64,000 nt of DNA from Psococerastis gibbosa (Eukaryota > Arthropoda > Insecta > Psocodea > Psocidae). Positions 1 to 64,000 of this stretch are shown one piece after another. The stretch lies in NCBI GenBank assembly GCA_963971405.1, contig OZ020485.1:4216001-4280000 (forward strand), in the 5' to 3' direction. How positions within the stretch are numbered: the first letter of the stretch is position 1; each line of letters opens with the position of its first letter. The translations under genes and the position numbers were made by a program. The notes below the pieces were generated by a model, which was not told the DNA's origin, searched no databases, and was given only the letters and a program-made list of their open reading frames with translations.

Positions 1-480
1 TAGCCCAGGAGTATTAAGTTTTATAATTTATAATTAGAAAAGCATATATACGGGTTCACTCGTACCGGTTTTTTAAAAGTTGAAAAATAATGACAAAACT
101 TTGATGTAACCTTTTCAAACTGTCGAAAATTGAAAAATAATAGTTTTGAGTAAGGAGTAAACCAGAAATTCAGAGGAACTAGTAAACAATTAAATGAAAA
201 TGCTGCTTATAGCTTGCCATAAAAGAGGCTGAAAGTTTGTTGGAGAGTTTGTCAAATCGAGCATTATACCCGTAGTTAGTTATGCTGAAGAATATAGCAA
301 ATGGGTCAATAAAGCGAACTATAACGTTATATATTAATGGCATTTAGTGATAGCCAGTGGGCTTATGGACTTATACTGCGCACTTCTCGCCCTCCTCCAA
401 AAACTGACCAAGTATTCGATAAATTGGTTTCTGTGACCTTTCCATACCATAATTGGGGGAAACCATGTGACCACCATAAA
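1..480. other. intronic sequence, nothing recognised
   Basis: A/T-rich sequence of the intron upstream of the Ig1 exon. No open frame or repeat that I can match elsewhere in the window. Confidence 0.5.
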
Positions 481-677
481 AAAGGGTGGATTTTAGGGGG
501 GGGGGGGTGGTGAGTCAGAGGGGCCGGACCCCCCCCCCCCAATATATTAACTTACACTAGATAACAATGGGTTTACAGCTAGTGGGAAGTAAAAATAATT
601 ATGTTTTTTAATGTTATGATCCACTGAACCTGCCCGCTGACCCCCCCCCCCCAAATTGGGGGCAAAATCCGCCCTTG
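481..677. mobile_element. G-rich hAT-type MITE
   Basis: Ends are inverted: aaagggtggattttaggggg at the left, and ggggcaaaatccgcccttg at the right. Flanking 8-mers accataaa (473-480) and accataac (678-685) differ at one base, as expected for an 8-bp hAT target duplication. Two C tracts and a G tract lie inside. No coding capacity. Confidence 0.8.
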
Positions 678-685
678 ACCATAAC

Positions 686-1372
686 ACTCCTCACCCCGAA
701 GACAAGTGTGCTTTCATGAGCCCGATGTTTGAGCGTCCCTTCAGCCCCAAAAGAGCAGAGAGAAGACGCCATCATGCCTATATAATATTACTGGGAGTAT
801 ATTAGAATCCGCGTTTAGAAATAGTAAAAAATATTCTCATCTGGGTTCATAAAATTGATCGCCACCTGGAGAGAAATCTGTGCAGCCCTATGGTTACTTC
901 ACGGACCAGTGACTTTGCCACAATAGGGATTTGCCCACGGCATCCCTTGCGGTTTATTTCACCATTTGAAAATAGTGAAATATAAGTTTTTTCACTTCGC
1001 CATGCTCCCCCAGAGATCTGGAGCGGCGGGCATTTGTTATTCTAGAGGTATATCTACCGTGCTGGATATCGCGTCACTCTCTTTGGTTTTCTCTCTACAC
1101 TTTCTCTGCCGTATAAGCAGGTGTTTCGTTTCCCACGGTGCTGCGAATTTTTATTAACCTTTTTATAAAGAGAGAGTTGTCATTTTTGTAATAGGGGTAC
1201 CTACTCACGCGAGTTCGAGTCCCGTTGCTTTCTAATTCTTCATATTTTCATTTCTACCGTAAATATTGAGTTACTCTTTTTCTTGGGTTTTCTCATTGGC
1301 CTTTCTTTACCGCATGAAGGAGGTTTTTAGCTTGAAACTACTTTATCTACTGCGAAGGCATATAAATATATA
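686..1372. other. intronic sequence, nothing recognised
   Basis: No exon with family similarity. A B-box-like ggggtacc...gttcgagtcccgt near 1190-1225 resembles a tRNA-derived element remnant, but no A box is seen at the right spacing. Confidence 0.4.
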
Positions 1373-1577
1373 TTAGGACTTTTTACTCTATTACTAAGCC
1401 AACCTAGCGGAGTTAGGGCTATAAAGCCCTCTCTTACACTCAACTAGGAAGGCCCGGGACCGCCTGATTTACATGCCCTCCGAAGCATGGCCAGAAAATG
1501 TAGGAAGTGTAGGACTCGAACCAGCAACCTTTCGGGTGAAAGTCAGAGTCTGTACCACTACTCGACATGTCTTGGCT
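1373..1577 (-). mobile_element. SINE family 1 (tRNA-derived), near full length
   Basis: Reverse copy of the family whose + copy is at 10006-10231. The head carries the A-box-like gtagagtagtggta and the B-box-like ggttcgagtcc; the body carries the cttcggagggcatgtaaa central domain and tagccctaactccgctagg; the 3' end is ttggcttagtaatag followed by an aaaaagtcct tail. RNA polymerase III promoter origin is inferred from the boxes. Confidence 0.85.
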
Positions 1578-1822
1578 ATGTTTGTTGCCTTTTACGCGTG
1601 AACTTTAAGGTAAGTAAGTTATGCATCTTACATCAAATGAACGCTCTTTTAGAGATTTACTACTAAACAATTCTCTACATTTGTAAAATTTTAGATACCT
1701 ACTGTAGCCCCCACAATCTCCCCCAATAATGTTTAATGTCACCAAGGGATAGTTCGATCCCGGATTTGTTATCAAATACATTTGAATAACCGAAATAAAT
1801 GGTGTGACCAGACAGTCAGACA

Positions 1823-1993
1823 GTCGACTTTGATGGCCAGGTGGTAACGTCCTTGCACTTGTGCGAGTCTTTACACGCCACGCGTTCAGGGACGTGTCGT
1901 AACTCAACACGGGTAGGCTACTAACCTACAGAGGCGACTGAAGATGTCAATCGGATATATTCATTAAATTGTTTGTATGCGATTAATCTTTTA
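1823..1993 (+). mobile_element. SINE-like repeat family 4
   Basis: Shares tggccaggtggtaacg, cacttgtgcgagtctttaca, cgtgtcgtaactcaac, cctacagaggcgactga and attaaattgtttgtatgcga with copies at 5701-5868, 20172-20335 and 48176-48337. The start looks like a tRNA A box; a B box is only vaguely present. Classed as SINE-like by size, head and spread. Confidence 0.65.
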
Positions 1994-3497
1994 TAAAAAA
2001 ATAAAAAATAAAAATAAAGTCTGGATCGTTCTACAACTTAAATTAATAACGTCAAAAAATTCACAATAATCGTTAAGCGATTGGTCGTAGTGACTGGTTT
2101 GGGGCTCTAACAGTCGTTACCAGTGAAAACGCAACCATGAAGAAACATTTGTAGGTTTCTGCGTTGTCTCAGAATTTTTAAATTATATAATGGAATTTTT
2201 TAAGTTGGGGCAAGCTATGATGGTACTAAAAAGTACAACTTATCTATTTTTCCTTGTATCCATTCTTCACAAGACTATTGTTATAACTATCTTGTGTAGC
2301 GAAACTATGATATAGAAGGAGAGAAATATAAGTAAAGAGTAGATTGAGAAGAAAAGCCCTGGCAATCTCAATTGCAGGACGTGACCTCAGAATTTCATCA
2401 AATTCGGTCCTCTGGGACCACTGCTGCTCCTGCTGGAGATGTTGATTACATTTCTGCAAATTGTGCATTCCATCGAGTTGTGGCTCCTGCTGAACTTGCA
2501 TCAGACTCTGCTGACGGAGATAGTAAAGTTACAGTTTTGTTACGTGTTGTTTCCGTGGCTGTTGGCTCTTATTGACCATTTGAATAATAAACATGCATAA
2601 TGCATCCATCAGTAACATGGAACCAATTTCATAGTGGGCAAGACCCTTTGCAAGGATCGCAGGTTAGGGGCTGTTGTAGTAAATGTAGTAAATGTACATT
2701 ATCAAAAGTACATGTAGCTATTAAAAAGTAACAGTAACCTATGTGTCCGGGCTTATGACACGTTGATCCAAAACATTGCGGCCTGGATGGCCTTGCCATT
2801 GGCATCTGAAAGATCTGTCTAGGACTAATTAATAATTAATAATTAATTGCATAAGCAGGCCTTTTTATATGGATGAACTGAAGAGTGCCATTAGGACTTT
2901 TTTAAGACTACATTACCTCACAGGATCACGTGTTGGCATATCATCCGAGCACGGAACGATAATTCAATTATTAATACTTTGAATATTTTATTGAGTATGT
3001 CTAAGAGATGTCTAAGAATCGCCAATGTCTGTGAGTCTGTGAATATGTCTTTATTTAACATCGCCTGGCTGCATCTCATCGATTCCCTTTCAAGGAATGT
3101 CCCAAAGGTTCATTATTGTTCTGGCGCAGACCGAAGGAAGCCATTCATTGAAAGCTACCTAATGGATGTTACTGTACCTAATATGTGACAAATACAGAAT
3201 CCGCCATTAATTTAGTAGCGTGCCTAAATAAAATGCAACCACCTGATATCAATAGGGTCAGCTGACACGAATATAAAAAAACCTCATATGCCTTTTGCTG
3301 ATTGAATCAGCGATTTAGACAGATTTACATGTTCCAGGTATTAAAGACTGAAGAAGATTATATCTTCTTCAATTTAGGTCTAATGAAGCCTTTACATATT
3401 TTGCAGTAATTTCAAGTCTTTACATAAATAGATGCATATTACATATTTTAAAAGCTGATGTGTGGGGGAAATTAAAACAACATGGAGACACTCACAC
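1994..3497. other. intronic sequence, nothing recognised
   Basis: Only short random frames on both strands. No repeat match elsewhere in the window and no splice-flanked exon of the Ig gene. Confidence 0.45.
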
Positions 3498-3726
3498 CCG
3501 GTTTTGCCTACATTAGAAAACTCCCGATTGAACTGAGAGCGGCGAGAAATGCTACTAACTTCCCCAAATTGCTTATAGACCATCTCTTAGAGAAAGCTTT
3601 CTACACTGTCACTGAGGCACTAGCACAATGACAGAACTACCTGATTTTGACGATTTTACTTTATAATTTCTTGTTGATTACTTGATTGTATAATTTTAAC
3701 AGAAATATATATTCATTTATATTTAT
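3498..3726 (+). mobile_element. 3' end of a CR1/L2-like LINE
   Basis: The frame beginning at 3499 reads FAYIRKLPIELRAARNAT, then FPKLLIDHLLEKAFYTVTE and LALAQ-like residues before a stop at about 3631. This is the RxLP.ELR...F...L...LL.K.FYT pattern at the C-terminus of CR1/L2-type reverse transcriptases. A close copy lies at 36973-37210. A short A/T-rich tail follows. 5'-truncated, as usual for LINEs. Confidence 0.72.
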
Positions 3727-5103
3727 TTCAGCTATGAAAATGTCTGTTATATATGCACAGGAAGATAAGAAGAGAATACGCTTTTTCCACATAGTTCATA
3801 AAGTATTGTACAAAAATTATGCACCCTGATCAACAGTGTGCTTGGAAGTCCCTTTCGGTACAAACTAGTGTCTACTGTCTAGCGGGTTAACTTATAATTT
3901 GCCTTTTCCAACACTTCGCTCCTGAGACCAGCCGACTTCAATTAATTCATGAAGGTTTATCGTGCGAGAAAGACCATTCTACAATTTGATGACTACCTAC
4001 ATTACGAATGTACAATAAAGGCTGTATTTGTTTAGGATAAAAGAGACTCTTTGACTTGAATGCATAGTATAACGATGTTTGGTGTGTACCTGCTGGTCTG
4101 ATGGGATTTGGCAATTGTAAGTCGTTTGTTGAGTAGGTTCGCTATGGTAAGGGCAACCCAAACTGTTAGAAACCAAAAATTGGACTTAGTTCAGCTGTTC
4201 CCTTCAGTCTTGTACGTAACCAGTAAAATGTAGAATGCTCGCAAGATACTCATTATGGAAGAAGGGTTGAACAAGTAATGGTAATACTAAGCACTCAGCA
4301 CTCATTGGGTGCAAGGCTTAATCCGCAGAAACGTACCCCAAAATAAGAGAAAAAGATACCATACAACAATATATTCCGACAGTGTCAGACAAAATATTTT
4401 GACCCAGTGTGTCCAACAGAACAGTATGAAAAGTGTTTGGGGATTGTTGACGCGCGAAACGGAAATAGCTCTCTGCCGCTGCAGTGATAGACATGTTATT
4501 CGATTTATTACTCGAAAAAGCCTCCCAGCAGCGCCACCAAATTTAATTGTGCCCTCCACAAACTTTGACGGCAGCGCAAATCTTAAGTTCTCACACGCAG
4601 CCAGTGTTGTTTTCGTCGATATTTTTTTCAACAAATTCTTCTGTGTTTATTTTATGGAAGTATTTTTTCCTCCTTATTCTAGGGTACGTTTTTGCTCTTT
4701 ATCTTTTGTTTTTGGGCCTTTTGTGACTCTTGCTGAATATTGCCACTACTATATTGTGTAGTGTGTATTTTGTTATTGTTTCTCTTCCTTAATGAAGTGA
4801 CAAACCTTTAATACTAGTTTACATCGCATTTATCAGTAAGATGACTGCTGTTAGCGTAGCGCTTTCCCAGTATGCGGTCAACATACCTTGAGCCTACTGC
4901 TGTGACGCATGACTCAACTCGGGTAGTTTTATAATATAGCTGAGGTAGCTAAAGGAAGTGCTATTTTGCTTTGCTGTGGTCCGGGCGTGCCTTACAATAG
5001 TGGAAATGTACAACAACCGCCTCACACAATCTTTGACATGTACACAGCCATTTAGGCCATTGGACTGAAATAGAGAGCACAGCGCTCAATTTGCTTGGAC
5101 TAA
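3727..5103. other. intronic sequence, nothing recognised
   Basis: Overlapping open frames on opposite strands near 4302-4761 show no recognisable domain and no splice context. I take them as chance. Confidence 0.45.
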
Positions 5104-5195
5104 CCGATATTAGAGGATTTAGAAAAAACTGGACTTGGCGGTATTCGAACCCACGATTTACGCTTATCCGGGGCTTCGTCATAACCACTGGACCA
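5104..5195 (-). mobile_element. SINE family 3 head fragment (tRNA-derived)
   Basis: Reverse complement gives gtccagtggttatgacgaag...cgtgggttcgaataccgcca, a tRNA-like head with a B box, then tccagttttttctaaatcct. Related copies lie at 5962, 12584, 16848, 32705, 56648 and 57595. Truncated at the 3' side. Confidence 0.7.
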
Positions 5196-5279
5196 CAAGC
5201 CCGACAAGTACAGTGCCTTCTTAATCATCTACATACTGTATATGCTCTTATTGACAAGTTCGTATTGCTAGACCGGTAA

Positions 5280-5663
5280 GGTGCCCATTCCATTGATCGG
5301 CTAGGGCTATTTCCAACAACGGTGACGTGGTAGCAGACATTCAAGACTTAGGTGGCGTTTCCACCGACCTCGCATTGCAGAATTGACGGAAATGTTTATT
5401 TTCCTCTATGCCATAGTTAAAATTGATCAATGATCATACAGTAAAATCACAAACAAACAAACTAATATTAAAAAATGGCGTCATGGGATATGTTAAGTAC
5501 AAACATTTTAATAGATTTCTATAAAAAGAAAAATTCTAATTTCCGTCAATGTCATTTGCATTCTGCAATGCGAGGTCAGTGGAAACGCTACATAAGTCTT
5601 GAATGTCTGCTACCACGTCACCGTTGTTGGAAATAGCCCTAGCCGGTCAATGGAATGGGCGCC
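5280..5663. mobile_element. PIF/Harbinger-type MITE, 384 bp palindrome
   Basis: Starts ggtgcccattccattgatcg and ends in its inverse caatggaatgggcgcc. The two arms are inverted copies for well over 100 bp each (tgacgtggtagcagacattc, ggtggcgtttccaccgacc) around an A/T-rich centre with ttgatcaatgatcatacagt. Flanks are TAA and TTA. No coding capacity; an autonomous Harbinger would be needed to move it. Confidence 0.88.
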
Positions 5664-5700
5664 TTAGCACAGCTACACAACTATCGACAGCTACACAACT

Positions 5701-5868
5701 ATCGACTTCGATGGCCAGGTGGTAACGTGCTTGCACTTGTGCGAGTCTTTACACGCCATGCAATCGGAGACGTGTCGTACTCATCACGGGTAATAACCTA
5801 CAGAGGCGACTGAAAAGTTCAATCGGATACATTCATTAAATTCTTTGTATGCGATTAATCTTTCGTAA
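5701..5868 (+). mobile_element. SINE-like repeat family 4
   Basis: Starts atcgacttcgatggccaggt, then cttgcacttgtgcgagtctt, gacgtgtcgtactcatcac and cagaggcgactgaaaagttc. Close to the copy at 1823-1993. A 17-bp direct repeat (cagctacacaactatcg) precedes it at about 5678-5705. Confidence 0.65.
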
Positions 5869-5961
5869 AAAAGAAAAAAAAATCTAAGTGTGAGCTCACT
5901 TTCTTGCATATAAATAAAACGCTTTATTCAATATTTAATATTCAATATCTACATTAGACTA

Positions 5962-6060
5962 ACATTGGTTGAAGAGGTAACCTCCTCGATCGTTATAACC
6001 GAAATGAGAGAATTTAGAAAAAAATAGATTTGGCGGGATTCGAACACACGATCTCTAAAC
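5962..6060 (-). mobile_element. SINE family 3 fragment
   Basis: Contains tggttgaagaggtaacctcc, ataaccgaaatgagagaatt and ggcgggattcgaacacacga, in the same order as the reverse copies at 56648 and 12584. The tRNA-like head is cut short. Confidence 0.7.
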
Positions 6061-6789
6061 TCTCGCAATCGTCTCTTACGTATATAAGTATTATGGATTT
6101 GTAAAACACAATACTTTCTGAGAACATAATAAGTTTGGCCTACATGAGTTGTGGCTGAAAGACACATCTGTGAGTGAACTTTCAATTATCTGTGTAGTGC
6201 CTAGATAATGAAGACGCTGAACCGCACCCGTGGACCAAATGTTTCTCAGTTCTTTCCGTTCAATTAAATACAATTTTGCCCTTATCACAGTGACTTGCAA
6301 CGCAACCTAATTGTCTTAATGAACTGTAGTAACCACTTTTAATAACCATTTGCTAATTAAAACAATTTCACCATTGAAAAACCCCCCAAAACCCCTTCCT
6401 AATAAGAAATACTCGACATAAAGGGATTCGCCAGTTTTTATGATGTGCCCTTTAATAAGGAGAGGTCGCGGAAAATGACATTTACCAAAGAAATTGTGGG
6501 AAAGGGGAAATCCAAAAAAGATTTTGCTGGCCTGAGGGCACGCCCTTGCAGCACATAAAGGAGTGCTTGGCTCATCCCAACCGGGGGCAATTTTGACTAC
6601 TCCATCAGCCGTTTTATTATTGGCTCAATGACAATTTATCCGAGCCCTACGTGATTTCTTGCTTTATTGCCTAATAGGGTTTTAACTCTCTTTATATGGC
6701 TATAGGAGGTTTTTTAAGAGGGCGCTCTTGAAAACACACAATTAAATTATCAAGAACAAGGTATTTGCCCCGTTTTTCATACTCCAATG
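6061..6789. other. intronic sequence, nothing recognised
   Basis: No exon and no repeat matched within the window. Confidence 0.4.
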
Positions 6790-7119
6790 CAGGGATTCCC
6801 GAACTGTGGTCCATGGACCACCGGTGGTCCACAGATATATGTATATCAGGTGGTCCACGGGCTAAAGTAAGAAATATGAAAATAAAACAGCTGAGTTATT
6901 GGAACTTAGAAACAAAATACAGTAAGTCTTGGCACTGAACTAGAAAATCCACCCTATACCAGTTCTAAACATTTAATCAAATATTAGCACGTGATTGTAG
7001 GCACAAACTAAATGATCTTGTTCCTAAAATTTAACGATTTTCCTATCACAGCCATGGGGTTCCACCGAAAATCATAAAATAATCAAGTGGTCCACGGTTA
7101 AAAAGTTTGGGAACCCCTG
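6790..7119. mobile_element. hAT-type MITE (330 bp)
   Basis: Ends are cagggattcccgaactgtgg and, inverted, aagtttgggaacccctg, the widespread CAGGGGTTCCCAAACT hAT terminus. Sub-terminal ggtggtccacgggc and gtggtccacggtt are also inverted. Flanking 8-mers ctccaatg (6782-6789) and cttgaatg (7120-7127) agree at six positions. A second copy at 29462-30570 is split by another insertion. Confidence 0.85.
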
Positions 7120-7129
7120 CTTGAATGTA

Positions 7130-8007
7130 CAGGGTCTGTCCGGAAAGTAATGTCAGTGAATTTTTTTTACGGAGACTGTAGATAAAAGCGCTCACTTTAC
7201 TGGCTCAAATTTTGGTGGAGGGATCTGACAACAGGTTCCAATAAGCGTGAGCTGGCTAACGATCGTCGTAGTGGTCACATCAGTTGTTCCACGTGTGTCG
7301 GTACAGTAACCCGGTGCAAGAAGAAAAAAAACGTTCGCTTGAGCAACGGATGGCGATCAAGTTTGGTGTCAAACTGGAGAAGAGTGCTGCGGAAACCATT
7401 ATATAATGTTGAAGAAGGCTTTTGACGACGATTGCCTTTCGGGCAAATTGTCCGGTGGCACAAGGCCTTCGCAGAAGGTCGGGAAGACGCCAACGAGTGC
7501 CACGCTGGACGGCCATCAAACTCCACTACCAACGACAATGTGCAACATGTGCGTGACTTGTTGAACACTGATCAACGTGTAAGTGTCCCTTTGATTTCCG
7601 ATAAATTAAACATTACTAAAACTTTCAACAGACAACTGTAGTGGAGGTTAATGGCCGTCCAGCGCGGGGCTCGTCGTTGGCGTCTTCCCGACCTTCTGCG
7701 AAGGCCTTGTGTCACTGGACAATTTGCCCGAAAGGTAATCGTCATCGAAAGCCTTCTTCAACATTATATAATGGTTTCCGCAGCACTCTTCTCCAGTTTT
7801 ACACAAAACTTGATCGCCATGTCCGTTGCTCAAGCGAACGCTTTTTTTCTTGTTGCACCGGGTTACTGTACCGAACGGCAGCCAGCTGGCACTTGTTTGA
7901 ACTTGTTGCCAGATCGCCCCACCAAAATCTGAGCCAGTAAAGCACGCGCTTGCACTTACAGTCTCCGTAAAAAGAATTCACTGACATTACTTTCGGAACA
8001 GACCCTG
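7130..8007. mobile_element. fold-back mariner remnant (two 5' halves head to head)
   Basis: Begins cagggtctgtccggaaagta and ends in its inverse tactttcggaacagaccctg, flanked by TA on both sides (7128-7129, 8008-8009), the mariner/Tc1 target. The left arm encodes mariner-like transposase N-terminal sequence: IVRWHKAFAEGREDANE, then GRPSNSTTNDNVQHVRDLLN and VSVPLISDKLNITKTF, the helix-turn-helix region. From about 7640 the right arm is the inverse of the left (gaccttctgcgaaggccttg, gcgaacgctttttttcttgt), so the catalytic DDD half is absent and the element is a palindrome of two 5' ends. It cannot code for a whole transposase. Confidence 0.88.
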
Positions 8008-8371
8008 TATTGTATAGACAGTATACCATGCCGTTACATAAATGTGTGTAGACTATTATATTATACTGTATGTGTATAGACATTGCAGTTCATTCCGTGT
8101 TGTATAGGTTAGGCAAAATCAGCGTATAGCTGAAATACAATGTAATAATACAATAAATTTATATATCCATTAAAAGTAATTTTGCTATAATTACTAGTAT
8201 AATATGCTGCAGAGCTCAACCCGTGTGCAGCTTAAATTTGAAAAAAATACCTAAACTAGCATTCAGTAAGTAAGTCAGTAAGTAAGTTATTAAGTCTTCG
8301 TTTGTCGGTGTTAACTCGTTCAGATTTGTTTTTAGATATTTTCGAAATACATTCAATTGTTGAATTGATGA

Positions 8372-8608
8372 CTGTACTTGGTTAAATCATGCTTTCGCCT
8401 GTTTCGTTGAGTCAATGGTAAGCATGTCCATTATCGCTTGTGTAGGTTGACATCGAGAACGTATACCAGTTTGCTAATGGCCAAAAATTCATACGGAAAC
8501 AATACAAATAGTGTCCGAAAACCATGGGGTCGTTGGCATGGGACAAGGGACCTATGAGCCGCTACAAGTAGGCCTGGGTCCATAAAAAGTCCTTAAATAA
8601 ATAAATAA
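8372..8608 (+). mobile_element. SINE-like repeat family 5
   Basis: Shares cttggttaaatcatgctttc, gttgacatcgagaacgtata, ccagtttgctaatggcc and ccatggggtcgttggcat with 14758-14996. Ends cataaaaagtcctt followed by a TAAA-type tail. The aagtcctt end recalls the 3' end of SINE family 1. Class is inferred from size and tail; no clear pol III boxes. Confidence 0.55.
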
Positions 8609-8769
8609 CCTAAATAATAACCAATTGTTGAATAGTTTTTACGTATCTTGGGAGTCTGGTTAGTCCTACGTACTGTCTTTGTAAATACGAGTACGTACGT
8701 ATTTCGTATGTCAGTCTCGTGAAATTGAACCTCTAACACAATTATTTACAATAGGTACAATGGAACCAA

Positions 8770-8830
8770 GAGCGGATCCAAGAGAACTTTTCCGGGGGGG
8801 GGGGAGGAGGGGGTAGTCAAGTATAGTATA
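8770..8830. repeat. G-rich MITE end fragment
   Basis: aagagcggatccaagagaac followed by a G tract is the left end of the G-rich hAT-type family; no matching right end is found before the next copy at 8934. Confidence 0.5.
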
Positions 8831-8933
8831 ATATATACCTAGGTATATATATTTTCTACTAATCATTTAGTTTTTTCCTTTCTTCCGTAGTCGCGGGTAT
8901 TTGCCATGTAGCTGGCCAAGCAATAGAGGGAAG

Positions 8934-9401
8934 CAGGGGCGTCAAAATGCGGGGGGGGGGGGGGGGCACGGTCCATCTTGCCCCCGCCAGCTCCTTTTAG
9001 GGTTTCCCCCCCCCCCTCCCAGCCTCGAGCATTGTAAGACGTGGTTCATGAAGACCCCCGGGCCCCCTGCTTGCAGCTATATGATTATATAAGCATTCCT
9101 CTGTTAGCTTATTTGTTAAATCTACAGCTATACTTTACTACTATTAAAATGTGTAAAACCCTACTATTTTCCACTTATATTTTCAATTTTCTCCCCCGGG
9201 GGAAACGCCCGAACCCCCCTCTTCGGTTAATTGCAATATTACTTCTATACAATCTAAACCGTCGTAATGATAACATTTGTGAATCTGTAATTCTGTGCTT
9301 GTGGAAGCCTATGCATGAAAAATATCCTTACGGAAAGCCTGATGACGTCATAAGGTCTATTTAGTTTTGCCCCGCCATCATTCTAAAACTTTACGCCTCT
9401 G
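8934..9401. mobile_element. G-rich hAT-type element, 468 bp
   Basis: Ends caggggcgtcaaa and tttacgcctctg are roughly inverted with CAG...CTG termini. Flanks gagggaag and gaggaacg agree at six of eight bases. Inside, long G and C tracts and a unit with ctcccccgggggaaacgccc match the tandem units at 15290-15930 in inverse orientation. Confidence 0.65.
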
Positions 9402-10005
9402 GAGGAACGCATGAAATTGTATGGTTGTTCATAGCAGCGATGAAGAAATCATATGTACTGCGAATGGCTCAGATAGGTACAAGTGAAATATAGTGCGCTG
9501 TTGAGTTTTAAGATGGGCAAGAAATTGAACAATCCATCAGTGCCTGTGTGTATAAAAATATTTGTATTGTATATCAACGTCAAATGTTCCCACATGTTCT
9601 CTTACAAGCCTATTGCTGTAATATTATTAGGACTCCGTGCAGAGTATTTTTATAGGTGCATAGAGTGGTAATTTTCAGCTGAATAGCTTCAGAGTATTTG
9701 ACGTAAGCTATCCCCAGCCATTGATGATTACAATATATTGTACTACCCGACCATGATAAGATGACACATGGAACACTTATAAAAATCGAATAAATTCCGC
9801 GTTCCGTTTATGCGCAAGATTGCGAATAAACAAAATGTTCCAATTGCCACCCTATCGTAGTCGGGTATAATATATCAAAACATAAATTTTTATTATTCAG
9901 TCTTACTCATTTATAGAATAGTTCATAGAATAATAAAATGTAGCAAGTAATATTTAGAAAAGAAGTAAATGAGGAACATTTTTTCTCCTTTCCACACTAA
10001 TTTAT
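9402..10005. other. intronic sequence, nothing recognised
   Basis: A/T-rich; only short frames, no matched repeat. Confidence 0.4.
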
Positions 10006-10231
10006 AGTCAGGACATGTAGAGTAGTGGTACGGACTCCAACTTTCACCCGAAAGGTTGTTGGTTCGAGTCCTACACTTGCTATACATTTTCTGGCCATGC
10101 TTCGGAGGGCATGTAAAGCAGGCAGTCCCGGGCCTTCCTAGTTGAGTGTAAGAGAGGGCTTTATAGCCCTAACTCCGCTAGGTTGGCTTAGTAATAGAAC
10201 AAAAAGTCCTTATTTATTTATTTATTGATTT
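10006..10231 (+). mobile_element. SINE family 1, full-length copy
   Basis: Starts agtcaggacatgtagagtag. A box in gtagagtagtggtacggac and B box ggttcgagtcc about 30 bp later. Central domain atgcttcggagggcatgtaa, then cagtcccgggccttcc, gagagggctttatagcccta, and end ttggcttagtaatagaac with an aaaaagtccttatttattta tail. tRNA-derived and moved by a LINE; the partner LINE is not identified. Confidence 0.88.
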
Positions 10232-10357
10232 AATTTATGGCTTTACGTTCGACATTATAAATGAATCCTACTTTGTTTACGGGGGGGGGGGGGGGGGGTT
10301 CTCTTAAGACAGTTAAGACAGCACCATGCTGACTGGCTAGACCTGTACTTATTTCCT

Positions 10358-10476
10358 CATGTAAAGCAGGCAGTCCCGGGCCTTCCTAGTTGAGTGTAAG
10401 AGAGGGCTTTATAGCCCAGCCCTAACTCCACTAGGTTGGCTTAGTAATAGAACATAAAGTCCTTATTATTATTATA
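10358..10476 (+). mobile_element. SINE family 1, 5'-truncated copy
   Basis: Begins at catgtaaagcaggcagtccc and runs to the ttattattatta tail. Contains a small extra agccc near tatagcccagccctaactcc. About 130 bp downstream of the full copy and in the same orientation. Confidence 0.82.
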
Positions 10477-10479
10477 GCT

Positions 10480-12092
10480 GTGGGCAGATGGGTCATCCGA
10501 CCCACCTCGAATGACCCGGAAAAAATGGTACTAATTAGGTATAAAACATAATTACTATGAATTTTTTTTTAAAACTAGAAATCAAGAAATTAAAAAAAAA
10601 AAACGCTCTAGACTTTAAAACAAAAACGCGCGAAAACTTAACTTACAGCAAAACTCGAATCTCGTTCTCGAAACTCAAATTTCTTTTCTTTCTCATTTTG
10701 ATGTATTTGAGACTGCCCAATTGGCCACTGACATATATTAAATATAATAAATAGGTGGATACTGGATTCATCGTAATTATTAGTTTTTTATTTATAATAT
10801 TACTTTATCCCATATCTGCCACCCCTCCCCCTAACAAAAAACTGGAATTTTCAATTTTTTTTTATTCGCTCCTAACCCACCTCATATTTCATCCTGCGGA
10901 CGGCCATGACAATTATAAAGCCTTTCACTGTCGAAGTTACTGCTGAGCCTCCTAGATACAATCTTAGAAGTTTACGCAGTTCCACTGAAAATGTCGACCG
11001 CAGATGTTGACAAAACATTTGAAAGTACGTTTTCAGAACGAGCACGGCCTATCATCTCGGATTCAACTGCTTTATGGGCGTCAACAGTTCCAATCACAGA
11101 GTCTTCCACATTTTCTTCAAAGTACGCAGGATTCCTCTCTATAGTCACATTTGCATCTTCACATTGAGTTGAGCAAGTCTCAAATCTGTTGTAACTGTGC
11201 TAGTGGGTTTCCCTCAGTAGATAGCAGTTCTTGCCAAAAGCGCTCAGGGTTTTGTACTAACACCAGTGGGTTTCGTAGAAAAAATTAATTTTTTAACGAT
11301 CATTTGGGTTTCACTAATTCTATTTATAGTTGTTATTAGAAGTTTTGATAAAACACTATGTTTTTTTTCTGCATTATTTATATTTCTCATCTCCTGCTTC
11401 TATCACACTCAGACGCGTTCAATGAAGAGAAGGAATCCTGAATTCGACTGTATAATCATTTCAAGAGAAAAGTAGCGCGGAAGTGGCCACAATTAAAGGG
11501 AGGGGTTGGAGGGGGGGGGGTGGTAGGGCACAGCTGCGCCTCACAAATCATCCCGCACCAACTTTGCGGATCTAAGTTGCCATTACATCATCAGTCCGAC
11601 TATCTCAACACTCTGCCGGCTCAATCTTAATATTGCCCGCAGTTGCTACCCTCCTAGCCTACAGCGCTCTTCGAGACTTTCATTGCCACCCCCTTCTGCC
11701 ACCCCCATAACTGTCTCTCTCTCTGTGCTTTCATCCCTTGTAAGACGTTTCGCTGCAATGCCTTCTATATTACAGCTAGAACTTATATCCCTCGCTGTTT
11801 GCAGGGGAAACTTCTGAGTTGTGCCAAAGTGTCTAATTGTATTTTGAGAGCAGTCTACGCATTTGATAACTTTCAAATATTTAGATTCCTGACCGATTAG
11901 GATTTGTTTAGGGGAATATTGCTTACTAGGGTGCCTAATTTACGTTTCTCAGCCTTGATTATTGCTTAATAACTACTGAAGTTTAGGATATATATATTGC
12001 GGAGGTAGCTTCAGCAGTTTTGTCTATTTTTTTTTAGGCTGCACAAAAGAACGTACCTTCTTCGTAATCGTATACTTCTTATTTTTTAAATG
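10480..12092. other. intronic sequence, nothing recognised
   Basis: A/T-rich with simple A, G and T tracts near 10280, 10590 and 11505. Open frames are short, overlap on both strands and lack splice context. Confidence 0.4.
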
Positions 12093-12240
12093 CCTTATCA
12101 AAGATTAGCGATCATCATGGCAATTTGGACTTTGGAGACTGCTGCTCTGAAAAGGGAAGTCGTGTGATTGCCAAACAGCCTGAGGATTTCCTTTTTCTGC
12201 CGGAAGCCCTCTGGCCTCTGGGCATACCAGATTTATGACT
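12093..12240 (+). repeat. dispersed LINE-associated repeat
   Basis: tcaaagattagcgatcatcatggcaatttggactttggagactgctgctctga-like sequence recurs at 36548-36665 and, in part, near 44925, 51805 and 61182. At 61182 it adjoins a LINE 3' end, suggesting it is the 3' untranslated part of an RTE-like LINE. It ends about 90 bp before the Ig1 exon. Confidence 0.45.
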
Positions 12241-12333
12241 TGTCTAGCAGCCAAAGGTTCTGACTGTGCTGAATGCTGCCTCATTATCTTTAATTTCTTG
12301 TAATTTATCCATCAAATATTTGTCTTTTTTCAG

Positions 12334-12519
12334 GTGGGATGGGTTAAGGCAGACACAAAAGCAATCCAAGCAATTCACGACAATGTCATAACACACAATC
12401 CTCGTATCTCCGTGTCCCACAATGACCAGTCTACATGGAACTTGCACATCAAGTCGGTGCAAGAAGAAGACAGGGGGTTCTACATGTGCCAAATAAACAC
12501 AGATCCCATGAAAAGTCAG
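12334..12519 (+). CDS. DIP/Lachesin-like Ig protein, exon encoding second half of Ig1
   Basis: Internal exon of a cell-surface immunoglobulin-superfamily protein of the arthropod DIP/Lachesin (IgLON-like) group. Such proteins act in neuronal or epithelial cell recognition, and DIPs bind Dpr proteins through Ig1. The 62 codons run from the core Ig1 tryptophan (residue 3, in VGWVKADTK) to the second Ig1 cysteine (residue 52), with the family signatures VITHNPRISV, LHIKSVQEEDRGFYMCQ and INTDPMKSQ. A pyrimidine-rich acceptor (tgtcttttttcag) precedes base 12334 and the donor gtatgt follows 12519. The exon is phase 0 at both ends. The partner first half of Ig1 and the signal peptide were not found upstream and should lie before base 1. 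DIP versus Lachesin cannot be settled from this exon; family membership is very likely. Confidence 0.93.
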
Positions 12520-12583
12520 GTATGTAGGTACCAATGAGTACAATTATAAATAATATAAAATAAAATACCTATGTGTTATAACT

Positions 12584-12683
12584 GAAATTGGAGGATAAAT
12601 AAAAACTGGACTTGGCGGGATTCGAACCCACGATCTGCACCGAAAAAGTCAGTGTTATATACTCCATATAATACTGCAATAAT
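12584..12683 (-). mobile_element. SINE family 3 fragment, rearranged
   Basis: Reverse head with ggcgggattcgaacccacga, followed after 12645 by agtgttatatactccatata and atactgcaataatgtg, which is the family's 3' part in forward orientation. So head and tail sit in opposite directions. It starts about 65 bp past the Ig1 exon donor. Confidence 0.7.
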
Positions 12684-13928
12684 GTGCCTATATGTTCAAA
12701 ACTTCGTGGCGTATCATTAGCAGCGTGACAGTTGTAAGCAAGAGTCAGCGAGCCCGGCCATTGTCACTTGAAACCTGTGTAGAATTACATCAAGGACATG
12801 CAATAGTTTGGCAATGGTCTGCATTAATATTTCCAGTATATCCATTAACATTGCGTAGGTGTAGAGTAAGGTTCAATGAGCTTAGCAGCCTAAAAATGTC
12901 TGGTGCTACGTCTGTCACGTCTTTTCAATGGAGCCGTCGGGTGCCCCAGAAATTCAAAAATACATATTTGGAAGGAAGTGAATGTTCCATGCCTCTAGAT
13001 CATACTATCGTACTACATTTGGACATTTTTGTCAGTGCTTACATTAGTGGAACCAGAAACCTGCGAATGTATACCCAATCCGTTGCATGAGACGGTGTAC
13101 CTTGGTTTTCGGAGACAGAAAGACAACTGAGAGACAGATATAGTGAATTAAAGCAGACAGGTATATGTAGATCTGTTTATTGTCAGATTTAATATTTGCT
13201 ATGATTAGGCCGAGCAAGCCACAAATAAAAAAATAAATAAGAAGAATTTCTACCCAAAACCTCTATAAAATCTCCATCAAAATAACACGCTACAATGGTT
13301 GACCCAAAAGTTGGAAATCACAGTGCCTCCAGCCGAACAGTCTTGGAGGCACAAAACCGTAAACATTTTATAATTTAAATAAATGTGCATGTTTTTTCGT
13401 TTGGTTGGTAGCACTGGTGGTCGCGGCGTAATGGACGCCCGCGGCTCTTCTTAGTTCCCGTCCGCTCGCAGTTCCGCAAAACTTTTTAAGTGCTCCTCGT
13501 AACTTCTAATTTCATGCCATTCTCCAATAAAGTGATACTTCTGCTTCTGTCTGCGTATATATTTCTTGTGACCTCAATTTTAATGGTGACAAGGCACCAG
13601 ACGTAAGCTCTTAAAGCTACGGAAAGTCCGGTGCTATTTCACATCGCGACATCTCATATTTAGGAGAAACTTTCCAAATGTTTTAATAACAACATGGCGT
13701 GTTGGCCAATTAATTAAATAACCATTCCCAATGTTGGCAAAATCGTTCTTTGAATACCTCTTTATATATGAGCTCTAAACTATATTAATACATTTACTTT
13801 AGTAGGTACCTATATATATAATAATAATAATTTAATTCCATACAGTGCGATTAGCAACTTAGATGATAGGGATCCCTCACTGGGTGTGCTTTTTTTAGCA
13901 CGGGGAAGTGAGGTGCAGCCAATAGTTA
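12684..13928. other. intronic sequence, nothing firm
   Basis: The frame at 12692-13090 has no known domain and no splice signals that fit the gene. No repeat match in the window. Confidence 0.4.
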
Positions 13929-14299
13929 GGTGCCCATTCCATTGACCGGCTAGGGCTATTTCCAACAACGGCGACGTGGTAGCAGACATTCAAGACTTAG
14001 GTGGCGTTTCCACCGACCTCGCATTGCAGAATTGACGGAAATGTTTATTTTCCTCTATGCCACAGTTAAAATTGATCAATGATCATACAGTAAAATCACA
14101 AACAAACTAAAATTAAAAAATGGCTTCATGGGATATGTTAATTACAAACATTTTAATAGATTTCTATTTAAAAAAAAAAAAAAAAAAACCATTTCCATCT
14201 GCAATGCGAGGTCGGTGGAAACGCTACCTAAGTCTTGAATGTCTGCTACCACGTCATCGTTGTTGGAAATAGCCCTAGCCGGTCAATGGAATGGGCGCC
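13929..14299. mobile_element. PIF/Harbinger-type MITE
   Basis: Starts ggtgcccattccattgacc and ends caatggaatgggcgcc, with a perfect TTA duplication at 13926-13928 and 14300-14302. Arms are nearly identical to the copy at 5280. An A tract replaces part of the right inner arm (371 bp). Confidence 0.92.
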
Positions 14300-14757
14300 T
14301 TACAAAGTAGTATACGTCAAAATCTTACATTATTGCAAATAAACAATAGTTCGCGTTGTACAATAAATGAACAGCCCACTGCCCGTTCAAACACGAAGGC
14401 TAGGGGCTATGTATAGGTAAGTGCCAAGCTGATAAAAATATTATCAAAATGTTGTGTTTTAAGAGTTAAAATGTTGGAAGACAAAAAGGGCGTTTACTCG
14501 CCCCCCTCCCCCCCAGAAATGTTTAGACTTGTTAAAATCCAAATTTCGTAAAAGCAACATAAGAAAAACGGTTGGCTGTAAAATATTTACTCCCAACTGT
14601 GGTGCATTTAATGAGTCCCCCAAGCGTGTACAACGAATTTGTCAACAATAAGATTTTATCAACTTTCTGTTAATGCTCTTTTATCAAATAGTTAAAGGTA
14701 GATTTGGTAATAGACATAGTAATAGACATAGTATATGATGATCAGGACTCGTATATT

Positions 14758-14996
14758 CTGTATTTGGTTAAGTCATGCTTTCGCCCGTTGCATTGAGTCA
14801 ATGGTAAGCTTGTCTCAACTTGTCAATTATCACTTGAGCAGGTGTAGGTTGACATCGAGGACGTATACCAGTTTGCCAATGGCCCAAAGCAATATAATAA
14901 AAAACAAAAATAATGTCTGAAATTCATGGGGTCGTTGCCATTGGACAAAGGATCAATGGACCACTTTAAGTGGGCCTAGGTTCATAATAAGTACTT
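14758..14996 (+). mobile_element. SINE-like repeat family 5
   Basis: Second copy of the repeat at 8372-8608: ttaagtcatgctttcgcccg, gacatcgaggacgtatacca, catggggtcgttgccattgg and a cataataagtactt end. Confidence 0.55.
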
Positions 14997-15155
14997 CAGT
15001 TTGGGGGAGGGGGGGAGGCTAAGCCTCTAATAAAAATTAATAAAAAAACAATAAATCTGTAAATCTTCCATAAGCCTCGCCCTTCACCCCTTCTCATTAA
15101 AACAAAAAATAAAAATGTCCTGGCAAGTTCACGAAAGATTATAATATCAATGCTT

Positions 15156-15935
15156 AGTGGCGTAACAATAGGTTTTCGAAGGGGGAAAACCGTTCTCACA
15201 CATACAGCTTTAAATTAATGACCTTAGTGTCCTTTGTGTAGAAGTCAGAGGGTTCGGGAGACTTGAAGGGGGGGGGGGAGTAAACAGACCTGAAATAGTA
15301 TGAGTTGACGCATTTTGATAGCAGTAACTTTGAGGTTTTACAGACAATTAATACAACTGCGAAAAGGGGGGGCCCGGGGTTCTCCCCCGGGTGATTTTTT
15401 TTTTTAAAGAATTTGCCTGAAATAGTGGAGTTTTACGCATTTCGAGTGCAGTAACAATTTGATTTTAGACGGAAAGAATATAACTGCTTTCCAAAGGGGC
15501 AGTACCGGTCGCTGCGTCCGTATCTGGGGGTCTTCTCCGGGTGAATTTTTTTTTAATGTGGCTTGTAACAGTGGGATTGTACGCATTTTTATAGTAGTAC
15601 CGTTTGGATTATAAATGAAAATGAAAATAACTGGACAAGGGAGCCCCAGTGGTCTCCTCCGGGAGAAATTTCTTTAAAATGTGGCTAGTAATAGTGGGAT
15701 TGTAAGTATTTTGATAGTAGTTACGTTAAGATTTCACTGGCGATGAAAATAACTGGACAAGGGGGGTCCGGGGGTCTCCCCCGGTTGAAAATGTTTGAAA
15801 AGCATGCCTGAAATAGTGGGGTTTTACGCATTTTGAGTGCAGTAACACATAGATTTTAAAGGCGAAGAATATACTCTAAACAATGGGGGCTACCCCCAGC
15901 CCCCCAGGACCCCCCATTTTCCTCCTATGCCAGTC
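15156..15935. mobile_element. G-rich element with five internal tandem units of about 125 bp
   Basis: Left end agtggcgtaacaatagg, right end cctcctatgcc. Five units start near 15290, 15418, 15561, 15681 and 15807. Each has ctgaaatagtgggattttac-type sequence, gcattttgatagtagtaac, and a core with gggggtctcccccgg. Units differ by point changes and small indels. Similar units, inverted and fewer, are seen at 8990-9400, 16930-17180 and 42960-43140. No coding capacity. Confidence 0.75.
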
Positions 15936-16847
15936 AGACTCAACGGGTACGTAGTCCGACAGAGGCTATTTACAGCGAGAATGGTGCCAAGTAAGTTTGC
16001 CAATTTGACTGCTTGATTCTTACAACGAGCATGATCATCTTACGTTCAGCCTTTTACAACAAACCAAGATCCTAACAAATAATAGCCTCGGCTACAGAGA
16101 ATGAATTGGAAGGTTGACGTCTGAGACTTGACAAGAGAGGAAAATATTTTTTGACCGGGTCTGGATCTACCTAACCTTAATAGGTAACTTATCTTCACAG
16201 GCAGAGGAAAACATGGCTGCTGGGCAAATTACTGACCCTACTGTATAACTCAAAAATCATGCACTTTCTTATAAACTCCACAATGGGTAAGGCTACCTAC
16301 ACTGCAGGGAAAAGAAGCTTTTTGGATTCAAAATCTCCAGGAAAGGGGATCTGTTCACCTTAATTAAAAAGAGACTAAAGGACATTTTCAAAGTCAATTC
16401 TGTTTCTAAGGAAAATGGGGAGGGGGTAGGCCTACCTGTTGCAGAAAATCCCGGCTAGGATTACTCTTTAATTACAGCTGGCACAGATCTAAACTAACTT
16501 TTTATTTTATTTTATATTTTTACTTTAAAAACCTGTCCAGTAAAACTGCTGTATAGGTCAATGATTGCTTATTAATCTGTACAGAAAATTCACTTTAATT
16601 TTAGTAAATTTTTGAAAGTTACCTATGCCAGGCCTAATGACGTCTCAAATGAAAATAAGAAATAAAAATTGTAAAAAACTTGGTGGATGTAAATGAATTA
16701 TTTGGAATAAAAAGTTTGACAGAGTGCAGTTTGACAAGTCATTAAAAGTGTTGTAATGAAACAAACTTAGTTATTCTCCAGAAGTAGTAGTTGTTGCTCA
16801 TGCACATTTAATGAAACATTCGTAAAAAAAAGATATGACTGTCGTGG
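15936..16847. other. intronic sequence, nothing recognised
   Basis: No exon and no repeat match in the window. Confidence 0.4.
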
Positions 16848-17305
16848 AATCCAGCGTGGTCCAGCGGTTAAGACGACGCCCCGGTTAGGCGTAGATCGTG
16901 GGTTCGAATCCCGCCAGGCGCGGATATACGGGGGGGCTATAGGGGCTATAGCCCCCCCCCCCATTAGGGTCCTCAAAATGCGTAAAACCCCACTATTTCA
17001 GTCCTATTTGTCATAAATTTTCTCCCGGGGGAGACCCCCGGTCCCCGATAGTATTAATTACCTATGATATAGAACCCTTATTGCTCTGAAAATGCGTACA
17101 ACGCCAATATTTCAGCCCTATTTCCCAAAAAACATTCGGAATTTAATCTTAGCCCCCTCGTTGGTCTCATTCTAGATCCGCGCCTGAATTCCGCCAAGCC
17201 CAGTTTTTTCCATATCCTCTAATTTCGGTTATAAAGAGGAGGTTACCTCTTCAACCAAAGTTAATTTAATATCAGTGTTATATATACCATATATAATACT
17301 GCAAT
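16848..17305 (+). mobile_element. SINE family 3 split by a G-rich hAT-type element
   Basis: The tRNA-like head runs 16848-16914 (gtccagcggttaagacgac, then gtgggttcgaatcccgc). The rest resumes at 17186 with ccgccaagcccag, tcctctaatttcggttataa, ggttacctcttcaaccaaag and ends with atataatactgcaatg. The gap is exactly filled by the element at 16915-17185, with the 8-bp target duplicated, so the SINE is older than the insertion. Confidence 0.85.
16915..17185. mobile_element. G-rich hAT-type MITE inserted in a SINE
   Basis: Ends caggcgcggatatacg and tagatccgcgcctg are inverted with CAG...CTG termini. Flanking 8-mers aatcccgc (16907-16914) and aattccgc (17186-17193) differ at one base. Carries the ctcccgggggagacccccgg core of the G-rich family. 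Confidence 0.9.
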
Positions 17306-17439
17306 GTATCCCCTATCACTGCTTAATCCTAAATTCTAATCTATGCATTTGGAGCCTAAGAAGTCTGTGTCTGTCGTCCGCCCACAAAAACCCAGAAAAG
17401 GCTATTCAGATTTCAGAGCGTCCAATGCAGCCTATCCAG

Positions 17440-18163
17440 GTTCATGATTGCATTAGTCCTACTTACTTACTTTTTCCGCGCCATTTCCTCATGGAGGGTC
17501 GGCGGCAGAGCTGCGGCGTTTCCAGACGTTTCTGTCTTGCGCGTCCTCCCTTGTGAGCCCGGTTTCTTGCAGGTCGCTTACAATTTTCCTCTCCAGGGTG
17601 AGCTTTGGGCGCCCACGTGCTCGGCGTCCAGATACCATCGCCTCTCCCACTCTTCGTATAAGCGCTGATGCCTCTCTACTTTGCACGTGTCCCCACCAGC
17701 TGAGCCTCTTCCCTCTTAGTTTTTGCACCACGTCTGTTGTTCGCATTTCTTCCCGAATGTCCTCGTTTCTGCGCCTGTCATTTAATGTTACGCCACATTC
17801 CCTCCGCAGCATCCTCATCTCCGCTACGTGGATCACTTGTTCTTTGCGTTTACGCACGGCCCAACACTCAGCGCCATATATCATGCATGGCCTGACCACT
17901 TGTTTGTATATGCGACTTTTCAATTTCTTTGGCATCCTTCTGTCAGTCAGGACCGCGGACATCTCTCGAAACTTGGCCCACCCCGCAGCAATACCCGCCT
18001 TCACGTCGTTTTCGCCAATCGTGCTGCCTAGGTACTTAAACTTCCCTACTTTGTTTAGCTGATGGTTAACAACGCTTATGCTACCGGGAGTCTGCTTAAC
18101 GCACTCCATGTATTCTGTCTTGCCTCCGTTGACCTTTAGGCCTTCGTCCTCCAGCGTTTTCAC
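17440..18163 (-). pseudogene. LINE reverse transcriptase C-terminus (RTE-like), 5'-truncated
   Basis: An open frame from 18163 down to 17489 (224 codons) has KTEYMECVKQ, KYLGSTIGENDVK, DRRMPKKLKSRIYKQVVRP, YGAECWAVRKRKEQ, AEMRMLRRECGVTLNDRRRN, LSWWGHVQSRE and GRRARGRPKLTLE. These are the thumb and C-terminal motifs of RTE-type non-LTR reverse transcriptases. The catalytic YADD part is absent, as expected for 5' truncation. The minus-strand 3' end reaches aagtaagtaagtaggacta near 17455, a short tandem tail often seen in RTE elements. The clade call is from motif resemblance only. Confidence 0.85.
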
Positions 18164-18802
18164 CCATTTGTCCTAGAAAATACTAAATAGCTGTCATATT
18201 TAAGTGCAACTTGACCCTTTGCCAAACACCCTTCCTCCTTTACCTAGGCCGAAACTGCAGCCTCATCCAAGATTTTTGTGTGACCTATGATAAAATCATT
18301 GACACACCTGTACATGTATCGGACCCCCTGGTAACGTTATCATTATAGCAGTGGCCAATGCTTCCTCCACCAAGTTACGTGAAACTGCACTTTTTCAAGG
18401 CTAATCTTGGTCTCTATCGTTTCCCTCTCTCTTAATTTCTCTCTGTCTCTATCTCTCTATCTGTGGCGTTTATAAAATGATTTTCAGTTCTGCCTGAAAT
18501 TTCATGAAGGGGGATTCCCCACCAACTCTCAGGCCTGATCACTCGATTGGTTGTGGTTCCACTTCGATTGCTTTGTTTTTTAAGACCTATTTTTGCATTG
18601 GATGCGTGTTGGGTTCAACATCTGTATAGGCCTAGGTAGGTTACGATATCTGTAATCGGTTGGCGTATTATGTGGCCCTTACAGCTCTTAGGCCACACAC
18701 ATGGACGATTCTCGCAGTCCTGATTTGCCGACGTCTTTTCCATTGTAGGGATAAGACAACAGAACCGCAGAGTCTACCTTTGAAATCAGAAGATTTCTAT
18801 TA
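18164..18802. other. intronic sequence, nothing recognised
   Basis: A tctctctgtctctatctctc pyrimidine run lies near 18425-18465. Nothing else found. Confidence 0.4.
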
Positions 18803-19105
18803 GGCGGGGATTGCACCGACCGGCTAGGGCTAAATACAAAAACGGTGACGTGGTAGTAGACATTCAAGACTTAGGCGGGGTTTCCACCGACCTCACATTG
18901 CAGAATGCAAATGACATTGACGGAAATGTTTGTTTTCCTCTATGCTATAGTTAAAATTGATCAATGATCATACAGTAAAATCACAAACAAACAAACTAAA
19001 ATTAAAAAATGGCGTCATGGGATATGTTAAGTACAAACATGTTAATAGATTTCTATAAAAATAAAAATTCTAATTTCCGTCAATGTCATTTGCATTCTGC
19101 AATGC
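18803..19105. mobile_element. PIF/Harbinger-type MITE, right arm truncated
   Basis: Starts ggcggggattgcaccgaccg after TTA and follows the family to ttgcattctgcaatgc, where the right arm stops. The left end is the ggcgggg form shared with the short relative at 36148. Confidence 0.85.
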
Positions 19106-19169
19106 AACACACACATTATCGTTCCTTGTTTACAAAATATTTGGAAAGCCGTCTCTTAACTTAACTTAA

Positions 19170-19547
19170 GGATGAGTTTTCAAAATGTTTTGTAAACAAG
19201 AAATTATCGTGCTTTTTGGACGAAATTAATTAATTGATCGTTCCACAAAGATATAAAAGGGAACAGATGAAAAAATCTTAAAAAATACGAACTTTCTGTG
19301 AATGCTGTCTATTTCCCTTACAGATTTACAAATGTGATACAAAATGGGTTTAAGGCTATTTATCCAATTTTTTTAAGGTAATAATATTTCAGTTCCGAAA
19401 ATATAAACTTCTTGCGATAACTTGGATTTTTATGAGTTTTTTATCTGTTCACTTTGTTATCTTTGTATCTGTGGAATGAGCAATAAATTTTTTTCGTCAA
19501 AAAGTCAGTAAAATTTCTTGTTTACAAAACATTTTGAACACTCAGCC
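19170..19547. mobile_element. TTAA-flanked inverted-repeat element (378 bp)
   Basis: Left ggatgagttttcaaaatgtt and right aacattttgaacactcagc... inverse, with tgtttacaaaacatttt shared by both ends. TTAA on both sides (19166-19169, 19548-19551). Copy at 50102-50493. TTAA duplication points to piggyBac-like mobilisation; no transposase is present. Confidence 0.82.
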
Positions 19548-19551
19548 TTAA

Positions 19552-20171
19552 GTTGCATCATATTTTGTACAGAATAATATCAACTGGAAACTAAGGCTCA
19601 ATCCGGCGACTGATACTTATCATTTGTATGACGCTTATCTAGTTACTATTTTCATTATTATTGTATTATTGAATCGGCTCACATAGGCTAACTCAATCGG
19701 CTGATTTATTAATAACTACAAAAATAATAACAAGATAAGCGTCACTTAAATTATAAGTAGGCCCTATCAGTCGTTGGATCGGGGCTTATTCGCTAATATT
19801 TACGGAAAATTATTTAGACGCTCACTGATTCGAATACAATTAGAATTAAATAGTTTTTAACCCATCAATACAGCAAAGACGAGAGTTATTAATCTTTTTA
19901 CTCAAACTGTTGGGTACTTTGTTGGATTTGGTAGTAAATGGTATTCCGTCAGCAGTCGAGTAAAAAATACAATCAATCAATCAAACTCAACTTGTTTATC
20001 CATTACAAGGGCCGCTGACTTGCTGAAAACCAGGCAAATCGGCTCCTTCATTGCTTTAACGATAAAAACGGACTTTTTTGGGAATGCATCATAACACAGG
20101 GTGTTCATCCCGTCTCTTTCTTCTACTTATATAGTAATGCCAACTTCTTATTCTTTCTTTCTATCTATCTA
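19552..20171. other. intronic sequence with local inverted repeat, unassigned
   Basis: aatccggcgactgatacttatc... and, inverted, ...cctatcagtcgttggatcggggc flank about 150 bp (about 19600-19790), with gacgcttatctagttactattttc matched by ataataacaagataagcgtc. It looks like an old palindromic MITE; the ends are not clear enough to place. Confidence 0.45.
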
Positions 20172-20335
20172 CAAAAAGGTTAATCGCGTACAAACAATTT
20201 AATGAATGTATCCGATTAACCTCTTCAATCACCTCACTAAGTAACCTAACAGGTACTTGTGTCGAGTTACGACACGTCTCCGACCGCAAGTCGCTGTCTG
20301 CATCCTCTACTCGGCGGCTTACGAGTTTCACCTAG
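20172..20335 (-). mobile_element. SINE-like repeat family 4, reverse copy
   Basis: Contains ggttaatcgcgtacaaac, tttaatgaatgtatccgat and gagttacgacacgtctcc, the reverse of the 1823 copy; the end corresponding to the head is diverged. Confidence 0.6.
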
Positions 20336-21604
20336 ACGGGTTTAATATATTTTTTAGTACCATTGCACTATTTTAACGGTAGCAATTCCACGAATCTGTA
20401 CCCTCTCATGGTAATCCTGAAATAATCTCCCACTTATAATTTGACTTACAATCAACTAATTTTCAAACAATCCATAATTTATATTGTTATTGTTCACATA
20501 ACTTGATCAAGAGAAAGTAAAATAAAGTTAGTTTAATTTTATTTTGAGGAAGCTGACCCTTCAGCAAGTATCAAATCGTTGATAAAATGTAACTGTATTA
20601 ATGTGTTTCTCCCTGTTGATGGCAGATCTTGCCGAAAGCGTTCATGGTGTTTCAACTGATATTAGCGGGTTTCTTCGACAGAGTTAATTTTCAATGTTTT
20701 TTTTGGGGGGGGGGGGAGTTTACTAACACTATTATTTATACGTTAACATGTTTTAATGACACTGGTTTATTGTTTGTTTATTAAAATGAAATTTCATGAA
20801 GTCACAAGTACCTTACTTAATTTTATATCTAGAAATTGCAGTAGGCTATAAGTTCCCAGTCCTTCAATCTTCATTAAGGACAAAAGGCTTTGAGGAACAA
20901 AGTAGTCATAATACTCAGCGTCAAGGGCATAATAGGTGACAAAACTTCTTCTTCAAGTTACAGCCGACTGACTGGTTGGCAACACCATGTGGCCTCGATG
21001 CCTCTACTCCCCTCGATCCTGACACTTGCCTGCCCCAAAATAAGAAACAAACAATATTAGAAGACTGAGTAACAACCAGATTCCACATACCGTTCATTCT
21101 TTCTTTTCCTGCGCCACAGCATTACTAATGCCACATAATATAAGCTTTACAGCATATGATGCACGGCACGTACAAAATCACACACGAGAAAAACAACAGC
21201 AGTCTTCTCCAAGACTGTAAACTTGGTTTCATATAAAATAGCACAGCAGATGGCGTTAACTGCAGCGGGACTGTGACAGCAGCATAAAAATCGGGCGATT
21301 TACGCTCGTAGGCCTATCTCCCAGTGCACCGGCCTTCTCTAATATTTTTCCGCCCTAATACATTTCCACTGTCATATATTAACTGTGTTATATGTTAGCA
21401 GTGTTGCAGGATGTCCTGCAGTACTGTCCGTATGAAATATATTTTTGAGCCTTTCAAGGAAACCTTAATCATATAATGCTGTTCGCATGAGATAAGAGTA
21501 TAATAAAAGGTTTTGATTGCCTTTGTCTTGTCATAGTAAATCGCACTTAGTTTACAAAACATTTGGAATGCATTCGGAACGTTTTATAGCTTACCTTAAT
21601 TCTT
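20336..21604. other. intronic sequence, nothing recognised
   Basis: A G tract at 20704-20717. No exon or matched repeat. Confidence 0.4.
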
Positions 21605-21800
21605 CTTAAACTTTTTCTTCTTCTGGCTCTACATCCCTTGATGAGCTTTGACCTGCTCGACATCACTCCTCCAGTCATCTCGGTTTTGTACAACGCTCCA
21701 CCATCTACGGACTCCCAACTCCCGAAGGTCAGTTTCAAACTCATCCTTCCAGCGTTTTCGAGGACGTCCCGCCAGTCGTCTTCCTGTCATACTTGTGCCT
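21605..21800 (-). pseudogene. 3' end of an RTE-like LINE
   Basis: Minus strand reads MTGRRLAGRPRKRWKDEFET, then DLRELGVRRWWSVVQNRDDWR and SDVEQVKAHQG. This is the GRPRKRW...VVQNRDDWR...V.AHQG terminus typical of many insect and crustacean RTE-like LINEs. The residue after HQG is a cysteine codon where relatives such as the copy near 61215 read on differently. Only the last roughly 65 codons are present. Confidence 0.78.
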
Positions 21801-22129
21801 TGCTTTGTATATCTTTTTACCTTAATTAATCTGAGAAAATCACAAAAGAGCTGAGGCTACTGCACAAAGAATTGTAGCCTACTGAATAAATACTTTATTA
21901 CTTCTTATAAATTTATTAATCTTATTTTATCCTAGACAGCCAAATTCTTTTTTTCGTGGTTTGAGACAGGGGAGAAGCAATGGTAGAAGACGGTTGATGA
22001 GCTGTCGGCGTGTACAACAAAAGCTATGTTAAAATACGTCTTTTCCACGCAATTTTTAAAAGAGTTAATGCAGAATTTGGGGCGATAAAATGAATGTGCC
22101 TTAGCTCCTACAGTACTTACAGCTCTAAG
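21801..22129. other. intronic sequence, nothing recognised
   Basis: Nothing beyond A/T-rich sequence. ggtagaagacggttgatgagctgtcggcgtg near 21982 is similar to ggcaacaggcagttgacgagctgttgacgtg near 22325, a short diverged local repeat. Confidence 0.4.
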
Positions 22130-22266
22130 CAGGCTCGTATCCAGGATTTTATTCCGGGGAGGGCTGCGATCTCACAGAATGTTGTGAAATGTTACACATC
22201 TGAAGAATTCAATTGTATCTAGTGTAATGTCAAAAAATATCGGAGTGGGGGCTGGTTACGGGCCTG
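22130..22266. mobile_element. G-rich hAT-type MITE (137 bp)
   Basis: Ends caggctcgtatccagg and ggttacgggcctg; flanking 8-mers gctctaag (22122-22129) and gctctatg (22267-22274) differ at one base. Inner tctagtgtaatgtcaaaa is also seen in the copy at 26740. Confidence 0.85.
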
Positions 22267-22639
22267 GCTCTATGTCTACTGTATTTCAATATACTGTATT
22301 ATAGTCGTGGCAGTAGAAGCAGTGGCAACAGGCAGTTGACGAGCTGTTGACGTGTGACGTGATATTTAATTAGGCGGCTCTCTCATCATCTGCCGCCAAC
22401 AGTTGGTGCCCATCATCGTTTGACGATAATTGAAGTACTTCAACTTAAAATGGAAATTGAGGCGCGTGACAGCCAAGATAACGCGCGTTCAAAATAAAAA
22501 CAAAACGTCCACTTCAAATATATTTTTCTACAGCATTTATTTAATGATTGAAAATTGATTGCATTTTTAAGTACGCTTGTCAGTCAACCAATGTACGAAC
22601 AGTGATATGAACTTGTGAGAGAATGATGTGATGAATACT

Positions 22640-23200
22640 TGTAGAGAGAGTGGGAAATTTTTGGTACTATATCCATCGATATAGTGCACAAGTTCGCAGA
22701 CGATACTACGCTGATCATAACTGGTCCTTCAATAGAAGAAACTGCGATAAAGCGCACAAAAAAACTGGATTACATAAGACTCGAATTTGCCACACATGGG
22801 CTCTTGCTAAACGAAACAAAAATGCAACCAGCAGTATTCTCTAACACCCAACCTGAGCCTGACATACTATACCCACGTATAGCAGGACAACAAGTAGCTG
22901 ACACCGACAGCGTCAGATTCTTAGTAATGCTTAAACTTAAACTTTAAACTGGAACAAACACGTGGCTGACTTATTAAAACATCTAAATAGTGGCCTCTTT
23001 GTAGTGCCTTAGTTCTGTGTATCCTCTGGATGATACTCTCCAGACCTACCACTCGCTTGTAATGAGCCGTATAAACTGCGTTATATTACGGGTGGGACCT
23101 CCAGCTCCGTAGGGAACATGGACGCTGTACTTATGCTCCAAAAGCACTATGACTACAACAGTGGCGGATTTACCAATATGCAACTGAGGCAAAAGCCTAC
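22640..23200 (+). pseudogene. LINE reverse transcriptase fragment (CR1/L2-like) with FADDTTL
   Basis: The frame 22684-22947 reads HKFADDTTLIITGPSIEET, then FATHGLLLNETKMQPAVFS. FADD is the catalytic motif of domain C and LNETKMQ matches the domain D LN..KT pattern. After a short shift, NKHVADLLKHLNSGLFVV-like and CNEPYKLRYI-like sequence and MLQKHYDYN extend the match to about 23160. Frames change at least twice and the N-terminal palm is missing, so this is a dead fragment. Clade by resemblance only. Confidence 0.78.
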
Positions 23201-24619
23201 ATCCACGCGCGCGTACATTAAAGATTAAACATTAAAGACGTAAGGAATTCCAGCAAGCAGGAACAATTACAGGATTTAGGAGTGCTGTCTATTGAAGCAG
23301 ACCTAACGCAGGCAACAGATTATACAGGTATACCGGGCTTAGTAGTTTTGCGCGGTTGTCTAATCATGAATCCGAAGGCGTAATCTACACTGCCCATTCA
23401 GGGTCAATAACCCAAACATGAGGTATGTTGTAGGTTCAGACAGGAGTCAATGGAACAGACAACAGACACTGCCGTAGGGGCCCCCTACTAGGGGGTATGG
23501 GATAATGAGGGTCCCTTTACAACAGGTGTTCTTGTCTCCACATTCCAAACCTTTTTATGTTTGTTGTTTATAATACGGCACATCTGTACTATGCGTAAGT
23601 CTTCCATTGTGATTTTTAATGGGCTGACGCTTAGGGAGAGGATGTTTGTGCATTATATTCACTATACAGTACCTGTGTATTGTAAGATTTGACCTTTCCC
23701 AGTTCTTATTTGCTGCCGCTCCACCTCACCTTACCCTTTCTGGGTAGCTACCTAAGGGAAAGAGGGGTTGATCCACCTTACTGTTCATTGTGTGTGTTGA
23801 GAGGGGTTCGTTTAAACTACAGGTGTTCATGCTGCGCTTCCGTATTACAAACCTTTTTATATTTGTTTATTATTGAGCACTTTATTAATTGGATAATCCT
23901 TCTATTGTACGACGTAATAGTAGTATACCTACTAGAACCAGGGTGTTTATCCATTATATTCATTGTGCAGTCTCTTTTATGTAAGAGTGGAAATGTTTCA
24001 GTTTTCCTAGCTTTTATTGCTTCTTTGGGTCGGCACCTACATACCTAATTATTTCTATGTAGCAACCTACTAGAAGCAGGAGGTGCGTCCCCTGAATGGT
24101 ATACCACATGACGTGTTGAGACTTGAGAGGGTTGGCAGGGAACATAATGGGGCATGATAACGCGCTGAGACTAACAGTCAGTCTGTCAGTCCTGGTCACC
24201 TCCGAATTAATTGTTTGACTTTTCAATGTTCCCCATGTGGTTCGGAATCCTTTATAATTTTATAATCAGGAGGTCCACCATGTCAGTCAACTCCCCTTCT
24301 CCCCGAGGAGAAGGAGTTTGCTCTTGGGGTGCCTCAAGTTAAGATACAGACTCAATCCCCCAGCCAGGATGACAGGGTTGCTTAAAGCTGAAATATTGAA
24401 AGCAGCCGTTGGAAAAACGAACTTGCGTTGAGAGGGGTTTCTTTTACAGCAGGAGCCTTCGTGTTCCATACCTTATGATATTTTTACTGTACGCGCCAAG
24501 TCATTGCGTATTCCTAACATAATACGTTTTAATAGTTGTATGCCTACTACGGGCTACAGCTAGGGTGTTTATTTAATATATTCAGTGTGCTGTGTTAGCC
24601 GACTCCCTGCAAAACCACA

Positions 24620-24770
24620 TTGCTTTCCAATTTATACGTAGTATAAGGAAAGCTTTCTGACGGTCGAAATTTTCGATTCCGAGATTTCAATGGATTTACA
24701 CGTTTTAAGGTCCCAGGAACCCAAAAAAGTGGTTTTTACGAAATGTCTGTCTGTCTGTCTGTCTGTCTGC

Positions 24771-24810
<40 letters not shown>

Positions 24811-25572
24811 TCGTTGATGTCCTGGCAAACTACTCGGTCCATTTTGATGAAATTTGGCATGTAGGTTCACAAAAATCATGCCTCGGGACTATTTTTTTTT
24901 TATTTGGGGTTAACTCAATTTGGGGGGGGGGGGGGGGGTTTATTCTCAAAAAACTCCAAAAAAACGTCAAAAAAATTATTTCCCGAAAACGGCTCCAACG
25001 ATTTCTTTTAAATTCTCATATATTGTAGTTGTTATTAATGTTGATAAAATGCGGGGGGTCACTTGCCCCTTGATAGTTTGCTTCGGGGGGTAAAAAAATA
25101 AAAATATGTAAATTTTAATGAAAAATGACTAAAAAATAATTTTTCTGCGAAACCTTTCTATCGATGATTTCTACCTTCAGGTATGTTTTAAGTGTTAAAT
25201 TGAGTAACGAAACCACCTGCTTTCCCAAAAAATATTTGGCTTTGCACAAAAAATTATTTTTTGAAAAAATGTTAGAAAATTCGCGCTCAAATGCATTGAG
25301 TGCCCTGCCAGTATTGCTGTGTGGTAATGTGTTGGTCTGACTTATCTAGAATTTACCTCACCTCCAGTGACGTCAGGTGGACCCCCCCCCCCCGAAATAA
25401 CGGAAATTTAACCACTGGAAAATTATTCACCATGAAATTACTCATATTCTCTATTTACTAATGTGCGTCAAATGGCCTACCAGCCAAGGACGGGCGTTGG
25501 CTGAAGAAGAAGAAGAAGATCTACTTATGTTGATAAATTGGAAAGCATGTTCGAGTAAACTCGGACCGGTTC
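24620..25572 (+). mobile_element. 950-bp inverted-ended element with GTCT microsatellite
   Basis: Begins ttgctttccaatttatacg and, near the right end, has the inverse gataaattggaaagcatgtt followed by cgagtaaactcggaccggtt. Shares ggtcgaaattttcgattccg, ttacacgttttaaggtccca and ggaacccaaaaaagtgg with a reverse copy at 29544-30392 and a shorter one at 60197-60665. A G/C tract pair lies inside. No coding frame. Superfamily unknown. Confidence 0.8.
24741..24812 (+). repeat. GTCT tetranucleotide microsatellite
   Basis: Runs of gtct with few interruptions inside the 950-bp element. The reverse copy has a GACA run at 30241-30268 and the third copy a degenerate run near 60345, so the microsatellite is part of the element. 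Confidence 0.9.
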
Positions 25573-25702
25573 ATTTCCAATTCTTGCTGATGCCTTCCCG
25601 CTTAACACGTCTTCCTAAGTAGCCACAAACGTGGAACAGGAGGTTCATCCTCAATAGTGTTGTGTGTGTTAAGAAGGGTTCCTTTTGCAACAGGTGTTTT
25701 TG

Positions 25703-25745
25703 TGAATGAATGAATGGAATGAATGAATAAATGAATGAATGAAAA
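25703..25745 (+). repeat. AATG tetranucleotide microsatellite
   Basis: Imperfect aatg repeats followed by aaaatcgcctttatttcaggcaa, inserted inside the last tandem block about 270 bp before the Ig2 exon. This looks like the tail of a small retroposed fragment. Confidence 0.8.
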
Positions 25746-26013
25746 TCGCCTTTATTTCAGGCAAGCTATCGCGCATTCGAACCTTTTTGTTGTTTGTTTA
25801 CTTTAAAGCAAATAGTTCTTCCATTGTGTGGTGTGGCGTTTAGTTCTTTTAGAGCCTACTAGGCACCGAATTTTATTAATATAATTATTGCAGGTGTATT
25901 CATTGCAGCCTACTATATGCCTGTTTATTGTTAGATTCAAACTTGTCCTTTTCTTGTTCATACTGCTGCCAGTAGGTGGAACCGTCAAGTTCATGTTTAT
26001 CATCTTGTTCTAG

Positions 26014-26206
26014 ATGGGACACCTAGACGTAACAGTTCCCCCAGATTTCATAGCAGAAGAGACTTCGGGGGACATGATGGTACCGGAAGGAGGAACAGTT
26101 AAGCTTACGTGTCGCGCGCGTGGCTATCCCCAGCCCCACGTCACGTGGCGTCGGGAAGACAGTGGCGACATCATTATAAAGGAGGCCAATGGTAGCAAAA
26201 CCAAAG
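26014..26206 (+). CDS. DIP/Lachesin-like Ig protein, exon encoding start of Ig2
   Basis: Second exon of the gene seen here. The frame continues in phase 0 from 12519, adding residues 63-126 and the first base of codon 127. It starts MGHLDVTVPPDF; the methionine is internal, because the base before it completes an acceptor (catcttgttctag). Ig2 features are the first cysteine in VKLTCRARGYPQP (residue 95) and the core tryptophan in VTWRRED (residue 107), the CKARGYPEP...WRRED pattern typical of DIP/Lachesin Ig2. One N-glycosylation sequon, NGS, lies at residue 121. The donor gtaggg follows 26206. The 2.5 kb of intron just upstream is a diverged tandem array. The exon itself is intact. Confidence 0.94.
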
Positions 26207-26302
26207 GTAGGGCATGACCTTCTTATTCTGATTCAAATTTCATTGTCTATATTGTAGCCTAATTTCGCCAAGGTCTGTGAATCTGGTCGGTACACACGGA
26301 AT

Positions 26303-26505
26303 TCTTATGGAAGAGTAATAACGCAATAATCCACAGTAAAATAAGTTATTAATATGACCGATTTCGGATACAATCAATCATCAGATAAACACATAAAGAT
26401 AAGATAAAGATAAACACATCTTAAAGATGATGGATTGCATCCGAAACCGGTCATAGTAATAAATTATTTTACTGTGGATCATTGCGTTATTACTCTTCCA
26501 TAAGA
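26303..26505. mobile_element. palindromic MITE just after the Ig2 exon
   Basis: Left arm tcttatggaagagtaataac, cgcaataatccacagtaaaa, gaccgatttcggatacaatc; the right arm is the inverse (gattgcatccgaaaccggtc, ttttactgtggatcattgcg, ttattactcttccataaga). The centre is a short aaagataaacacat repeat. It starts about 100 bp past the donor of the exon at 26206. Family not identified. Confidence 0.82.
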
Positions 26506-26739
26506 TCTTCCCTAAGTTCCACGAAGTCACCAAGGAAACTCTCACAGGGGTACACACGGATAATCCGCTGAAAAATTTGTCATGGGAACTAGTGGCCAGG
26601 TGATTGGTTGGTGCAAAAAATCTATTTCTGAACGCACTTCAGATGATTTCTAGGTTACTGGCATGTCACTGGTGCGTCGATGGGAAAAGGTGTACCTGTG
26701 ACAAGTCAGTGACAAAAATCTGCTGAAATAAACTCTGGG

Positions 26740-26922
26740 CGAGGCCGTAGCCAGAATTTTTTTTCGGGGGAGGGGGGGGGTTTCAGAAAATTCATTGGAT
26801 ATTACATAGTAGTTTTTATTTTTCCTATCAAAATCCGATTCTATCTAGTGTCAAGCCATTTCATTTCGGGGGGGAGGGAGTTTGAACCACCATGAACCCC
26901 CCCCCCCTTGGCTACGGCCTTG
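26740..26922. mobile_element. G-rich hAT-type MITE (183 bp)
   Basis: Ends cgaggccgtagccagaa and ttggctacggccttg are inverted. A perfect 8-bp duplication actctggg lies at 26732-26739 and 26923-26930. Contains one G tract, a second G-rich run and one C tract, with tctatctagtgtcaag inside. Confidence 0.95.
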
Positions 26923-27129
26923 ACTCTGGGTGACGAGCCCGTTAACTCCAATGAGTAATGACAAATGGGTTTCGTACTGGGCCATACTTTTGTCTTCCTT
27001 CAATCTTGTATTTCAGTTTTCAAGGCTCATGCAGCAGTCTAAAAAAAAAAAAAAAAAAAAAAAATACTTGTACCAGCTTCTTCAAGCTTTTTGGTAGATA
27101 GATAGATAGAAAACCGTATATTTCTCAAC

Positions 27130-28230
27130 AACATTTCTCAGACCTAGGTCTCATCATTACAAGAAAGCAAGAGATTATTCAGCCATCATTATTTCGCACA
27201 TTGTCATGGATGGCTCTTTAGTGTCAGGGCTTCTGAAGTTTCTAACCCCTCTCAAAGTCATATAATAATAAAACTATCTCGTCATCAACCCTCATTCCAG
27301 CCAGATTCAAAATTTGTGAGTTGGAGGGAAGAAATTATATACCAGTCACAATCTGTCAAGGATAGATCCAACCCATTTGGGGGTAGATGTGGGTCAGAGT
27401 AGAACAAACATGCTATGTAGTATCGATTAAATTAGAGATAAATTGACCTACAATAGATTGACTAAATTGGGGGGGGGGGGTAGTTGTATTTTGTAGTCGG
27501 GACCCAGGCCTCAATTTGGGCCCATAGCTCTCACAGTCGCACTAGTCGAGCCCCACTGCTTCAGCGAATTTCGCCATGGCCACGGGTTTTAAACTACTGG
27601 AGCCCAGCCATCAGTAGCAATAGTGCACCCCAGATGTTCGAGTCTTGGGCGCCAGATCACGTGGCACTCGGCGAGAATGTGCCATCCCCTTTCGGCCTTC
27701 ATCGCACATGTCGGGACATATTATTGTCCACTTGCACACCGATCCGGGCGAGGTGATTCCCGAAATGGTAACAACCCCGTCTATGGTCACAATTATATTT
27801 CTCAGACATTTCTAGTTGATAGTTAACTCATATCCAACCACCCCCTTTTGACGGCTTTTGATAGCTATGAATTTTACAAGAAAAAAATCATAAAATTAAA
27901 GCTGTTTCGTTATTGAGAGGTTTAGCCAGTTTCGAAATTGCTTGGTTAGCCGGAAGAGACTACCTACTTGAGCGTCATTAGTCATCGTGTCGGAGAACTT
28001 CCGATGTCACTACTTCCACCGACTACCGACCATCTCTTGGCGGTATGTTGTGGCTATCACACCAAGCTAGCATATACCTGGTTACTTGAAACTGTCGTGT
28101 TATCTGCCCTCTAAATGTCCAGCCGGATTCAAAATTGGGCGGGCTGGCGGGAAGAGATTACTTGGCCGTCATTTCTCTCGCTGTCAGAGATCTCTAGTTG
28201 TCAGGGAGAGTTGTACGGGCTCCTTTGATA
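27130..28230. repeat. faint local repeats in the Ig2 intron
   Basis: Three diverged stretches share the order cagccggattcaaaattg...gg(a/c)gggaagagattac...cgtcatt...gtcagggag: about 27297-27345 with 27205-27230, 27915-28000, and 28118-28205. Similarity is low and boundaries are unclear. Between them the frame 27484-27756 shows no known domain. Confidence 0.4.
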
Positions 28231-28934
28231 TGGGGTCGTGTGTGGAATTCTAATTCGACACTTTCCGCTCAGCTCTACATCTCTTTTCTTTGAGCCCAAA
28301 AACAACTTTGCTGGCAACTTGGAAAATTGTTTCTTTTTTTATTTCTTCTCTCCCGCAACGGCAGAATATGCTTGTGTTATAATATTTTGGGAAGTTAGAC
28401 GGGAGTTTTCGTAGAATCGCAACTAACCTGTCGTAATTTACGCGTGTCAGCCTTGTATAGGTGGGACTAGAGAAGATATTGGAGTAAATTAATTAATTTT
28501 ATTAATTGCATTCAAAATTTTCATTTTAGAAAAATTAAGTTGCTGAACCATTCCAGATTAACTCTCAAAATTGACCTAATCATAAAAATGCAGAAAGTAC
28601 TTCGGAGTCAGAATTTGCGGTTGGACGTTAGATTGAGAACGGTCAAAGGTTATGTGTTCCCAATCGTTTGATATGGTATAGACTATGGAGTATAGAGAGG
28701 TTGACTTTGGCAAAAGCCATATGAAGAACAGAATCAGTGGATTTATATTGAAATGTGGGTATACAGACGAATGCTGCGCCTATCCTGGAGAGATCGTGTT
28801 TCTAATGCTGTGGCGAATGAATACAGAAGTCGAGGCACTGCTGACGGTTAAGAAACTGAAACTAACGTACTTCGGCCATGAGATCTCTTGAACTTGTTCA
28901 ATGAGGCTGCGAATTTCATGACTCACCTCCCACT
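28230..28934. other. intronic sequence, weak LINE-like trace
   Basis: The frame near 28700-28870 reads MKNRISGFILKCG, CYPGEIVFLML-like and VEALLTVKKLKLTYFGHEIS. The last part resembles the K.RKLRYFGHI. segment of RTE-like LINEs. The match is too short to annotate further. Confidence 0.4.
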
Positions 28935-29078
28935 GCATTTTCTGCCCATGTTTCGAAGGTCACATGTAAAGCAGGCGGTCTCGGGCATTTCAAGGTAGGG
29001 CTTTATAGGCCTTACTCCGCTTCAGGTTGGCTTAGTAATAGAACAAAGAGTAATTATTTATTTCTTTAATTATTTATG
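28935..29078 (+). mobile_element. SINE family 1, 5'-truncated and diverged
   Basis: Contains cattttctgcccatgtttcg, catgtaaagcaggcggtctc, gggctttataggccttactc and ggcttagtaatagaac with a TTAT tail. The head is missing. Confidence 0.8.
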
Positions 29079-29461
29079 CTGAAGTAACGCAAATCTCCCT
29101 AATACATGTAATTCACCTACTGCAGAAAAAGTAGAGTAGCAAACAAAACAGGTGCAACTCATCCCCAGCTAGTGAACTGCCAAACCGAAGCAGCGGCCCC
29201 GTATAGCTATACAAAATATTATAAATTCCAAGCGCTTGACTGGTTAATATAATAAATTCCAAACCGACTCCACAAAAAATGACAAGTTACCGGAAGTTAT
29301 CCCTTTTTCGGCAAAATTTGTAAGAATCAAAAATGGAATTTGCAGTCGCGGTGGCGGAAGGACATTGCCTGGAGGTCTCTAGAAAAAAGAGAAGTGACGT
29401 TTGGAAGGAAAACTGCCGCTAAAATTCAAACATGACCAGTTAACCCGAATACACCAGTGCA

Positions 29462-30570
29462 GGGGTTCCCAAACTGTGGTCCACAGACATATATCAGGTG
29501 GTTCACGGGCCAAAGTAACAAATATTGGAAATTTGAAATAAGAGAACCGGTCCGAGTTTACTCGAACATGCTTTCCAATTTATCAAAATTAGTAGATAGA
29601 GAAAATGAGTAATTTCATGGTAAATAATTTTCCTATGGTAAAATTTCCGATATCTCGGGGGGGGGGGGGGCCACCTGACGTCACTGGAGGTGAGGTAAAT
29701 TCTAGATAGGTCAGACCAACACGCATTACCACACAGCAATACTGGCAGGGCACGCAATGCATTTGAGCGTGAATTTTCTATCATTTTTTCAAAAAAACAT
29801 TTTTTTTTACAAAACCAAATACTTTTCTGGGAAAGCAACCTGTCCGGTTTCGTTACTCAACTTAACACCTAAAACATACCTGAAGGTAGAAATCATCGAT
29901 AGAAAGGTTTCACAAAAAAATTATTTTTTAGTCATTTTTCATTGAAATTTAGTTATTTTTATTTTTTTACCCCCAGAAGTAACCTATGAAGGGGCAAGCG
30001 ACCCCCCGCATTTCGTTAACAATAATAACGACTACAATATATGTGAATTTAAAAAAAATCGTTGGAGCCGTTTTAGAGAAATAATTTTTTTAGACGTTTT
30101 CTTGGAGTTTTTTGAGAATAAAACCCCCCCAAATTAAATTAGCCCCAAATAAAAGAAACACTGTTCCGAGGTATGATTTTTGTGAACCTACATGCCGAAT
30201 TTCATCAAAATCGACCGAGTAGTTTGCCCGGAAATCGACGCACAGACAGACAGACAGACAGACAGACATTTCGTAAAAACCACTTTTTTGGGTTCCTGGG
30301 ACCTTAAAACGTGTAAATCCGTTGAAATCTCGGAATCGAAAATTTCGACCGTCACAAAGCTTTCCTTATACTACGTATAAATTGGAAAGCAAAAATGCAG
30401 TAAGTCTTGGCATTGAACTACAAAATCTGCCCGTTACCAGTTCCAAACATTTAATCAAATATTAGCACGTAATCTTAGGCACAAGCTAATACTTAATCTT
30501 GATCCAAGAATTTAAACATTTTCCTATCACAGCCATTAGGGTCCACGGAAAATCATAAAATAATCTAGTT
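29462..30570. mobile_element. hAT-type MITE split by the 950-bp element
   Basis: The left part starts caggggttcccaaactgtgg at about 29460 and runs to about 29543. It resumes after 30392 with gcagtaagtcttggcattga, ccagttccaaacatttaatc and tcctatcacagccatt, parallel to 6900-7080. The right terminus is lost near 30560, where a ataatctagttgatcattaa direct repeat (30560 and 30605) follows. Confidence 0.8.
29544..30392 (-). mobile_element. 950-bp-family element, reverse copy nested in a hAT MITE
   Basis: Starts gaaccggtccgagtttactc and ends cgtataaattggaaagcaa, the inverse of 24620-25572. Carries the GACA run, the aacccaaaaaagtgg inverse and one G tract beside ccacctgacgtcactggagg. The order shows that it entered the hAT MITE after that MITE had landed. 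Confidence 0.85.
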
Positions 30571-30701
30571 GATCATTAAATAATCATGATCATTGATCAT
30601 AAAATAATCTAGTTGATCATTAAAGTACAGTTATGGTCTGACATTCCTTCACGCTATTTTAAAGGCCCTATGCATTCAACTGAGTTTTGAGTATACGAAC
30701 C

Positions 30702-30928
30702 TAAATAAATAAATAAATAAGGACTTTTTTGATCTATTACTAAGCCAACCTAGCGGAGTTAGGGCTATAAAGCCCTCTCTTACACTCAAATAGGAAGGCC
30801 CGGGACCGCCTGCTTTACATGCCCTCCGAAGCATAGTAGGGTCAGAAAATGTAGGAAGTGTAGGACTCGAACCAACAACCTTTCGGGTGAAAGTCAGAGT
30901 CCTTACCACTACTCTACATGTCCTGACT
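30702..30928 (-). mobile_element. SINE family 1, full-length reverse copy
   Basis: TAAATAAATAA tail at 30702-30720, then ttactaagccaacctagcgg, cgggaccgcctgctttacat, aggactcgaaccaacaacct (B box, reversed) and ctctacatgtcctgact. Contains a small extra tagtaggg after gaagca. Confidence 0.88.
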
Positions 30929-31093
30929 ATAGTATACGACCCCGGTAGAATCATAATCAGTATAGAGATTATATTGATCAGTAGAAGTACAATAGCAACA
31001 AAGCACAGCCAAAGCCAGAAACCCTTATGACATAAAGCTAACAGACGTATTAGAGAGGGTCCCCAGGTCAAAGCCAGTGGGATAGTACCGGAA

Positions 31094-31277
31094 GGCGCCC
31101 ATTGCAATGACCGGCTAGGGCTATTTCCAAAAACAGTGACGTGGTAGCAGACATTCAAGACTTACGTTGCGTTTCCACCGATCTCGCATTGCAGAATGCA
31201 AATGACATTGACGGAAATTAGAATTTTTCTTTTTATAGAAATCTATTAAAATGTTTGTTCTTAACATATCCCATGAC
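31094..31277. mobile_element. PIF/Harbinger-type MITE, left half
   Basis: Starts ggcgcccattgcaatgaccg, follows the family through gcaaatgacattgacggaaa and stops at catatcccatgac. The right arm is deleted. Confidence 0.85.
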
Positions 31278-31878
31278 TCTCATGACTTCTCAACTCGCGT
31301 CGTAGTTTTCTTAGACTTTCTGATCGTATCCCTTCTCTCTTTGATAACCTAAAACAATAAAAAAAATTGATGCTACCTATAATTCAATTTGGTTTCACTT
31401 TCAAATCTAGATAATAGAAACTGCAGTTAGGGTTAAGGGGGCCCAACGCGGGAAATCCTTGGGTCTCTGCAGGCATTTGTTAGCTCTAATATATGCTTTT
31501 CTATAAGTTTTAACTGAGAAAGCTGTAAAAAATTGTAATTTGAAATGTGTTTTGTTATATGATATTGTAGGCTACATTTTACATAAATCTCCTGATTACC
31601 TACACACTCTAATGTTGGAACGGGTAATGTATTAATTTAAAGAAATCGGATTCAAATCGTAGATAAGAAATAAACAACCCAAATACCGGTATATCTTCGA
31701 TCAAATAAATATTAGAGCGTATAATCAGGGTCGTTAGATTACATTAGCATTGCAATATAGCAGAACATAGTGCATGCCTACATATAATTTAGATAGATAG
31801 ACAATCACACTTTCCAGTTTCTTCATGGTGATTGCTGAAAGACTGTGGCTTCTTCAATAGCATTCTTTTGCCTCATTA
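31278..31878. other. intronic sequence, nothing recognised
   Basis: No exon or matched repeat. Confidence 0.4.
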
Positions 31879-32262
31879 GGCACCGATTCCACCGACCGGC
31901 TAGGGCTAAATACAAAAACTGTGACGTGGTAGCAGAAATTCAAGACTTAGGCGGGGTTTCCACCGACCTCGCATTGCAGAATGCAAATGACATTGACGGA
32001 AATTTGAATTGTTCTTTTTATAGAAATCTATTAAAATGTTTGTCCTTAACATATCCCATGACGCCATTTTTTAATTTTAGTTTGTTTGTTTGTGATTTTA
32101 CTGTATGATCATTGATCAATTTTAACTATGGCATAGAGTAAAATAAACATTTCCGTCAATTCAGCAATGCGGGGTCGGTGGAAACGCCACCTAAGTCTTG
32201 AATGTCTGCTACCACGTCACCGTTTTTGGAAATAGCCCTAGCCGGTCAATAGAATGGGCGCC
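31879..32262. mobile_element. PIF/Harbinger-type MITE, complete
   Basis: Starts ggcaccgattccaccgaccg and ends tcaatagaatgggcgcc, with TTA at 31876-31878 and 32263-32265. Length 384 bp. After it, gacataatatgaacagacgt, agagagggtccccaggtcaa and gtgggatagtaccg repeat the sequence at 31029-31090 beside the neighbouring MITE copy, so a larger local duplication is present. Confidence 0.92.
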
Positions 32263-32265
32263 TTA

Positions 32266-32704
32266 TGACATAATATGAACAGACGTATTAGAGAGGGTCC
32301 CCAGGTCAAAGCTAGTGGGATAGTACCGAAACTAAGCCTTGCAGAGTACGGAAGACCTAAAAAAAACATACAACACAGAAAAAACAAATTCGTCACCTCA
32401 AGGTCAGGTGCTATTTTGCCACCCCCTCACCCCGCTCGTGAAGGGTCTGACACAAATGACCTCATACAGCCATGCGCTTTTGTAGGTTTACCAACGAAGA
32501 AAACGGTAAATGAATACCATGGCTGTTTTGAGAGGCGGATTCGGAATTTTCGATAGGGGCATATTTCAAAACAGGTACGAAATTATTATATTGGAGAGTT
32601 CCCGCCAAAAATACTTTTTGAATTTCTGGTGGGACTTGTCACATCTTCAACCGGTCTGATAAATCTTGCATACTTTATATAAACTTAATGCCGCCAAATA
32701 TCAG
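32266..32704. other. duplicated flank and unassigned sequence
   Basis: The first 60 bp repeat 31029-31090 (agagagggtccccaggtcaa and gggatagtaccg). The rest shows nothing recognised. Confidence 0.45.
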
Positions 32705-32835
32705 TGCCTTACACATTATATTGCAGTATTATGCGTTGTATATAGCAGCACTGAATTTAAATTAACTTTGGTTGAAGAGGTAACCTCCACGGTTGACCAC
32801 GAAATAACCAAAATTAGAGTATATAGAAATCAGTG
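32705..32835 (-). mobile_element. SINE family 3, 3' part
   Basis: Contains ttacacattatattgcagta, ttaactttggttgaagaggt and aaataaccaaaattagagta, matching the copy at 56648. The tRNA-like head is absent. Confidence 0.72.
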
Positions 32836-34231
32836 CCCTGGATTCACCTCATGACTAGGTAAAAATTACCTTTTCAATACCAAAACCGGCAAAACCTAAT
32901 ATACTTCTTGCTGTAAATGGGTTAGCATCAATCTTATCGAGAAGAGTGGATTTCGTCACTCCCCAATTCACCCCGTCACCCCAGCCAAATTATTAAAACT
33001 ATTCCAGAGTCCAACAAAACTTGAATTGTCCATATTAACGCGGGAAACATTACAAACGTCACTTCCCCCAGATACAGAGGACCCGCGCGCCCCACTAAAT
33101 TTCGGGAAGAAAATGTCGCGGCAAATGTAAACAAAACGGGTTTCGCTAAGCCATTTCCGGGCCGACTATCAGCAGCTCTATGTCCCATTGTGTCCCGCAG
33201 TGTTCCGTCGTGTCCCGCGCTTGCTGACGTTTCCTGCCCACTTATCTGTCAGCACTTTCCTCTTAACTCCTCTATTTAGCCCCACGTTTCAAGGCTGAGG
33301 ACCTAGGACTGCTTTTCTAGTCATAAGCTAACCACAGGAATTTATCGTAGGCTACTTCCAGTTTCAAATGTTTATAATTTTAATAGAAACTGTTTTTGAC
33401 CTTAGGTCGCGTTTCCGATACGTCTGATAGCGCTATCATAAAGATAGAAGTACACATGCCGTAACTGGAGATATTTGACTATTACATCGTATGCATAATT
33501 AACGTAAAATGTTTGAAATGCTTTGTAAACAATCGTATGTTTATTTGCGAAATTAATTAAATTCTTGATCTACGGCTAGAAACATGAATAATGGTTTTCA
33601 GGGTTTTCACATTTGAAGATTTAAAAAAAAAAATCTCGGGACGTATAGTATAGTAATAGTCAACTAACATACAAGTTTTTTTTAATGACGCCAAAGCATT
33701 CAGCAATCAGCTTTCTTGCAGCCGAATACAACACATACTCTGGTGAACCTCTGCTATTGACGAGAGCTGGGCACGTCTTAAGGTGTTTTCCGTCCATTTC
33801 TTCCCGGGTGTCGATAACTACACTAACCTTGTTGTTAGTGAAAGAGATATGTTTCTTTTAAATGTAGAGGAGCTTTTCTGCTGATTTAATGTATATTTTT
33901 TACGGCTCTACGATCGATATATTCTGTGAAAATCGACTTTGAACACAAAACGCGCAGTGCGGGGCACTCTGATTTGCTCTTAACGTAAGGTGATGAGGCA
34001 GAATAGAATCCAAGTTGATGTGTTCGAATTCAAAGTTACTTACTTCCAAAATTTTGTCAAAATGTGCATTCGAAATCTAAAGTGGGACTACGATGACTTC
34101 TAAGACTGTATCCTCGCTGGATCATAGGCTAGTTGCTGCTTCGTTAGAACACTACACGCTTCACAGTGCTTAGCTCTAACGCTTATCTCCACCTGCATAT
34201 CTGATAAATTTTGGATTTTTCATTGTTTCAG
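32836..34231. other. intronic sequence, nothing recognised
   Basis: A GC-richer patch at 33040-33250 with several tgtcccg repeats has no domain or splice context. A fragment near 33505 (tgaaatgctttgtaaacaat) resembles one end of the TTAA-flanked family. Confidence 0.4.
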
Positions 34232-34360
34232 TGTCCCAGTTCACCGGAGAAGTTCTGAAATTGGTCAAGATTACGCGGTCGGAGATGGGGGCCTACCTCT
34301 GCATCGCCTCCAACAATGTTCGGCCGTCTGTTAGTAAACGCATCATGGTCAGCGTACACT
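34232..34360 (+). CDS. DIP/Lachesin-like Ig protein, exon encoding end of Ig2
   Basis: Third exon here, phase 1 at both ends. It completes codon 127 (valine) and encodes residues 128-169. It contains the F and G strands of Ig2: LKLVKITRSEMGAYLCIASN holds the second cysteine (residue 150) with the usual D/E-x-G-x-Y-x-C pattern as EMGAYLC, followed by VRPSVSKRIMVSVH, the Ig2-Ig3 linker of this family. The acceptor is tcattgtttcag and the donor gtaagt. A 129-nt length keeps the frame. A four-unit inverted repeat structure starts about 100 bp downstream in the next intron. Confidence 0.94.
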
Positions 34361-34456
34361 GTAAGTAACAAATACGAGTAATTTCCAGACATTGTCATTT
34401 GTCATACAAACACTCACAAGCATGTCAGTGATATAGTGGATTGCTGTAAGCTTTAT

Positions 34457-35890
34457 ACCTCGGAATCCAGGGACAGTCCATGATCATATTTATAAAAATT
34501 TTGAAAATGTGTTGTTAGTGGTATATAGAAAAATGCTAAAAAAAATTTGCCCGCTCTTAATTTTTCACTACAGAGTGTGGCAGCATAACATCCCCTTTTT
34601 GTAATGCGCGCCATTCGGTCGGTGGATGTCGTAGCGAAATGTTTATGGTCTCGTTCGAGAGGTGGGACTATAAAGTTTTGTCTTATATTGTTACATAGTT
34701 TTGAAGATCAAAACATTGTGATCACGTCTTCCCCTCCCGATACAATGAGTATTAGTGGAGCCCCGTGAGTAAAACAAAAATGGTAATGCCTCGAAATTCA
34801 GTCAATATATATTTATAAAAACTTTGAAAATGTGTTATTAATAGTACATAGAAAAATGTTCAAAAAACATTTTTGCCCCCTCTCAATTTTAAACTACAGG
34901 GTTGCTATTTTTTTTTACTCACGGCGCTCCACTAATACTCAATGTATCGAAATTGGAAGACGTGATCATAATGTTTTTATCTTCAAAACTATGTAAGACA
35001 AAGTCTCGCCTCTTGAACTAGACCACTAACACTCCGTTACGACAAAAACCGACCGAATGGCGCGCATTTCAAAACAGGAAATTGTTTTGCCGCACCCTGT
35101 AGTTAAAACTTGAGAACGGGCAAAAATTTTTTTTTAACATTTTTCTATATACTATTAAATACACATTTTCAAAGTTTCTATAAATATTCATTGACTGACC
35201 CTGAATTCCGAGGCTTTTCCATTTTTTTGACTTACGGCGCTCCACCAATACTCAATGTATCGAGAATGGGGGACGTCATCTAAATGTTTTGATCTTCGGA
35301 ACTATGTCATCTTAAGGTTAAAATCTTAGCGATTGGTTGGCAGCAACTCCCTACATATCGTCCTCCAGTTTACTCGGTCCTCGATATTCCTCTTCAGTTC
35401 TTGATATGATATTGCTCCTATGCGTCTTCTTTTACTTGATCCATGAATTCCTTCTTCGGCCGTCCTCTTCGGTTATTTCCTCTACTGTGCCCTCGATAAT
35501 AGTGTGTACCAGATTTTCGTGCCTTAGCAAATGCCCCATCCTTTTCGCTCTCCTGATTCGTATCTGGGCTACTAACTGTCTTTCTTCCCCGATAGCATCT
35601 AGCACTCTTTCATTTGTCACATGGTCCCTCCGTAGCATCTTTCTGTAAACTATGTACGCCTAAGATAAAAGTGTGTAGTCCCACCTCTCGAACGAGACCG
35701 TAAACACTTCGCTACGACATCCATCGACCGAATAGCGCGCATTACAAAAAGAGGAAGTTATGCGGCCACACTCTGTAGTTAAAAATTGAGAGCGGGCAAA
35801 GTTTTTTTTTAAACATTTTTCTATATACCACTAACAACACATTTTCAAAAATTTTATAAATATTCATAGACTGTCCCTGGATTCTGAGGT
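34457..35890. repeat. four-unit inverted repeat (two direct, two inverted units)
   Basis: Units of up to about 320 bp share tataaaaattttgaaaatgt, tatagaaaaatg, tgcccgctctcaatttt, gcgcgccattcggtcggt, ctcgttcgagaggtgggact and atgagtattagtggagc. Units at about 34457-34775 and 34776-34915 run forward; 34916-35235 and 35236-35890 are inverted. Outer ends acctcggaatccagggacag and, inverted, ctgtccctggattctgaggt match. A LINE fragment is inserted at about 35325-35655. Transcript RNA would form a long hairpin. Confidence 0.8.
35325..35655 (-). pseudogene. RTE-like LINE 3' fragment
   Basis: Minus frame 35638-35432 reads MLRRDHVTNERVLDAIGEER, QLVAQIRIRRAKRMGHLLRH and ENLVHTIIEGTVEEITEEDG, with RRR. 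The R.RMGHLLRH..L..TI.EG pattern is the terminal part of an RTE-like reverse transcriptase. Close relative at 55352-55690. 5'-truncated and without catalytic motifs. Confidence 0.78.
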
Positions 35891-36147
35891 TTTACCATTC
35901 TTTTGTCTAATTGTACTCCACTAATAACGTGTGAAAACAGAAATTAAAATGAAAACAGTAATTAGTTAAAGAAACATATAGTGCAGCAAGCCTAGATCGA
36001 ATATGACGTAATTTACCTAGAATTGTTGGGGATTGAATTTGAATTTCATTTGAATTGAATTTGAATACAATTGTTAGATGACTATGCTTGGTGGCTCTCG
36101 TGATGGAAGCAGGCTTCCTCTATTAAAGGCCCTGCCAATTACCATTA

Positions 36148-36288
36148 GGCGGGGTTTCCACATACGTCAATGGTCAATGAGAAATATGGTTTTGACGTGG
36201 TAGCAGAATTTTTAATATGTCTTTAATGTCTGCTAAAACGTCAATTTCATATTTCTCATTGACGATTGACGTATGTGGAAACCCCACC
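36148..36288. mobile_element. short PIF/Harbinger-type MITE (141 bp)
   Basis: Starts ggcggggtttccacatacgt and ends inverted acgtatgtggaaaccccacc, with TTA at 36145-36147 and 36289-36291. Inner tgacgtggtagcagaa matches the 384-bp family, so it is a shortened or parallel derivative. Confidence 0.9.
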
Positions 36289-36547
36289 TTAGAAATGAGT
36301 CAGTGAGGAATATTAGACGGCACCTCCATGTTCCAATGAATGTCCAGCATTACTTACGGAGATATTTTCAAGAATATTACGTTGCCAGTAAGTAGAATCC
36401 TAACCTACGTCCAGGCTTCCAAGGACGCCCCGTAAGGCAAATGACACGGCCGGTTCAGGCTTCGCGCTTCGCCTCGGGTTTGGCCTACCGTTGCGTATCA
36501 AGAAATCCACTTTTTGGAGCCTGTACAGTTCATCTTCATACGCTTCT

Positions 36548-36665
36548 CCTAGCAAGATTGGCAATCATCATAGCAATTCGGATCTTGGAGACTGTTGCTC
36601 TGAAAGAAGAAGTTGTGCTCTTGCCGAACCACTGACGTAGGTTTTTCAACAAGGATGTTTTTCTT
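36548..36665 (+). repeat. dispersed LINE-associated repeat
   Basis: Contains agattggcaatcatcatagc, ttcggatcttggagactgtt and gctctgaaagaagaagttgt, similar to 12093-12180. Confidence 0.5.
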
Positions 36666-36972
36666 TTGTCTTTTTATCTTCCCTTGGATTATAACAAGCA
36701 GAAGGCGACATTTTTCGTTCCTTATCACATGGCTGAAGTATGTTAATTTCTGTTTCTTAGCCGTTTACAATAAACTCAAAATTTTTCTCCCCCTGCCTCC
36801 CCCGGTTTTTAGGGATTTTACCCTCCAAAACCTAAAAAAACGGCTCTTTCTGATTTCCATCCTCTCTACAACTTTCCCCACTTTTTAACTACCACGGGTA
36901 TTTACTTAAATCCTGTACAAAATTAAGTTTGTCCGAAACTGACAATATCAAGCGTATTTTGTCGGTTGTCAG

Positions 36973-37210
36973 TTTCGCCTACCTTAGAAAACTCCCGATT
37001 GAACTGAGAGCGGCGAGAAATGCTTCTAACTTCCCTAAAATGCTTAGAAACCATCTCTTAGAGAAAGCCTTCTACACTGTCACTGAGGCACTTGCTCAAT
37101 GACCATGACAGAACTACCTGATTTTGACGACACTCTGACGATTTTATCTTATACTTTACCTGTATTGTATAATTTAAAAGAAATATATATTGTATTGTAT
37201 TGTAAATGTA
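36973..37210 (+). mobile_element. 3' end of a CR1/L2-like LINE
   Basis: Reads FAYLRKLPIELRAARNAS, NFPKMLRNHLLEKAFYTVTE and ALAQ then stop at about 37102. The 3' end has ttgtattgtattgta, a short tandem tail. Nearly the same as 3498-3726, so both come from one family. Confidence 0.78.
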
Positions 37211-37632
37211 TGCTGAAATCTGCAGAGCTGTACAACTGGAGGGCTCTATTTAATTGTTTGTTTATCCATTTAAATCCGTAAATTAGTAATGGAGACATTG
37301 AAATTCTTGTGATTAGTGGAAGCTAGGTTGAGAGAGATTGTGTTAATTAAGGTTGTTTTGTCTTACCCCCATTAACGGGCCTTTTGTCCCGTCCCGACAA
37401 TGACTCAAGTGTTGTTAGCGGGATAACCGTGGGAGGGGGGGGGGGGGCTCCACAATATCTTCACCCATTATTCTCTTAAACCTTTTTATCTCCGGCAATC
37501 GTTCTTTTCTCTCAGAACAATACAAATCTATGGTTTATTTTATACTCAAGGATTCTTTGATGTCATTGACTTCTATTCATATGCATTTATCGACTCATTG
37601 CCTGTTTTGGGAACCTAAGTCTAGCGATCTAA

Positions 37633-38016
37633 GGTGCCCATTTCATTGACCGGCTACGGCTATTTCCAAAAACGGTGACGTGGTAGCAGACATTCAAGAC
37701 TTAGGTGACGTTTCCACCGACCTCGCATTGCAGAATTGACGGAAATGTTTATTTTCCTCTATGCCATAGTTAAAATTGATCAATGATCATACAGGAAAAT
37801 CACAAACAAGCAAACTAAAATTAAAAAATGGCGTCATGGGATATGTTAAGTACAAACATTTTAATAGATTTCTATAAATAGAAAAATTCTAATTTCCGTC
37901 AATGTCTTTAGCATTCTGCAATGCGAGATCGGTGGAAACGCAACGTAAGTCTTGAATGTCTGCTACTACGTCACTGTTTTTGGAAATAGCCCTAGCCGGT
38001 CAATGGAATGGGCGCC
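37633..38016. mobile_element. PIF/Harbinger-type MITE, complete
   Basis: Starts ggtgcccatttcattgaccg and ends caatggaatgggcgcc. Perfect TAA duplication at 37630-37632 and 38017-38019. 384 bp. Confidence 0.93.
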
Positions 38017-38019
38017 TAA

Positions 38020-38719
38020 GGGGAACCTGCATGTATTTGACTGTGGGTCTTGCAGATTCAAGCATCCATTGGTAGTTGTAAGTACAATCTTTAAAGGTTT
38101 TGAAAACAAATGCATCAATAAGCTAAGAAGACAGTTTGAAGTACAGGTATCTGTTTATGGGTGTGGTCTTTATAGTTAATGATGACGTAAGAACAGTACT
38201 GTCAATCGTAATAAAGGGAACGCCATAAAATACTACGCAGTAGGCCTAATATACCTAAATAATTAGATTACTCGTGACTTCGTGGTATTTCATTTTAATA
38301 AACAAAAAATAACAAAAACTTAGAGTTTTAGAAAAACTTGTTATAACAACCCAAATTAGTAAAACCCAAATAATCGTTAAAAAATTAACTTTGTCTAAGA
38401 AACCCACTTGTATTAGTATAAAACCCTGAGCGCTTTAGGGAAGAACTGCCATCTACAGAGGGAAACCCACTAACACTGTTACACCTTATCTGCGATTTAA
38501 GACTTGCTCAACTCGAGGAGAAGATGCAAATGTGAGGGAGAGGAAACCTTGGTTTATATAGGACTGAGAGCGGGGGGAGGGGGTGGGAGGGGGCGTGGCT
38601 GGTTACCTATCCCTAACCTACTAGCTAGATCTATTAGAGGGGATGATTGTGTGAATGTTATGTCGTTTGTTAATTTTTCCCTATTGTGTAAAGCTCTTTT
38701 GATTTCAACATTTTCAAAA
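38020..38719. other. intronic sequence, nothing recognised
   Basis: A segment near 38380-38460 (aagaaacccacttgtattag, gccatctacagagg, aacccactaacact) is similar, inverted, to 11190-11290 (tgctagtgggtttccctcag, gtttcgtagaaaaa) and 20620-20700, so an unassigned dispersed repeat is present. Confidence 0.45.
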
Positions 38720-39900
38720 AAAAATTAAATTAAGTAAGTTTTCTTTATTTTGTGTAGGGCTGTCCAATTGTGAGGATCGAATGTGTGATTTTCTGAGTTA
38801 AGGTGTTTGTGCTGTTGGTGTTGGTGTCTCCTATACCTGTTATATGTTCCTTGACCCTAGTTCTAAAGCTTCTGCCTGTTCGGCCTAAGTAAATTGCGTT
38901 ACAATCGTTACAATTTAGACGATAAACTCCATTGCCTTTTTCCTTTTCTGGTTTGGGTTTGCAGTTCATGAGTTTATTGCGGCTAAATTGTTGCGGTTGT
39001 ACGGGGCTGTTGTTTTGTCTGTTGTAGAAGAACTTTACGAATTAAGAACGTTACTTATTTTTTCTGTGATTTTTTCTATGTATTGTATTCTGAAATATGA
39101 TTTATTGGTTTCCGGGTTTATGCTCTCTGGGGGCAGGGATGGATCCAGCCCATTTTTTTTTTGGGGGGGGGTTGCTGAGGGTCAAAATAGGAAAAACTTA
39201 TGTAGGATCGACTAAATTAGAGCGTAATAACTTAATTTACAATAGATTTACCAAATTTGGGGGGGGGGGCAGCTACCCCCCCCCCTACCCCGCCCCTGTA
39301 TCCGTCCTTGTCTGGGGGGGTAAATTAGTTTGAGGTTGTGTTTGATTCTGTGATGTCGTAGGATTCTGTCTATTAGATTGAGATTGAAATTTGTTTTATT
39401 GTATTTAATTCATTATTATAGTTGGTTTCATTCATAGGAATATTAAGGAGTCGAAAAATCATACTATGGAAGGTTGCGTGTTTGTACTGGAATGGGTGAG
39501 AAGAATCAACAGGGATTATATTATCGCTATGGGTTTCTTTACGAAATATCTTGAAGTCTAGGGTACTATTATTTTTGGTGATGGTGAAGTCTAAGAAGTT
39601 ATGGGAGTTGTTTTCTTCTACTTCCATGGTAAATTGGATTTTTGTGTGAATGGTGTTGATAGAACTTAAGAAATTGTCTAGTTGTCTGTTACTTCCAGTC
39701 CAAATGCAGAAGATATCATCTACATACCTTGTCGGAAAGATATACCTACATTTAACTGAGGGATTTTTATTGAGTAGAAGTTACAAACTTCCATCTTCCA
39801 ACTTCTATCCTACCATCACTGTAAGCCCACAATATCTGCGTAAATGCTGCACATATTTATCAAAAATGACGCTAAAGGTTTCTTCTCGATCCCACTTCAG
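38720..39900 (-). pseudogene. Penelope-like element remnant
   Basis: Minus strand, two recognisable parts. From about 39750 to 39373: RYVDDIFCIWTGSNRQLDNF, then NFLDFTITKNNSTLDFKIFR and SSHPFQYKHATFHSMIFRLL, the palm and thumb of a Penelope-type reverse transcriptase. From 38969 to 38745: GVYRLNCNDCNAIYLGRTGR and SFRTRVKEHITG, the GIY-YIG-type endonuclease domain that follows in this class (here VYR...IYLG). The two are separated by the MITE at 39134-39310 and unassigned sequence. 5'-truncated and decayed with several breaks. Confidence 0.85.
39134..39310. mobile_element. G-rich hAT-type MITE inside the Penelope-like element
   Basis: Ends cagggatggatccag and ctgtatccgtccttg. Perfect 8-bp duplication tctggggg at 39126-39133 and 39311-39318. 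Two G tracts, one C tract. 177 bp. Confidence 0.93.
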
Positions 39901-39904
39901 TTAA

Positions 39905-41100
39905 AGGTTTATTGCAAATAAAGCAAAACTGAGACATTTTTTTGAGCTACGTATAAAATAGCACAAATAACGTAAATGGTAGACGCTTGTAGTAAGTACG
40001 TATATTCTCTTGAATTGAACTAAAAGAAAGAGGTATAGTCCACGAAAATAAGAAAAGTATGGACTTGGAATGTATAGGAAAAATGCACTGGGAGCAACAA
40101 AGTAGCATAAGATGGGACATGTGAAACTTTTATTGTTTTTCAAGGCCACGTGGGTAGAGAGGTTTTAGTTAGAGACTGACTGACTATCTTTGCAATAAAC
40201 GTTTTCAGAATAGTATAATATATACTGTATAAAAGATACACAAATAGGTGTTTATATTTGCTTTCAGTGCCTGATTATGTATATACGTGGCTTATACATG
40301 CATAATAATCCATAGTGTGACTCTTAGAATCGCGATATCTCAGTAATGGTCACTCTTACAAAAAAAAAAAATAAATACCGTACCATTTTTGTAGAGAATT
40401 TTAAGATCTACAACTTTGATGTACTATTTGTTTTGATAAAACTTACCGTTTTCGAGAAAAACCTGAAAATTTGACCTTTGACCCCCGAATAACTTTTTTA
40501 TCACTCATGGGATAGATAGGGATTTTTGACATTTTATTTATATTGGTAAACCTAAGGTCTGTACCAAAATTTGGATCTCCGGCAATTATTGTTATTTGAC
40601 CACTATTTTTATGTCTATCTTAACCGAACTACGAATGCAGTATAGGTATACTGACTTCCGAAATAGCCCAGACCTGACCGCGTAGAGAGACTATCTTAGA
40701 GACGGTAACAATTATTATATATAACTTATAAATTTACTAGCATACTACTCGTATGTAAGAGTATACGTAAGTCACGTGGCCATTCTATATAAGAGCATAA
40801 CGCCAACAAACACTATAATATAGCCTACTGTCTGCTTGAATACTGCCCAATAAGTTTCCATTTCCTCTTATACGGCCTAATAGTAACTTACCGTCAATCT
40901 GCTTTAATACAGCCTTCAAGTATATCGTATATGACAGGATTATTGCATTGACGCTTGAATCTGCAAAAATCACAGTCAAATACCTGTATAGGGTCAATTG
41001 TAAGAGGAATGGACCTAAAGACCCAAACTACGATCAATGTGAAATTATGACAGTTTGTTTTCTTTCTTTCAAAATCGCTTAAAATGTGTATTTTTTTGTT
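39905..41100. other. intronic sequence, one unassigned repeat-like segment
   Basis: 40330-40620 has gcgatatctcagtaatggtc, cttaccgttttcgagaaaaa and cctgaaaatttgacctttga, wording familiar from old arthropod DNA-element termini, but no second copy lies in this window. The rest is plain A/T-rich. Confidence 0.4.
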
Positions 41101-41104
41101 TCAG

Positions 41105-41224
41105 TCCATCCTGTAATCCAAGTGCCAAATCAGCTAGTTGGCGCACCATTAGGTACTTCTGTTCGTGTAGAATGTAACGTAGAAGCTTCACCCAAATCAA
41201 TCAACTACTGGATTAGAGGAACAG
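41105..41224 (+). CDS. DIP/Lachesin-like Ig protein, exon encoding first half of Ig3
   Basis: Fourth exon here, 120 nt and symmetrical (phase 1-1). It completes codon 170 (F) and encodes residues 171-209: HPVIQVPNQLVGAPLG, then the Ig3 first cysteine in VRVECNVEA (residue 193) and the core tryptophan in SINYW (residue 205). This matches the family pattern FPPxxxxPNQLxGAxLG...LxCxxEAxPxSINYW. The acceptor tttttgtttcag is strong and the donor is gtaagc. It is the founder copy of a tandem array that repeats most of this exon and about 45 bp of downstream intron eight more times. Only this copy has the strong acceptor, so it is taken as the functional exon. Confidence 0.94.
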
Positions 41225-41270
41225 GTAAGCTTAAACCCGTAGAAACTAAGTAACCTGACTTGTAGTATAA

Positions 41271-42595
41271 TACGACCAGAATTCCTGGCACCTAATCAGC
41301 TAGTTGGCGCACCATTAGGCACTTCTGTTCGTGTAGAATGTAACGTAGAAGCTCCACCCAAATCAATCAACTACTGGATTAGAGGAACAGGTGAGCTTAA
41401 GCCCGTAGAAACTAAGTAACCTGACTTGTAGTATAATACGACCAGAATTCCTGGCACCTAATCAGCTAGTTGGCGCACCATTAGGCACTTCTGTTCGTGT
41501 AGAATGTAACGTAGAAGCTTCACCCAAATCAATCAACTACTGGATTAGAGGAACAGGTGAGCTTAAACCCGTAGAAACTAAGTAACCTGACTTATAGTAT
41601 AATACGACCAGAATTCCTGGCACCTAATCAGCTAGTTGGCGCAATATTAGGCACTTCTGTTCTTGTATAGAATATAACGTAGAAGCTTCACCCAAATCAA
41701 TCAACTACTGGATTAGAGGAACAGGTAAGCTTAAACCCGTAGAAACTCAGTAACCTGACTTGTAGTATAATACGGCCAGAATTCCTGGCACCTAATCAGC
41801 TAGTTGGCGCAATATTAGGCACTTCTGTTCTTGTATAGAATATAACGTAGAAGCTTCACCCAAATCAATCAACTACTGGATTAGAGGAACAGGTAAGCTT
41901 AAACCCGTAGAAACTAAGTAACCTGACTTGTAGTATAATACGACCAGAATTCCTGGCACCTAATCAGCTAGTTGGCGCAATATTAGGCACTTCTGTTCTT
42001 GTATAGAATATAACGTAGAAGCTTCACCCAAATCAATCAACTACTGGATTAGAGGAACAGGTGAGCTTAAACCCGTAGAAACTAAGTAACCTGACTTGTA
42101 GTATAATACGACCAGAATTCCTGGCACCTAATCAGCTAGTTGGCGCAATATTAGGCACTTCTGTTCTTCTATAGAATATAACGTAGAAGCTTCACCCAAA
42201 TCAATCAACTACTGGATTAGAGGAACAGATGAGCTTAAACCCGTAGAAACTAAGTAACCTGACTTGTAGTATAATACGACCAGAATTCCTGGCACCTAAT
42301 CAGCTAGTTGGCGCAATATTAGGCACTTCTGTTCTTGTATAGAATATAACGTAGAAGCTTCACCCAAATCAATCAACTACTGGATTAGAGGAACAGGTGA
42401 GCTTAAACCCGTAGAAACTAAGTAACCTGACTTGTAGTATAATACGACCAGAATTCCTGGCACCTAATCAGCTAGTTGGCGCAATATTAGGCACTTCTGT
42501 TCTTGTATAGAATGTAACGTAGAAGTTTCACTCAAATCAATCAATTAGAGGAACAGGTAAGCTTAAACCCGAGATACTAAGTAATCTCACCACTG
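41271..42595 (+). repeat. tandem array of eight partial copies of the Ig3 exon (166-168 bp units)
   Basis: Units recur with phase marks (start of the motif cctggcacctaatcagctag) at 41284, 41450, 41616, 41784, 41952, 42120, 42288 and 42456, in line with 41118 in the functional exon. Period is 166 bp, then 168 bp. Exon-equivalent parts end at 41390, 41556, 41724, 41892, 42060, 42228, 42396 and about 42556. The first two copies keep the frame (VRVECNVEA, SINYWIRGT). Copies three to eight share a ta insertion that makes gta-tag, a stop in frame, and gcaatattagg for gcaccattagg. Donors stay gtaagc or gtgagc except in the sixth copy (at). The last copy lost part of SINYW. None has the pyrimidine-rich acceptor of the real exon; each starts after gtataatacgaccag. 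Confidence 0.95.
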
Positions 42596-42813
42596 AGACC
42601 TTTCGGTGTGCACCGACGATGGCGTCAGGTTAGAAAGAATACTACGAACCAGCAGGAATTCTCAATAGTCACACAATCAAGTAGATTGCTGATGGCTTTA
42701 GGCTAGGACGTACAAAACCAACAACAGGCCTAGGTGTGTTTGGTCCTGGGGTTAAATATCTGGAGTCTCTTGGGGAGACAGCTACAGTATACCAACTACA
42801 GTATACCTCTCTG

Positions 42814-43141
42814 CAGAGGCGGCTTTAGGGGGTGGCGAACGGGGCAATCGCCTGGGGCCTCGCGCAATCCAAGCAAATTAAAAAAATACATAGATTTTTG
42901 TAACTAAGCCTATATTTTTTTTTAATTTAAAACTTTTGATTTTGATCAATAATTATTTATTTATAACATGCCAATTTTTCAAAATTTTTCACGCGGGGGA
43001 GACCCCCGGACCCTCCCCCCCCCTGTCGGCGGTTAAATGTATCGGCTATTACATCTAAACGCTACTCCTGTCAAAATGCGCAAAATCCAACTATTTCAAG
43101 CCAATTTTTCAAAATGTTTCACGCGGGGGAGACCCCCGGGC
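42814..43141. mobile_element. G-rich hAT-type element with two tandem units
   Basis: Starts cagaggcggctttaggggg. Contains two copies, about 125 bp apart, of gccaatttttcaaaatttttcacgcgg-type sequence followed by gggggagacccccgg (about 42970 and 43106). No clear right end, so truncated. It separates the exon-repeat array from its outlying copy. Confidence 0.65.
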
Positions 43142-43177
43142 CGAATTCATCGCCAGGAAGATCTAACTTTTACTGCT

Positions 43178-43310
43178 TAAACCCGTAGAAACTAAGTAAC
43201 CTGACTTGTAGTATCATACGAACCGAATTTCTGACACCTAATCAGCCAGTCGGCGCACCATTATGCTTTATGCACTACTGTTCGTGTAGAACGTAGAGCT
43301 CATCCGGTTA
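43178..43310 (+). repeat. degenerate ninth copy of the Ig3-exon repeat
   Basis: Contains cccgtagaaactaagtaacc, cttgtagtatcatacga, cacctaatcagccagt and ttcgtgtagaacgtagag, matching the array unit with several substitutions, a small insertion and deletions. It is separated from the main array by about 580 bp that include a G-rich hAT-type element. It retains the cgtgtag form of copies one and two, so it probably split off before the 168-bp variant spread. Confidence 0.85.
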
Positions 43311-43794
43311 TCTCTAAGTGCGTACTCAAAACACGAAAAAGTAAACCCCTAGGGGAAATGAAGATAAATCAATGGGTGTAGGCTATACAATATAAGCATA
43401 GGCTCGTAATTGGAAAATTGTCTACAGAGAATTGTGTTATTATTAGGTTGGATCACCTCCGATCCAATTTGCGGCCACCATCTTTGATTTCTTGCCAATC
43501 AGCGGGTATTGTTAGTTTTTCTTCTTCGCTATTTTCCCTTCCCTTGCGGCCACGTGTGAGACATTTTGGACGCCATAGTATACGTTAGCTTTACGCACCT
43601 GCTTTTTACTTTCATATGTAGGTTATTCTTATTAAAACAAAGGGCTCGTCGTTCAAATAGGTCATTCGACATATTTAGCGCCAAACCACCGAAATAACTA
43701 CAAATGCTCTCTTCCCCGGCCCCGGAAGTTGTCGATGCAGCAGCAGAATCTGGGCTGATGAGCCGTGGTCAATTTGAAAGCGTACTTACAAATG
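43311..43794. other. intronic sequence, nothing recognised
   Basis: No exon or matched repeat. Confidence 0.4.
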
Positions 43795-43803
43795 ATCCGT
43801 CAG

Positions 43804-44058
43804 TAGTCAGAATGGCGTAGAGGTAACGACTCGGACTATCATCCAGAAGGTGACTGGTTCGAGTCCCACCCGAATGCCAAAATTTTCTAGTGGTACAATT
43901 ATTTATCTTCTGACTACCATGCTTCGGAGGGCATGTAAAGCCGGCGGTCCCGGCAGTCTTCCCTGACTGTCGATAGGATAAACAGGAGGCTGTTGATGCA
44001 ACCTGAAAACTCCTGTACCACGGGTAGTACCACCCCGACACGAATTTACTTTTACTTT
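43804..44058 (+). mobile_element. SINE family 2 (tRNA-derived), full length
   Basis: A box in agaatggcgtagaggtaacg, B box ggttcgagtccc. Body with atgcttcggagggcatgtaa, agccggcggtcccggcagtc, ataaacaggaggctgttgat and gtaccacgggtagtaccacc, ending tttacttttact. Perfect 9-bp duplication atccgtcag at 43795-43803 and 44059-44067. Shares its central domain with SINE family 1 but differs in head and 3' end. Confidence 0.93.
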
Positions 44059-44472
44059 ATCCGTCAGCATCTGCGGTCGACATCTCCATTGGTACTGCGT
44101 TTGCTTCTAAGACTGCTACTGTTTGGGTAACTTTTACTCAGATAGTTAGGCTATTTAAACGAACAGGAGTCCTTAGGTGGAGACAACCTGGTCCCTGATT
44201 GGCTTAGAAGTCAATGTACAACCACTTCGTAGTTGCTGAGCTACTGAGTAATGCCTTATAATGGTCTCAGAGACGAAGACGCAAAAGTCCCTAATCTGTA
44301 CATCCTCATGGTGAAGATGGAAGCGTTTAATTGCGGTTGAACAGATAGGGGACCGGATTTGAGCCAGGATAAGCGATAAACACAGTCTTTTCTGTGCTAG
44401 GGGTTGGGATACTGGCCCTGAAGGTGGAGGAACTCAATGAAGAGGCAACGGCATGAGGATGCACAAGGCTAA

Positions 44473-44856
44473 GGCGCCCATTCCATTGACCGGCTAGGGC
44501 TATTTCCAAGAACAGTGACGTGGTAGCAGACATTCAAGACATAGGTTGCGTTTCCACCGATCTCGCATTGCAGAATGCAAATGACATTGACGGAAATCAG
44601 AATTTTTCTTTTTATAGAAATCTATTAAAATGTTTGTACTTAACATATCCCATGACGCCATTTTTTAATTATAGTTTGTTTGTTTGTGATTTTATTGTAT
44701 GATCATTGATCAATTTTAACTATGGCATAGAGGAAAATAAACATTTCCATCAATTCTGCAATGCGAGGTTGGTGGAAACGCCACCTAAGTCTTGAATGTC
44801 TGCTACCACGTCACAGTTTTTGGAAATAGCCCTAGCCGGTCAATGGAATGGGTACC
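44473..44856. mobile_element. PIF/Harbinger-type MITE, complete
   Basis: Starts ggcgcccattccattgaccg and ends caatggaatgggtacc. Perfect TAA duplication at 44470-44472 and 44857-44859. 384 bp. Confidence 0.93.
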
Positions 44857-44859
44857 TAA

Positions 44860-46518
44860 AGGAAACCTCTGCATTACAGCTCCCTTGTATAGCCATCATT
44901 GCTACAAATACTTTGATGATCGCCAATCTTCGATAGAAGAGGCAATTGAAGAAGAAGTAGTACCACTGATGATGTCAAGTGCAGATGCAGAAAAAAAGAT
45001 ATGGAAGTACGCTTTCAGATCGACAGAACCCCGGACTCTCAGATTATCTGACTCCGGCTATAAAACCTTATTATTGTATTTAATGCCAGGTATAGCGCCA
45101 AATATGCTGAATTCCACTGTAAACCTGTACATATCGAACTCAATAATGCAAGATACTAGGTGCCGTATCTAGAAACTCTACACCATACACCCCATATAAT
45201 ACCGTACGTTACTGATTAGGGGTATACCGTATTGTATTACATTGCGGACATACAGGAGAGTGTATTAAGGACAGGGGATGAAAGGTTATCAGGTCTATAA
45301 AGCAGGGTGGGAGGGTGTGGTCGACGTTAATGATTGTTAACTAATCACTTTCTTATCTTATCTCTGTCAGTCTGACCCCTTACATCAGTGTGGCCACTTT
45401 GCAGAGTACCTGTATATTAACTACATCAATAATTCAATACCTACTTTGTGTGTCTTAAGGGAAAGTAATCGAAATCAGCTTTATTTTTAATGGAATAAAT
45501 CTGTAGTGTGTCCGTCCGTCTGTCCCTGGCACTTGTGACACGATGGCGTAAATTAAACGTACAGTAAGTCATATTTAGACATAGTCCAATTGGTAGAGAA
45601 CTAGACTATGAAACAGATGGTCATGGTTTCGAGACTCGACTGGCCTGGGTCCATCCATCCAACCTATCTGGTGCCTTACGTTCTTGGGTGTGGGAAAATG
45701 CAGCTGCCAGTAATGTTGCAGACCACAACACCCCAAATGGAACAGTGGTCAAGACATATGATCGTCGAGAGACCAAAGCTCACTCCTGGCTGTAGCACTG
45801 AGGGAGAAGATAACCAATGTACCAAATGGTATAAGACGTCAGAGGGGGCTTAACAGAGGAAGGCCAAGCACCGAGGTGTCAGTGGAGAGGTAATGCGACA
45901 GACCAAAGCTCACCCCTGGCTGTTGCGCCAAGGAAGAAGAAAACCAATAATTAATTCACATTTAATGCTGTCGCCTAAGCGTAATATGAACGACGTTGCC
46001 ATAAAGGAATCAATTCCATCTTTAAGCAAAATCAAAATTATGAAACCAGCCATACTGAAAAATAATTTCATAAGTCATGATTTCATAATAATCAATTCAA
46101 TAATAATAAAAAAATCTTAAATTCCATAAAAAAGGCATCGTACATACGGTGACAGCAGACTGAAAACTGACAATGCCCGTCATGTCAGGGGCAAATGAAT
46201 TTCGGGTGAAAAACTGGTGGGGGTAATGAGAAGGAGAAGACTGACGACAAAATCAGCGGGATGAGGGGGGAGGGTGGTAAGATGGCAAGGGGGTACAAGG
46301 GAGGGGTAACAGGGGGGGTGGGGGTAATTGGTAAAATGCTTCTGCTCGTGACAGCTCCCGATAATGACGAGATTTCCTATCCTCTCACACAACTTAATCC
46401 ATTTGACTCTCACAAAGTCGCGGACTTTATTTTTTACAAAATACTTATATAAAAGTATGGTGGATTCTTTTTATCTTATCTTTTTCTTGAGAGGAATTCC
46501 ATAGTTATAAGTGCGAAC
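44860..46518. other. intronic sequence with small local repeats
   Basis: 44925-44960 (tgatcgccaatcttcgatag) belongs to the dispersed LINE-associated repeat. gagaccaaagctcactcctg (about 45771) and cagaccaaagctcacccctg (about 45899), each followed by gctgt and a gaagaa-type run, form a 128-bp-spaced diverged duplication. A tRNA-like stretch at 45583-45655 (tagtccaattggtagagaac, ggtttcgagactcgac) is probably a SINE relic. No coding exon. Confidence 0.45.
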
Positions 46519-46645
46519 AAGGCCGTGCCCAGGTTTTTTTTGGAGGGGGTGCAAACTTTATTTACGTATTTTATTAATGGAAAAGTCCATTCTATCCAGT
46601 ATGTAAAGCCTAAAAAGTATTAGACCTACATTTCGGGCTGCCCAT
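46519..46645. mobile_element. G-rich hAT-type MITE, right end lost
   Basis: Starts caaggccgtgcccagg then a T tract and ggaggggg, continuing with ccattctatccagtatgtaa as in the copy at 61380-61490. No inverted right end found. Confidence 0.6.
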
Positions 46646-47937
46646 TTCCTACAGGACGTACACTCGTAAGGAGATTTCATAATATTATTAATTTGTGACC
46701 AAATAAATTAATTTCAACTTCCGCAGCCGTAAAGATACGAATGCGGTCCGATAAAAAATGAAAGCTTTCTCTTAAAGAGCAAGTTATTTACTACCCTATT
46801 CTATAACATCCATTAAATGACCTTCATTTTTTTTTTTAGTGCTTAGTAATATTTTGGAACTGTAAATTTACTTCAACTTATCGGATTAAGCCCAAAGGAA
46901 CAGAATAATTTGAGTAGAATCCATGCTATATCATTACGAAGGTTTTCACGGCTTGCGATACGATACGTGATGAAGAAATTTGGTGCTGGAAGTATTTGGT
47001 GCAGATCTTTATTCTTGACCACTATGACTTTTGTCTTGTTTTTATTTATATTCATATTATATACTATATAATGTTGCTAATATTGCTAATTAACATATCT
47101 TTCATTGTTATAAAGACACGCTGCTATTCTTCTTCGCCATCAGCGATATGTGCAATGTAATCAGAAAAACATATCTTGTCAACCTTATCCCCATGCACTC
47201 TCACACCTCTTTCGTCATGCAGCAATTCTTTGCTCATTCATTATACATTGGAAATTAGACTATACTAGGTGTACAGCTGATGGAATTTTGGTGAATGTAG
47301 GTAATTCGATCGGTCCTCCCAGACGCTTCATCATAACCTTTAGCTTTTAGAACTAGTTCCTTGCCCAGTGATAGGTACCCCCACTTTGCGGTCTGCATGT
47401 AGGAGAGATGGGAGATAAGAGATTGGATATTCATTTACTTTCCCCCCCGCCAAACATTTTTTTTTTAATTTCATGGATCAGGGCCGCCTATTTTCAATGA
47501 CTGGGCATTTTGAGGACGTGGCAGGTGGCACCCAAAGTTAAAAAAAAATAAACGGGAAAGGGAAGGTCTCATCTATCTTATATGGAACACTGCCTCTACG
47601 AATCTCACCCCAATTCCTCCCCATTCGGAAAAATTTACGGAAAAGTTGCCATTTTAATTTGTAAATGGAAGGCAAAGGAGATAATATATTGCTGTTGTAG
47701 AGAGCTAGAAATGTTTTGCTAATGTCATGCAGCAGCAGAGCAACAGCGGCCGCCGTAGCGACAGCGGTTAGACGGACTGTGGTCAGCGACATCTGGCGGC
47801 GCTGCTCTAAATTATCCGGAGAGGAGTCAGTCGCCTAGAAAAAATAGTGCGAAGTCGCCTGATCTCAGCTTTCTCTTCGGCTCTAACCAAACGGATAATG
47901 CTAAATTTGGTTACCTACACTAACAAATTACTTCAGT
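46646..47937. other. intronic sequence, nothing recognised
   Basis: No exon or matched repeat; only short frames on both strands. Confidence 0.4.
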
Positions 47938-48173
47938 AGTCAGGACATGTAGAGTTGTGGAACAGACTCAGATTTCCACCCGAAAGGTTGTTGGTTCGAG
48001 TCTCACACTTGCTACATTTTCTGGCCATGCTTCGGAGGTCATGTAAAGCAGGCGGTCCCGGGTCTTCCTAGTTGAGTGTAAGAGAGGGCTTTATAGTTCT
48101 AACTCCGCTAGATTGGCTTAGTAATAGAACTTAGTAATAGACTTAGTAATAGACTTAGTAATGGACTTTTTTT
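47938..48173 (+). mobile_element. SINE family 1, near full length
   Basis: agtcaggacatgtagagttg, ggttgttggttcgagtctca, atgcttcggaggtcatgtaa and gcggtcccgggtcttcctag; the 3' end has four tandem cttagtaatagaa-type units (48116-48165), which suggests slippage at the tail. Confidence 0.88.
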
Positions 48174-48175
48174 AC

Positions 48176-48337
48176 CGAAGATTAATCACATACAAACAAT
48201 TTAATGAATATATCCGATTGATCTCCCCAGCCGCCTCTGTAGGTTAGTACCGGAGTTGAGTTACGACACGTTTCCGATCGCATGATGAGTAGAGACTGGC
48301 ACAAATACAAGTACGCTACCACCTTGCCACCGAAGCC
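48176..48337 (-). mobile_element. SINE-like repeat family 4, reverse copy
   Basis: Starts gaagattaatcacatacaaac-type tail, then atttaatgaatatatccgat, cagccgcctctgtaggttag and gagttacgacacgtttccga, ending gctaccaccttgccacc. It adjoins the SINE family 1 tail directly. Confidence 0.65.
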
Positions 48338-48479
48338 AATGGTGGCTACTTGGGCCAACGGTTGCAAACGTTTCCCGCGCATTTAATTTCAAAGTTGCCG
48401 GTTTTTAAGTTGGGTTCCGCAGGTGACACTACTCATAATTATTATAAGTAATCAGATGCAGTTGCCCGGTTGTGATAAG

Positions 48480-48790
48480 TGCGCCTCTTTCACTCCCTCT
48501 GTCTCTCCCATTCTGATTATTCAACATTTCCCCTTATATAAGTCCCACTCCCCTGAGATCGCCTTCAATCTGGTTCCTCTGTCTCTTCATTGGTCTGCCT
48601 CTCCTTTGTACTCCACCCATTTCTTCGTCCAGTCATTTTCTCGAGCACCTGCTGTTATCCATTCGTGTCCGAGGTTTTGCGGTATCCCTCTTACAAACCT
48701 CTCCACCAATTGTCCTTTCATCCCGAACTCTCTTCTTATCACTTCGTTTCTAATCCTATCCCTTCATCACCTCTGACAGACTGTTCGAAT
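48480..48790 (-). pseudogene. decayed RTE-like LINE 3' fragment
   Basis: Reverse complement gives KVMRRRVRDERTIGGE-like and VQRRGRPMKRQRNQ, with CSR, in shifting frames. RRGRPMKR resembles the GRP.KR segment of RTE-like LINE C-termini. Weak; no catalytic motifs. Confidence 0.45.
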
Positions 48791-50101
48791 GAACTTCCCT
48801 TCAGCCTTGTATTTTACTATGTTATATGTTCCTGACCACTGCCCCCACTGTCTTCACTGTCATATATATAAGTTTTAATTAACGTCTATATGGAAAATGT
48901 CACACTCCGAATTCCACTAATTGGGACCTTCTATAGATTAGAGTATTCAGAGTGGACTTATGAGAGGGGAGTAATCTGTAAGCTTATAGAATGGTACCAA
49001 ATAACTTATATCATATTAATACACTTAACATTAATACCACATAATAACTTAGAGACAACTCAAACACTTAAGGGACAAGGGACAACATAATGAATTAGGG
49101 GGGGGGGCAACTTAGTTACATAAGGGCTACATGATAACGTACTTACTCTTACATCCATAGGAGCTTACCCCTACTTGCACAGTGTATCAACTCACATGGT
49201 GAATCAGTTCTGTCTCCGTAGATCTTACTCTGGACTCTATGATTCTTCGAACCCAAGATTCGTGATTTATACATTATGACTAAGGACATATGTGACGTCC
49301 GATATAACATTTACACAACAGAGGTTTGTCGTCTGTCCTCAGCCCTGAGCCTAAGCCAAGAAGAGCGTATGTTCTTGTGTTAGGCCTAGGGCGTAACAGA
49401 AAATAAAGACGGTTTTATATCTTTCTTTCTGATTAGTTCTTGTGGGTACTTGTCGTCACAGAGGAGAAACCCAAGTGAAAGTATTATTAATAAAAATAAA
49501 AATAAATCACAGATTTAGGTATCTTCCTAACGCCATTGCAAGCGCGTGCGGGCGCGGGTAAAGCATATAATAAACATAACATAAGCTCGTCATTCCGCGC
49601 TTACATTGGGTAAAGGGTTTCCTTCTTATAATCCTTGTGATACTTATCGTAATTAGAGACGTGGCAGTTCTAAGTAAATAAACACGCATTTCTTATATTT
49701 ATTTATGCTTGACTTGCACATGTATACCTGCCTTAAGCCAAAGTCTGGAAATTGCTTCGTCCGGCATCCTCTTTAGCAACCCTTTAAAATAACAAATGGT
49801 CGATACAGCCTTTGAACCAATTATATTTTGAATTGAAACATAATTTCTGCATAAATAATTTTTTGACGGATTAATTCAGCGGGAAGGTGTCATTTAAAAT
49901 TAAAATTTGTCAATCTCGCCACGTAAATGGTAATTTTTTGTTTAAAATTCAATTAAATCCCTCCGCCAACCCCCTTCCCCGCACCCTATAAGTGCACTGC
50001 GGAAAATCTTTTTATTGTGAAAAGAAAGTAAAAAATTCGGTATTGAGGTTTTCACTTTCTATTTTCTTCGATTGCGTATACATGAAATGTTTGTCCATTA
50101 A
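48791..50101. other. intronic sequence, nothing recognised
   Basis: A/T-rich; a G tract at 49098-49108. No exon or matched repeat. Confidence 0.4.
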
Positions 50102-50493
50102 GGCTGAGTGTTCAAAATGTTTTGTAAACAAGAAATTATGCTGATTTTTTGACGAAAATAATTTATTGCTCATTCCACAGATACAAAGATAACAAAGTGA
50201 ACAGATAAAAAGCTCTTAAAAAATCCAAGTTATCGCAGGAAGTTTATATTTTCTGAACAGAAATGTTATTACCTTAAAAAAATTGGATAAAGAGCCTTAA
50301 ACCCGTTTTGTAGCAATGTTGTAAATCTGTAAGGGAAATAGACAGCTTTCACAGAAAGCTCGTATTTTTTAAATTTTTTTCATCTGTTCCTTTTGTTTCC
50401 CTATATCTTTGTTGTTGTGGAACGAGCAATTAATTAATTTCGTCCAAAAAGTACGATAATTGTTTGTTTACAAAACATTTTGAACACTCAGCC
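50102..50493. mobile_element. TTAA-flanked inverted-repeat element (392 bp)
   Basis: Ends ggctgagtgttcaaaatgtt and, inverted, aacattttgaacactcagcc; tgttttgtaaacaa is shared by both arms. TTAA at 50098-50101 and 50494-50497. Inner arms ctgttcactttgttatcttt-type also match across the centre. Same family as 19170-19547. Confidence 0.88.
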
Positions 50494-50497
50494 TTAA

Positions 50498-51410
50498 AAA
50501 TCAATCTCTATCCAACATATAAAAAAATGATCTTTACATTTCTTTTTACATTTTATTGTTGTACAACTTTGACTAACTAACTGTTGTGCCATCCATGTTT
50601 TTTTTTGTTTGTTTGTTTGTTTAGGGTTAGCATGAAAACAATACTTTTTAGTCTTATTGATCACCTTTTGTTCATTCTCTATAAAGTCGTTTTTCATTTT
50701 ATTTTATTCATTCATACCTTTTTCTTTTCTTCTGTGAACATGCTCATCTGCTTCAAAATTATTCTTGGATGTAAAGCCTACTTGCATTGGTTAGTTACTA
50801 TACGCAGCCGGAGCCTAATTAAAAAATTAATGGGTGCTAATGAACATAGGAAATTAATATCCACTTATGACTGTAAGCTAAGTAAGGTAGTACGGTTTGA
50901 AGTGACACTGAATTTTCAAGTACTTACATTAAATTATCCAATACCCAATCTTGGTGTTACCGCCATCTGGTCCCGTGCCTGCAGCAGACCTACTATGCCG
51001 TTTAGTTTATAGATTAACGTAACACCGGGAATAAGATTTTTTTATTGTAAATATAATAATATTTAAAATAAATTAGCTAGGGCTGAGTTGCAAGCTACTA
51101 GCGGGGTCGCACTGGGCAGATAGCGAAAAGGCCACCAGATATGGTGTCTATACTAGACACCATATCTGTATATTCGTTATATACACCCCCCGACTAAGCA
51201 GGGGCATTATCAGAGGGTGTGGTGGAGATTTAGTGGGGTGCAGGCTTGTCTAGAAAAAGCCGCAGTGGCCCGAGAGTGGCTATGCAACGGGGCGAATAGT
51301 TGCCGCCGCTAAATAATGCAACCACTAGTAGGGAACTCTCGTCTCTCTGTCCTGGAGAGGAACTCAATGAAGATTCAGCGGCATTAGGATGCAGTCGGCA
51401 ACGGGAAGCC
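50498..51410. other. intronic sequence, nothing recognised
   Basis: A small palindrome atggtgtctatactagacaccat lies near 51140-51163. gagaggaactcaatgaagattcagcggcattaggatgc (about 51355) resembles ggaggaactcaatgaagaggcaacggcatgaggatgc (about 44425), so an unassigned dispersed repeat lies here. Confidence 0.45.
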
Positions 51411-51422
51411 ACTGCATTACAG

Positions 51423-51694
51423 TAAAGTAAAAGTAAATTCGTGTCGGGGTGGTACTACCCGTGGTACAGGAATTTTCAGGTTGCATCAACAGCCTCCTGT
51501 TTAACCTATCGACAGTCAGGGAAGACTGCCGGGACCGCCGGCTTTACATGCCCTCCGAAGCATGGTAGTCAGAAGATAAATAATTGTACCACTAGAAAAT
51601 TTTGGCATTCGGGTGGGACTCGAACCAGTCACCTTCTGGATGATAGTCCGAGTCGTTACCTCTACGCCATTCTGACTACTACGCCATTCTGACT
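51423..51694 (-). mobile_element. SINE family 2, full-length reverse copy
   Basis: Reverse of 43804-44058: aagtaaattcgtgtcggggt, acagcctcctgtttaaccta, gccggctttacatgccctcc, ggactcgaaccagtcacctt. Perfect 12-bp duplication actgcattacag at 51411-51422 and 51695-51706. The head end is duplicated (tacgccattctgactac twice), a small 5' extension. Confidence 0.95.
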
Positions 51695-51706
51695 ACTGCA
51701 TTACAG

Positions 51707-52227
51707 TCATCATGACTAAGTACACTCCATTCTCTACCTACTTGACTTTCTTTTGGAGAGTCCGAAGCACGGCACCTATCTATGTATTTACAATTGCCAT
51801 GATCACCAGTCTTCGATAGAAGGGGCTTTCGAAGAAGAAGAATGTCTGCTATAAATTAATCCCTATTGATTCAATTGTTGTAAACAAAAGAGTGCAAAAT
51901 GCGCGGGAATTTCAAATTAATAATTTGATTCTCGGCTAATCTCCCTTCGATATAGACAAATTATTCACTTATAGATATTTTTGCATTCCAACAATTTATT
52001 AATATAAATTTCCCGCGCATTTCGCACCTATTTTTTAACAAATGAGTCCATTGGGGTTTATTTTGAATAATTGATAACTTAGAAAATGTAGGCTACATTA
52101 GAATTTCACGTGTAAATTGGATAATGTGGACATGCTACTATTTATCACAACATACCAATCCCGAAGTTTGTTAAGAATTTACTACATTTGACGTCTTTTT
52201 TACAGAGAGTTTTCAACTTTGTTTCAG
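51707..52227. other. intronic sequence before the Ig3 exon
   Basis: tttacaattgccatgatcac and cagtcttcgatagaagg at about 51788-51825 belong to the dispersed LINE-associated repeat. gcgcgggaatttcaaattaa (51901) and, inverted, ttaatataaatttcccgcgc (51999) form an arm pair about 120 bp across. Confidence 0.45.
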
Positions 52228-52398
52228 GTGAAATGGTGATTACTAGTGAAAAGTACACCGTGGAAACGAGTAGCCGCTCCGTTTTTGAAACAAAAATGAC
52301 TTTGTTAATTAGAAACTTCCAGAAGCTAGACGTCGGCACGTATAGGTGCATAGCCAAGAACTCGCTCGGCGAGGTTGATAGCAGTATCAGACTATATG
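52228..52398 (+). CDS. DIP/Lachesin-like Ig protein, exon encoding second half of Ig3
   Basis: Fifth exon here, phase 1-1. It completes codon 210 (G) and encodes residues 211-266. It opens EMVITSEKYTVETS (families usually show GDMIISSxKYxxxx), then MTLLIRNFQKLDVGTYRCIAKNSLGE with the second Ig3 cysteine at residue 250 and the D-x-G-x-Y-x-C motif, and ends VDSSIRLY. The acceptor is ttgtttcag and the donor gtgagt. It pairs with the exon at 41105-41224 across an 11-kb intron that contains the tandem exon array. Confidence 0.94.
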
Positions 52399-52576
52399 GT
52401 GAGTCTTAAATTATACGTAGACTCCTTTGCTCGTCCCTTCGTTCTCGAAGGTGAAAAGGGTATTTATTTCTTGTCTTTGATTCTGCTATTACAGCTGCAA
52501 ATGTTATTTGTGTAGCATATCAAAAGATGAAACAGTTTCTCGGTATCTGCACCGATCCCACTGTATGAGGGCATTA

Positions 52577-53798
52577 TAGTAGGAGATCTAGCACGAAATT
52601 TGGAGTAGGTTCTTGAGACAAGCTGAAAATTTGTCACATGCATCTCCTATTATACCCCAATACGGGAATGCAGATCTGGCTAGTGAGCGCGGGGGCAAAC
52701 ATAAGTTATACATTTTTTTAACTTAGTTTTTTCACCCCCCAAAAAGTTTTTTGAGGCAATATGAAATTTTTATATGTTGCAGTGTAATGTTTAATGAATA
52801 CAAAAACAAATTTGAAAAAGTTTGAAAAAATAGGTCGAAAGTATTGGGGTTTAAAGCATTTTGAGTAATATAATTTTTGTGAAAGTACTTGGTCATTTTG
52901 TTAATTTTTTTCAACATGTAAAATAAGCATAAAAAGAATTAATTTCCCTTTCGTTATTGTGGATTTCGCCTCCATGACGAATTTGTCTCCAGCAATCCTG
53001 GGGAGCTACAGCACCCCCCCCCCCCCCGAACCCCCCCATTTACGCCAATGCTTATAAGAGTAATTAGATTAGATGTATATTAGGCCAAAGAGCATGAAAT
53101 GAAAATGACCTTCATTCATTGTAAAAAAGCAATACTATTATACAGGTAAAAAATACAATAGTGATAAGTAGGCTATTCTGAATACATTAATTTGTCAGTA
53201 AGAAAATAGGTAAATTCAGTTATAATCAGTTATATTAAAACTTGCTATACCAATTATAAGACAGAATATAACGATTCTGAAATTGTAAGTCACGTGGTGT
53301 CGCAGACAGCTGGCTGCCTAGTGCCTATAAATGTACTCGCATTACAGCTATTGCCTATAGCGCGACACACTTATCCATAATTTGTTAGATCGTCTGGCAG
53401 GTAGAAAGTCCCACCCAAATGATCTGTCTTTTTGAGAATATTATTTCAAGTTATAAATTATACTCTATTAAAATTTCAATCTGCCTCAAATACATTTTTT
53501 TGATTTTTTTTCCCATACTTTGGACGCGGCAATGTGAAAGCCCCCACTAAATCGTCTGGCAAATTTGTTTTTGTATTCATTAAACATTACACGGCAACAT
53601 ATAAAAATTTCATATTGCCTCAAATACATTTTTTGGGGGGTGAAAAATCTAAGTTAAAAAAATTTATAACTTAAGTTTGCCCCCGCGCTCACTAGCCAGA
53701 TCTGCATTCCCGGACTGGGGTATAATAGGAGATGCATGTGACAAGTTTTCAGCTTGCCTCAAGAACCTACTCCAAATTTCGTGCTAGCTCTCGGACTA
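52577..53798. mobile_element. 1.2-kb element with inverted repeats of about 250 bp
   Basis: Left arm tagtaggagatctagcacg, atttggagtaggttcttgag, ggagatgcatgtgacaaatt-type inverse, gctagtgagcgcgggggcaa, atatgaaatttttatatgtt; right arm 53560-53798 is the inverse, to ctagctctcggacta. TTA borders each end (52574-52576, 53799-53801). The centre holds a C tract and gtgtcgcagacagctggctg. No coding frame. It fills half of the 2.4-kb last intron. Confidence 0.85.
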
Positions 53799-53801
53799 TT
53801 A

Positions 53802-54791
53802 AGTTAGGTTCGCTCTTTCGTTCTCGAAGGTGCATATGTCAGCTTTAACCTTCAATAATTTCCTTCTTGGTCCCATTAAAAAAAAAATACTTCACCCGCT
53901 TCAAAATTTTGAGTTGGGTCCGGCTTTGGACGAAATGGGGCAAGAGGGTGGTGGATTTAGCCTATTTTTAATTTTGTAATGGCGTAATTATAATGGGACA
54001 TAGTGCAAAGCTTCATATTAGCTAGTCCAACATTATTTCACCCCTTTCTGGGAGCCTATCACATAATAATGTAGAACAATCGCACCATCATTCTGGGGCC
54101 CGACACTTTCTTTGACGGATAGGTGGAAACTAGATAGATGGGGGAACCAAAATCCGCTCGCTAATGGAGGCTACATTGATGATCCGAGCGTGAATGTAAC
54201 CCGAATGACTGCCCCTTGGCGGACGGGGTCTACCCTTAACCGATCGCGGACAGGTCAGGGAATGTGCGCGTACTTGATACAAAGATAGGGTGCAACTGAG
54301 AATGCGGTGAACCTTCTCAGAGTCTTGGAGATATGCCCCCCTGAAATCTATCCCTGGTGAGTTGCGAAGACTTCACTCTCTCATTTCATTTTCATTTATC
54401 CAACGCCCGAACGTGGTAGTTCAACCATTCGTCGCCGAGCTTCCCAACAGCGGTTCACCAAGTCATCGTTCGGGTAGGTGAGAGCCGTGCAGTCCCTCAG
54501 GTGGTCTTCGTCCATTCTTCCACTTCACTCCCTGACAACTGACGCAATTGAATAACTAACTAACTTGGATCTCCAGCTTTAAATGCCTGCAATATTTTTT
54601 TATGATGCTGAGATACCTATGGTACTTGTACAATGTATGTATCATCGCGTATTTCTTGATCTAGCATGTTTTTCGGCATTGTACAATATTTTGCATTATG
54701 TTAACAACCTGTTTTAAAAGCAGTAGCTCGGTCATACGATTATGTATTACACTACCAGCAGCAGCGTCAAAAACTGCCGTCTCTGTTTCAG
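53802..54791. other. last intron, remaining part
   Basis: No repeat matched. A GC-richer stretch at 54050-54510 has many cg dinucleotides but no frame of note. Confidence 0.4.
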
Positions 54792-55081
54792 AAATCCCTG
54801 GTCCTCCACGTCGCGGCTACGACGAAATCATCGTCCCCGAAGATGACGAAGATGCCGATCAGTTTGGATCGGCCGAGCAGGAAACGGACGATGATATGGG
54901 CAACACCGTCCCATGGGACGGCACGCCCCCCGCCAAAAAGACTGGGCTTTCCAACTCTGAGAACAGAGTTATGGTCACGGTGGTGGAGGCTACAGCCTCC
55001 CCTGGCCCCCGATTACGCCTATGCATTCCTCATTACCTACTTATCACGTTGTGCCACATATGCCCCCTTTATCATTGGTAG
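54792..55081 (+). CDS. DIP/Lachesin-like Ig protein, terminal exon (acidic tail and hydrophobic end)
   Basis: Last exon by reading frame. The acceptor tctctgtttcag precedes 54792. The exon completes codon 267 (E) and encodes residues 268-362 before a TAG at 55079-55081. It begins IPGPPRRGYDEII and continues with a strongly acidic stretch (PEDDEDADQF, ETDDDMGN), a low-complexity linker (WDGTPPAKKTG), then a C-terminal segment of about 20 mainly hydrophobic residues around YLLITLCHICPLY. Many DIP and Lachesin proteins end in a GPI-attachment signal. The small residues before the hydrophobic end (ATASPG) suit that reading, but this is inference. The post-Ig tail is poorly conserved in the family, so an internal donor leading to a further exon outside the window cannot be excluded. 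Confidence 0.78.
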
Positions 55082-55351
55082 TTGTTGTTGTTTTTTTTAT
55101 AATAGAAACGCTTGTTTGTTTACAAATGAAATGGGACCGTCGTTCTAAAATAGGTACCGTATGATTCTGATGACTGATTCTTTGTTGTGCATTTTGTCTT
55201 GGGGTTAGTCGGTCCAACTACTTCACCGTTAAATTCTTTTTTGCTTCGTTCTTAATTCCGTAGTCCTAATAGCCCACTCCCTAAGATGTTGACTATGGCT
55301 AATACTGAGTAAGGCAAGTACTTAGTGTTGTAGATTCAGGGTTCTTCTGAG

Positions 55352-55690
55352 ATGACATTCTCAAAGATTGGTATGCAGCAACTCCCTATATGCTATCCTC
55401 CAGCTCGCTCGTTCCTGCACCTGCCTCTTCAGCTCTTTGTAAGTTCCTGCGGCCTTCTTCAGTTGATCCATCAATGCCTTCATCGGCCGCCCTCTTCTAT
55501 TGGTTCCTTCCACAGTGCCCTCAATGATGGTGTCTACCAGTTTTTCGTGTTATAGCAAATGCCCAGCACATTTCGCTCTTCTAAGTTTTTATATGGGGTA
55601 GCAGCTGTCTCTCTTCTTCAATAACCTTTAACACTCTTTTATTCGTGATGTGGTCCCTCCAGCTCATCCTATGCATCCTTCTGTAACACC
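55352..55690 (-). pseudogene. RTE-like LINE 3' fragment downstream of the Ig gene
   Basis: Aligned with 35325-35655: ggtatgcagcaactccctat, atgctatcctccag, ttcagttgatccatcaatgc, ttcatcggccgccctcttct and gtgccctcaatgatggtgtc. Minus strand encodes the same RMGHLLRH-region pattern in decayed form. It lies about 270 bp beyond the stop of the terminal exon, so may sit in the 3' UTR. Confidence 0.72.
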
Positions 55691-56647
55691 ACATTTCAAA
55701 CCCTTAGATAGGCTCTCAGTTCCTCATCATTCTGGGTTCCCATTTACTGTATGTTCTCCAATACTTGCCTGGAAATTCCATACGGTTTTGTCTATTTACC
55801 TAATATACATGTGTATAGAATACCTCAGTTAACTACTGCCTACTGTTTGTCTACTGTTGTCTACTGAAATGTTTTACCCTATTTTCAAAATTTTCAATAA
55901 TTTGGAAATAAAAGTAGATCTATTATTTCCGATGCAAATGGTCAGAGCCACCCTTAGACATAAAACAATTGACATTATAAGGTCCATTCCCACCATCGCT
56001 CGGAATGTATCGGTAATGAATACTGGACCTGCATGGCGGTGCATTGTTGTATTTCTTAACGGAAATTTTCAAGCGATAATAGGGACTGAACTTAAATTAA
56101 GTTACACCGCTAAAAATCTTTTTATTTGCTTGATGCTGGATAGTAGACTGCATACTTATCAATTTATTTGATTGACGAATAGCCTTTGTTGTTTTTTTAA
56201 ATATCGTATCTGTTGCTGCGGCTCTCAAAGTGGAAATTAAAATTCATCTAGGCTACATTTTGTGCAAATCTTAAAAGGGATGTCAAGTCAACAATTTGAA
56301 ACTCTTTGTTAGATTACTCCCGAATATATATACAGTGAGTTATACAAAAATTGCAGCCGAAACACACAAATAAACAGTATATGTACGTTTCAATTTGAAG
56401 TAGGTTTATGAAAGAAGCTAATTCTGTTGCTGAATAATTGGCGTTTTGAATAACTTAAATATTCGTTATATATGATTGAACTTCCACCCACCATCAGTAA
56501 TGGTTTCCTGGTGGTAAATTTATCGAAAGATGTATTGTAGGCTGCCATGCATTCCATTCTAAAAAAAAAAACGGTTTGCCTAGGCCTACGTTTTTTATTA
56601 TTTATCCAATGTATTGATGCCTTGGTTGGATTCCACTGTAAGAAAAC
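55691..56647. other. downstream sequence, nothing recognised
   Basis: The frame at 55857-56171 has no known domain. No matched repeat. Confidence 0.4.
55907..55912 (+). promoter_or_regulatory. candidate poly(A) signal aataaa
   Basis: First canonical aataaa I find on the + strand after the stop codon at 55081, about 830 bp downstream. No other support; a LINE fragment lies between. Use as a transcript end is a guess. Confidence 0.2.
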
Positions 56648-56822
56648 CTTTACACATTATTGCAGTATTATATTATGGAGTACATAACACTGACATTATA
56701 AATTAACTTTGGTTGAAGAGGCAACCTCCATGTTATAACCGAAATTAGAGGATATATAAAAACTGGGCTTGGCGGGAATCGAACCCACGATCTACGCCTA
56801 ACCGGGGCGTCGTCTTAACCAG
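56648..56822 (-). mobile_element. SINE family 3, near full length
   Basis: From the 3' end: acctttacacattattgcag, ttatggagtacataacactg, ttaactttggttgaagaggc, ataaccgaaattagaggata, ggcttggcgggaatcgaacc (B box reversed) and ctaaccggggcgtcgtctta. Best-preserved copy of the family in the window. Confidence 0.85.
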
Positions 56823-57594
56823 TTTTTATATGTCCTCTAATTTCTGAAATTTCTGAAAACCTGTAAAATAAGTTATTCCAATTCCAATTAGGAGTACCTA
56901 CATAATTAATGGAGCCTTGCATTTTCCGTTTTTTTCCCCGCAAAGTCTCGTTTCTTATGGAATTTAAGATTTCTTAGAGCTATGCATTTTATGTAATGGG
57001 GTAGAACGCAAGTTCTTGTTCATTTTGATACATAGCACGTGTTTGTGGCTAACACCAATTGGCCACAGCTTTGGAACTCTTTTAACCTGAGACCCTGAGT
57101 GTCCGTTATTTTTTACAAATCATATTCAATAACTGCGCCCCAAAGGTGTTAGTGGCGGCTACATAATATGGTACATCAAAGCGTAAAGGAATATTATTTT
57201 CTAGTTTACGACACCTCATTATGGCTCTACATTTATGGCATACCATTTATTCAGTTAATGTAATATTTGGGCTTGCAATTTAGGCTATTTACTGTATGAA
57301 GCCTCAATTTGACATCTTCGTTAAGATATAGGCCTACTATGCAATTTTAAGTTATCGCGTTTTTCAATTTTATTGTAACTGATTCACGCAATCAGCAGCA
57401 ACCAGTATATATGCTTCATTGATATATTTATGTTGAAAGACGATTAGCTATTTTATAGAGCCTAGTAAAATTTTCTTTTGCATCTTGATTTGTGGTTCCC
57501 ACGGTACGGTACTGTTTTTAGGCTTAAAAATTTTACGGTACTGAATTTCTCAGCAATAAGCCTTCAAATTGTAATACGCATTCACACTCATTCA
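56823..57594. other. downstream sequence, nothing recognised
   Basis: A/T-rich; no frame or repeat of note. Confidence 0.4.
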
Positions 57595-57680
57595 TAAGAC
57601 GACGCCCCTGATAGGCGTAGATCGTGAGTTTGAATCCCGCCAAGTCCAGATTTTTCCAAATCCTCTGATTTCAGTTATAT
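57595..57680 (+). mobile_element. SINE family 3 head and body fragment
   Basis: ataagacgacgcccctgata, gtagatcgtgagtttgaatc, ccgccaagtccagatttttc and aatcctctgatttcagttat. The head start and the 3' end are missing. Confidence 0.78.
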
Positions 57681-57916
57681 ACGGTACGTAACAGCGTTGA
57701 AATTAAAGTGTAAATAAATTCTTTGTAACGGCTTCCTTCTGAAATTGTATTTGCCTATATCTTCTTGTTTATATCTTCCTGAACCAATAATACATAATAT
57801 ATCGTATGTTTTAATTATTGTCTTTTATTTCTTATAATTAACATTGTCCTCATCCTCGTTCCCAGTTGAGTTGACAGTTTTACAAAGGCAGAGATTCCAC
57901 ATTTTTTGTATCTTAG

Positions 57917-58184
57917 CAGTGGCGTAACAGAAGGTAGCAAGTTATGCAAGGCGTAAGGGCCCGGCTGAAGGGGGCCCACACAGAAAGGGAAAAAAACGTA
58001 AAATTGTTGGGGATTTTCTCAAAATATACCTACATAAATTTTAAAAAAAAGAAAATGAAAGTTTAAAAACAAAAATTGATTTTGCCCCGGAAAGTTAAGT
58101 GATGCACGTAATTACAAAAAAATTGTAGGGGGGCCCCACTGCTCTGTCTTGCGTTAGGACCCCCCTAAATTTGTTACACCACTG
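57917..58184. mobile_element. G-rich-family hAT-type MITE (268 bp)
   Basis: Ends cagtggcgtaacagaa and tttgttacaccactg are inverted. Flanking 8-mers gtatctta (57909-57916) and gtatctga (58185-58192) differ at one base. Contains ggggcccacacag and aggggggccccactgc. Confidence 0.88.
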
Positions 58185-58192
58185 GTATCTGA

Positions 58193-59389
58193 GTATGTGT
58201 GACTCAACCGGTCTGGTCAGGGGTCAGGGGAATGAAATGAAAAATATGTGACTGCATTAAATCTACGACGAGAGACAGAAAACTGCGACTAGAGGGCCTA
58301 GACTAAAGTGGTTTCTTTTCTAAAATCCCATATTCTGAAAAAAAAAGTAAAGAGTTATCATGTAAAGAGGTTATGGGCTTTAGGGACAATTTTAAATAAA
58401 GTTTTATTTAAAGAAAGAATGATTTAATAATTAAATTAATAGAATTTAAAATAAATTTCCCCTGAGACATTTGTCTCTGAATGATGGTGTTAACGAACAA
58501 AACAAACCTTGACCCAAACAACTGAATGACACAAACCTAACAGATGTTCTACATCCTAGAACAAAGGGGAGTGTTTATTTACAATAAATTATCAACTTAG
58601 TCAGATTTTTAGTCCCTCTTTTATTTCCCCTCAATGATATTATTATTATTATTATATTATTATAATTATCAAAATTGAAGAAAAATTGACATGTGCGATA
58701 GTCGCCTTATATACCTATATAGGTATAAAGTTGTACTCGGTATAGGCCTAGATAGGCATAAAGGAAAGTTAGCGTTAAAAACGTTTCAAAAAATACAGAA
58801 ATGATAAAAAGATGAAATATACTCTGTCCCTTTATAGGTACAGTACCACTGAATCTCTCAAAAAGCGTGAAACGTGAAATTGATAATAAGAGATTCACTG
58901 CATAATAATTCTTTTTTTTTTCTTCAGAAAATCGTTAGCTAGATCTAAAATAAAGAAGAAAAAGAAAAAATGGGTGAAAAAAAAACACCGCAAACCCCTA
59001 AAAGTATTTCACGATAATACAAAAAGTAAAAGGTACACATGTTGCTTACAACGCTTACTAAGTAAGTAATGCTTAGAAAAGCTGAAATGCGACAGCGGAA
59101 AGATTGAGGGAAGGTACGGGCAAATCCAGGTCGTAAATAGTGAGCCCCGCTGACGCAAACAGCATATAGAAACAAATGAACAGTCTATCCCTTTGCATAT
59201 ATTACCCCAAACACCTTTCCATTTCAACTTTCACCATATAGGACTCCCCCCTATAGTGGGAATCAATAGTTATGGACCTCTGTGGTGATGCAAATTCATC
59301 TGTTTTCCCTATGGTAATCTACGGCCGGGTCATAGACAGCTTCATTTCAGGTTTGAAGAATTCTATCCTGGTAAAAATTGAAAATTAAC
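58193..59389. other. downstream sequence, nothing recognised
   Basis: A TTA/ATT trinucleotide run lies at 58637-58660. No frame or matched repeat. Confidence 0.4.
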
Positions 59390-59392
59390 TAA

Positions 59393-59791
59393 GGTGGCTA
59401 TTCCACTTGTCAGTTTTTCTTCAATTTTGATAATGTCATTGACGGAAATATCATCAATGTTGCATTTATATTTTTTACACCTCATTCCACTTGTCTTCAA
59501 TAATTGATCATTTTTGTTTTCAATTTTTTTCGAATTTTGTAAGACGTTTGCCGGCCGTCTTTCTTTAAATTTTATAATCTGCAGGAAATTTTATGATTTA
59601 AATTACGAAATAATTCGTTCTTCCTCAAGAAATTTAAGTTTGTTATTGTTTGCAAAGCGTGATTTTACTCTAGGATCATTGATCAATTTTAACATGCGGA
59701 AGTTAAAATGGACAATGACATAGAGTAAAACAAAAATCTCATGAATTATTGATGCACAAATTACGGAATTATGACGAGTGGAATAGCCGCA
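59393..59791. mobile_element. PIF/Harbinger-type MITE, divergent relative (399 bp)
   Basis: Starts ggtggctattccacttgtca and ends inverted gacgagtggaatagccgca, with TAA at 59390-59392 and 59792-59794. Inner ggatcattgatcaattttaa and attgacggaaat match the 384-bp family, while the outer arms differ. Confidence 0.85.
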
Positions 59792-60196
59792 TAAGAAAAT
59801 TTTTTCATACCCTAAATAATTGTAGGGTTTTTGCCGTATGTTAGTCTAACAAAGATGTAGGCTAGAATGTTTAAAAAAGACTAACTGAGCCTTGGGTTTT
59901 CATATTTAGGGCCTGATATTATTTCTCCGGTCCCAAAAATAATCATCGCTCACGGTTGCCTCACAATTGGAGTTACCAATAATCATCGGTCTCAAATTTA
60001 TCACATTCGCTTGAGTTTTCTGTGATAGGGGCTCCCTGTATCTTGGTTCTAGCGTCTGCGTTCCTCCTGTTTTCCGCTAGCATATACCAGAGGAAGAAGA
60101 GCAACCTATCCGCCACATGCAGCAGTTGCTCCTCGCCCTTGCTGAGTGACCAGCACTCCGCCTGGTATCGTACGTCTTACAGGGTTTCTCTTCTTG

Positions 60197-60665
60197 TTGC
60201 TTTCCTATAAATTTTATACGTTAGTATAAGAAAAGCCTTGTGCTGGTTGAAATTTTCGATTTCGGGATTTCAAGGGATTTACAAGTTATGTGGTACCAGG
60301 AACCCAAAAACAGGTTTTTACGAAACGGCTTTCTCTGACGGTCTGTCAGTAGGTCTGTCTGTCTCTCTGTCGGTCTATCTGTTCGTCAATTTGTGAGCAA
60401 ACTACCGGTACTCGGTGGATTTTGATATATTTGGCATGTACGACCACAAAATGGCTGTCGATATACTGTTGTATAAGTTAAGGATAAGATGTTTTACCAC
60501 CACATTTAAATTACATATAGTTGGTAATGTACCGTACATGTGTGCATGTAATATGACGGGTTTCTATGTGTCTTGCCACACCTACAGAGATATACGATAT
60601 TCTATTCATATTTCAAATCATATCATGGGATAATTTTCTTATTTTGGGCTAACTCAATTTTGGGG
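60197..60665 (+). mobile_element. 950-bp-family element, short copy
   Basis: ttgctttcctataaatttta, tggttgaaattttcgatttc, gggatttacaagttatgtgg, aacccaaaaacaggttttta, a degenerate gtct run near 60345-60385 and ttgggctaactcaattttgg. Right end missing. Confidence 0.78.
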
Positions 60666-61180
60666 GGTTTTAAGTTTGTAGATTCTTCTGTCCTTCATGA
60701 TCTCCGCCATGTATCACCACTTGGCCTAGCCTGAGCTATTCTTAACCTAAATCTGAGATATGCCAAAAGCAGTGTGACTCTATAACATTGCATAGACTTA
60801 CTGCTGAGGTCCTAATTTGCCAACAGATGCAGTCAATTGTCCCAATTCTCCTGGCATCCGCAGGAGTTAAATTTTGGTTTTATTGTATAGGTGGTGAATG
60901 GGGTTGAAGGAGCAGCAAGCGGATTATACCGGGCCATTTAGCAGGGGTGGCAACCTGCCAGAAAATATTTCCCTGTCATTACCACAACGCCTTCCTCCCT
61001 ACAACAGCTAAATAGATTACCCCCAGTCAATTCTTTTCCCTGCGGGAGTTCAAGAATTGCGCCAAACATCTTACGAATGCTGCAACGTATATATACTGTA
61101 TATGGGGACATTCGCGAAGCGTGGTTTAGAATTTAACTGTTTGAACGTTATCTTCACTATTCTTCATTAAATGCCTAGCT
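60666..61180. other. downstream sequence, nothing recognised
   Basis: No frame or matched repeat. Confidence 0.4.
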
Positions 61181-61385
61181 TCTATCGAAGATTGGCAATC
61201 ATCATGGCAATTTGGATCATCATGGAGACTTCTTCTTCTTCTGGCTGTACAGCCCTTGATGTACTTTGGTCTGCTCGACAACACTCCTCCAGTCATCTCG
61301 GTTCTGTACAATCACTACCATCCAGCGGTTCCCAACTCACTCTAGTTCTAACCTCCAGTGGTTTCGTGGACGTTCCAACTTTTGT
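61181..61385 (-). pseudogene. RTE-like LINE 3' end with dispersed 3' repeat
   Basis: Minus strand reads GRPRNHWRLELE, then after a stop WMVVIVQNRDDWRSVVEQ and TKVHQGLYSQKKKK, close to the copy at 21605-21800. The adjoining 61181-61225 (gaagattggcaatcatcatgg and tttggatcatcatggagac) is the dispersed LINE-associated repeat. This physical link is why that repeat is assigned to an RTE-like 3' region. Confidence 0.75.
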
Positions 61386-61495
61386 TTGGGTGGGGGTCCA
61401 TTTTTTAAAACTTATTTTATTAATGAAAGCCCATTCTATTCAGTGTAAAGCCTTTTTATTTCAGAGAGGGTCCGGACCCCTTGCAGTCACGTAAT
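61386..61495. mobile_element. G-rich MITE fragment
   Basis: gtttgggtgggggtccattt, cccattctattcagtgtaaa, gcctttttatttcagagagg and gtccggacccctt resemble the copy at 46519 and the inner part of 481-677. Ends unclear. Confidence 0.5.
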
Positions 61496-63169
61496 TCCCT
61501 TTTTAACCATCAATCATAAATTGATGGGGGAAGTACTAAATACGGATTTAGGGCAAAGAAAATAATTTTTAATGGTATCAAATAAATCAAATATCAAATA
61601 GGATTTCCAAAATTGTGAAGTAGCCTATTCCCAACTCCAATTAGCCCAGCAACTGTGACAAGACTATTACTGTAGAATAATCTATGCTTGAATTCATACA
61701 CCTATTTTATACCTTGATACGAGGACTTTTTCAATCCTGTATTGCTTGCTCACATTTTCAATTCATAAAGAACTAAAAAAATAGTCTAATTCATTTAACT
61801 ATTCCACGTTGCCCGAACATTATTGACATAGCAGAAAAGAAGTAAGAAAAAAGCAAACAAAACTTTAAAAGGAGCCGAAGCTGCAGCAGGGAAAATTATT
61901 TCAAAGGTGAAAAATGAGGGTAAATACTGGGCGGAAATTTCAGACTAATTTGCTGCAAACAGAGTTTGTCCGGGGACGAAAAGGCAGCGAATTAAGTCGT
62001 AGAATAAATCTCAAGATAAGGCTAAATCCCGAAAATGTATATAAAAAGGGGAAACAGCTCTAAATAAAAACTGTCTTAAGAGTGTATATATACATCCGGC
62101 ATAAAGAGTGGCCGCGTCGCTATGTCGCCATTTTGAACGCTCCACTGCTTCGGAAAGAGCTAACGGATTTTAATGGCGTTCCAAAAAAATTAACAACCCA
62201 TGGCCGTGTTCAGGATTTTTGACAACAGGTTATGGACCGAGTTTGGAGCTGTGCCAAAAGCCACAGGTTTTTCGTTGTCGGCTACATGTTTTAGTGTCTG
62301 ATGCGGAATAGCTTTCATTTCTTTAGTCCGTCATGTTATTTAATTTTACTATACTCTATGGCTGGCATTGCTCCATAGTCCATAATATCATCCCGTGGTT
62401 CAATATGGCTGCTAGTGTAGCCTGCACAAGATAAGTACGCAATTTGGCGGGGAAACCAGTGATAAGTGTAGTCTGCACAAGCTAAGTACAGAGTTTTTGA
62501 CCGGGTCCAGGTATCCGTTCTGCTATGCTGCAATGTGTAAGACTTCGATATTTTTTGCGTTGGTACTTATCTCTGATAGTTGGCTTATGGTTAACGGGTG
62601 CCTCGTAAGGCATATTATGGCTCCCGCCGCTCCAGTTAATGTATCTTTATGCATAATATTCGGTGCAAGCTGTGCGATTCTCGATTTAATTCGGTACTAA
62701 CAGAGGATGTGCACGCCACCCGGGAATGGAAGCTAGCGGCGGAAGATCGTCCGAGATGGCGTAGTGTAGTGGCAGCGGTCAAAAGTCCCACCGGGCAGAA
62801 CGCGCCTACCTAAGTCAAGTAAGTCACTAACAGGGAGCCTAGAAAGTAGAAAGTCTTACCTATAAGAACTACAATACTAGATAGATAAATTTTTCGTGTA
62901 TTTTCACATCGTTTTGCAAGAGCATTATGTCAAAAACTATGCCGGAGCTTGTGGATGTGGCATATAACAAAATAACTTACAACTAATTGTGCTACCACTA
63001 TATTATAAAATAAATTCAATAAAATTAACACAAAGTCACAGTTTACATAGCCTACATTACGTTTACATTTTTAACATCGGTAATCTATAGTAAGAGGTAG
63101 CCTAGGTCAGTTTGGTAGCTGGTGCTACGGCTGCTAAATCTCATTAAGTACATGGTATATTGAATTTTT
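61496..63169. other. downstream sequence, nothing recognised
   Basis: Around 62395-62500 tgtagcctgcacaagataag and tgtagtctgcacaagctaag form a short direct repeat about 65 bp apart. No frame or transposon matched. Confidence 0.4.
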
Positions 63170-63535
63170 TTGTTAGACTTGTTAGACTCCCACTTGGGGG
63201 GGGGGGGGGGGGTCGTCAATGCTTCACTCACCGTTTTCGATTGTCAAATCTCCAAATCTAGTACTAGTACCAGTTGCGTATATAATATTCGGGGGGGGGG
63301 GGGGGGGTGGCAGACCAGATTGCCTGCCTCTATCTATCTTTCTATTAACACAATATGCTTAATTCTACGAACCAAACCTTTTACCTTTTACCGCTCACTG
63401 ATGACCCGAATATCTCGAAAATCTATTAGATATGGAAAATTATACATTACAACAACTCACATTAGGCAATGCCTTGTTACAACTATCCATTTCAGGGGGC
63501 GGGCACCCTGAACTCCCTTTATATACGCCAATGAC
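63170..63535. repeat. G-tract-rich sequence, probable G-rich MITE pieces
   Basis: Two long G tracts (about 63196-63212 and 63292-63307), then gggggcgggcaccctgaac and tatacgccaatgac. The right side looks like a G-rich-family end; a left end was not found. Confidence 0.45.
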
Positions 63536-63631
63536 TTGTACCGTACATCAATGAGCATGCTAGATTCAATCAATAAATTCATTTCATGTGTGGAAGTTAT
63601 CGAGTGTGCGAACGTGTCTTAAGTGAACTCA

Positions 63632-63657
63632 GGTCAGGGCATGTAGAGTAGTGGTAA
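63632..63657 (+). mobile_element. SINE family 1 head interrupted by a Harbinger MITE
   Basis: ggtcagggcatgtagagtag followed by tggtaa is the first 26 bp of SINE family 1. It breaks exactly at TAA inside the A-box region, where the MITE at 63658 begins. The rest of the SINE would lie beyond base 64000. Confidence 0.75.
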
Positions 63658-64000
63658 GGCGCCCATTCCACCGACCGGCTAGGGCTATTTACAAAAACGG
63701 TGACGTGGTAGCAAACATTCAAGACTTAGGTGGCGTTTCCACCGACCTCGCATTGCTGAATGCAAATGACATTGACGGAAATTAGAATTTTTCTTTTTAT
63801 AGAAATCTATTAAAATGTTTGTACTTAACATATCCCATGGCGCCATTTTTTAATTTTAGTTTGTTGGTTTGTGATTTTACTGAATGATCATTGATCAATT
63901 TCAACTATGGCATAGAGGAAAATAAACATTTCCGTCAATTCTGCAATGCGAGGTCGGTGGAAACGCCATCTAAGTCTTGAATGTCTGCTACTACGTCACT
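63658..64000. mobile_element. PIF/Harbinger-type MITE, cut by the window end
   Basis: Starts ggcgcccattccaccgaccg after TAA (63655-63657) and follows the family in order to tgtctgctactacgtcac at the window edge. About 40 bp are missing. Confidence 0.9.

Follow-up and report, generated by a model that had tools for sequence, protein, structure and literature searches.

The window analysed here, a 64-kb stretch of Psococerastis gibbosa DNA taken as a whole, contains three exons of one gene on the + strand, at 34232–34360 (the end of Ig2), 41105–41224 (the first half of Ig3; 120 nt, phase 1-1) and 52228–52398 (the second half of Ig3). The acceptors and donors of the first and the last were read directly, and the first terminates in phase 1 (...CAC T). 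The middle exon, referred to below as the founder exon, has a strong acceptor, TTTTTTTGTTTCAG, and the donor CAG/GTAAGC. Joined, the three exons form a single open frame throughout. The best PDB match to the encoded Ig3 is Drosophila Dpr-interacting protein alpha (DIP-alpha; 6efy, E 7.8e-55), followed by DIP-eta (E 2.3e-28) and DIP-theta (E 1.8e-26), and on this similarity the gene is identified as a DIP-alpha orthologue, a nerve-cell recognition gene, in agreement with the neuronal recognition gene named in an earlier, sequence-only reading of the stretch. Elsewhere in the window, three open frames on the - strand (17489–18172, 38745–39041 and 39373–39780) resemble, by reading, parts of reverse transcriptases or retroelements.

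The exon array in the Ig3 intron

The 11-kb intron between the two Ig3 exons holds a tandem array, which Tandem Repeats Finder placed at 41128–42584 with a period of 168, 8.8 copies, 97% matches and a score of 2613 (the second-best tandem array in the window scores 339), confirming the earlier description of an exon amplified inside its own gene. Downstream of the founder exon, at 41295–42596 on the + strand, lie eight units, of which seven are full and the last is truncated. Each consists of the last 96 nt of the founder exon, its donor and 70 bp of intron, as does the repeat-forming part of the founder itself (41129–41294, + strand). The earlier estimate of about 100 nt of exon per unit thus agrees with ours, but its 45 bp of intron is too short; likewise, its eight extra units of 166–168 bp are seven such units and an eighth that is truncated and ends in an interspersed repeat. 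By breakpoint, the start positions are 41129 (founder), 41295, 41461, 41627, 41795, 41963, 42131, 42299 and 42467, with spacings of 166 bp three times and then 168 bp five times. The breakpoint is abrupt: homology to the founder ends at AATCAG, 24 nt inside the founder exon, and because it lies within the exon, neither the acceptor nor the initial 24 nt of exon sequence was ever copied.

Units 1 (41295–41460) and 2 (41461–41626), of 166 bp each, have an open frame and the donor GTGAGC, and unit 1 is without an acceptor-like site. Units 3 (41627–41794) and 4 (41795–41962), of 168 bp, carry an in-frame stop and the donor GTAAGC; units 5 (41963–42130) and 7 (42299–42466), also of 168 bp and with a stop, have the donor GTGAGC and are identical to each other; unit 6 (42131–42298; 168 bp, stop) has lost its donor (ATGAGC); and the truncated unit 8 (42467–42596) combines an 8-bp exon deletion and a stop with the donor GTAAGC. 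All eight lie on the + strand. Alignment and translation showed that units 3–8 all carry an in-frame TAG, a change of CC to AT, and an insertion of 2 nt with a further change next to it, in line with the earlier division of the copies into two in frame and six sharing an insertion and a stop. The Ig cysteine codon TGT has become TAT in units 3–7. Identity among the founder and units 1–7 is 93.5–100% (28 pairs, gaps counted), and unit 8 has diverged more. Mis-assembly of a shorter array, which the identity of units 5 and 7 might indicate, is most improbable as the source of the extra units: the array measures just 1.5 kb, every pair of units other than 5 and 7 differs at one position or more, and the units fall into two subfamilies between unique flanks, with no N anywhere in the window.

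As a set of copies of one exon, in the same gene and the same orientation, the array is a tandem exon duplication, and its copies are not full exons with both splice sites; as head-to-tail, near-identical units at one locus, it is also a minisatellite, or local tandem repeat. To call it a satellite, as was done earlier, stretches a term that applies to large or multi-locus arrays. A search of the 409-Mb assembly with a 296-bp query, which skips very common words, found the unit at this locus only; the one other match was a paralogous exon, at 71%. On this search a genome-wide satellite is rejected. A transposon origin of the unit, of which no other copies were found, is unsupported.

Splice sites and reading frames of the units

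A GT donor is kept in seven of the eight units and matches the consensus at 7–8 of 9 positions; the earlier statement that each unit carries a 5' splice site fails at unit 6, where the GT is lost. Acceptors were scored with a matrix of 15 acceptors of the same genome (12 from paralogous DIP-type Ig3 exons and 3 from other exons of the host gene), located in the sequence by eye or by rule. In leave-one-out scoring these 15 real acceptors range from 3.8 to 15.1, and the founder acceptor, outside the training set, scores 16.7. None of the 116 AGs of the array, which amount to about 15 independent ones, reaches the 3.8 of the weakest real acceptor (the best scores 1.9), and the CCAG sites of the units, at -0.2 to -1.9, score below all 15; no unit, then, has a strong acceptor, as the sequence-only reading had held. 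In the rest of the same intron 27 of 548 AGs reach 3.8. Acceptors are absent from the array, but depletion below chance is not proven by this, because one array period holds 15 AGs and the chance of finding none above threshold among 15 is 0.47. There is likewise no ratchet point for recursive splicing (a pyrimidine tract and AG directly before GT), the 116 AGs scored including those at AG/GT junctions.

As a control we scored an exon cluster of the same genome that is apparently Dscam-like, a term resting on a reading of its protein sequence. With the best AG of several taken per exon copy, an upstream AG scores at least 7.7 in three of its five copies (2.5 and -0.7 in the others). That the DIP-alpha array is itself a cluster of mutually exclusive exons of the Dscam kind, whether active or decayed, is extremely improbable. 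It shares with such clusters tandem copies of one phase-symmetric exon from the Ig superfamily, but here the acceptor was never copied, six of the eight units contain a stop, the near-identical units show no diversification, and the founder is irreplaceable: splicing of the preceding exon (...CACT, ending at 34360) into unit 1 via CCAG creates a TAA across the junction, and the AA start is shared by all units.

Splicing from the founder to a unit gives GAA at the join. The founder joined to unit 1, to unit 2 or to both stays open, with 37 codons added per unit, whereas joining it to any of units 3–8 leads to a stop. These frames bear out the 1-1 phase symmetry of exon and unit and both junction codons predicted earlier, and together with the acceptor scores they support the view that alternative use is unlikely unless copies follow the founder. 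Even in that arrangement, with founder-to-unit splicing via CCAG adding unit 1 or 2 as an in-frame cassette exon or one of units 3–8 as a poison exon, we regard such use as very unlikely. The junctions are phase-symmetric, and by our own reading of the sequence CCAG stands at a plausible distance from a branchpoint-like CTGAC motif; the CCAG scores, however, lie well outside the range of real acceptors, and Ig3 would presumably be disrupted by a repeat of the first half of the Ig fold.

The intact donors invite another explanation, raised in part by the sequence-only reading: seven of them could recruit U1 and delay removal of the 11-kb intron, or could be used as alternative donors leading to a premature stop, and so tune the level of DIP-alpha mRNA. 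An exon that ran from the founder acceptor as far as the donor position in any unit would indeed meet the same stop, 9 codons past the founder exon, the donors fit the consensus well, and a second gene, described below, contains donors arrayed in the same way. Yet the extended exons would measure at least 286 nt, the donor is lost in one unit of the window and in one of the four units of the second gene, no acceptor lies near the units, and recent copying alone explains the intact donors. Decoy exons, by contrast, typically carry both splice sites. We consider this explanation improbable; with one donor lost, acceptors absent and most units broken, the proposal of splice decoys found no positive support. 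That donor arrays are maintained as decoys of variable copy number seems more doubtful still. Intronic splice sites without productive use, as predicted here, are also a property of the decoy exons described as promoting intron retention, for example in OGT (PMC12017769), but the donors of the array, unlike those, have no acceptor partner. Decoy, cassette and poison-exon roles alike are improbable and find no positive support at this locus.

Array history and related loci

The array ends at a high-copy interspersed repeat of approximately 217 bp (42597–42813, + strand), which is only tentatively classed as SINE-like, by size and copy number; it has 2097 first-look candidates genome-wide, and the best relatives among the 40 scored are 93% identical over that interval. 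Another repeat follows it, with GGGGGAGACCCCCGG motifs, similar to 15291–15865 and 16973–17130. Farther downstream, at 43175–43295 (+ strand), lies another unit fragment, older and more diverged, which has its intron/exon breakpoint at the same place and is 86% identical to the founder query; it falls outside the range 41105–42595 given earlier. Set against the eight unit introns compared, the fragment departs from every one of them at the same 5 positions out of 66, while the founder differs from all units at one fixed column of 168. Because the fragment shares the breakpoint yet differs from all the unit introns compared, the array is probably older than the similarity of its units suggests, and the units beside the founder would have been homogenised or regenerated since; this dating assumes similar mutation rates on either side of the inserted element. 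Units 3–8 form a single clade (support 93), and the clustering of their changes has a probability of about 0.05 by chance, a value on which no claim is based here. The intron end of the unit (41271–41294) matches the 5' end of the exon that it replaces at 11 of 21 positions, a level that 0.65% of positions elsewhere in the intron attain; this likeness is a possible, and only suggestive, trace of homeology-guided exchange.

A protein search returned 20 matches, 8 in the array and 12 elsewhere. Around the 12 paralogous exons, blastn with two array units found no array. When each of these DIP-type exons was compared with its own 3-kb locus, 11 of the 12 proved single and one, at the locus designated L029, had extra copies. 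None of 30 kinase loci, cut out around 30 of the 134 matches listed, had a non-self match. The contrast between 2 of 13 DIP-type exons and 0 of 30 kinase loci gives P = 0.086 when the exon of the window is counted; as that exon was the starting point, the fair count is 1 of 12, and no difference in frequency can be claimed.

Locus L029 mirrors the design of the window array. Three decayed, 3'-truncated copies (L029:~1012–1122, 1236–1277 and 1364–1405; contig C13 near 35059.1–35059.5 kb) lie upstream of the paralogous DIP-type Ig3 exon, to which they are 79–88% identical over 42–47 bp, the farthest copy being 70% identical over 114 bp. Their match to the exon ends at L029:1578, approximately 55 bp before the exon donor, and their acceptor sides score 2.8 or less. 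A DNA search found no relatives of this locus elsewhere in the genome.

We also read by eye the lists of genome matches to I-set (at least 150), pkinase (at least 134), fn3 (at least 116), 7tm_1 (at least 146), ion channel (at least 101), p450 (at least 94), MFS (at least 10) and COX1 (at least 43) models. Among the COX1 matches listed, 42 lie off contig C68, and a pair at C14:11085363–11086704 covers the whole family model; we read these matches as probable nuclear copies, many in number, of mitochondrial DNA. COX1 itself is translated with the invertebrate mitochondrial code.

Besides the Dscam-like exons, the matches listed contain, by eye, one more group of equal partial matches at regular spacing: three 7tm_1 matches on C14 (stretches L073 and L074), in a G protein-coupled receptor (GPCR) gene. 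Here, at L074:774–1853 (C14:38988673–38989752), a founder exon of 200 nt (L074:774–973; acceptor score 10.6, donor GAG/GTAAGT, open frame) precedes four units spaced 192 to approximately 195 bp apart and then a short fragment reaching to 1853. The units are 85–98% identical to the matching part of the founder and begin approximately 73 nt inside the exon, each containing its last ~127 nt, the donor and ~65 bp of intron. Unit 3 has a frameshift and a lost donor; the frame is open in units 1, 2 and 4. None of the 31 AGs in the first two units reaches 3.8, the best, at 3.7, coming close. This array arose independently with the same design as that of the window, a 5'-truncated exon with its donor. 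A tandem array seeded by an exon of a recognition gene, called unusual in the sequence-only reading, is thus only partly so, there being a second of its design in the same genome.

Exon copies in introns are common. The survey by Ivanov and Pervouchine (2022, PMC9013439) counts 4,027 unannotated intronic targets of tandem exon duplication in human genes, singles out dpy, hydra and heph as outliers in the fly, and reports cell adhesion and nervous system genes as over-represented in the top 200. As in those duplications, the copies in the window lie in an intron of the same gene and on the same strand, but they differ in being 5'-truncated, in lacking an acceptor and in forming an eight-unit array of near-identical copies. 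The CapA satellite of Platyrrhini (New World monkeys) is reported (PMC8210747, PMC7210261) to derive from intronic sequence of NOS1AP and to make up ~5% of the genome, an expansion attributed by its authors to unequal crossing-over. There too a gene segment present in single copy was duplicated and then expanded; CapA, however, is a large satellite, whereas the array of the window stays at its birthplace and contains sequence of a coding exon. Our search of the open-access literature listed no report of arrays of acceptor-less exon fragments, which is weak evidence of their novelty.

Origin and significance of the array

Taken together, the data argue strongly that the locus carries an intronic array without function, grown from a coding exon that was duplicated in tandem with its 5' end missing, and that arrays of this kind recur in the genome. 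The first part is supported by the position of the breakpoint in the exon, the lack of any acceptor-like AG, the stops in six of the eight units, the lost donor of unit 6 and the deletion in unit 8, and the second from the same design of the GPCR array and the mirror design at L029.

We propose the following sequence of events. A duplication would have joined the intron approximately 70 bp past the founder donor to the point 24 nt inside the founder exon, producing a copy that kept the 3' end of the exon, the donor and intron and, as the breakpoint shows, left out the acceptor. With a single splice site this copy would not have been recognised as an exon, nor removed by selection. Unequal exchange, conversion or slippage may then have raised the copy number and kept the units and the flank of the founder alike, as the identity patterns suggest. 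Insertion of a transposon, to judge from the remnant at 43175–43295, would have cut off one old unit, which then diverged. The array itself would be removed together with the 11-kb intron.

A duplication with both breakpoints in introns would add a complete exon, which would be spliced in, in most cases with harmful effect; a breakpoint within the exon would leave one intact exon and a copy that splicing ignores. Copies downstream of the exon would lack the acceptor and copies upstream the donor, and because of the missing splice site they would be free to multiply. The three loci fit this rule, and one intact exon remains at each of them (window, GPCR gene and L029); the cases were found by looking, and the rule is not proven.

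Several observations run against a non-functional reading. Units 1 and 2 have open frames in the right phase, so that the reading frame would survive if they were spliced in after the founder; three of the four GPCR units are open as well; good donors are kept in seven of the eight units of the window; and the absence of acceptors rests on approximately 15 independent AGs. Such copies may also not always be inert, because unannotated intronic exon copies in human genes are reported to have mean RNA coverage and conservation above those of control regions (PMC9013439).

A broader and more speculative possibility, which we advance tentatively and think rather unlikely, is that arrays of half exons to which splicing is blind constitute a recurrent class, with steps of roughly nucleosome size (128–195 bp), a shared mechanism creating them at exon borders and splicing acting as the filter on which exon duplications can grow. 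Such a class would always have one intact exon at its end, with copies lacking the acceptor if downstream and the donor if upstream.

The wider implication of the preferred reading, a non-functional array grown from a truncated copy of a coding exon, is that a duplication with its breakpoint inside a coding exon can turn that exon into the seed of a tandem array. If the rule is true, truncated arrays should greatly outnumber complete ones among those that overlap exons genome-wide. The DIP-alpha locus itself, where a functional exon stands at the edge of a homogenising array of mostly stop-bearing copies, would offer a natural setting in which to test how selection protects an exon that has defective copies of itself alongside.
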